DNA of 33,702 nucleotides from Chromatiales bacterium (GTDB lineage Bacteria > Pseudomonadota > Gammaproteobacteria > Thiohalomonadales > Thiohalomonadaceae): the NCBI GenBank assembly GCA_030640985.1, contig DAOWII010000052.1, positions 1 through 33,702 of the forward strand, read 5' to 3'. Of the stretch, positions 1 to 33,702 are shown piece by piece. The notes under the pieces are model-generated. The model did not search any database. It was not told where the DNA came from and saw only the letters and a list, made by a program, of their open reading frames with translations. The translations under genes and the position numbers were made by a program. Position 1 is the first letter of the stretch. Each line of letters starts with the position of its first letter.

Positions 1-152
1 CGGCCATGTCCATAAACGAAGTATCCAGCTGTAAATCCGGTACTTCTTCTGCCTGAGCCAACACCACGCCGGGCTCAGCCATATCCATGCCTGATACATC
101 CACTTGTAACGCCGGCACTTCCTCTGCAGCAACCAGAATTACACCGGGCTCA
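1..152. repeat. 75-bp in-frame tandem repeat within the first gene
   Basis: Two copies of a 75-bp unit are visible. The segment starting GGCCATGTCCAT near base 2 recurs as AGCCATATCCAT near base 77. Both units end in a CCGGGCTC block, near bases 69-76 and 144-151. The period is a multiple of three, so it encodes a 25-residue protein repeat. The array runs off the window edge, so the copy number is unknown. Confidence 0.8.
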
Positions 153-505
153 TCCACCGTGACATTTTCCATAGCGCCTATCGTAGGCGCTTGTGTCAGT
201 TGTTCAGGGCTTGATGTACTCTCCTGACTCACTGTTGCTGCGGGAGTAACAGATGCCGGTTTTTGAGCGGCTGCTAAATTTATAATCTCTGCAACAGCCC
301 CCGCCTTATGCAGGGCAAGTTTGTACTTTCCCGCTGTTTGTTGATCGACACCTTTTTTAATAACAACACGCTTGCCCGAAAAAAGATGCTCAACTTTTGT
401 CGCATCCAGCTTAAACAACTGAGCGAGATTGGTTCTTACCTGGGCAGGATCTGCGCCCTCAACCAATTGACCACTAAATGCTACTGCAAACGTATTCTCA
501 CTCAT
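1..505 (-). CDS. Repeat-bearing protein of unknown function, truncated by window edge
   Basis: This leftward reading frame is open from an ATG at 505 to the window edge (168 codons), so the C-terminus is missing; it is absent from the ORF track. GGAG lies about 9 nt before the ATG. Residues 1 to about 75 form a compact conserved-looking domain that begins MSENTFAVAFSGQLVEGADP and includes LFSGKRVVIKKG. An Ala/Thr/Gln/Ser-rich linker follows. The visible end is a tandem repeat of about 25 residues containing EPGVxLxxAEEVPxLQxD and a (S/F)MDMA segment. No signal peptide or membrane segment is seen. I have an impression of the N-terminal domain from gammaproteobacterial hypothetical proteins but know no function. 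It lies 18 nt downstream of the small exported-protein gene and is probably cotranscribed with it. Confidence 0.75.
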   Translation of the reverse strand, partial: MSENTFAVAFSGQLVEGADPAQVRTNLAQLFKLDATKVEHLFSGKRVVIKKGVDQQTAGKYKLALHKAGAVAEIINLAAAQKPASVTPAATVSQESTSSPEQLTQAPTIGAMENVTVDEPGVILVAAEEVPALQVDVSGMDMAEPGVVLAQAEEVPDLQLDTSFMDMA

Positions 506-523
506 TATAAAACTCCAACAGCC

Positions 524-886
524 CTACAATTCAATATCGAATATAGCTTCAATCTCGTGGCTCCCCGCCTTGAGGCGAATCACCTTGGTATCCAGGCGTA
601 TGTCTATACTGTCCTTGTTACCTATGGGGATTTTTGCCCGGATTGAACTACTTACCGGCTCAGCATATTCATAAAGGGCTTCATCCAGAACGCTCCCTTT
701 TTTCAATTTCTTTTGCCAGCCGGGAGGCAAGCTTCCGCCACGTGAAACCTTCTTTTTTAACCCGGAAGGCAACTGCACGGGAAAATGATTTTCCACCCTG
801 GGATAATGCCCTTTCCCTTCCGGTGGCTTGGCATACAACGAGGGGCTTGCACACAGACCAATAACTAACAGCATAATTATTCTCAT
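524..886 (-). CDS. Small exported protein of unknown function (RcnB-like LPPGW motif)
   Basis: This is a 120-residue protein with an N-terminal hydrophobic signal peptide (MRIIMLLVIGLCASPSLYA, likely cleaved before KPPEGKG), so it is probably periplasmic. The mature part is basic and contains GGSLPPGWQKKLKKG, a motif common in small periplasmic proteins related to RcnB. A C-terminal half follows that looks beta-strand rich. A strong AGGAG lies 7 nt before the ATG. The truncated repeat protein follows on the same strand 18 nt downstream. Its role is unknown; a link to metal homeostasis would rest only on the LPPGW motif. Confidence 0.75.
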   Translation of the reverse strand: MRIIMLLVIGLCASPSLYAKPPEGKGHYPRVENHFPVQLPSGLKKKVSRGGSLPPGWQKKLKKGSVLDEALYEYAEPVSSSIRAKIPIGNKDSIDIRLDTKVIRLKAGSHEIEAIFDIEL

Positions 887-999
887 ACTGGCACTCCTGA
901 TACTTGCTTCTGATAACTTAAGTGTAATTATAGTTCCAACTGTACAGGAAAGGGTAAAAAACCGTCCAGGTGCAGAGTCATCTTCTTAATAACCTTACC

Positions 1000-2397
1000 C
1001 TACAGTGCCAAAAGATCCAGTTGCTCCCCCTGTCCAGGCGTAATAACCCGGGCATGGGTTTCCGATATTAGTCTTTCTTCCAGGGCATCCATCGCTTCAG
1101 GCTCACCATGCACCAGTGCCGTTAGCGGATTCCCCTCAAAATGACCATGCCAGTTTACCAGGCCGTCACTGTCAGCATGGGCTGAAAGACCTCCAACGGT
1201 ATGAATCTTTGCTGCCACTCTCATGGTTTCACCCCATAAACGAATGCTGTCTGTACCATCGACAAGGGCACGCCCAAGCGTACCACGTGCCTGAAAGCCA
1301 ACAATAATCAACTGGCAATCATTCCGCCAGATATTGTGTTTAAGGTGGTGCTTGATTCGCCCGCCACTACACATACCGCTACCGGCAATAATAATGGCAC
1401 CATCGCTGATTTGATTAATGCCCATAGACTGTAGTGCCGTACGACTAAACGTTAGATTGGGTAGAGAAAACAGTCCACCCTGTTCATGGGCATGTTTTGT
1501 CGCCTCGATATCATAGAGATCACTATGCCGGGCATAAACATCCGTCGCCGCGATGGCCATCGGGCTGTCGAGAAAAATATGCCAGCGTCCCATATCCCAT
1601 GCTTCGTAGTGACGGGCAAAGGTATATAACAACTCCTGCGTTCGACCCACTGTAAAAGCAGGAATCAATATATTGCCATGGCCTTTTCTCGCTTGTATAA
1701 ATATCTGCGCCATTTCCTCCCAGGTCTCCTCCCAGGAGCGATGCAAACGATCGCCATAGGTACTTTCCATCACCACCAGATCCGCTTGTTTTATAGCTTC
1801 CGGATCACGCAATATGGCGGCGCCTCGATGACCCAGATCTCCACTAAACACCAGCTTGCGTGACTCACTGCCTTCATCCAGCCATACTTCGACGATGGAT
1901 GAACCCAGTATGTGCCCAGCATCCCTAAAACGTATTGTTACCCCCGGTATAATTTCCTTTTTTTCACCATAGACCATGCCTCGAAATCGATGCATAGCAG
2001 CTTGTGCTTCCTGCACCGTATACAGCGGCTCTAATAAAGGTTGATGTTTTCTTTCCCGTTTACGGTTTTCCCACTCCGCTTCTTTCTCGTTAATATAACC
2101 AGCATCCTTGAACATGATTCGGCAGAGATCCAGGCTCGCCTCATGGGTGTAAATGGGCCCCTTAAAACCTGCCTTTACCAGCATAGGGATACGCCCGGAA
2201 TGATCCAGATGGGAATGGGTTAGCACCACCGCATCAATCTGTGCAGGGTTAAATGGAAAAGCTTCTGCATTGCGCGCTTCATCCGCTTTTGAACCTTGTA
2301 TCAGACCACAGTCCACCAGAACCTGTCTTCCTCCACAGTGGAGCAGAAAACAGGAACCGGTTACTTCACGGGTTGCACCCAGGAATTGAATATTCAT
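1000..2397 (-). CDS. MBL-fold beta-CASP exonuclease-like protein (RNA-processing family)
   Basis: This 465-residue cytoplasmic protein carries the metallo-beta-lactamase zinc signature HSHLDH (61-66), then DAGHILGS (His162) and SGDLG (Asp187). The beta-CASP domain is marked by ESTYGDR (about 211-217), DSPMA and GSGMCSGGR. A late SAHAD supplies another metal-binding histidine. This is the architecture of the bacterial homologues of the CPSF73/Ysh1 RNA nucleases. Length and motif set are complete, so the enzyme is predicted to be active on RNA. It begins 25 nt after the stop codon of the P-type ATPase on the same strand and is probably cotranscribed. Substrate is not predictable from sequence; activity on DNA or a non-nuclease role cannot be excluded. 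Confidence 0.9.
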   Translation of the reverse strand: MNIQFLGATREVTGSCFLLHCGGRQVLVDCGLIQGSKADEARNAEAFPFNPAQIDAVVLTHSHLDHSGRIPMLVKAGFKGPIYTHEASLDLCRIMFKDAGYINEKEAEWENRKRERKHQPLLEPLYTVQEAQAAMHRFRGMVYGEKKEIIPGVTIRFRDAGHILGSSIVEVWLDEGSESRKLVFSGDLGHRGAAILRDPEAIKQADLVVMESTYGDRLHRSWEETWEEMAQIFIQARKGHGNILIPAFTVGRTQELLYTFARHYEAWDMGRWHIFLDSPMAIAATDVYARHSDLYDIEATKHAHEQGGLFSLPNLTFSRTALQSMGINQISDGAIIIAGSGMCSGGRIKHHLKHNIWRNDCQLIIVGFQARGTLGRALVDGTDSIRLWGETMRVAAKIHTVGGLSAHADSDGLVNWHGHFEGNPLTALVHGEPEAMDALEERLISETHARVITPGQGEQLDLLAL

Positions 2398-2422
2398 ATG
2401 TTTAGTTCACTTCACCGCTTAG

Positions 2423-5101
2423 TTAAGCACTACTATATATCCAGCCTTTGCGTGTCATCCATTTCTCTATCTCTACTGCTACAAAGACTACCATGGCCAA
2501 AGCAAAACATATCAATAACTCGTACATTGCCAATGGCTCGGTTTTGAAAATAAGGTTTAACGCGGGCATATAGATCACCGCCAATTGCAGACCCACGGTC
2601 ACTATCACGGCCACAAGCAAGGGACGATTGCTAAATAAACCAATTTTAAACAGCGATTCACTTTCGGAACGAATGGCCAGCACATGGGCCAGTTGGGAAA
2701 TAGTCAGCACAGTAAAGACCATGGTTTGCCAATGTGCTGGGGCATAGGTGATTGCCCAGGCCTGGGCCAGCAGTGACACTCCACCGATCAATAAACCGAC
2801 CCAAAGAATGTGCTGCCACATGCCATGGGCGAAAATATTCTCCTGGGGAGGCCGTGGCAATCGCCCCATGACACCCTTCTCTTCGGGCTCCACCGCCAGG
2901 GCGAGTCCCGGCAAACCGTCTGTCACCAGGTTGATCCACAGAATATGGATTGGCAGCAAAGGGATGGGCAGGCCGAGAAAGGGAGCCAACAGCAGTGTCC
3001 ATATTTCGCCAGAATTACTGGTCATGGTATATCGGATAAATTTGCGGATGTTGTCATAGATACGCCGCCCCTCACGTACGGCGACAACGATGGTGCTGAA
3101 GTTGTCATCCAGCAACACCATGTCCGAAGCCTCACGGGCGACTTCGGTACCCTTCTGGCCCATGGCCACGCCGATATCGGCACGCTTCAATGCGGGGGCA
3201 TCGTTGACCCCGTCTCCGGTCATGGCGACAAACTCACCTTGCGCCTGTAGCGCCTCGACAATGCGAATCTTCTGCTCCGGCGTGACCCGAGCATAGACCC
3301 GGATACTGGACACCCTGGCGGCAAAATCCTGTTGGGATATCTGTGCCAGTTCACTCCCGGTCATCACCTCATCGGCCTGGATTGCGATGCCCAAACGTAG
3401 CGCTATAGCGCGGGCTGTTTCGGGATGATCGCCGGTAATTAATACCGGAGTGATACCCGCGGACTGACAATCGATGACCGCCTGTGGCACTTCTTCCCTC
3501 GGGGGATCAATGAGCGCTACCAGACCTAACAGCGTAAGTTCAGACTCTACTTCAACGGCATCCATAACCTTCGGGACTTGCTCAAACCGTCGATAGGCCA
3601 GCGCCATGACCCGATAGCCCTCGGCGGCCAGTTGTGATGCCTGCTGCAACAGGCTTTCCGCTTCCAGGTTCACTTCACCCGCTTGCTGCAACTGCCTGCG
3701 GCACTGTGCCAGCACCTGTTCCGGTGCACCCTTGGTAAAGGCGATTGCCCCGCCATCGCCGGGATGCCCACTATCGCAAGGATGCAGGGTGGTCATGCAC
3801 TTACGTGTCGCGTCAAAAGGAATTTCTGCCAAACGGGGAAACTGTTGTTCCAGTGTCGGTTTATTGAAACCCGCTTGCTCTGCCACCCGGTACAGTGCCA
3901 GCTCGGTAGGCTCTCCTGAAATGCTCTCCCCGGGCTGGATCAATACATCACTGTTCAGGGCAAGGGCCTGCCCCATTAACTGCCAAACGGTTTGTTCGCT
4001 ATTTTCCGGTATCTGGCTTATCCGTTGTCCATCCACCACAAACAGATCCACAGTCATTTCATTTTTGGTCAGGGTGCCGGTCTTGTCCGAACAGATGTAG
4101 GTGACCGAACCCAGGGTCTCCACCGCTGGCAAGGTGCGGATCAACGCCTTGTGGCGACTCATCTTGTGGGCACCCAGGGCCAGGGTCAGGCTCACCACCG
4201 CTGGCAGGGCTTCCGGGATGGCCGCCACCGCCAGGCTGATGGCCGTCAGGAACATCAATAGCAAAGGCTCGCCACGTAACAGACCAGCGGCAAAGATAAG
4301 CGCAGAGATTCCCAGCACCACCAGGGCCAGACGCCTTCCCAATTGCGCCAATCGTTTTTGCAGTGGCGTTTTAACCTCTTCAGCCTGCTGCAACAGCTGT
4401 GCAATAGCGCCAAGTTCCGTCACCATGCCCGTCGCCACCACCATGCCCTCGGCACGGCCACTGGCCACCTGGGTACCCTTGAAGGCCATATTGAGCCGAT
4501 CCGCCAGGGGTTGATCCGGTTCAAACACCTGTTCATTTTGCTTGGCGACCACGGTGGACTCACCGGTCAGGGCGGACTCATCCAGCTTCAGGTCTGCCAC
4601 CTGCGACAACCGCATATCCGCAGGCACCACATCTCCCGCACCCAGCAATACCACATCTCCCGGCACCAACTCCGTGGCAGGTAAACGGATAATGCGCCCT
4701 TCCCGGCGCACCCGTGCCTCCGGGGCAGCCATCTCACGCAGAGCCTGCACCGCCCTTTCCGCCCGGTATTCCTGAATCACGCCGATCACTGCATTCATCA
4801 GCACAATAAACATGATGGCGGCCGCATCCACCGGCTCCCCCACCAGCCCTGAAATCAACGCCGCCACCAGCAGCACCAGGATCATGAAATCACTGAACTG
4901 GCTCAACAACATACGCCAAAGGGGACGACGGGGGGCCACCTGGATTGCATTCAGGCCGTGAATTTGTCTACGCTGAATCACACCTGCAGCATCAAGCCCC
5001 AGATGCGGATCCGCATCCAGTTGCTGTGCGACTTCTTTATTCTCCAGGCTATGCCAGTGAGTAGTATTCGTATCCATTGGGCCTTTCTCGAAACGAGACA
5101 T
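2423..5101 (-). CDS. P-type cation-transporting ATPase, type II (probable Ca2+ ATPase)
   Basis: This inner-membrane ATP-driven cation pump has 892 residues. In order it shows an N-terminal cation-ATPase domain, the actuator motif LTGES (about 178-182), PEALP in M4 (about 296-300), the phosphorylation motif DKTGTLT (Asp339), and the hinge TGDGVNDAPALK. A C-terminal six-helix region includes TSNSGE (M5) and NLVTDGLP (M6). The M4 Glu, M5 Asn/Glu and M6 Asn/Thr/Asp correspond to Ca2+ ligands of SERCA, so Ca2+ is the best substrate guess; a Na+ or broader cation role remains possible. AGGG lies 7 nt before the first ATG, supporting the start at 5101; an internal ATG at 5077 is the alternative. It is divergent from a CaCA antiporter and upstream of the beta-CASP gene. 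Confidence 0.93.
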   Translation of the reverse strand: MSRFEKGPMDTNTTHWHSLENKEVAQQLDADPHLGLDAAGVIQRRQIHGLNAIQVAPRRPLWRMLLSQFSDFMILVLLVAALISGLVGEPVDAAAIMFIVLMNAVIGVIQEYRAERAVQALREMAAPEARVRREGRIIRLPATELVPGDVVLLGAGDVVPADMRLSQVADLKLDESALTGESTVVAKQNEQVFEPDQPLADRLNMAFKGTQVASGRAEGMVVATGMVTELGAIAQLLQQAEEVKTPLQKRLAQLGRRLALVVLGISALIFAAGLLRGEPLLLMFLTAISLAVAAIPEALPAVVSLTLALGAHKMSRHKALIRTLPAVETLGSVTYICSDKTGTLTKNEMTVDLFVVDGQRISQIPENSEQTVWQLMGQALALNSDVLIQPGESISGEPTELALYRVAEQAGFNKPTLEQQFPRLAEIPFDATRKCMTTLHPCDSGHPGDGGAIAFTKGAPEQVLAQCRRQLQQAGEVNLEAESLLQQASQLAAEGYRVMALAYRRFEQVPKVMDAVEVESELTLLGLVALIDPPREEVPQAVIDCQSAGITPVLITGDHPETARAIALRLGIAIQADEVMTGSELAQISQQDFAARVSSIRVYARVTPEQKIRIVEALQAQGEFVAMTGDGVNDAPALKRADIGVAMGQKGTEVAREASDMVLLDDNFSTIVVAVREGRRIYDNIRKFIRYTMTSNSGEIWTLLLAPFLGLPIPLLPIHILWINLVTDGLPGLALAVEPEEKGVMGRLPRPPQENIFAHGMWQHILWVGLLIGGVSLLAQAWAITYAPAHWQTMVFTVLTISQLAHVLAIRSESESLFKIGLFSNRPLLVAVIVTVGLQLAVIYMPALNLIFKTEPLAMYELLICFALAMVVFVAVEIEKWMTRKGWIYSSA

Positions 5102-5126
5102 GAGCGTACCCTACTATAACAAGGCC

Positions 5127-5134
5127 ATTATAAT
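5127..5134. promoter_or_regulatory. Candidate shared -10 element in the ATPase/antiporter divergent gap
   Basis: The 83-bp gap between the divergent ATPase and antiporter genes contains ATTATAAT, which reads as TATAAT on both strands. No good -35 hexamer is visible at 16-18 nt on either side, so this is only a candidate. Confidence 0.25.
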
Positions 5135-5184
5135 TTTGAATCTTTCATGAAAATCTCCCAAACAAACGCCTGGTAGTAAAGATC

Positions 5185-6162
5185 ATGCTTACCGATATCC
5201 TGATTCTTTTTATCGGCATCGTCAGCATATTATTTCTGGCGGAGGTGATCATTCGTAACGCCATTGACTGGGCGCGCTATTACCAACTCTCCGGCAGTTT
5301 TGTTGGCCTGACCCTGCTCTCGATAGGTACCAGCATTCCAGAACTCATGACCCACCTGGTGGGTAGTGTGAACATTCTGCAGCGGCCTGAGGCGATTAAT
5401 ATCATTTCCGGTTTATTAATCGGCACCAATATCGGCTCAGATATTTTCCAGCAGAACTTTATCCTGCCAGTGGTTGGGCTGGTGGGCACTCTCATTGTAA
5501 TGCGCCGCCACCTGCATGCAGAGGTTGGCGCCATGACCGGAGCAGCAGTCTTAACCTGGTTTTTTTGTCTTGGTGGGCAGGTCACTCGACTTGAAGGTGT
5601 GATGCTGTTGCTGGCCTATGCCGGTTACCTGCTCTATCTGTGGAAAAGTCCAGACTTTACTATTCAGCACGATGATAATGCGGGTCAGGCAAAAAACAAT
5701 GTCATTTTGCCCTCACTGATTATACTGGTGGCCTTTATCCTCATGGCCGTGGTCACCGATCAAGTCGTTGGCGCGGCCAGCCGTATGGTTGAGCAACTAC
5801 CCATCAGTGCATCGCTGTTCGGTGTGCTTATTTTAGGTATTGCCACTTCACTACCAGAGCTATCCACTGCGCTGACCTCTATCTACCGTGGACAAAAGGG
5901 AATTTCCGTGGGCATTCTGGTGGGCAGTAATATTACCAATCCCTTATTTGGTATTGGCCTTGGTGCTGTCATATCCACTTACACCGTACCGGATGTGGTC
6001 AACTTCTATGACCTGCCGGTTAATATTGCCACAGCACTATTGCTCTATGCCTTTTTATGGCGCAAGGAGGGCTTGACTAAAAAAGAGGCGCTTATTTTAA
6101 TTCTGTTGTTTGTGATGTACCTGCTGTTCAGGCAGGTATTTTTCCCGGAGGACTTCCCCTAG
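5185..6162 (+). CDS. Calcium/sodium antiporter, CaCA family
   Basis: This 325-residue, almost wholly hydrophobic protein has about ten membrane helices in two inverted halves. Each half holds an alpha-repeat of the CaCA superfamily. The first is SIGTSIPELMT followed by GTNIGSD (about residues 47-90). The second is GIATSLPELSTALTS followed by GSNITNPLFGIGLG (about 217-260). The acidic residue in each PEL motif is the expected cation ligand. The family exchanges Na+ or H+ for Ca2+ across the inner membrane. It is divergent from a SERCA-like ATPase, which suggests a shared Ca2+ export role. It converges on mtgA with only 10 bp between stop codons. Confidence 0.93.
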   Translation: MLTDILILFIGIVSILFLAEVIIRNAIDWARYYQLSGSFVGLTLLSIGTSIPELMTHLVGSVNILQRPEAINIISGLLIGTNIGSDIFQQNFILPVVGLVGTLIVMRRHLHAEVGAMTGAAVLTWFFCLGGQVTRLEGVMLLLAYAGYLLYLWKSPDFTIQHDDNAGQAKNNVILPSLIILVAFILMAVVTDQVVGAASRMVEQLPISASLFGVLILGIATSLPELSTALTSIYRGQKGISVGILVGSNITNPLFGIGLGAVISTYTVPDVVNFYDLPVNIATALLLYAFLWRKEGLTKKEALILILLFVMYLLFRQVFFPEDFP

Positions 6163-6172
6163 GACCTCCTAC

Positions 6173-6910
6173 CTATAGCCCCATATTTCGGCTGATCTTT
6201 TTCTTTTGTTTTAAAAAATATTTTGTGCGTGCTGCAGGGTTATGCTTTACCGGACTGGTGAGGCTTGCTGCAAGTTCTATCGCTTCATTCATAGAGAGCT
6301 TTGCGGCACTCTTACCCCAGTAATGACGTGCCGCAGCATCGACACCGTACAAGCCCCGACCAAACTCCGCCACGTTAAGATAAATTTCCAGAATTCGCCC
6401 TTTACTTACATTTCGCTCCAGCGACAAAGTCAGCCAAAGCTCATGCCATTTTCGGATAGGGTTACGTGAAGGCGTCAGCAACATATTTTTGATCATTTGC
6501 TGAGAGATCGTGCTACCGCCATAACCTATTTTGTAATTCTCAATATTGTATTCCATGGCCTCTTTCAAGGCCTGGGTATCAATCCCTTCATGTTGATAAA
6601 AGCGACTATCCTCAGCGACGATCGCCGCACGAATAATATTTTGTGAAATAGAAGAAAGAGCCACGGGGCGCCAGCGTAAAGATGGCAGTTTTTTATCTGT
6701 TGCCCGCTGATATTCATACGTCTTGATGAACATCGACTTCTGCACAGGCCCCCGCTCATAATGATGCCAGTCAGGCATCGACCCCCAGATATAGCCAAGA
6801 TCAATAAGCAGGCCAAGTACCAACAAACGTATCGCCCAACGTGAATATTTAGCTAAGCGCTTGCCGCGCGCCTTGTAATTTTGCAATTTATATCGAATAT
6901 TCCAGAACAT
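6173..6910 (-). CDS. mtgA: Monofunctional biosynthetic peptidoglycan transglycosylase
   Basis: This 245-residue protein polymerises glycan strands from lipid II at the periplasmic face of the inner membrane. A single N-terminal membrane anchor (about 26-44) is followed by a complete GT51 domain. It contains EDSRFYQHEG with the catalytic Glu at about 100, GGSTISQQMIKN, the RKWHE segment, and GRILEIYLNVAEFGRG. Length matches the usual MtgA (about 240 residues), and no transpeptidase domain follows, which separates it from class A PBPs. No convincing Shine-Dalgarno precedes the ATG at 6910. It begins a leftward gene run and ends 10 bp from the convergent antiporter. Confidence 0.95.
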   Translation of the reverse strand: MFWNIRYKLQNYKARGKRLAKYSRWAIRLLVLGLLIDLGYIWGSMPDWHHYERGPVQKSMFIKTYEYQRATDKKLPSLRWRPVALSSISQNIIRAAIVAEDSRFYQHEGIDTQALKEAMEYNIENYKIGYGGSTISQQMIKNMLLTPSRNPIRKWHELWLTLSLERNVSKGRILEIYLNVAEFGRGLYGVDAAARHYWGKSAAKLSMNEAIELAASLTSPVKHNPAARTKYFLKQKKKISRNMGL

Positions 6911-6999
6911 TGATTTTCAACTTTAAGTATTACTATTCATTTTTATTATAGTTGAAAAGTACCTCATCGCTCCTACGGGCACTTTTTGAAAATGCTGAT

Positions 7000-7650
7000 T
7001 TAGCCCGTTTCAAAATTGATGGCCATATGCCTTCCATCACAGAAGGGTTTGTTATTGGAGGCTCCGCAACGGCATAGCGCCGTTTTGTCACCACAAAAGG
7101 CTTTACGGCCACTTGCCGCATGGATAGTAACAGGCCCTTCAAACACCAAGGGCCCGTTCTTTAACCCTTTAATTTTTAGACTCGCCGGGTTCTGACTCTC
7201 CGCTGTACAGTCAGACGCGATAGCACCGGAATCCTTAAAGCCGGCTTTTCCATGGCTGCCATCACAAAAAGGTTTGTTGCCTGATGCACCACAACGACAT
7301 AAAGCAACTTTGCTTTGAATATGCTGGAAGGGATTATTAATATTTTGTAAATCCAGATCGCCTTTCACATAAAGTGGCCCATCGGGCGATACCATCACTG
7401 AATTAAAGTCAACAACCGTATCTTCGCCACCATCATCCAGGCGCTTATATCTCAATGCGCCTGTCGGGCAGCGTTCAACAACTGCAGCAGCCACATCGGC
7501 CGACACTGCATCTGGATCACACCAGGGATCTTTTTCCACGTTAAACAATGCTCTGGAGCCACGGCCACATTCCGCTGCATGGATACAAAGCCTGCGGTCA
7601 TAAACAATCTCAATATCTTTTCCTGTGTAAGTGCTTACCTGCTCTTTCAT
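7000..7650 (-). CDS. CDGSH iron-sulfur protein with N-terminal ferredoxin-like domain
   Basis: This 216-residue protein has three predicted Fe-S modules. Residues 1-75 resemble the Fer4_19 mono-cluster domain (Cys22, Cys28, Cys61 in CPTGAL, with an additional Cys44). Residues 118-133 (CRCGASGNKPFCDGSH) form a full CDGSH motif for a 2Fe-2S cluster with three Cys and one His. A second copy at 193-208 ends CDGRH, with Arg replacing Ser but all four ligands kept. No signal peptide is seen, so it is cytoplasmic. AGGGAGG lies about 7 nt before the ATG. It lies 39 bp downstream of yceI on the same strand. The family is linked to redox and Fe-S handling; the specific partner is unknown. Confidence 0.92.
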   Translation of the reverse strand: MKEQVSTYTGKDIEIVYDRRLCIHAAECGRGSRALFNVEKDPWCDPDAVSADVAAAVVERCPTGALRYKRLDDGGEDTVVDFNSVMVSPDGPLYVKGDLDLQNINNPFQHIQSKVALCRCGASGNKPFCDGSHGKAGFKDSGAIASDCTAESQNPASLKIKGLKNGPLVFEGPVTIHAASGRKAFCGDKTALCRCGASNNKPFCDGRHMAINFETG

Positions 7651-7689
7651 GGCTATGCCTCCCTACTGTTAAGGAACTGACACTACTTA

Positions 7690-8271
7690 TTATTTCCTGA
7701 TGCCCTCAATAAACAGACGCAATTTCATATCATCAGATAAAGGCCCCAGGTTGTGGTTCATATCGAAATCACTGCGTTTGATTTTTGTATGGCCAACATA
7801 ACCGCGACGATAGCCGCCCCAGGGATCATTTCCGGCACCCACAGAATCAACCTTGATTGTGATCTCTTTGGTCACGCCATGCAGGGTTAACTTCCCTTTA
7901 ATGGAACCACCCTTATCACCCACTTTTGCACTGGTGCTCTCGAATGTGGCTTCCGGGAATTTTTTTACATTAAGAAACTTTTTATCGCGAAGGTGCTTGT
8001 CACGCTCGGCATCATTAGTATCGACACTATCTGTCTTAATCACTACAGAAATCGAAGTGGCCCTGGGTTTTCCTGGCACATAGGTAAAGTTTCCTGACAG
8101 GGTTTCGAAGTTCCCTTGCATAATACTGAAACCGAGATGGGAGATTTCGAACTCAACACCGGAGTGGCGCGGATCGATACGATACTCCTCTCCGAAAGAC
8201 GTCTGTGCATATCCACTGAGTAATACTGCTGCCACTGGAACAATGAACAACTTGCTAAGGCTACATTTCAT
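7690..8271 (-). CDS. YceI-family periplasmic lipid-binding-like protein
   Basis: This 193-residue protein has an N-terminal signal peptide (hydrophobic to about residue 20, likely cleaved near SFG before EEYRID). The rest is a complete YceI domain, recognisable from EYRIDPRHSGVEFEISHLG, the KFPEATFES segment, GKLTLHGVTKEI and the terminal MKLRLFIEG. YceI proteins form an extended lipocalin-like barrel that holds an amphiphilic or isoprenoid molecule in the periplasm. AGGAG lies 7 nt before the ATG. The gene sits 36 bp after the cytochrome b561 gene, the same pairing as E. coli yceJ-yceI, so the two probably form an operon and may share a redox function. Confidence 0.93.
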   Translation of the reverse strand: MKCSLSKLFIVPVAAVLLSGYAQTSFGEEYRIDPRHSGVEFEISHLGFSIMQGNFETLSGNFTYVPGKPRATSISVVIKTDSVDTNDAERDKHLRDKKFLNVKKFPEATFESTSAKVGDKGGSIKGKLTLHGVTKEITIKVDSVGAGNDPWGGYRRGYVGHTKIKRSDFDMNHNLGPLSDDMKLRLFIEGIRK

Positions 8272-8307
8272 TTTGCATCTCCTGTTAATGGTTTTTATTA
8301 CTTACGT

Positions 8308-8868
8308 TCATTTCTCATCCTTACTACAAATCCCTAGCATTCGGGATAAAGTGCCGTCTTTATCAATAAACTGGTGTTTCAGTGCTGCTGCCATATGTAG
8401 CAAAACCAGGCAGGCTGTCCCGTATGCGAGGTAAAAATGAATCTCTCCAGCCAAATCTTCTAAATTCTCATAGGCAGGTAAAATACCGGGTATCGCATAC
8501 AAATTAAAAAAACTTACCGCATCACCTTCTGCCGATGAAATAGCATAACCACTAAACGCTATCAGAACGATCATACTGAACAATATGATGTGGACAACAC
8601 GTGCGGCTAGAACCTCCCAGGACTTATGACTGCGTAAAGGTGCCGGGTGATTTACATAGAGACGCCAGCCAATCTGCACAATAGCCAGTTCAAATACCAA
8701 TATGCCCAGTGACTTGTGCACCATATAAGCAAGATTATAATCAGAATCAGTATAGCTAAGATCCATCATATACCAGCCAAGGATAAACAGGCCGATCATC
8801 AGCAGTGCCATCAGCCAGTGCAAACTGACAGACACTAGTCCAAAACAGTTATCGGAATTCTTCCACAT
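8308..8868 (-). CDS. Cytochrome b561 (YceJ/CybB-type membrane haem protein)
   Basis: This 186-residue inner-membrane protein has four predicted helices. Candidate haem ligands are His17 (SLHW), His51 (MVHKSLG), a His in GEIHFYLAY and a His in LLHMAAALKHQF. That pattern and length fit the bacterial cytochrome b561 family, which passes electrons across or within the membrane, often from quinol. It precedes yceI and is probably cotranscribed with it. No Shine-Dalgarno is visible before the ATG. A TATAAT-like hexamer lies immediately upstream on the coding strand (+ coordinates 8875-8880), without a matching -35. Confidence 0.92.
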   Translation of the reverse strand: MWKNSDNCFGLVSVSLHWLMALLMIGLFILGWYMMDLSYTDSDYNLAYMVHKSLGILVFELAIVQIGWRLYVNHPAPLRSHKSWEVLAARVVHIILFSMIVLIAFSGYAISSAEGDAVSFFNLYAIPGILPAYENLEDLAGEIHFYLAYGTACLVLLHMAAALKHQFIDKDGTLSRMLGICSKDEK

Positions 8869-8952
8869 GGGCTGATTATAGACCCTGTGTGCGCTACTCT
8901 GCGAATGACACCCAGATTAAATACCACATATAATTAATGGAAATAGTCGCCA

Positions 8953-9663
8953 TTAACTTTCCAGGATTGGTCTTAGCCATCGCATATAGATGCTGTCAGC
9001 CGCCTTTTGCAGATTTTGAGTTCTGTCCGTTAGATTATCCAGCTGCTGCTCGACCGACTGTATGCTTTTAGATGGCTCGGCCAGCTCGTCACTAAACCTG
9101 TTTGTCCACTCTCTTACCAGATCCTCTGTCATTTCAATATGGCACTGTAGCGCCAGGCTATTACCAATAACAAAACCCTGATTGGGGCAGTATTGACTAC
9201 TAAGAACAGGCATTGTTCCGGGGGGGAGGCTGAAGGTTTCGCCATGCCAATGGTAAGCATCAAAACTTGACGGCACTTCTGCCAGCCATTCATCGGCTGC
9301 ATTATTATTCTGTTTTGTTACTTTATGCCAGCCAAATTCTTTGACAGGGTTTTGCGTGATGACACCACCCAGGGCCTTGCTCATTAATTGTCCACCCAAA
9401 CAATGCCCAAGTACCGGGATATTTTTGTCGATTGCCCGCTTGACAAGATCAAGCTCTTCAGTAATCCAGGGAAGTTTGTCGTTAGCGCTCATGGAGCCAC
9501 CCATGAACACCAATGCAGATACATCATTGATCTGAGGTGGCACAGGCTCTCCCCGATCAACCTTTATCAGTTCGAAATCAAGCCCGTTACGCTCTAACAC
9601 ATCAACAAGATAACCCGGCCCTTCACAGTCTACGTGGCGAAAGATGCGTATTGGTTTATCCAT
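8953..9663 (-). CDS. Class I glutamine amidotransferase-like protein
   Basis: This protein consists of a stand-alone class I amidotransferase domain of about 236 residues. The nucleophile elbow GHCLGGQ and the later CHIE segment supply the Cys-His-Glu triad; upstream FMGGSMSAND forms the oxyanion-side loop. The C-terminal 50 residues are helical and polar. I chose the ATG at 9663, giving MDKPIRIF, because it overlaps the DUF924 stop codon as ATGGATAA, a typical translational coupling. The ORF track start at 9684 would add seven residues. No synthase domain is fused, so the ammonia acceptor is unknown; hydrolysis of gamma-glutamyl compounds is a possible alternative. Confidence 0.9.
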   Translation of the reverse strand: MDKPIRIFRHVDCEGPGYLVDVLERNGLDFELIKVDRGEPVPPQINDVSALVFMGGSMSANDKLPWITEELDLVKRAIDKNIPVLGHCLGGQLMSKALGGVITQNPVKEFGWHKVTKQNNNAADEWLAEVPSSFDAYHWHGETFSLPPGTMPVLSSQYCPNQGFVIGNSLALQCHIEMTEDLVREWTNRFSDELAEPSKSIQSVEQQLDNLTDRTQNLQKAADSIYMRWLRPILES

Positions 9664-10204
9664 TAAATGCTTCATCTGATTCAAGGTAATCTATTTCTTC
9701 TCTTGTACTTTCTCTACCAAGGATCGGGTTGCGATGTGGGAAGCGACCAAACCTGCGCACAATCTCTCGATGATGCCCGGCCCATTTTAGATTATTATCC
9801 AGCCCTGCCTTTTCAAAAAGACTTACAGAAAGATCCTGGTCGCTTAATTGTTCACTGTGCATAAATGGTAGATAAAGGAAGGCCTTCATTTCATTATTTA
9901 GTTTTTGATCTAAACCCTTCTCAATAGCTTTTTTTGCCACCTCGACAGCCAGTGCTTCGCCTGAAAATGACTGGGGTAAATTCCTGAACATATTTAATGG
10001 TAATTGATCGAGCACAATAATCAGTGCCAAGACTCCCTCGGCTGACTCTTCCCAATGGGCTAACTCACCATTGATCGCGTTATCAAACAACTTTTCATAA
10101 CTCTCCTTAATTTTCGCATCAAATTCAGGTGTCGAATTAAACCATAATGAGCGCACCTCCGGTGAAAACCAGAAGTCTAATATTGTCTGTGTTTTTATTT
10201 CCAT
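9656..10204 (-). CDS. DUF924 family protein
   Basis: This cytoplasmic protein of about 182 residues matches the DUF924 family along its length. It has an N-terminal ILDFWF, then WFNSTPEFDAKI, the ALIIVLDQLPLNMFR segment, FLYLPFMHSE and the C-terminal RRFGRFPHRNPILGR. The family is alpha-helical and TPR-like and has no established biochemical role. The ATG at 10204 has AGGA at 8 nt; the track start at 10210 would leave only 2 nt, so the shorter form is preferred. Its stop overlaps the amidotransferase start, which suggests coupled expression. Confidence 0.9.
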   Translation of the reverse strand: MEIKTQTILDFWFSPEVRSLWFNSTPEFDAKIKESYEKLFDNAINGELAHWEESAEGVLALIIVLDQLPLNMFRNLPQSFSGEALAVEVAKKAIEKGLDQKLNNEMKAFLYLPFMHSEQLSDQDLSVSLFEKAGLDNNLKWAGHHREIVRRFGRFPHRNPILGRESTREEIDYLESDEAFNG

Positions 10205-10222
10205 GAGCATGGTCCTGATTTA

Positions 10223-10645
10223 TTAACCCGTAATCAACCTGGCTTGTAACAAGGCCTGCATCTCTTCGATTCTCTTTTTCATTTCTTCATCGCCGTAAGG
10301 AACTGCCTCACCATATCCCCATACCGGAGCTGGCCATGCAGGGTCTGCTGCATATCGCAGCACATGATGGACATGTAATTGCGGCACTATATTTCCTAAC
10401 GCGGCTATGTTTAGTTTGTCAGCCTTGAAGTGCATCATAATCTGCTCCGACAGAAATGAAGATTCCGCCAGCAGTGTTTGCTGATCTTCTTTACTTAACT
10501 GATATATTTCAGAGATACCTTCTTGCATAGGCACCAGAATAAACCACGGGTAACGGCAATCATTCATCATCAGAAGCTGGCATAAATTGAAGCGGCCAAG
10601 CACGATACAGTCTTCATGCAAACGAGGATGGAGTAAATATGTCAT
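10223..10645 (-). CDS. HIT domain protein
   Basis: This 140-residue protein of the histidine triad superfamily (nucleotide hydrolases and transferases) shows the triad region as PQLHVHHVLR at about residues 88-97. It is followed by DPAWPAPVWG, which is common in proteobacterial HIT proteins of this subgroup. An N-terminal FNLCQLLMMNDCRYPWFILVP segment forms the core strands. The HIT fold is complete in length. The active-site spacing is H-V-H-H-V rather than the strict H-x-H-x-H, as usual for this subgroup. The substrate is unknown. It lies between DUF2905 (15-bp gap) and DUF924 (12-bp gap) on the same strand and is probably in one transcript with them. Confidence 0.88.
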   Translation of the reverse strand: MTYLLHPRLHEDCIVLGRFNLCQLLMMNDCRYPWFILVPMQEGISEIYQLSKEDQQTLLAESSFLSEQIMMHFKADKLNIAALGNIVPQLHVHHVLRYAADPAWPAPVWGYGEAVPYGDEEMKKRIEEMQALLQARLITG

Positions 10646-10659
10646 AGATTATGTTTCAA

Positions 10660-10860
10660 CTATTTTCTAAAAAACCACATAATAAGGGAGATAACCAGAC
10701 TTACCAGTATCATGGTAGTGATAGGAATATAGATCTTGCTTTGAGGCCTTTCAATGATGATATCCCCGGGGAGGTGTCCAAGGGGAATCTTGCCAAGCCA
10801 GGGCCACAAAATACCCAGGCCGATCGTTACCAAACCGATAATAATGAGTATTCTTTGCAA
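10660..10860 (-). CDS. DUF2905 family small membrane protein
   Basis: This 66-residue membrane protein has two hydrophobic segments (about 3-20 and 44-63) separated by GKIPLGHLPGDIIIER. The LPGDI core followed by a second helix beginning PITTMILVS is characteristic of DUF2905. The function is unknown. The gene starts 4 bp after the CPA2 antiporter stop, and a 15-bp gap separates it from the HIT gene, so it probably belongs to the same transcript. The 66-residue length is typical of the family. Confidence 0.88.
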   Translation of the reverse strand: MQRILIIIGLVTIGLGILWPWLGKIPLGHLPGDIIIERPQSKIYIPITTMILVSLVISLIMWFFRK

Positions 10861-10864
10861 GCCA

Positions 10865-12046
10865 CTATACCGAAATATTCTTTTTCTTTAGCAAAATTGC
10901 ACATCCCTTTAATCCGACCGAGGTAAACATATTTAACAAAAATGCAGCAAATATCAATACAGAAAATATTTTGTCATCCAGCAGGCCCATACTCAGACCC
11001 AGAGATGCGAGAATAAATGACATCTCTGCCCTGCCGCACATACCCACACCCACTGACAGTGCCTCGGGCCAACTCAAGGCCAAGCGTCTTGCCATTCCTC
11101 CCGCACTCAATATCTGGCCAATTATCACCGCAATAGACAAAGCTAGCATAAACCAGATTTCCGGGCCTTTGAAGATGTCAAAGGTAATATGAAATCCGAG
11201 GGAAATGAAAAAAATGGGACCAAGAAATTCATATGCAATTCCGTACAAACGTCCACGTACCATTTGTATTAATTTCTCATCAGCGACTTCTACATCAAAG
11301 AAAAGACCCGCCATGTAAGCACCGAAGATCATGTGTAAACCGATAAACTCTGCAAATAGCCCCATCCCCAGACCCAGCACTAATATAAAAGTGAAACCTT
11401 TTCCTTCCCTATGCCGAAAAGGATGACGGAGAAGGGGGTAAAGAAAGTAACCAACCACCAGCGTAACACCGAAAAAAATTATTATCTTTCCAAGTGTAGT
11501 CGCCATTTCTGTCATATTAATGGCCTCGCCATTTAACATGCCTAGAATCATGCTGAACAATACTAAGGTTAGTAATACATCATTCATACATGAGGCAATA
11601 ATAATCCGCGCAAAGCGTGCATTCTGTAAACCAATGTCTTCCAGGATCTTTATAGTGATAACAACCGCCGTCCCTGTCATCACCAGGCCAACAAAAACCG
11701 CCTGCTCTGTCGCCAGTCCAAACAGTGTTGCAATGCTAAAACTCACCGTGAAGGGAACAAGTGCGCCCACTACTGCTACACCATAAGATCGCTTTAAGGC
11801 TGCAAAAAACTCTTTAGCATTTGTCTCCACACCTGCATGCAGCATGAGAAAAAATATACCCATTTCAGCAAGAACGGAAATTATTTCATTGGGTTGTACC
11901 CAGCCAAGCACGGCGGGACCAACAATTACCCCACCAGCCAGCTCTCCCATGATGCTAGGAATACCGAATTTGCGCAGGGTGACAGCAACCATCCAAATGA
12001 CGGCCATAAGAATAAGTAGTGACTGGAAGATGGGTTCAATGGACAT
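10865..12046 (-). CDS. CPA2-type cation:proton antiporter
   Basis: This 393-residue inner-membrane transporter has about 12 to 13 predicted helices. It has the early motif GIPSIMGELAGGVIVGPAVLGW, the TGTAVVITIKILEDIG region, and the discontinuous helix pair containing SCMND and MCGRAEMSFILA. The fold matches CPA2/KefB-NapA antiporters that exchange Na+ or K+ for H+. At the position where many CPA2 members have two Asp, this protein has Asn-Asp. The cytoplasmic RCK/TrkA domain of KefB/C is absent. It heads the leftward run ending with the DUF924/amidotransferase genes and is divergent from the SprA-like gene. Ion specificity is not determined. Confidence 0.9.
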   Translation of the reverse strand: MSIEPIFQSLLILMAVIWMVAVTLRKFGIPSIMGELAGGVIVGPAVLGWVQPNEIISVLAEMGIFFLMLHAGVETNAKEFFAALKRSYGVAVVGALVPFTVSFSIATLFGLATEQAVFVGLVMTGTAVVITIKILEDIGLQNARFARIIIASCMNDVLLTLVLFSMILGMLNGEAINMTEMATTLGKIIIFFGVTLVVGYFLYPLLRHPFRHREGKGFTFILVLGLGMGLFAEFIGLHMIFGAYMAGLFFDVEVADEKLIQMVRGRLYGIAYEFLGPIFFISLGFHITFDIFKGPEIWFMLALSIAVIIGQILSAGGMARRLALSWPEALSVGVGMCGRAEMSFILASLGLSMGLLDDKIFSVLIFAAFLLNMFTSVGLKGCAILLKKKNISV

Positions 12047-12202
12047 GAATCGCCTCTTGCGATTGCCTAAAAGTCGTACCTGCTACTTAAGCTTAGCAAA
12101 CCTTGTTCTTATTCCCTAACTTTCACTCTTTCAGGTATATTTCCGACTATTTTTGTACGATAATTCATTACATGGTGACATGATTACAGCACCATATTCA
12201 TA

Positions 12203-12898
12203 ATGGGTATTGTCATGGACATTTCTGCGACACATTCTGCACTCCCCGGCCAGATTTCGGCACAAGGCCGATTTTCATCCACAGTAAATAATCAAAAAGC
12301 AGAAGATGGACACAAACTTAACGAAAAAACAGGATCAGACATAGCTTCTGCTCCATCGAGTGAGTCACATTCAGATAATGAACCTGCCACTAACAAAGAC
12401 GCACTAACGCAACAAGAGCTACGCGAAATCGAAGTTCTCAAGGCTCGTGATATTGAAATCAAAGCCCATGAACGGGCACATGTTGCGGCAGCTGGCTCAT
12501 TGGCGGTCAGTGGCGCCAGTTTTTCTTATTCTCGGGGGCCGGATGGCAGGCGTTATGCCACTTCAGGCGAGGTGGGGATTGATACATCAAAAGTACCCGG
12601 TGATCCCCAGGCGACTATTAGCAAGGCACAACAAGTACGACGAGCAGCACTTGCGCCCGCCTCACCCTCTGCACAGGATAGAAGCATTGCAGTAGCTGCC
12701 AGCGCAATGGAACAGCAGGCACGTGTGGAACTAGCCGGGCCTGAAAAAGAAGAATTAACCGAAACTGAAAAACAATCTTCTGAAAATAATAAAAACCCTG
12801 ACGAACCACAACACACAAACCTACCGGCTCACTCTCAGAATAAACCACGCTATTCAGATGAAGTCGATGCTGGCAAATATCTGGATGCCTTCGCCTGA
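12203..12898 (+). CDS. Putative metalloprotease, SprA-related (CJM1_0395) family
   Basis: This 231-residue protein has a disordered, polar first 70 residues, a core with KAHERAH (HExxH at 89-93), then ASFSYSRGPDGRRYA and GEVGIDTSKVPGDPQ. An Ala-rich helix follows (about 135-180), and the tail is charged. This is the SprA-related family annotated as putative metalloprotease; HExxH is the only catalytic evidence and a distal zinc ligand is not obvious. No signal peptide or membrane segment is seen. The ATG at 12203 and one at 12215 are both possible starts, with no clear Shine-Dalgarno for either. It is divergent from the antiporter across 156 bp in which I find no firm promoter. Confidence 0.85.
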   Translation: MGIVMDISATHSALPGQISAQGRFSSTVNNQKAEDGHKLNEKTGSDIASAPSSESHSDNEPATNKDALTQQELREIEVLKARDIEIKAHERAHVAAAGSLAVSGASFSYSRGPDGRRYATSGEVGIDTSKVPGDPQATISKAQQVRRAALAPASPSAQDRSIAVAASAMEQQARVELAGPEKEELTETEKQSSENNKNPDEPQHTNLPAHSQNKPRYSDEVDAGKYLDAFA

Positions 12899-13022
12899 TT
12901 ATTTTATCGCAGTCAATGGCTCTAGATTTTTATATAATTTCTCACTTGTAAAAGTTACTTACAGTCATAGATAATAACCGCATACTATTAAATTCCACTT
13001 TCTTAACCACAGGAGAGCCCAC

Positions 13023-13262
13023 ATGCTTGGTGAGCACCATGACCTCGCCCATGAATTCCCCGAATATAAAGAACGAATTCATGATCTCAAAATGAGTGAC
13101 TTACATTTTGCAAAACTTTACCAGGAGTATGAAAAACTCGACAAGGAAATCTATCGTATCGAACAACAAATAGAAACGCCTTCTGATGAATATACTGAAC
13201 AACTAAAGAAGAAACGGGCACTACTGAAGGACAAACTTTATGCACTACTTAAAAGTCCATGA
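13023..13262 (+). CDS. YdcH / DUF465 family protein
   Basis: This 79-residue helical-hairpin protein of the DUF465 (YdcH) family has an N-terminal EHHDLAHEFPEYKERIHDLK and a central HFAKLYQEYEKLDKEIYRIE. The C-terminal LKKKRALLKDKLYALL is a coiled-coil-like segment. Family members are small cytoplasmic proteins of unknown role. A strong AGGAG lies 7 nt before the ATG. It stands alone: 124 bp downstream of the SprA-like gene, and convergent with the macro-like gene 34 bp away. Function cannot be inferred from the context. Confidence 0.88.
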   Translation: MLGEHHDLAHEFPEYKERIHDLKMSDLHFAKLYQEYEKLDKEIYRIEQQIETPSDEYTEQLKKKRALLKDKLYALLKSP

Positions 13263-13296
13263 CAAAGTATCACTTTTATTTAAACGGGTGTTACTT

Positions 13297-13875
13297 TCAA
13301 GAACCTTTGATTATTTTCTTGAAGCCATCCACAACTTCACACCCCGAACCTTCCGGCAATATTAACCATAATCTTTCTAAATGATCGGGTGCGTCTGTTC
13401 CAAACACAAGTTGTAACAGATCAATAAATCGCTCCGGTTTAAAACCACCATGTCGGGTGCCCAGCATTGGCAAACCCAGTGATTTGATTCCCCGTTGCTC
13501 CACTTCATAAAAAACCCCTTCCAGAGAACTCGCTATCCAGGCCTCCTGCCAGGTTGGATCGCTCTCAATGTCGTGCACGATGGCAAGCATTTGAATGGGG
13601 TCTTTTCCCCGAACAAGCACCGTACCCGGCACTTCTGTTTGCTCTCTGTCCAAAACATTAGCCAGATACCAGGCCGGTTTTTCTGACTCCTTTATTGCCT
13701 GTGCTTCCCCCATAATCAGGGAGGTATCCTGCTCTACGACCATTGCATCCACAGCAAAAGGTGGAAAACCTTCCAGTGCTGCAGTAATCTGGATGCCACC
13801 CACATTAATCTGGCAACGACTGGAATCCCATACCAGTCGTAAAAAAGAGTGAGGGTCGTTTTTGTTTTTGTCCAT
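13297..13875 (-). CDS. Macro-domain-like protein
   Basis: This 192-residue cytoplasmic protein has macro-domain-like segments. They are GIQITAALEGFPPFAVDAMVVEQD near the N-terminus, then GTVLVRGKDPIQMLAIVHDIES in the middle. Later come SLGLPMLGTRHGGF (about 134-147), resembling the ADP-ribose phosphate loop of macro domains (ALGTGxGGF), and FIDLLQLVF. If real, it would bind or hydrolyse ADP-ribose derivatives. The assignment rests on motif resemblance only and is less secure than neighbours. No clear Shine-Dalgarno precedes the ATG. It is divergent from the AGCS symporter gene and convergent with the YdcH gene. Confidence 0.7.
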   Translation of the reverse strand: MDKNKNDPHSFLRLVWDSSRCQINVGGIQITAALEGFPPFAVDAMVVEQDTSLIMGEAQAIKESEKPAWYLANVLDREQTEVPGTVLVRGKDPIQMLAIVHDIESDPTWQEAWIASSLEGVFYEVEQRGIKSLGLPMLGTRHGGFKPERFIDLLQLVFGTDAPDHLERLWLILPEGSGCEVVDGFKKIIKGS

Positions 13876-13925
13876 AATCGTTGCTGTATAAAACCGTGTC
13901 TGCCGTCAGTATGGAAACGTTTATC

Positions 13926-13948
13926 GGAGATTCTTAATGAGAAGCTCC
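13926..13948. promoter_or_regulatory. Hairpin in the leader region of the Na+/alanine symporter gene
   Basis: GGAG-A-TTCT-TAATG-AGAA-G-CTCC can fold into two 4-bp stem blocks separated by one A/G mismatch and closed by a 5-nt loop. It lies about 59 nt before the GTG of the symporter gene, in the divergent gap. No riboswitch consensus was recognised, and the role is unknown. Confidence 0.3.
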
Positions 13949-14006
13949 TTAATCAGGATAGACCTATATAAGATATATCACAGTAAAAGGCCACAGGGGT
14001 AAACAA

Positions 14007-15347
14007 GTGCAAACAATTACAAATATTTTAAATGACGCCAGCAGTTTTATCTGGGGCCCAGTGATGCTGGTGCTACTGTTAGGTGCCGGCGTTTACCTCA
14101 CCATTGGCCTGAAAGCCATGCCCTGGCGCAAGCTGGGGGCCGGATTCAAGCTAATGTGGCGTGGACGTCACGCTGAAGGCGAAGGTGATATCACCCCCTT
14201 CCAGGCCCTGATGACCGCCCTTGCTGCCACCATTGGCACAGGTAACATCGCCGGTGTGGCTACGGCCATTTTCCTGGGTGGACCGGGCGCGGTATTCTGG
14301 ATGTGGATTACCGCCCTGGTCGGCATGGCGACCAAATATGCCGAGGCCGTGCTGGCGGTTCGCTATCGTGAAGTGGATTCCCGTGGCAAACACGTCGGTG
14401 GCCCCATGTATTACATTAAAAACGGCCTTGGTGAGAGATGGCACTGGCTTGGCTTCCTGTTTGCCCTGTTTGGCATGATTGCCGCCTTTGGCATTGGTAA
14501 CATGGTACAGGCCAATTCGGTGGCAGATGCCGTGCAAAGTACCTTTGAAATACCTACCTGGGTAACAGGACTCGTCATTACCACACTTACCGCTGCCGTC
14601 ATTCTTGGCGGCATTCACCGTATCGGTGTGGTTGCCAGCAGACTGGTGCCCTTTATGGCCATAATCTATGTGCTCGCCGCTCTGTTTATTATCATCACCC
14701 ATCTGGATCAGGTGCCTGCTGCACTGGGTACCATCGTCAGCGATGCCTTCACCGGTACCGCAGCAGCGGGTGGCTTTGCCGGTGCCGCCGTTTGGGCCGC
14801 CATCCGCTTTGGTGTTGCCCGTGGTATTTTCTCCAACGAAGCGGGCCTGGGTAGTGCCCCTATCGCCCACGCGGCGGCGGCCACCAATAACCCGGTAGAA
14901 CAGGGCATGATCGGTATGCTGGGTACTTTTATTGATACCATCATCATCTGTACCATGACCGCACTGGTGATCATTATTACCGGTGTCTGGACCAGTGGTG
15001 ATAATGGTGCGGCACTCTCAGCCCTTGCCTTCAGCACCGCACTGCCCGGTATAGGCTCCCATATTGTTACCTTTGGCATTATGGTATTTGCCTTCACTAC
15101 CGTGCTTGGCTGGAGTTATTACGGGGAACGCTGTGCAGAATTTATTTTTGGCGTGAAGGCCATCATGCCCTATCGCATATTATGGCTGGTTGCCATTCCA
15201 CTGGGGGCCATGGGCAAACTCACTTTAGTCTGGTTAATGGCAGATGTACTTAATGGTCTGATGGCCATCCCTAACCTGATTGCACTGATTGCCCTCAGTC
15301 CGGTAGTATTTGCCATTACCCGAGAGTATTTCAGCGACAAGAAATAA
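14007..15347 (+). CDS. Sodium:alanine/glycine symporter (AGCS family)
   Basis: This 446-residue, 10-12 helix transporter imports alanine or glycine with Na+ across the inner membrane. Family signatures are the N-terminal GVYLTIGLKAMPWRKLG, the GTGNIAGVATAIFLGGPGAVFWMW loop (about 76-99), GGPMYYIKNGLG and FSNEAGLGSAPIAHAAA. The TVLGWSYYGERC segment lies near the C-terminus. Length is normal for the family. The start codon is GTG, chosen because AGGGG lies about 7 nt upstream. The gene stands alone, with a hairpin upstream and an inverted-repeat hairpin just after the stop. It is convergent with the exported unknown protein gene. Confidence 0.95.
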   Translation: MQTITNILNDASSFIWGPVMLVLLLGAGVYLTIGLKAMPWRKLGAGFKLMWRGRHAEGEGDITPFQALMTALAATIGTGNIAGVATAIFLGGPGAVFWMWITALVGMATKYAEAVLAVRYREVDSRGKHVGGPMYYIKNGLGERWHWLGFLFALFGMIAAFGIGNMVQANSVADAVQSTFEIPTWVTGLVITTLTAAVILGGIHRIGVVASRLVPFMAIIYVLAALFIIITHLDQVPAALGTIVSDAFTGTAAAGGFAGAAVWAAIRFGVARGIFSNEAGLGSAPIAHAAAATNNPVEQGMIGMLGTFIDTIIICTMTALVIIITGVWTSGDNGAALSALAFSTALPGIGSHIVTFGIMVFAFTTVLGWSYYGERCAEFIFGVKAIMPYRILWLVAIPLGAMGKLTLVWLMADVLNGLMAIPNLIALIALSPVVFAITREYFSDKK

Positions 15348-15354
15348 CCGCTTT

Positions 15355-15392
15355 ACCCGCCAGATCAGTTATCAACTTTTGATTTGGCGGGT
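15355..15392. terminator. Possible bidirectional terminator hairpin between convergent genes
   Basis: ACCCGCCAGATCA and TGATTTGGCGGGT form a 13-bp stem (one G-U pair) around a 12-nt loop. The 8-bp outer arms are perfect. It starts 8 nt after the symporter stop and overlaps the last codons of the convergent gene. No strong T-run follows on either strand, so termination strength is uncertain. Confidence 0.5.
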
Positions 15393-16292
15393 CTTCCCAT
15401 TCAGCATCTTTTGCAGATTTAACTGATTCTTCCGTTCCTTGCGTTTTGACACCAGATACTCAGTTTTATTCAGCTCGTGTAGCTGAATGGCAAAGTGCTC
15501 CGTTAGATCAAACCAGTTATTGATACGCGCCTCAAAACGCTGATCTTCCGGTAGACCCAAAGTATCAAAGTAACTCTTTAATGCCAGGTAATACCGCATG
15601 GCATTACGCTCAATCACCCCTTCAACTCCACCTACATAGACGGGCTCACCATTGGCTTTTTTACCGGTCACTGTAAAGCCCACCTTGCCATGGCCGAGTG
15701 TTGCCAAATAAAAACTCGTTCCCATCCGGCTACGCACACTGGGTTGATAGGAAGAGTGAATACGTATAAAACTTCCATTGCCCACTCGGGTAGCTTCAAT
15801 AGTAATTTGATAATCCTTCGTGCCGAAAGGGCCTTTCTCCGCACTCAAGGTGACTTCCATGTAATCGGCGGTATTGGCAACTAACTGGTAATCATATCCA
15901 AGTGCATAAGTTTTTTCCGGTGGCTCATAAAATTTGCGTCCGGCATAAAAGGTCATCTGAGTTTGCTTACCACTACTTTGTGTCGTGCATGCCTTTATAT
16001 TCAGGGTCAGCGGCATAAAATCGCACCAGTTATCGGGATTCCCCAATGCTCCCGCCAGTGAGGTATAAGGTATTTCAATGACACCAAACACATCGGCACT
16101 TAATCTCTTTTTACTGATATCGGAAATTACATCCAGCGGTAGTCCAAAACCCTGCTCTGAAGGGTGTTCTGAAATTACCTGATATTGTACCAATAATGCC
16201 TGCACGCCAATCCCCTGAGACCAGACGAACGTCGGGCTACCGAGGCACATCAGCAAAACCATCAATCGGGTTAAATTTAAGGAAATACGCAT
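15372..16292 (-). CDS. Exported protein of unknown function
   Basis: This 306-residue protein has a signal peptide (MRISLNLTRLMVLLMCLGSP, likely cleaved near VWS before QGIG). The mature part contains FGVIEIPYTSLAGALGNPDNWCDFMPLTLNIKACT, with two cysteines that could pair, and later SFYLATLGHGKVGFTVTG. A polar C-terminal helix of about 70 residues ends in basic residues. The distribution of strands recalls START/polyketide-cyclase-like folds, but this is weak. I know of similar gammaproteobacterial hypotheticals without function. It is divergent from the MoxR gene across 109 bp. A role at the cell envelope is inferred only from the signal peptide. Confidence 0.8.
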   Translation of the reverse strand: MRISLNLTRLMVLLMCLGSPTFVWSQGIGVQALLVQYQVISEHPSEQGFGLPLDVISDISKKRLSADVFGVIEIPYTSLAGALGNPDNWCDFMPLTLNIKACTTQSSGKQTQMTFYAGRKFYEPPEKTYALGYDYQLVANTADYMEVTLSAEKGPFGTKDYQITIEATRVGNGSFIRIHSSYQPSVRSRMGTSFYLATLGHGKVGFTVTGKKANGEPVYVGGVEGVIERNAMRYYLALKSYFDTLGLPEDQRFEARINNWFDLTEHFAIQLHELNKTEYLVSKRKERKNQLNLQKMLNGKTRQIKS

Positions 16293-16401
16293 AAACGACA
16301 GGCCAACCCTAATCTGTGAAACTTCACCAGTAACAAAAACTCTAATCTCTTATACACTAGACAATAAGAATAGCTGAATTACTGCACAATACAGGAGCCC
16401 T

Positions 16402-17337
16402 ATGTCTCAAATTCATACACAGATGCAACAGGTGGTCAGCCAGACTGGAAGCGTCATTCTCGGTAAGGAGACCCCGATTCGACTTGCCCTTACCTGCCTG
16501 CTGGCCCGAGGCCATTTGTTGATTGAGGATTTGCCTGGTGTCGGCAAAACCATGCTGGCCCACGTGCTGGCCACCAGTCTGGGCCTTAAATTCAATCGTA
16601 TCCAGTTCACCAATGACCTGTTGCCCGCCGACATCCTCGGCACCGCAGTATTCGAGCGGGAAAGTGGTGAGTTCAAATTTCACCCCGGCCCCATCTTTAC
16701 CCAGGTGATCCTCGCCGATGAGATCAATCGCGCCACCCCCAAGAGCCAGAGCGCGTTGCTGGAAGCCATGGAAGAACATCAGGTCACTGTAGAGGGGGAA
16801 ACCCGCCCTCTCCCAGAGCCATTTTTCGTCATTGCCACCCAGAACCCGTCCTATCAGGTAGGTACTTTTCCCCTGCCCGAATCCCAACTGGACCGCTTCC
16901 TGATGCGCATTGAGCTGGGCTATCCCGATGCCGACGCCGAACGCAACCTGCTGGCAGGGCGGGATCGGCGGGAAATGCTGGCAGAATTAAAACCCGTCAT
17001 GAGCCCCGAAACCTTGCAACAGGCACAACAGGCCGCCACCGAGGTACATACCTCCGATGCACTACTGGACTATATACAGGCCCTACTCACTTTCAGTCGC
17101 CAATCGCCCTATTTTCTCACCGGGCTATCACCCCGCGCCGGGCTGGCCCTGGTTCAAGCCGCACGGGCCTGGGCCTTACTCGCGGGCCGTGACCACGTGC
17201 TCCCGGAGGACGTGCAACAGGTGTTACCCCATGTGGTTGCCCATCGCTTACAAGGCTCTGGTGTCAAAGAGGGTTCGAGTGAAACGTCAACTACCACCGC
17301 CCTTATACAGGTATTCAGCGAAGTGCCCATTCCCTAG
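16402..17337 (+). CDS. MoxR-family AAA+ ATPase
   Basis: This 311-residue cytoplasmic ATPase has Walker A GVGKT (46-50), Walker B VILADEINRA (about 102-111), sensor 1 in FFVIATQNPSYQVGTFPLPESQLDRF, and the AAA_lid domain with GLSPRAGLALVQAARAWAL. MoxR proteins act as chaperone-like ATPases in protein maturation with DUF58 partners. It opens a three-gene operon: the DUF58 gene starts 3 nt after its stop, and the TgpA-like gene overlaps the DUF58 stop. This is the standard MoxR-DUF58-transglutaminase arrangement. The spacing from CAGGAGCCCT to the ATG is short but plausible for a Shine-Dalgarno. Confidence 0.95.
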   Translation: MSQIHTQMQQVVSQTGSVILGKETPIRLALTCLLARGHLLIEDLPGVGKTMLAHVLATSLGLKFNRIQFTNDLLPADILGTAVFERESGEFKFHPGPIFTQVILADEINRATPKSQSALLEAMEEHQVTVEGETRPLPEPFFVIATQNPSYQVGTFPLPESQLDRFLMRIELGYPDADAERNLLAGRDRREMLAELKPVMSPETLQQAQQAATEVHTSDALLDYIQALLTFSRQSPYFLTGLSPRAGLALVQAARAWALLAGRDHVLPEDVQQVLPHVVAHRLQGSGVKEGSSETSTTTALIQVFSEVPIP

Positions 17338-17340
17338 ATT

Positions 17341-18300
17341 ATGAGCCAGATACCCAAGGCCAAACTCAATTTATCCCGTTTCTTTACAGGTGTTGGCCCA
17401 GAAACCGGTCCCATCCTGCTGGATCGACGACGAGTTTATATTTTGCCCAGTCGCAGTGGTGTTATCTTTGCCCTTGTACTGTTCGCCATGCTGCTCGGGG
17501 CCATCAATTACAGCAACAGCCTTGCCCACGCACTCACCTTTTTACTGGCCAGCCTTGGTACCGTTTCCATGCTCCATACTTTCCGCAATCTGCGAGGACT
17601 AAAGTTCCATCCGGGCCAGTGCCACTCGGTCTTCGCTGGGGAAACAGCACTGTTTCCGCTGCGAATAGAAAACAACGGCGACCCACGCTTTGCCATCAAA
17701 CTAGCCTGGCCAGGTCAGGCACCCATTATCGTCGATCTCGCTGCCAGCGATTCCCGCTGGATCAATCTGCCGTGCCCCACTTCACAACGTGGTCGCCTCA
17801 AAATGCAGAAGGCCAACATCTATAGCCGCTTCCCCCTGGGTATTTTTCACGCCTGGGGACATGTACAGTTTAAAACTGAATGCATCATCTACCCCCGTCC
17901 CAGCCCGGAGCGGGAATTACCCCTTCAGTCTATTTCCCACAGTGAGGCTCAGGGCGATCGGGGACGGGGCAGTGATGATTTTGCCAGTCTACGTTCCTAT
18001 CACGCGGGTGATTCCCTGCGACATGTGCACTGGAAAGCCTTTGCCCGGGAACAGGGTCTGCTAACCAAACAATTTGGCGGCGAACAAACCGACGAGCTAT
18101 GGCTTAATTGGGAAGCCCTGGCCGGGCTTGATGTTGAAACACGGTTGTCACGCCTTTGCCGCTGGATACTGGAGGCCGATAAGCTGGGTCTGGACTATGG
18201 TCTGAGCCTGCCCGATAAGCAACTGCCACCCGGACACGGCGAGACTCATCGCCACGCCTGCCTCAAAGCACTGGCTCTATTTGGCAACGAATCAAAATGA
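17341..18300 (+). CDS. DUF58 domain protein, partner of MoxR
   Basis: This 319-residue protein has two N-terminal membrane helices (about 38-75). A beta-rich region and the DUF58 signature follow: GSDDFASLRSYHAGDSLRHVHWKAFAREQ (about 210-238), the conserved Arg-Asp-His-Trp-Lys core. Family members act with MoxR in envelope or enzyme maturation; substrates are seldom known. It starts 3 nt after MoxR and overlaps the next start by 4 nt (ATGA), so translation is coupled. The C-terminal vWA-like part is short but normal for this subtype. Confidence 0.93.
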   Translation: MSQIPKAKLNLSRFFTGVGPETGPILLDRRRVYILPSRSGVIFALVLFAMLLGAINYSNSLAHALTFLLASLGTVSMLHTFRNLRGLKFHPGQCHSVFAGETALFPLRIENNGDPRFAIKLAWPGQAPIIVDLAASDSRWINLPCPTSQRGRLKMQKANIYSRFPLGIFHAWGHVQFKTECIIYPRPSPERELPLQSISHSEAQGDRGRGSDDFASLRSYHAGDSLRHVHWKAFAREQGLLTKQFGGEQTDELWLNWEALAGLDVETRLSRLCRWILEADKLGLDYGLSLPDKQLPPGHGETHRHACLKALALFGNESK

Positions 18301-20309
18301 GACTGCGGCAAAAATCTAAAAACACCTTCAGTGAAGAGCGGGTTATCCCACCCCGTATCGGTCTGCTGTGGTTGCTCGGTGCCGTAGTACTGGTGCTTTC
18401 ACCACACCTGCTTCGCCAGCCCCTTTGGCTTAGCCTGTTTTGCCTGGCTGTACTCGGCTGGCGCGGGTTTCAGCTTCTGCGTAACTGGCCTGCTGTAAAT
18501 AAATGGATCCGTATTTTTTTTACCTTTGCCGGTTTCATCGCGGTACTTCGTTCCTACGGCACCATTACCGGGCGCGATGCCGGGCTTGCCCTGCTCACGG
18601 TGATGCTCTGTCTGAAATTGCTGGAAATGAAAACCCAACGCGACACCATGCTGGTCATATTTATCGGCTACTTCCTGGTCATCGGCCAGTTCCTCTATGA
18701 CCAGGCCATCTTTATCGGCCTTTATCTCTTTTTAGCCGTACTGGTGCTCACCACGGCGCTGATCTTTCTTAACCATCCCGGCAGTCAACGTAGCCACTGG
18801 CGCTACAACATAAAAACCGCTGGCGGCATGTTGCTCCAGGCCATGCCCATGATGGTATTGCTATTCATTCTCTTTCCACGCATTCCCGGCCCTTTATGGG
18901 GGCTGCCCAATCAGGAGACTATGGGCCGCACCGGTCTCAGTGATGAAATGAGCCTTGGTAGCATTACTAACCTGGTGAACTCTGAAGAAATTGCCTTCCG
19001 CGCGGCATTCGAAACGGACATTCCACCTGCCAATCAACTCTACTGGCGCGGCCCTGTTCTATGGCACACCACCGGCCGCCATTGGCGGGGTATTGCAGAA
19101 ACCGACCCGCTTACCCAGCGGCCACCACCCGATTTCACCGCCAGCGGCGAGGCAAGCCTCTACACCGTTACCCTCGAACCTCACGACAAACGCTGGTTAT
19201 TTGCACTGGATCTGCCCGCCTCCATTTCTATCGCGGCCCGCAGCCGGGTAGATTATCAATTGCTCGCTACAAAAAAAGTCACCGAACTGACCCGCTACCA
19301 GGCCAGCTCCTATCTCCAATATCAAGTCAGCAGCCTGGCACCCGATCTGGAAACCATTGCGCTCCACCTACCCCTCCGCGCCAACCCCCGCACCCGGCAA
19401 CTGGCACAAGAGTGGCGACAAAAAGGCTTGTCCACCAACGAAATCGTTACTCGAGCAATGGCTTACATTAGTGAAGGCAACTTCTTCTATACCCGTCAGC
19501 CTCCGGCTTTAACCGGACCAAACCCGGTCGATAGCTTCCTGTTCGATACAAAACGCGGATTTTGTGAGCATTATGCCGCCAGTTTCACCACATTAATGCG
19601 AGCCGCCGGAATCCCTGCCCGAGTCATCACCGGCTATCAGGGAGGTGAACTTAATACCCAGGGCAACTATCTACTGGTGCGCCAATCCGATGCCCATGCC
19701 TGGAGTGAAGTCTGGCTGGATGATCGGGGCTGGGTAAGAATTGATCCCACTTCGCTAATACCGGTGGAGAATGTTGAAACGACTATCGATGCATCTCGCT
19801 TTCGCTCCACTCTGGCCAAATCATTACGATATGGAGATATTTCCTGGCTGACTCGGGGCCTAAGTCAAATGCGCCAAAACTGGGATGCCGTCAACCACGC
19901 ATGGAATCAATGGATACTAGGTTACGGACCAGAAACCCAGGATGAATTTCTAACTAAACTGGGCCTCGGTAAAATGAACTGGCAGCAGATAATTGCCCTG
20001 ATGTTTGGTCTTATTATTCTAGTGTTGCTACCAGTGGCGGCTTATCTGTTATTACGCCAGGCACCTGCTACCGATCCTGTTAATCGACTTTACCAACGCT
20101 TTTGTCAGCAACTGGCCAAGCGTGGCTTACCACTAAAACCCGGGGAGGGGCCGGTGGATTACGCAAATCGAATTATCACCGCACAGCCGGAATGGGCTTC
20201 ACCAGTACAACAAATTACAGCGCTTTATACTGCCCTGCGTTATGCGAAAGTATCCCATCATGAACAATTTCTGGAATTAAAGAATCGCGTGGCAGATTTT
20301 AAGCCATGA
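18297..20309 (+). CDS. Transglutaminase-like membrane protein, TgpA family
   Basis: This 670-residue protein has about five to six N-terminal helices (about 20-195, DUF3488 region), then a periplasmic transglutaminase-like domain with the triad Cys423 (GFCEHYA), His467 (SDAHAWSEV) and Asp483 (RIDPTS). A further helix (about 560-585) and a C-terminal cytoplasmic DUF4129-like segment (LYQRFCQQLAKRGLPLKPGEGP) follow. This layout equals Pseudomonas TgpA, an essential periplasmic transglutaminase-type protein. All catalytic residues are present. The ATGA overlap with DUF58 and the operon with MoxR are typical. The natural substrate is unknown. Confidence 0.94.
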   Translation: MRLRQKSKNTFSEERVIPPRIGLLWLLGAVVLVLSPHLLRQPLWLSLFCLAVLGWRGFQLLRNWPAVNKWIRIFFTFAGFIAVLRSYGTITGRDAGLALLTVMLCLKLLEMKTQRDTMLVIFIGYFLVIGQFLYDQAIFIGLYLFLAVLVLTTALIFLNHPGSQRSHWRYNIKTAGGMLLQAMPMMVLLFILFPRIPGPLWGLPNQETMGRTGLSDEMSLGSITNLVNSEEIAFRAAFETDIPPANQLYWRGPVLWHTTGRHWRGIAETDPLTQRPPPDFTASGEASLYTVTLEPHDKRWLFALDLPASISIAARSRVDYQLLATKKVTELTRYQASSYLQYQVSSLAPDLETIALHLPLRANPRTRQLAQEWRQKGLSTNEIVTRAMAYISEGNFFYTRQPPALTGPNPVDSFLFDTKRGFCEHYAASFTTLMRAAGIPARVITGYQGGELNTQGNYLLVRQSDAHAWSEVWLDDRGWVRIDPTSLIPVENVETTIDASRFRSTLAKSLRYGDISWLTRGLSQMRQNWDAVNHAWNQWILGYGPETQDEFLTKLGLGKMNWQQIIALMFGLIILVLLPVAAYLLLRQAPATDPVNRLYQRFCQQLAKRGLPLKPGEGPVDYANRIITAQPEWASPVQQITALYTALRYAKVSHHEQFLELKNRVADFKP

Positions 20310-20336
20310 GGTATCAATACGGTTCTGTAAAACAAA

Positions 20337-20789
20337 CTATGGTGTAGCTACCCAATCTAGCTGCCAACAATTTTCATCGCTTTTGGATAAACAGACAATC
20401 GTACCTGTCTCAAAACCGAGATGCCTGGTAGCTTCTGCATCACGAATCAGTCGTGAAAGCAGACTGGGAATAAAGGGCAAATGACTGGCTACCAAAGTAT
20501 CTTCCTGCCAGTAGTTGATCTCTTCCAACAATATGTCTGGATCATCATTCGGCTTAATATGAGTGTGCATAGCTATTGAAGCATCTGGAGCAATAATACG
20601 GCCCATTATTTCGGCCGTTTCCCGCGCCCGTTTTTTCTCGCTATGGAAAACCTGGCTAAAACTCACTCCCTGGCCGGCCAGCTCCCTGGCCAATCGTTCT
20701 ATCTCTGCCTTACCTGCATCATTTAAACCTAATTCCGGATCGATAGTGGCATCAGAATATTTGCCATGGCGCATTAATAATAATTTCAC
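20337..20789 (-). CDS. sixA: Phosphohistidine phosphatase SixA
   Basis: This 150-residue histidine-phosphatase-fold protein has RHG at residues 7-9 (phosphate pocket and phospho-accepting His8), FHSEKKRARETAEI (second Arg), and SHLPFI holding the later active-site His. E. coli SixA dephosphorylates phosphohistidine in the nitrogen PTS branch; that role is known for the family, and its target here is inferred. The start is GTG, not ATG, with AAGGAG 5 nt upstream, and it overlaps the stop of the 69-residue membrane protein gene as GTGA. It converges on the TgpA gene. Confidence 0.92.
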   Translation of the reverse strand: MKLLLMRHGKYSDATIDPELGLNDAGKAEIERLARELAGQGVSFSQVFHSEKKRARETAEIMGRIIAPDASIAMHTHIKPNDDPDILLEEINYWQEDTLVASHLPFIPSLLSRLIRDAEATRHLGFETGTIVCLSKSDENCWQLDWVATP

Positions 20790-20995
20790 CGCAACTCCTT
20801 TACTTCCGTTTCAGGTGATTGATCTTGCTTTATATCAGATGCACCATTCCGGTTCTCACTTATTATTTGGATAAATTTACTGCCTATCCCAAGGTTGTGC
20901 ATAGAGACGGTCGGTCTGACTATAACAAGAGACCATAGTGCCACATAAATACCAAACCCAAAAATTATTATCGCCACAATCCCCAAAACTGACAT
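20786..20995 (-). CDS. Small single-span membrane protein coupled to sixA
   Basis: This 69-residue ORF has a hydrophobic stretch at about residues 3-27 followed by a polar, mostly charged tail. Its stop codon overlaps the sixA start (GTGA), and the Shine-Dalgarno of sixA lies inside its last codons. That arrangement is the main evidence that the ORF is translated. The start ATG has no good Shine-Dalgarno; GAGG lies too far upstream (about 25 nt). I do not recognise a family. It may anchor or regulate SixA, but this is inference. Confidence 0.65.
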   Translation of the reverse strand: MSVLGIVAIIIFGFGIYVALWSLVIVRPTVSMHNLGIGSKFIQIISENRNGASDIKQDQSPETEVKELR

Positions 20996-21027
20996 AACTA
21001 AAGTAATTATTACTATATACTTTTCCT

Positions 21028-21044
21028 CTAAGATATATCCTTAG
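21028..21044. promoter_or_regulatory. Inverted repeat in the sixA/methyltransferase divergent gap
   Basis: CTAAG-ATATATC-CTTAG has perfect 5-bp arms and lies midway between divergent starts. It could be an operator or chance in AT-rich DNA. A TATAAT at 21070-21075 on the + strand is a possible -10 element close to the methyltransferase start, but no -35 is clear. Confidence 0.2.
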
Positions 21045-21089
21045 ATCAAGCATACAGGCTCCCGTTAAATATAATGGAAAATACAATAT

Positions 21090-21821
21090 ATGCATAATGC
21101 TCTGTATAAACAAATGCACGCGCTTGAGGATCGTCATTGGTGGTTCAATGGACGGCGACGTATTGTGGATGAGATGGTCCTGCGACTACCACTACCACCA
21201 CAGCCTCGCATCCTTGATGCAGGCTGTGGTACCGGTGGCAATCTACAGATGCTCACCCACCATGGCCAGGTTACCGGTATGGAATACGATGCTACGGCCG
21301 CCGCCATCGCTCGTGAACGTGGTGTAGGGAAAGTGGTGTGCGGCAGCCTGCCGAAAAACCTGCCCTTCGCAAATACCACATTTAATTTGATCACCTTATT
21401 GGATGTACTGGAGCATATCGACGATGATCAAGCCAGTTTATACAGCCTGAGTAATTTATTAGCGCCAAAAGGCTATCTTCTGCTAACGGTACCAGCCTTC
21501 CCTTTCCTGTGGGGGCCACATGATACTGAACATCACCACAAACGCCGCTATCGTGCATCGAGCCTGAGCCAGTGTATTAAAGAAGCGGGACTAGAGCTGC
21601 AATGGTTAAGCTATTACAACACCAGCCTGTTTCCTGCTGTGGCTGCAGTACGCCTATTTCGCAAACTAGTACCTGGTCAGGTGGTAGGAGGGGAGCTTGC
21701 TTTACCGCCGGCATCCATCAATAGAATACTTGAAGGACTGTTCGCCGCCGAACGACACTTACTAGGACGATTACCATTGCCATTTGGTGTATCTCTCATA
21801 GCTGTAGCACGTAAACTGTGA
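21090..21821 (+). CDS. Class I SAM-dependent methyltransferase
   Basis: This 243-residue cytoplasmic Rossmann methyltransferase has motif I ILDAGCGTGGN (about 41-51), an acidic motif II GMEYDATA, a motif III-like DVLEHIDDD, and a conserved tail. The HHHKRRYRASSL segment resembles methyltransferases of lipid- or glycan-linked substrates. No membrane helices are seen. Its stop is followed within a few bases by the GtrA gene and then the GT2 gene, so it is likely cotranscribed and acts on a product of the glycan pathway. The substrate is not predictable from sequence. Confidence 0.9.
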   Translation: MHNALYKQMHALEDRHWWFNGRRRIVDEMVLRLPLPPQPRILDAGCGTGGNLQMLTHHGQVTGMEYDATAAAIARERGVGKVVCGSLPKNLPFANTTFNLITLLDVLEHIDDDQASLYSLSNLLAPKGYLLLTVPAFPFLWGPHDTEHHHKRRYRASSLSQCIKEAGLELQWLSYYNTSLFPAVAAVRLFRKLVPGQVVGGELALPPASINRILEGLFAAERHLLGRLPLPFGVSLIAVARKL

Positions 21822-21825
21822 GACG

Positions 21826-22221
21826 TTGGCCGTGATCCTCAACAGCACCCTGACCCGCTTTGGTGTAACTGGCGTGCTAGCTACCGCCACCCATACCCTC
21901 GTAATGGTAGCATTCGTTGAATGGCTTGAAGTATCTCCGGTTTTTGCCGTGATACCCGCATTCCTTGCGGCCTTATTAGTATCCTACGTCTTTAATTATC
22001 GCTGGACGTTCAAGGCCTCAGCTCCCCACAGAATAATGCTACCACGCTTTTTATTAGTAGCCCTGAATGGCCTCATGCTCAACCTTCTCATAATCTATTG
22101 GGTGGTTGATGTGGCCAACTACTGGTATGGTTATGGCCTGATATTGGTGGTGATTATAGTACCCTTGATCACCTTTGCCTTAAGCAAATTTTGGGTATTC
22201 CTAAAAGATGAGGCTCCGTAA
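21826..22221 (+). CDS. GtrA-family membrane protein (putative flippase)
   Basis: This 131-residue protein has four predicted helices and the GtrA family signatures. They are RFGVTGVLATATHTL near the N-terminus, SYVFNYRWTFKA in the middle, and FALSKFWVF at the end. GtrA proteins are thought to flip polyprenyl-phosphate-linked sugars across the inner membrane. The start is TTG at 21826 or GTG at 21832; no ATG is in frame near there. It sits 4 bp after the methyltransferase stop and just ahead of the GT2 gene, forming a GtrA-GtrB type pair. Confidence 0.9.
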   Translation: MAVILNSTLTRFGVTGVLATATHTLVMVAFVEWLEVSPVFAVIPAFLAALLVSYVFNYRWTFKASAPHRIMLPRFLLVALNGLMLNLLIIYWVVDVANYWYGYGLILVVIIVPLITFALSKFWVFLKDEAP

Positions 22222-22222
22222 C

Positions 22223-23209
22223 ATGGCAGAAAAAGTCCCATTACAAACACTACGATCGGACAGTTTTTTGCTATCCATCATCGTGCCCACCTACAATGAA
22301 GAGGAAGTATTACCCGAAATGTATCAGCGCACCATCTCCGTCATTGATAATATTGACGCCGATGTTGAACTTATATTTGTTAATGATGGCAGCAGCGATG
22401 AAACATTAACAATTTTGACGCAACTACATGCAACAGACTCTCGCATTAGTATCATCGATCTAAGCCGTAACTTCGGTAAAGAAATAGCCATGACGGCTGG
22501 GCTTGATTATAGTTGTGGTGATGCAGTAGTTTTAATTGACGCGGATCTTCAGGATCCACCCGAACTGATTCCACAGATGATAGATGAATGGCAGGCAGGC
22601 TTCGATGTAGTATATGCCCAGCGTACTTCTCGTGCTGGCGAAACAGCTGTAAAGAAGGCCACCTCTCATTTGTTCTATCGGCTAATGAAGTATATTAGTC
22701 AAGAGCAAATTCCTGCAGACACAGGTGACTTTCGTTTATTAAGTCGCCGAGCGGTGAATGCACTCTTAAAACTTCGTGAACAACATCGCTTCATGAAAGG
22801 ATTATTTTCATGGATCGGTTTTCCTCAAAAATCTATTCCGTATCAGCGTGATGCGCGCTTCAGTGGCAACTCAAAATGGAATTATATAAGGCTATGGAAC
22901 TTCGCACTTGAGGGCATTACATCATTTAGCACTTTACCACTTAAAATTTCGACATACTTAGGAGTGACAACAGCTCTTGGAGCCTTCCTCTACGGTATAT
23001 TTATACTTTTTGATACCTTATTAATTGGCAACCCTGTTCCAGGTTATCCATCTTTATTGGTAGTCGTATTATTCCTCGGAGGCATTCAACTTATTGCATT
23101 AGGAGTAATTGGAGAATACCTTGGCCGAATGTTTCTCGAAACCAAGAATCGCCCACTCTATCTAATTAAAGGCTATGAACCGAGTAAGTTCTCCGTAGAG
23201 AACGGTTAG
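22223..23209 (+). CDS. GtrB-like polyprenyl-phosphate glycosyltransferase (GT2)
   Basis: This cytoplasmic-facing glycosyltransferase is anchored by two C-terminal helices (about 230-290 in the chosen frame). The GT-A domain shows SIIVPTYNEEE, FVNDGSSDET, LIDADLQDPPELI (DxD-like), and the DTGDFRLLSRRAV acceptor region. That pattern fits DPM/GtrB-type enzymes that make polyprenyl-phosphate sugars. I chose the ATG at 22223 (MAEKVP), with GAGG 9 nt upstream and 1 nt after the GtrA stop. The track start at 22208 would overlap GtrA. The sugar is unknown. The base composition is AT-richer than in the genes before it. Confidence 0.93.
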   Translation: MAEKVPLQTLRSDSFLLSIIVPTYNEEEVLPEMYQRTISVIDNIDADVELIFVNDGSSDETLTILTQLHATDSRISIIDLSRNFGKEIAMTAGLDYSCGDAVVLIDADLQDPPELIPQMIDEWQAGFDVVYAQRTSRAGETAVKKATSHLFYRLMKYISQEQIPADTGDFRLLSRRAVNALLKLREQHRFMKGLFSWIGFPQKSIPYQRDARFSGNSKWNYIRLWNFALEGITSFSTLPLKISTYLGVTTALGAFLYGIFILFDTLLIGNPVPGYPSLLVVVLFLGGIQLIALGVIGEYLGRMFLETKNRPLYLIKGYEPSKFSVENG

Positions 23210-23252
23210 ATAGTAAATTTTACTTTCAAGAATTACTATACCTACCTTGAAC

Positions 23253-24944
23253 TTATATGCGATTTTGCAGTTGTTGGGTTATTAGTTGGTACTGCCTAGC
23301 TTCTTGTGTGTAGCCCAAACTTCTGTAAACCATAGCTAAATTGTAACTGGCAACCGCATTAGCAGGGTCTGCTTTAAATGCCTCCTGATAATATTCTAAT
23401 GCCTGTTCCGTATCTTTTCGTGCAAGTGCATTATTTCCTAAACCTACCCATGCTGATGAATGTTTTGGCGCTTTATTTATAACATCTTTATAATAGTATT
23501 CACTTTTCTCTATATCCCCATCTTGACCATAAAGTAATGCTACTTTTTCTATAAATTCAATGTAAACCATATCATCATTAGTTAATGAAGCCCCTTTAAG
23601 CAACGCTTCAACAATTTTTGGCGTATTATTGGCTCTTTCATAAAATAATACTAAACCTTTATACGGCCTATATGACTCTGGACTGGCAATGGCTGCTTGC
23701 GTATAAAAAACCTCATCATTTTTCCAGTCATTTATTTCAACTACTGAAAGTGACATAAATATAATTGTAACTATAGACCAGCATGTAACAATCAAACGTT
23801 GAGTGGTTACTCTACTATAAAAATATAACCCGGCAACGAGTAGCGCAAGCCCAATGGAGGGGGCGTAGAGTACGCGAATAGCAAATACTGGTTCCTTCAG
23901 CAAGGATATCGATAACGCCGGGGCTAATGTCACCAAAATACAGCATATGGAAAAGGCAAAAAACGGAAACGTTTTCTTAGATAGCTTTGTTGTTAAATAT
24001 AACAGTGCAAATATAATACATGCACCGGCAACAATATTTAAAATATTATTGCCCAGTTTGCCATAATAGTACTCTAGAGGCCACGGCACAAAAAGCAACT
24101 GGAAGTAATATGCAACAAACTGTAGCAGCACATCCCAATTCTCAATATTATAATATAACCCAGCCTGAACCAGAACTGCATCACGTATAATTAAATATAA
24201 AATAAATAGTATCCCGTAAGGGATATATCTCCGAATGTAAAATTTCTTTTCAAAAAGAATGTCATAGAAAACCATTAACAACGGTAAAAATATTACAGAC
24301 TCCTTACTAAGAAGTGCCGCTAAATAACTTGTTACCGCAAGAACTCCAAAAACCACCTTCCGAGTTGCACTGTATTTTAGATAAAAAATAATTGTACTAA
24401 GAATAAACAGTGTGGCTAATAAATCTGTTACACCTGAAATCCAGGCAATTGATTCTACGTGTGTTGGATGGACAGCAAATAATATCGCGCCAAGCGGGGC
24501 AGCTATATGTAGCTTAGATTCATTACCTGACTTCTGCAGTAATAATATTATTAAATAAAATACCAACAAGCTATTAATGATATGTAATATCAAATTTACA
24601 GCGTGATATGCTAAAGAACTTTCTCCCCATAACTGGTATTCCAAATTAAGTAATAATAAAAATAATGGCCGATAATTCCTGAAATCCGCCAAATCGACTT
24701 CATCTGCCCAATCGGTATTTGCCCAGACCCCCTGGGTAAAATAATTTGGAATATATTTAATTTCGGTAATCTGTGAATTTTCTTTTACAACAGGCCAGTC
24801 GTCCATTATATAACCGCCGAACAAGCTACGCCCGAAGGTTAAGACACAAAGCAGAGTGATTACCAGTGCAGAAAATAACAATGGATGCGTACTGAATCTG
24901 TGTTTTATTTTTTCTTTGAGTTTTGAATTTATTTTTATAGACAT
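23253..24944 (-). CDS. GT-C-like membrane glycosyltransferase with C-terminal TPR repeats
   Basis: This 563-residue protein has about ten helices (about 20-405) and a C-terminal TPR region (about 460-560) with at least two repeats, for example AWVGLGNNALARKDTEQALE and ASYNLAMVYRSLGYTQEA. The first periplasmic loop has IMDDWPVV, and a later segment reads FAVHPTHVESIAWISGVTDLL. Both are typical of the TMTC-like/TPR membrane glycosyltransferase group. Such proteins use polyprenyl-phosphate sugars to glycosylate proteins or glycans. It converges on the GtrB-like gene, so it could be the transferase using that donor. The gene is notably AT-rich (many TTA, ATA and AAT codons). Confidence 0.85.
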   Translation of the reverse strand: MSIKINSKLKEKIKHRFSTHPLLFSALVITLLCVLTFGRSLFGGYIMDDWPVVKENSQITEIKYIPNYFTQGVWANTDWADEVDLADFRNYRPLFLLLLNLEYQLWGESSLAYHAVNLILHIINSLLVFYLIILLLQKSGNESKLHIAAPLGAILFAVHPTHVESIAWISGVTDLLATLFILSTIIFYLKYSATRKVVFGVLAVTSYLAALLSKESVIFLPLLMVFYDILFEKKFYIRRYIPYGILFILYLIIRDAVLVQAGLYYNIENWDVLLQFVAYYFQLLFVPWPLEYYYGKLGNNILNIVAGACIIFALLYLTTKLSKKTFPFFAFSICCILVTLAPALSISLLKEPVFAIRVLYAPSIGLALLVAGLYFYSRVTTQRLIVTCWSIVTIIFMSLSVVEINDWKNDEVFYTQAAIASPESYRPYKGLVLFYERANNTPKIVEALLKGASLTNDDMVYIEFIEKVALLYGQDGDIEKSEYYYKDVINKAPKHSSAWVGLGNNALARKDTEQALEYYQEAFKADPANAVASYNLAMVYRSLGYTQEARQYQLITQQLQNRI

Positions 24945-25228
24945 AACTAAGCTAAGTAATAGGGTAGGTTGCTGTTGGATATTAATTTTTGGGTAATTCT
25001 AATTACAAAAAACATCTCTATACTACTTATCTCCCAGATTCTCTACAAGCACCCTGCTTCAAAGATGCTCATCCTCACTATTATTTTTATTGGCAGACAG
25101 ATCGCATTGTAATTATAAGGGCCAACACTATTATTAAATTCTTATTGCCCGGGTATTATTAACCATTAAGGTGTGTTGTTAGAGATTTTACCGCTTGCAT
25201 CAATGTTCCGGGTTTTAAAATAAATTAT
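24945..25228. other. AT-rich intergenic region between mnmE and the GT-C/TPR gene
   Basis: These 284 bp hold no open frame of note and no recognised RNA. The only structure seen is the short inverted repeat GTAATT-CT-AATTAC at 24993-25006, about 50 nt before the GT-C/TPR start. In many gammaproteobacteria mnmG would follow mnmE here; no remnant of it is visible. Confidence 0.6.
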
Positions 25229-26569
25229 TCACTTACCAATACAAAAACTAGTAAATATTTCACCCAAAAGATCGTCTGAGTGGAATTCACCGGTGATTTT
25301 CGACAGTGATTTCTGTGATTGGTGGAGATCCTCAGCCAACAACTCTCCGGAACTATAGGTTTCAAGCTGTTTTCGGCCATTTTCGAGGTACTGCTCAGCC
25401 TTATCGATGGCTTCCAGATGGCGGCGGCGGGCAATAAATCCGCCCTCACTAGCCTGATAACCCATTACAGCCTTAAGATGCTCACAAACCAGCCCCACTC
25501 CATCCCCTGTTTTTGCTGAAATTCTTATTTCTTTTCCCACTTTTATTTTATTTATGTCGGATTTTTCGGGACATAAATCCATTTTGTTCATAATTATGGT
25601 TATTGGCAGGTTTTTGGGCATTTTCTCAAGTATTTTCTGATCTTTTTCCGTAATACCCAGTCCTTCATCCACCACTAGCAACACCCGATCGGCGCGACTG
25701 ATCTCATCCCAGGCGCGGCGAATGCCTTCCTGCTCAATCTGATCGCCACTTTCTCTTAACCCGGCAGTATCTACTACGTGTACCGGCATGCCATCAATGT
25801 TGATCTCTTCCCGCAGTACATCGCGGGTAGTGCCCGGTATCTCAGTGACAATTGCTCGCTCCTGGCCAGCCAGGGCATTAAGCAAGCTGGATTTTCCCGC
25901 ATTGGGCTGACCGGCAATTACCAGAGTCATGCCCTCTTTTAATAAACAACCTTGTTTTGCAGCGACCTTGACTGCTGCCAACTGGCTTTGCACTTGTTCC
26001 AGGCGTTCCGCCACATTGCCCTCAGAAAGGAAGTCGATCTCTTCTTCTGGGAAGTCGATGGCCGATTCCACATAGATGCGCAACTCGATGAGCTTTTGCA
26101 CCAGTTCGTGAACCTGATGGGAAAATTCACCCTGCAATGAGCGCACCGCGGATCGGGCAGCCTGTTCCGAAGCACTGTCGATAAGATCAGCTATGGCCTC
26201 TGCCTGAGCCAGATCCAGTTTGCCATTAAGGAAGGCTCGCTCAGAAAACTCACCCGGTTGTGCGGCCCGAGCCCCCAATGCCAACACGGTCGAAAGCAAC
26301 ATATCTAGTACGACCGGACCCCCGTGGCCATGCAGCTCCAGTACGTCTTCACCGGTAAAGGAATGGGGGCAGGGAAAGTAGAGCGCGATGCCATTGTCGA
26401 TGACTTGACCGCCGGTATCCTTAAAGGGTAGATAATCCGCCTGGCGCGGTGCGGGACATCGACCCAGCACCTGGTTGGCAATATCCGCTGCCTTGTTGCC
26501 GGAAACCCGGATGATTCCCACCCCGCCGCGACCGGGAGGAGTAGCAACGGCGGCGATGGTCTCCGTCAT
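25229..26569 (-). CDS. mnmE: tRNA uridine-5-carboxymethylaminomethyl GTPase MnmE
   Basis: This 446-residue GTPase, with MnmG, modifies the wobble uridine (xm5U34) of several tRNAs. The N-terminal domain (1-118) starts [24 protein letters not shown] helical domain and an inserted G domain follow, with G1 GQPNAGKSS (220-228), the EIPGTTRD switch (about 244-250), DTAGLRES and NKMD. The C-terminus is FCIGK with the conserved Cys. All signature motifs are intact. It starts 6 nt after the yidC stop, and the order rpmH-rnpA-yidD-yidC-mnmE is standard. The usual next gene, mnmG, is absent from the window. Confidence 0.97.
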
Positions 26570-26575
26570 GCCGTG

Positions 26576-28243
26576 CTACTTTTCTCCGCGCTCGATCTTG
26601 CGGGTGATGTACCACTGTTGAGCAATAGAGAGCGTATTATTAGCCACCCAGTAAAGCACCAGACCTGCCGGGAAGAAAGCAAAGAACACGGTAAAGATGA
26701 TAGGCAACATCATCATCACCTTGGCCTGGATGGGATCCAGGGGTGTCGGGTTGAGTTTGAACTGGATCAACATGGTGGCGCCCATGAGCAGCGGCAACAC
26801 GAAATATGGATCCGCCGACGACAAGTCATTGAGCCAAAGGATGAAATCGGCCTGACGAAGTTCCACACTTTCCAGCAATACCCAGTAGAGAGAGATAAAC
26901 ACAGGGATCTGCGCCAGGATAGGTAAACACCCACCCAATGGATTGATCTTCTCTTCTTTATACATGGTCATCATCGCGCGATTCAATGCTTCGCGATCAC
27001 TGCCATGGCGTTCCTTGATGGCCGCCAGCCGCGGCTGCAATTTACGCATATTAGCCATAGAACGGTAAGAGGTTTCAGAAAGCTTGTAGAAAGCCAACTT
27101 AATAAAGATGGTGAGAATAATGATTGACCAACCCCAATTTTTCACTACGCCATGGATCTTATCCAGCAACCAGAACAAAGGTTCTGCAATCAGGGTTAAG
27201 ATGCCATAGTCTACCGTCAGCTCCAGACCGGGAGCGACTTCTTCCAGGGAGTCCTGCAATTTCGGGCCTACATACAATTTTGCCTGAAGAGTTCCCGTTT
27301 CACCGGCAGCGATGGTGTTTTCCTGACCAATCATGCCAATAATATAACGGTTATTACCCGGTGATTTGCTGTAGTAATGGTTGCCTTCTTGCGCCGCGGG
27401 CACCCAGGCACCGAGGAAATAGTGCTGAATCATTGCTCCCCAGCCACCGGTAATATCCCGGGAAAAGGGCTTATCTGCCATGTCAGAAAAATCGATTTTT
27501 TCGTATTTCTCTTCCTCGCTGTACACAACGCCGCCGGTGTAGGTATACAGAAACATACTCTCCCGGCCGATTTCGCTACGCTGCAGCTGACGATACATAT
27601 GGCCCTTCCAGTCCTGGCCACTGTTATTTTTCAACTCATAGCGGACACCCACTTCATAACTGCCACGGTGAAAAGTGTAGATCTTGATGACTTGCACACC
27701 CTTGCCATCATTCCAGTACATGCGGACATCCAGTGTATCCTGACCGTCCGCGAGTGAGTACTCACTTTTGTTGGATGTGAATACTGCATGATGGTTAGGC
27801 GCCGCACTGCCTGGCATATTGGAAGAGGGCAACAGACCTGACTGTGCAATAAATACATCGGCACCACTATCATTCATCAAGCGAACCGGAACCTCGGGAT
27901 GATTCGCTTCTTTCGGATAATTCAGTAAATCTACCAGGCGTAGATCCCCACCCGTAGTATCGATTTCCGCATGGACCAAATCAGTATTGATACTGATCCG
28001 CTGACCGACCTTCATACCCGGTGCACTTGGCTGAGCACTTGGCGTATCGCTGTTACTCATTACCCCCTGAGTTGCTGTGGTTACAGTCGGTGCACTGGGT
28101 GTATCTTTGCTAATCTCCGCCTCGGTAGAACTGATCGCTGTAGGCTGTACTGGTTTTAGACCATAGTCTTCTTTCCATGCCTCCCAAAGCATTAGCAAGG
28201 TAAAGGACAAGGCCAACCAGAGAATTAATTTTTGGAAATCCAT
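26576..28243 (-). CDS. yidC: Membrane protein insertase YidC
   Basis: This 555-residue inner-membrane insertase works alone or with SecYEG. Helix 1 (about 5-20, LILWLALSFTLLMLWEAW) is followed by a Ser/Thr/Pro linker and the large periplasmic P1 domain (about 70-330). The conserved core has NWGWSIIILTIFIKLAFYKL, a coiled-coil hairpin with KINPLGGCLPILAQIPVF, and helices ending FPAGLVLYWVANNTLS. A Lys stands in the hydrophilic groove where E. coli YidC has Arg366. The gene is complete and begins 5 nt after yidD. Confidence 0.97.
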   Translation of the reverse strand: MDFQKLILWLALSFTLLMLWEAWKEDYGLKPVQPTAISSTEAEISKDTPSAPTVTTATQGVMSNSDTPSAQPSAPGMKVGQRISINTDLVHAEIDTTGGDLRLVDLLNYPKEANHPEVPVRLMNDSGADVFIAQSGLLPSSNMPGSAAPNHHAVFTSNKSEYSLADGQDTLDVRMYWNDGKGVQVIKIYTFHRGSYEVGVRYELKNNSGQDWKGHMYRQLQRSEIGRESMFLYTYTGGVVYSEEEKYEKIDFSDMADKPFSRDITGGWGAMIQHYFLGAWVPAAQEGNHYYSKSPGNNRYIIGMIGQENTIAAGETGTLQAKLYVGPKLQDSLEEVAPGLELTVDYGILTLIAEPLFWLLDKIHGVVKNWGWSIIILTIFIKLAFYKLSETSYRSMANMRKLQPRLAAIKERHGSDREALNRAMMTMYKEEKINPLGGCLPILAQIPVFISLYWVLLESVELRQADFILWLNDLSSADPYFVLPLLMGATMLIQFKLNPTPLDPIQAKVMMMLPIIFTVFFAFFPAGLVLYWVANNTLSIAQQWYITRKIERGEK

Positions 28244-28248
28244 CAGTT

Positions 28249-28470
28249 TTAATCTTTCTTTTCAGGTACGGGATCAAAGCCACCTTCATGCCAGGGGTGA
28301 CAACGGGATAAACGGCGCACGGTTAACCAGGAACCGCTAAATACACCATGATTTTGTATTGCCTGTTGAGCATAACAGGAACAGCTGGGATGAAAGCGAC
28401 AGTTATTTCCCAGGAAAGGACTCACAAGAGAACGATAGACACTAATTAACAGGATGAAGAATTTTCGCAT
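28249..28470 (-). CDS. yidD: Membrane protein insertion efficiency factor YidD
   Basis: This small membrane-associated protein aids YidC-dependent insertion. It contains the family core: [29 protein letters not shown] and [19 protein letters not shown], with the conserved cysteines. I chose the ATG at 28470 ([12 protein letters not shown]), giving 73 residues and a 25-nt overlap with rnpA. The track start at 28491 adds seven residues with no homology expected. It lies between rnpA and yidC in the standard order. Confidence 0.93.
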
Positions 28471-28856
28471 TTTTTCGCCAATCTCTGCCACTGTTGCTCC
28501 AGGGTTAGATGTAACTCAGCGTTTTCGATCCTGGCTATGCCCACACGACTCAATATTACGATATCAAGGGATCCTATTGCCTGTTGATGCAGGCGAAAAT
28601 TTTCCCGGATACGTCGCTTGATTCGATTTCGACCAACGGCCGTTTTTACATGCTTCTTGGAAATAGCCAGACCCAGACGCGGGTGACCTAATTCATTTTT
28701 CCTGCTCAGCAAGGTCAGGTACTGATTGCCTACCCGGCAAGATTCATCAAATACCCGTTTAAACTCAGCTGGCTTCAGCAGTCGTAGCTGTCGTGGAAAA
28801 GCTTTTGTATCTGAGGGGTTTTGACTTCCCTGCAGGTCTCCGCCACGACTAGCCAA
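28446..28856 (-). CDS. rnpA: Ribonuclease P protein component
   Basis: This basic protein is the cofactor of the RNase P ribozyme, which removes tRNA 5' leaders. The conserved start [17 protein letters not shown] (about 21-37) and the RNA-binding signature [16 protein letters not shown] (about 73-88) are present. The frame begins at TTG (28856), 12 nt after the rpmH stop; no ATG or GTG exists before the conserved region, so a TTG start is required or the start is otherwise atypical. Its 3' end overlaps yidD by 25 nt. The C-terminus is slightly extended (136 residues against about 119 in E. coli). Confidence 0.95.
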
Positions 28857-28868
28857 GATCTCAGGGTA

Positions 28869-29003
28869 TCAAGCGCTCAGTCGGGCACGACCCTTGGCAC
28901 GACGGGCTTTGATTATTGCGCGACCACCTTTGGTGGCCATACGCGCACGAAAACCATGGGTACGCTTACGCTTGAGATTACTGGGTTGGAACGTCCTCTT
29001 CAT
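28869..29003 (-). CDS. rpmH: 50S ribosomal protein L34
   Basis: This 44-residue ORF is too short for the ORF track. It translates as [20 protein letters not shown] at the start, then an Arg/Lys-rich [19 protein letters not shown] region and ends RLSA. This is the full L34 sequence pattern and length. L34 is a basic protein of the large ribosomal subunit. The gene opens the leftward rpmH-rnpA-yidD-yidC-mnmE run, as in most bacteria, and is divergent from dnaA. Confidence 0.97.
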
Positions 29004-29081
29004 TACAGCACCTGATAAATTTCAAATAAATATTAAACACTATGCGAAACGCAACCAGCACTCCGCGGAAAAAAGAGGAGA

Positions 29082-29111
29082 AAGATACTTCGATCAAGGG
29101 GTTAATGTCAA
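29082..29111 (-). promoter_or_regulatory. Candidate rpmH operon promoter
   Basis: Reading leftward, a perfect -35 hexamer TTGACA (29106-29111) is followed after 18 nt by TATCTT (29082-29087), which matches TATAAT at four of six positions. The predicted start would leave a leader of about 70 nt before the rpmH ATG. This is the best sigma-70-like match in the gap. Confidence 0.45.
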
Positions 29112-29317
29112 TGAAAATAACGCTTTTCAGCACTAAACAAGTATATCCAGCAATATAATACATGGTGTAATTTTATTAGTCTTTTCATTCATGACACCTT
29201 TATGGGGCATAACGCACCCCGCCTCAATCTGAGCACTGGTCCAAAATACCAATATGCAGGCATTTAGCTCCCTTTCTGGATTACAATTTCTGCTCTTCAA
29301 AAATACTCTCTAAAGGG

Positions 29318-29326
29318 TGTGGATAA
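29318..29326 (-). promoter_or_regulatory. DnaA box upstream of dnaA
   Basis: TGTGGATAA is the exact complement of the consensus DnaA box TTATCCACA. It lies 83 nt before the dnaA start, where such boxes usually give autoregulation of dnaA. Confidence 0.75.
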
Positions 29327-29408
29327 CTTTTCCCAAGATCGTTAGACTGAGCTTCTTTTCTGTTATTCAATTGTACAGATAACCCACTCCTATGAGGCTT
29401 TACCGCTT

Positions 29409-30749
29409 GTGACTAGCCCCCTGTGGCAAAAATGCCTGAAATGGTTGGAGGATGAACTATCCCCTCAACAATTCAATACCTGGATTCGCCCTCTTCAAGC
29501 GGTGGAAGACGATGGTGTATTGCGCCTGCTCGCGCCTAACCGCTTCGTACTAGACTGGGTAAATGAGCATTTTCATGAGCGTATTAGTAGTATTGCCGAT
29601 CAGAACTCCGATGGACGTGAACTGACAGTGCTGGTTGAAGTGGGTAGTAAGGCCCCTCCTCCCAAACCAGAAAAAACTGAACCCGTTCACAAAGAACCCC
29701 TTCCCCCTGGCAAGAAATCTAGCGAAAGACGCAATACCATTAACCCAAATTCCACCTTCGAGGCTTTCGTAGCAGGTAAATCCAATCAACTGGCCCGTGC
29801 TGCAGCCCAACAAGTAGCCGAAAACCCCGGGCTTGGATATAACCCTTTATTTATTTATGGTGGTGTCGGCCTGGGTAAAACTCATTTGATGCATGCTGTG
29901 GGTAACATGATCCTGCAACACCGCCCGAATGCCAACGTGGTATATCTGCACTCTGAACGATTTGTCGCAGATATGGTTAAAGCACTGCAACACAATGCTA
30001 TTAACGAATTCAAACGTTACTATCGTACCGTTGATGCCTTACTTATTGATGATATTCAATTTTTTGCTGGTAAAGAACGCTCACAGGAAGAGTTTTTCCA
30101 CACATTTAACGCCTTACTGGAAGGTCAATCACAAATCATTCTTACCTGTGATCGTTACCCAAAAGAAGTACAGGGCCTGGAAGAAAGACTTAAATCCCGC
30201 TTTGGCTGGGGACTCACCGTCGCCATTGAACCTCCTGAACTGGAAACTCGTGTTGCTATTCTGAAAAGTAAAGCCGCTCAATCCAATATAGACTTACCCA
30301 ATGATGTGGCTTTTCTTATCGCCCAGGGGATTCGCTCTAACATCCGTGAGCTTGAAGGTGCACTACGCCGGGTTATTGCCAACGCTCACTTTACTGGTAA
30401 ACCGATCACCCTCGAGTTTGCCAAAGAAGCTCTCAGAGACTTGCTTGCCTTACAATCTAAATTAATTAGTATCGAAAATATCCAGAAGACTGTTGCAGAA
30501 TATTATAAGATTCGAGTAGCAGATTTACTTTCCAAGCGACGCCCTCGTTCAATTGCCAGACCACGACAACTGGCAATGGCGCTAGCCAAGGAATTAACCA
30601 ATCATAGTTTGCCAGAAATTGGCGATGCTTTTGGCGGTCGGGATCATACAACGGTGTTACATGCTTGTCGGAAAATTCAAGAGTTAAAAGAGAGCGATCA
30701 ACGGATAACTGAAGACTATGCCAACCTGTTGAGAACTCTGTCGACATAG
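29409..30749 (+). CDS. dnaA: Chromosomal replication initiator protein DnaA
   Basis: This 446-residue initiator has domain I (about 1-85, beginning [18 protein letters not shown]), a short charged linker (about 85-110), and AAA+ domain III with Walker [10 protein letters not shown] (151-159) and Walker [10 protein letters not shown] (about 211-219). Domain IV ends in the DnaA-box-binding signature [14 protein letters not shown]. The start is GTG at 29409, with GAGG about 11 nt upstream. A DnaA box lies upstream and several lie downstream in the gap to dnaN. It is the first gene of the rightward dnaA-dnaN-recF-gyrB order. Confidence 0.98.
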
Positions 30750-30972
30750 TCTGTATAAACCTGTGGATAATACTGTGGACTTATTTAATCTAAATATACA
30801 CACATGTTACCCACAGAAAAGTAAGTGCCTTTACACAGAGTTGTGGGCAACTTATTACAAAGTAACTTATTGATTTTACTACTAAAAGTGTGTTTAATCA
30901 CATACTCACAGGACTAGTAGTAATAATAATAAGTTTTATATATATATATTTAATAATAATCAGGAACACATA
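30750..30972 (+). other. oriC: Putative chromosomal origin oriC (dnaA-dnaN gap)
   Basis: These 223 bp hold a perfect DnaA box (30762-30770, TGTGGATAA), a one-mismatch box TTACCCACA (30807-30815), and two-mismatch boxes TGTGGGCAA (30842-30850), TGTGTTTAA (30889-30897) and TTAATCACA (30894-30902). Six trinucleotide repeats and a TA-rich tract follow before dnaN. Clustered boxes beside an AT-rich element between dnaA and dnaN is a common oriC layout. Whether replication starts here is inference. Confidence 0.75.
30902..30950 (+). promoter_or_regulatory. DnaA-trio basal unwinding element and AT-rich tract
   Basis: ATACTCACA (30902-30910, six of nine matches to a DnaA box) is followed by GGAC, then TAG TAG TAA TAA TAA TAA (30915-30932), then GTTTTATATATATATATT. 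The order box, GC-containing spacer, trio repeats, AT-rich tract equals the DnaA-trio unwinding module described in Bacillus subtilis and many other bacteria. All positions are read directly from sequence; the function is inferred. Confidence 0.65.
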
Positions 30973-32073
30973 ATGAAATTCCGGATTTCCAGAGAAGATT
31001 TACTTAAACCACTTCAAATGGTCAGTAGCGTTGTCGAGAAAAGACAAACATTACCTATTTTATCTAATGTGTTTGTTCAAGCTGAAAAAGGCAAACTAAC
31101 CCTGGTAGGTACTGATCTTGAAGTCGAGCTAATGGCTGTGACTTCTTTACAGGATGCAGAAGATGGGGATATCACTCTACCGGCACGTAAATTTGTTGAT
31201 ATCTGTCGGACACTTCCTGAAGAAGCAGATATTACTATCAGTGTGAACGATGCTAAGGCAACGGTACGATCAGGCCGTAGTCGATTTACTTTGGCTACTT
31301 TGCCTGCCTCTGAATATCCTGCTGCTGAAAATGTTACCGGAGCTTTTGAGTTTAGTGTTGAGCAAAAAGATCTAAAAAAACTTCTGGAACAAACACAATT
31401 TTGTATGGCTAATCAGGATGTACGTTATTACTTAAATGGTCTTCTATTCGAAGTGGATAGTAAAACATTGAGAACTGTTGCTACAGATGGTCATAGACTT
31501 GCCCTGTGTGAGACTACTTCTACTGCAAATAGTAGCGAAAAAAAGCAAGTAATCATTCCTCGTAAAGGTGTTGTTGAACTGAGTCGTTTGTTAAGCGATA
31601 GCGATGGTAGCTGTGATATTAAATTTAATAATAACCAGATTAAGTTTAGTCTGGATGGCGTTACCTTAACTTCAAAGCTTATAGATGGCCGCTTTCCTGA
31701 TTATGATCGGGTTATTCCTTCAGAGGCGCCTCAGACAATAATCGCTGATCGGGAAACTCTTCGCCAGGCTTTAGTTCGTGCTTCCATTCTCTCTAATGAA
31801 AAGTATCGTGGTATTCGTCTGCAGCTGGAAAATAACCGAATTCGGGCCTTTGTGAATAATCCTGAACAGGAAGAAGCTGAAGAAGAAATTGAAGTTCAGT
31901 ATCAGGGAGATGAATTTGAGATAGGTTTTAATGTCTCTTACCTGTTGGATGCACTTAATGCAGTCAAACAGGATCAGGTTGAGCTTTCCATGATTGATGC
32001 TAATAGCAGTTGTCGTATTAAAGGGGTTGGTGACGATTCCAGTCAATATGTCGTCATGCCCATGCGTTTGTAA
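30973..32073 (+). CDS. dnaN: DNA polymerase III beta subunit (sliding clamp)
   Basis: This is a 366-residue clamp protein, the same length as E. coli DnaN. It has three successive clamp domains (about 1-120, 125-245, 246-366). Recognisable segments are MKFRISREDLLKPLQMVSSVVEKRQTLPIL, LATDGHRLALCE-like VATDGHRLALCE, and the C-terminal YVVMPMRL that forms part of the partner-binding pocket. AGGA lies 7 nt before the ATG. The clamp encircles DNA and tethers polymerase III. It follows the oriC gap and precedes recF by 12 nt. Confidence 0.98.
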   Translation: MKFRISREDLLKPLQMVSSVVEKRQTLPILSNVFVQAEKGKLTLVGTDLEVELMAVTSLQDAEDGDITLPARKFVDICRTLPEEADITISVNDAKATVRSGRSRFTLATLPASEYPAAENVTGAFEFSVEQKDLKKLLEQTQFCMANQDVRYYLNGLLFEVDSKTLRTVATDGHRLALCETTSTANSSEKKQVIIPRKGVVELSRLLSDSDGSCDIKFNNNQIKFSLDGVTLTSKLIDGRFPDYDRVIPSEAPQTIIADRETLRQALVRASILSNEKYRGIRLQLENNRIRAFVNNPEQEEAEEEIEVQYQGDEFEIGFNVSYLLDALNAVKQDQVELSMIDANSSCRIKGVGDDSSQYVVMPMRL

Positions 32074-32085
32074 TTTACTAACAAA

Positions 32086-33162
32086 ATGAAGCTCAAAGGT
32101 CTGAAAGTTAAAGACCTGCGCAACCTCGCAGAGGTTAATCTTGACCTCTGCCCTCACCTTAATGTCATTCTGGGTCTAAATGGTAGTGGTAAGACCAGTT
32201 TGCTTGAGGGTATCCACCTTGTCAGTTTGGCCCGATCTTTCCGTACTCAGCAAAACCGTCCTTTAGTAAGGCATGGAACCAATGAATTAACGGTCTTTGC
32301 TCTTATTGAGAGTCCATCAGGTGTACACAAACTTGGTGTACGTAAAAATAGTAAAGGTGAAACAGCCCTTCGCCTGGATGGGCAAAAGGCTAAAAACAGC
32401 TCTGCTCTGGCTTCTTTGCTACCTATTCAACTGATTACCCCCTCTAGTCACGAGTTGCTTGAAAGTGGCCGAAAACAACGGCGGGCTTTTATAGACTGGT
32501 CATTGTTTCACGTGAAACATGATTATCTTGAGTTATGGCAACGATATGTACGGACGGTTAGACAGCGAAATGCCGCTTTACATCAATCACAACAGGCAGC
32601 CATTGTCTGGAATGAAGCACTACTTAAGTATGGTGAGGAAATTAACAGGGAACGGCAGCAGTTTGTGGTGAGCTTTTCAATGCTGGTTGCACCCTATATT
32701 CAGCAGTTACTGGATAATATAAGTATTGAATTTGATTACTACCCTGGGTGGGCCAAAGGGAAAGATTTTTCGCAGGCGCTTGCTGATAGTCAGGAAAGTG
32801 AAAAATCTATGGGATATACGACCGTTGGCCCTCACCGGGCTGATTTACGCATTCGAATAGATAAACATCCAGCGATTGAAATACTGTCCAGGGGGCAACA
32901 AAAGCTCCTGGTATGTGCAATGCGTTTGGCTCAACTTGAACATCTTAGGCTAGAAACAGGTAAAACCGGGGTGGTTTTAATTGATGACCTACCTTCCGAG
33001 CTGGATAGCGAGCATCGTTCACGACTGCTGTCTTTGCTGGAGAAGACAGGTGCGCAGGTATTTGTAACTGCAACTGAGTCAGAGCTTATTGATACCACTG
33101 TCTGGCCTGCAGTAAAGGTGTTTCACGTGGAACATGGACAGGTGAAAGAAGTGGTACAATAG
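32086..33162 (+). CDS. recF: DNA replication and repair protein RecF
   Basis: This 358-residue SMC-like ATPase loads RecA at gaps with RecO and RecR. Walker A GLNGSGKT (30-37), the LSRGQQKLL signature and Walker [13 protein letters not shown] near the C-terminus are present. The N-terminal [16 protein letters not shown] is typical. No Shine-Dalgarno is visible before the ATG, so translation may depend on coupling to dnaN (12-nt gap). Two ParB-type palindromes lie within the reading frame and encode FHVKH and FHVEH. The order dnaN-recF-gyrB is standard. Confidence 0.97.
32504..32519. promoter_or_regulatory. parS: parS site 1 (within recF)
   Basis: TGTTTCACGTGAAACA is a perfect 16-bp palindrome identical to the bacterial parS consensus bound by ParB/Spo0J. 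It lies about 1.7 kb from the putative oriC. No parA or parB gene is in the window. Confidence 0.85.
33119..33134. promoter_or_regulatory. parS: parS site 2 (end of recF)
   Basis: TGTTTCACGTGGAACA matches the parS palindrome except for G in place of A at the first base right of CACGTG (GGAACA instead of GAAACA). ParB sites with GTTCCACGTGGAAC and GTTTCACGTGAAAC arms are both known, so this mixed-arm site is plausible. It lies 615 bp from site 1. Confidence 0.7.
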
Positions 33163-33185
33163 AGGGTCAAAGGTGGAGTACATTT

Positions 33186-33702
33186 ATGTCTGAGCAATAC
33201 GATTCAACTCAAATCAAGGTTCTTAAAGGTCTGGATGCTGTTCGCAAGCGTCCCGGTATGTATATTGGTGATACCGATGATGGTACCGGCCTGCACCACA
33301 TGGTGTTTGAAGTGGTTGATAATTCCATCGATGAAGCCTTAGCTGGTCACTGTAGTCAGATTGATGTGGTCATCCATAGCGATAATTCCGTTACTGTGGG
33401 TGACAATGGTCGAGGCATCCCCGTTGATATTCATGAAGAAGAGGGTCGTTCTGCTGCAGAAGTCATTATGACTGTACTCCATGCGGGCGGAAAATTTGAC
33501 AGTAACTCCTATAAAGTTTCCGGTGGTTTGCATGGCGTAGGTGTTTCGGTGGTGAACGCCCTTTCAACCACCTTAAAGTTAACTGTTAAGCGCAATGGCA
33601 AGCTGCACCAGGAAGAAGATACCCACGGCGAACAAATGGCGCCACTGGCAGTGATTGGCGAGACCAACTACACTGGAACCGGGGTTCGTTTTTGGCCAAG
33701 CC
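33186..33702 (+). CDS. gyrB: DNA gyrase subunit B (N-terminal part, cut by window edge)
   Basis: The frame is open from the ATG at 33186 to the window end (172 codons) and is absent from the ORF track. GGTGGAG lies about 8 nt upstream. The GHKL ATPase domain shows [33 protein letters not shown] (with the catalytic Glu and Mg-binding Asn), DNGRGIPV and [15 protein letters not shown]. Gyrase B supplies the ATPase that drives negative supercoiling with GyrA. The later domains lie outside the window. The start follows recF by 23 nt. Confidence 0.97.

Follow-up and report, generated by a model that had tools for sequence, protein, structure and literature searches.

A probable origin-opening module with an E. 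coli-type IHF site, DnaA box and DUE in the dnaA-dnaN gap of a Chromatiales bacterium

The gap between dnaA and dnaN in the Chromatiales assembly GCA_030640985.1 is most likely the site where the chromosome melts open for copying. We analysed a 33,702-nt stretch (contig DAOWII010000052.1, referred to here as the window), and give a probability of about 0.85 to the reading that the gap holds the duplex-opening core of the chromosome origin, arranged as an IHF site, an R1-type DnaA box and a DUE, as in E. coli. The origin-opening module is genuine and probably functional and, instead of a transplanted Bacillus module, is an E. coli-type DUE that conforms to the DnaA-trio rule as well. The features on which this reading is built are as follows.

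29409-30749, plus strand: dnaA, open reading frame of 446 aa
30750-30972: dnaA-dnaN gap, proposed oriC, 223 bp, 28% GC, with seven DnaA boxes of at most 2 mismatches and a GC skew turn
30762-30770, minus strand: perfect DnaA box TTATCCACA
30807-30815, plus strand: DnaA box TTACCCACA, 1 mismatch, oriented as the core box
30842-30850, minus strand: DnaA box TTGCCCACA, 2 mismatches
30863-30875, minus strand: IHF-site-like 13-mer, exact match to WATCAANNNNTTR (consensus from PMC5742627)
30864-30935: lineage-specific inverted repeat, arms 30864-30884 and 30915-30935, 18 of 21 positions paired, 30 nt between the arms
30889-30897, minus strand: mirror DnaA box TTAAACACA, 2 mismatches
30894-30902, plus strand: core DnaA box TTAATCACA, equivalent of E. 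coli R1, 2 mismatches
30902-30910, plus strand: weak second box ATACTCACA, 3 mismatches
30911-30914: GGAC
30915-30932: ladder, read on the plus strand
30931-30914, minus strand: six DnaA-trios, 5'-TAT TAT TAT TAC TAC TAG-3'
30922-30960: AT tract, proposed melting site, least stable of the window by nearest-neighbour energies
30933-30960: GTTTTATATATATATATTTAATAATAAT, following the ladder
30973-32073, plus strand: dnaN, with its ATG at 30973

The gap lies in the gene run rpmH, dnaA, dnaN, recF and gyrB at the end of the window, and combines a skew turn, a cluster of DnaA boxes and an unstable DUE. The cumulative G-C minimum fell at 30570 and the keto minimum at 31102, so that the skew turns no more than a few hundred bases from the gap; these values were computed on the 33,702-nt window of an assembly in 203 contigs. 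Nearest-neighbour stability set 30922-30952 well apart as the weakest 30 bp of the window, and lengths of 60 and 100 bp pointed to this location too.

An earlier note on this DNA had described six in-register units, TAG TAG TAA TAA TAA TAA, preceded by the box-like ATACTCACA and GGAC and leading into an AT tract. The units are exact at 30915-30932 (TAGTAGTAATAATAATAA) and the order is present letter for letter. The rarity claimed for them was borne out as well: when the 223-bp gap (28% GC) was shuffled 3000 times with dinucleotides preserved, TA[AG] repeated six times appeared in one shuffle. The 18-mer TARTARTARTARTARTAR has a single occurrence in the 1.77-Mb assembly, in which the pattern of the ladder read backwards has none, and the published geometry (at least six NTA units no more than 16 nt from a box with up to 2 mismatches) was reached by 5 of 5000 shuffles. 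The choice of ATACTCACA as the box, with its 3 mismatches, gave way to the overlapping TTAATCACA at 30894-30902, which has 2 and is the best profile hit of the whole window on both strands.

The trios themselves had been read on the plus strand, whose TAG TAG TAA register has the look of the consensus although its polarity is wrong. In B. subtilis, H. pylori and E. coli, it is the strand running 5' away from the box that carries the trios (PMC10316083, PMC12342881), and B. subtilis DnaA oligomers require a 5'-tail bearing trios (PMC8287927); those of E. coli read 5'-TAT TAG GAT-3' on the T-rich strand adjoining R1 (PMC12342881). We therefore assigned the trios to the minus strand, with the register shifted by one base, giving 3'-GAT CAT CAT TAT TAT TAT-5'. 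The consensus 3'-GAT-5' is exact in the box-proximal unit only, while the middle A and the 5' T are found in all six. The DnaA-trio rule (PMC8287927) allows a box up to 2 mismatches from TTATCCACA and asks for at least three 3'-NAN-5' units, 0-16 nt from the box, on the strand leading 5' away from it; the core box at 30894-30902 lies at 2 mismatches, and is followed on the minus strand by six units after a spacer of 11 nt. The letters that make up the trios at 30931-30914 also form overlapping copies of TTATT, a motif bound by E. coli DnaA, and the minus strand, TTATTATTATTACTACTAG, carries the TT[A/G]T(T) run of an E. coli-type module. Thus the kind and place of the unwinding module in the earlier reading stood, and its strand, register and comparison with Bacillus did not.

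We then compared the stretch upstream of dnaN in 106 gammaproteobacterial genomes, mostly one per family. The distance from the box to TA[AG]TA peaked at 14, 17, 20 and 23 nt, with 28, 19, 9 and 7 of the 106 loci respectively (0.1-0.3 expected), a spacing of every 3 nt that amounts to a 3-nt periodicity. The distance from TTGA to the box was 20 nt in 27 of the 106 loci (0.3 expected). The layout that recurs among the 105 loci, at sharply fixed distances, is an IHF TTGA, 20 nt, a DnaA box, 13 nt, and NTA NTA NTA, and the profile built from the relatives reads TAA-N4-TTGA ... TTATCCACA-GA-N11-N-TAATAATAA-AA. Under cross-validation, with loci scored outside the training set, 62 of 105 loci scored above the 99% shuffle threshold. 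The held-out score of the window was 9.7 against a threshold of 0.9, and lies below the top shuffle, which reached 10.1. Of 75 loci whose gap measures 150 bp or more, 61 carry the module; of 25 with a gap below 100 bp, one does. These counts are in-sample, with gap lengths set by a simple open-frame rule. The geometry is fixed across the class. We found no statement of this in a search of the openly available literature, and R1-type boxes, trios and IHF sites are already listed as family markers in a motif study of gammaproteobacterial origins (PMC7174414).

Conservation in relatives had been proposed as the check on the trios. The box distance, the 3-nt register and about three units are kept, but the exact run of six is not kept in close relatives. 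Typical relatives carry about three NTA units, followed by a mixture of C and T at the middle position (position 32: 41% C, 35% T); the window has six. In two family members with no module in the gap (L189 and L190), a module upstream of dnaA was not found in the stretches examined. Pseudomonas and its relatives (L085-L147) have almost no dnaA-dnaN gap; their best matches are weak and upstream of dnaA, with the ladder divergent or missing, and these loci served as a negative control only. In Endozoicomonas (L146:860), dnaA and dnaN are 66 bp apart, and the module reappears as a strong copy (37 bits) on the opposite strand of the rnpA-dnaA interval. The IHF site, box and ladder seem to move as a unit.

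The assignment to Bacillus was set aside on the conserved distances of 20 and 13 nt, which are those of the IHF-R1-DUE-R arrangement of E. coli, and on the ladder being equally a TT[A/G]T(T) run. Since E. coli oriC shares these distances, we read the module as an E. coli-type DUE. E. coli oriC, checked in the E. coli collection (5394 of 5426 genomes), has TTGA, 20 nt, R1, 14 nt and TAATAA in succession, and unwinding in E. coli reportedly depends on strict spacing both from DUE to R1 and from R1 to the IHF site (PMC5742627). The left part of E. coli oriC has the same order and orientation, the same 20 nt between TTGA and the box, and TTATT motifs on the T-rich strand; in the window, the TTGA at 30870-30873 lies exactly 20 nt from the core box at 30894 and belongs to the exact 13-mer IHF consensus. 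E. coli differs in having its origin at mnmG-mioC, with three trios, a perfect R1, many GATC sites and SeqA, whereas the window has a dnaA-dnaN location, six trios, a degenerate box and an 11-nt spacer, with no GATC in the gap and SeqA not found. The module of the window is an ordinary part of a DnaA/IHF origin layout common to much of the Gammaproteobacteria, including E. coli.

The spacer departs from this layout, as 11 nt separate the core box from the first trio instead of the 13 nt of E. coli and most relatives. Because of this, the ladder is out of its usual phase with the core box, and the overlapping weak box ATACTCACA perhaps buffers the shorter spacer. In vitro, origin amplification became faster when the three units of the E. 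coli ladder were extended to five (PMC12342881), and by conjecture from this result the long six-unit ladder may compensate for the weak boxes.

From these elements we infer how binding, bending, melting, strand choice and stoichiometry would follow at the origin core. DnaA would bind the core box at 30894-30902, helped by the weak box at 30902-30910, and IHF would bend the DNA at 30863-30875, bringing DnaA bound further left alongside the core box. The unstable tract at 30922-30960 would melt, and the AAA+ domains of the DnaA oligomer would capture the T-rich minus strand, 5'-TTATTATTATTACTACTAG-3', with about one DnaA subunit per three bases starting from the box-proximal TAG. The captured strand would keep the bubble open for loading of DnaB with the helicase operator DciA.

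DnaA, IHF and DciA are encoded in the assembly. The dnaA product matches B. subtilis DnaA (8btg, E 1e-122) over nearly its whole length; it has V190 at the ssDNA-binding position, which is I190 in B. subtilis, and retains the arginine finger R264. Genes for IHF alpha and IHF beta are present above curated cut-offs, and a gene for DciA is also present. SeqA was not found in the assembly, which is 79% complete, and GATC is absent from the gap; control by Dam and SeqA is therefore not expected, within that completeness. A third HU/IHF-like frame (G000:C42:6750-7025) contains one in-frame TAG, which may be a sequencing error, a pseudogene or an artefact of the frame end.

A strict Bacillus-type basal unwinding system, in which DnaA would load directly from the box, form a continuous filament along the trio strand and open the duplex with no IHF-bent loop, and the IHF-like site would be incidental, is the rival that survives best, at odds we would put at roughly one in four. 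The window shares with the B. subtilis system (boxes 6/7 and trios) its dnaA-dnaN location, boxes that face an AT-rich DUE through a short spacer, and a ladder of six NAN units on the strand whose 5' end points away from the boxes; these units are in register beside the box and within the published rule, and the box-proximal one is the consensus GAT. A system of this type also operates in Gram-negatives, among them H. pylori (PMC8287927), where oriC2 has a long, essential trio ladder beside a DnaA box, but H. pylori has a bipartite origin around dnaA and a different trio composition (PMC10316083). The window differs from B. subtilis in its single consensus GAT unit, weak boxes, an IHF-like site at a fixed distance and DciA as helicase operator. 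Against this rival, the IHF-like element stands at the fixed 20 nt in a quarter of the loci by the strictest count and is therefore under selection, and the IHF genes are present. In most relatives, only about three NAN units are retained before A gives way to G, and the E. coli-like TT[A/G]T(T) is the better-conserved motif.

The ladder also forms one arm of the inverted repeat at 30864-30935; the other, left arm consists in part of the IHF-like element, whose conservation has a cause of its own. In 950 shuffles, the 18 pairs of the repeat were never reached. Conservation of the repeat was rejected, as no other carrier of the module had more than 16 of 21 pairs. The TACTACTA beside the IHF-like element was not found in relatives, the mirrored TACTACTA...TAGTAGTA occurs in none of the 19 other genomes of the order, and the mirror box at 30889-30897 was not seen in relatives. 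Three mirror trios, TTA GTA GTA at 30886-30878, follow this box, and the mirror module passes the published rule. On a comparison that reached as close as members of the same family, the repeat may have arisen by chance, or it may act as a hairpin or as a second opening module that faces outward. A two-faced core, in which DnaA would open the duplex outward both ways from the divergent boxes, or a cruciform would make the trio strand alternate between being paired and being captured, appears improbable.

Still less probable is an active unwinding site in the rpmH-dnaA gap, with the dnaA-dnaN ladder as its remnant. That gap does hold one perfect box (29318-29326, minus strand), and some relatives, such as Endozoicomonas, have the module upstream of dnaA. 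It has two DnaA boxes of at most 2 mismatches against seven in the dnaA-dnaN gap, a three-unit candidate ladder with one NTA, and a best profile score of -10.7; its duplex is less unstable, and the skew minimum lies about 1.2 kb off, near the dnaA-dnaN gap. With nothing comparable there by boxes, profile or trio rule, the original placement between dnaA and dnaN was upheld. A TAA microsatellite that arose by chance or by slippage in the AT-rich leader of dnaN, with no origin role, would suit the AT-rich gap and the varying repeat number among relatives, but is very unlikely given the 1 in 3000 shuffles, the uniqueness of the ladder in the assembly, a distance and 3-nt phase relative to the box that hold constant in many families, and the absence of the module where the gap is missing.

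Under the preferred E. coli-type reading, the IHF-R1-DUE arrangement of E. coli and the DnaA-trio system, which are usually treated apart, appear as one module across the Gammaproteobacteria. This module, with its fixed distances of 20 and 13 nt, occurs both beside dnaA and at the relocated origin of E. coli, which suggests that the E. coli layout was inherited and is not a new invention. The fixed distances also provide a simple ruler for locating origins in fragmentary genomes, and the window, with its 11-nt spacer and six trios, is a natural variant that offers a test of how strict the spacing is.

The single perfect DnaA box at 29318-29326 on the minus strand, upstream of dnaA, is a candidate for dnaA autoregulation. 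Elsewhere in the window, 16402-20309 encodes a MoxR-type AAA ATPase followed by a TgpA-like transglutaminase with DUF4129. The GC content drops to about 0.35-0.37 at 22500-25000, around a TPR-repeat protein and a glycosyltransferase, compared to about 0.45-0.55 elsewhere, and this region is possibly acquired DNA.
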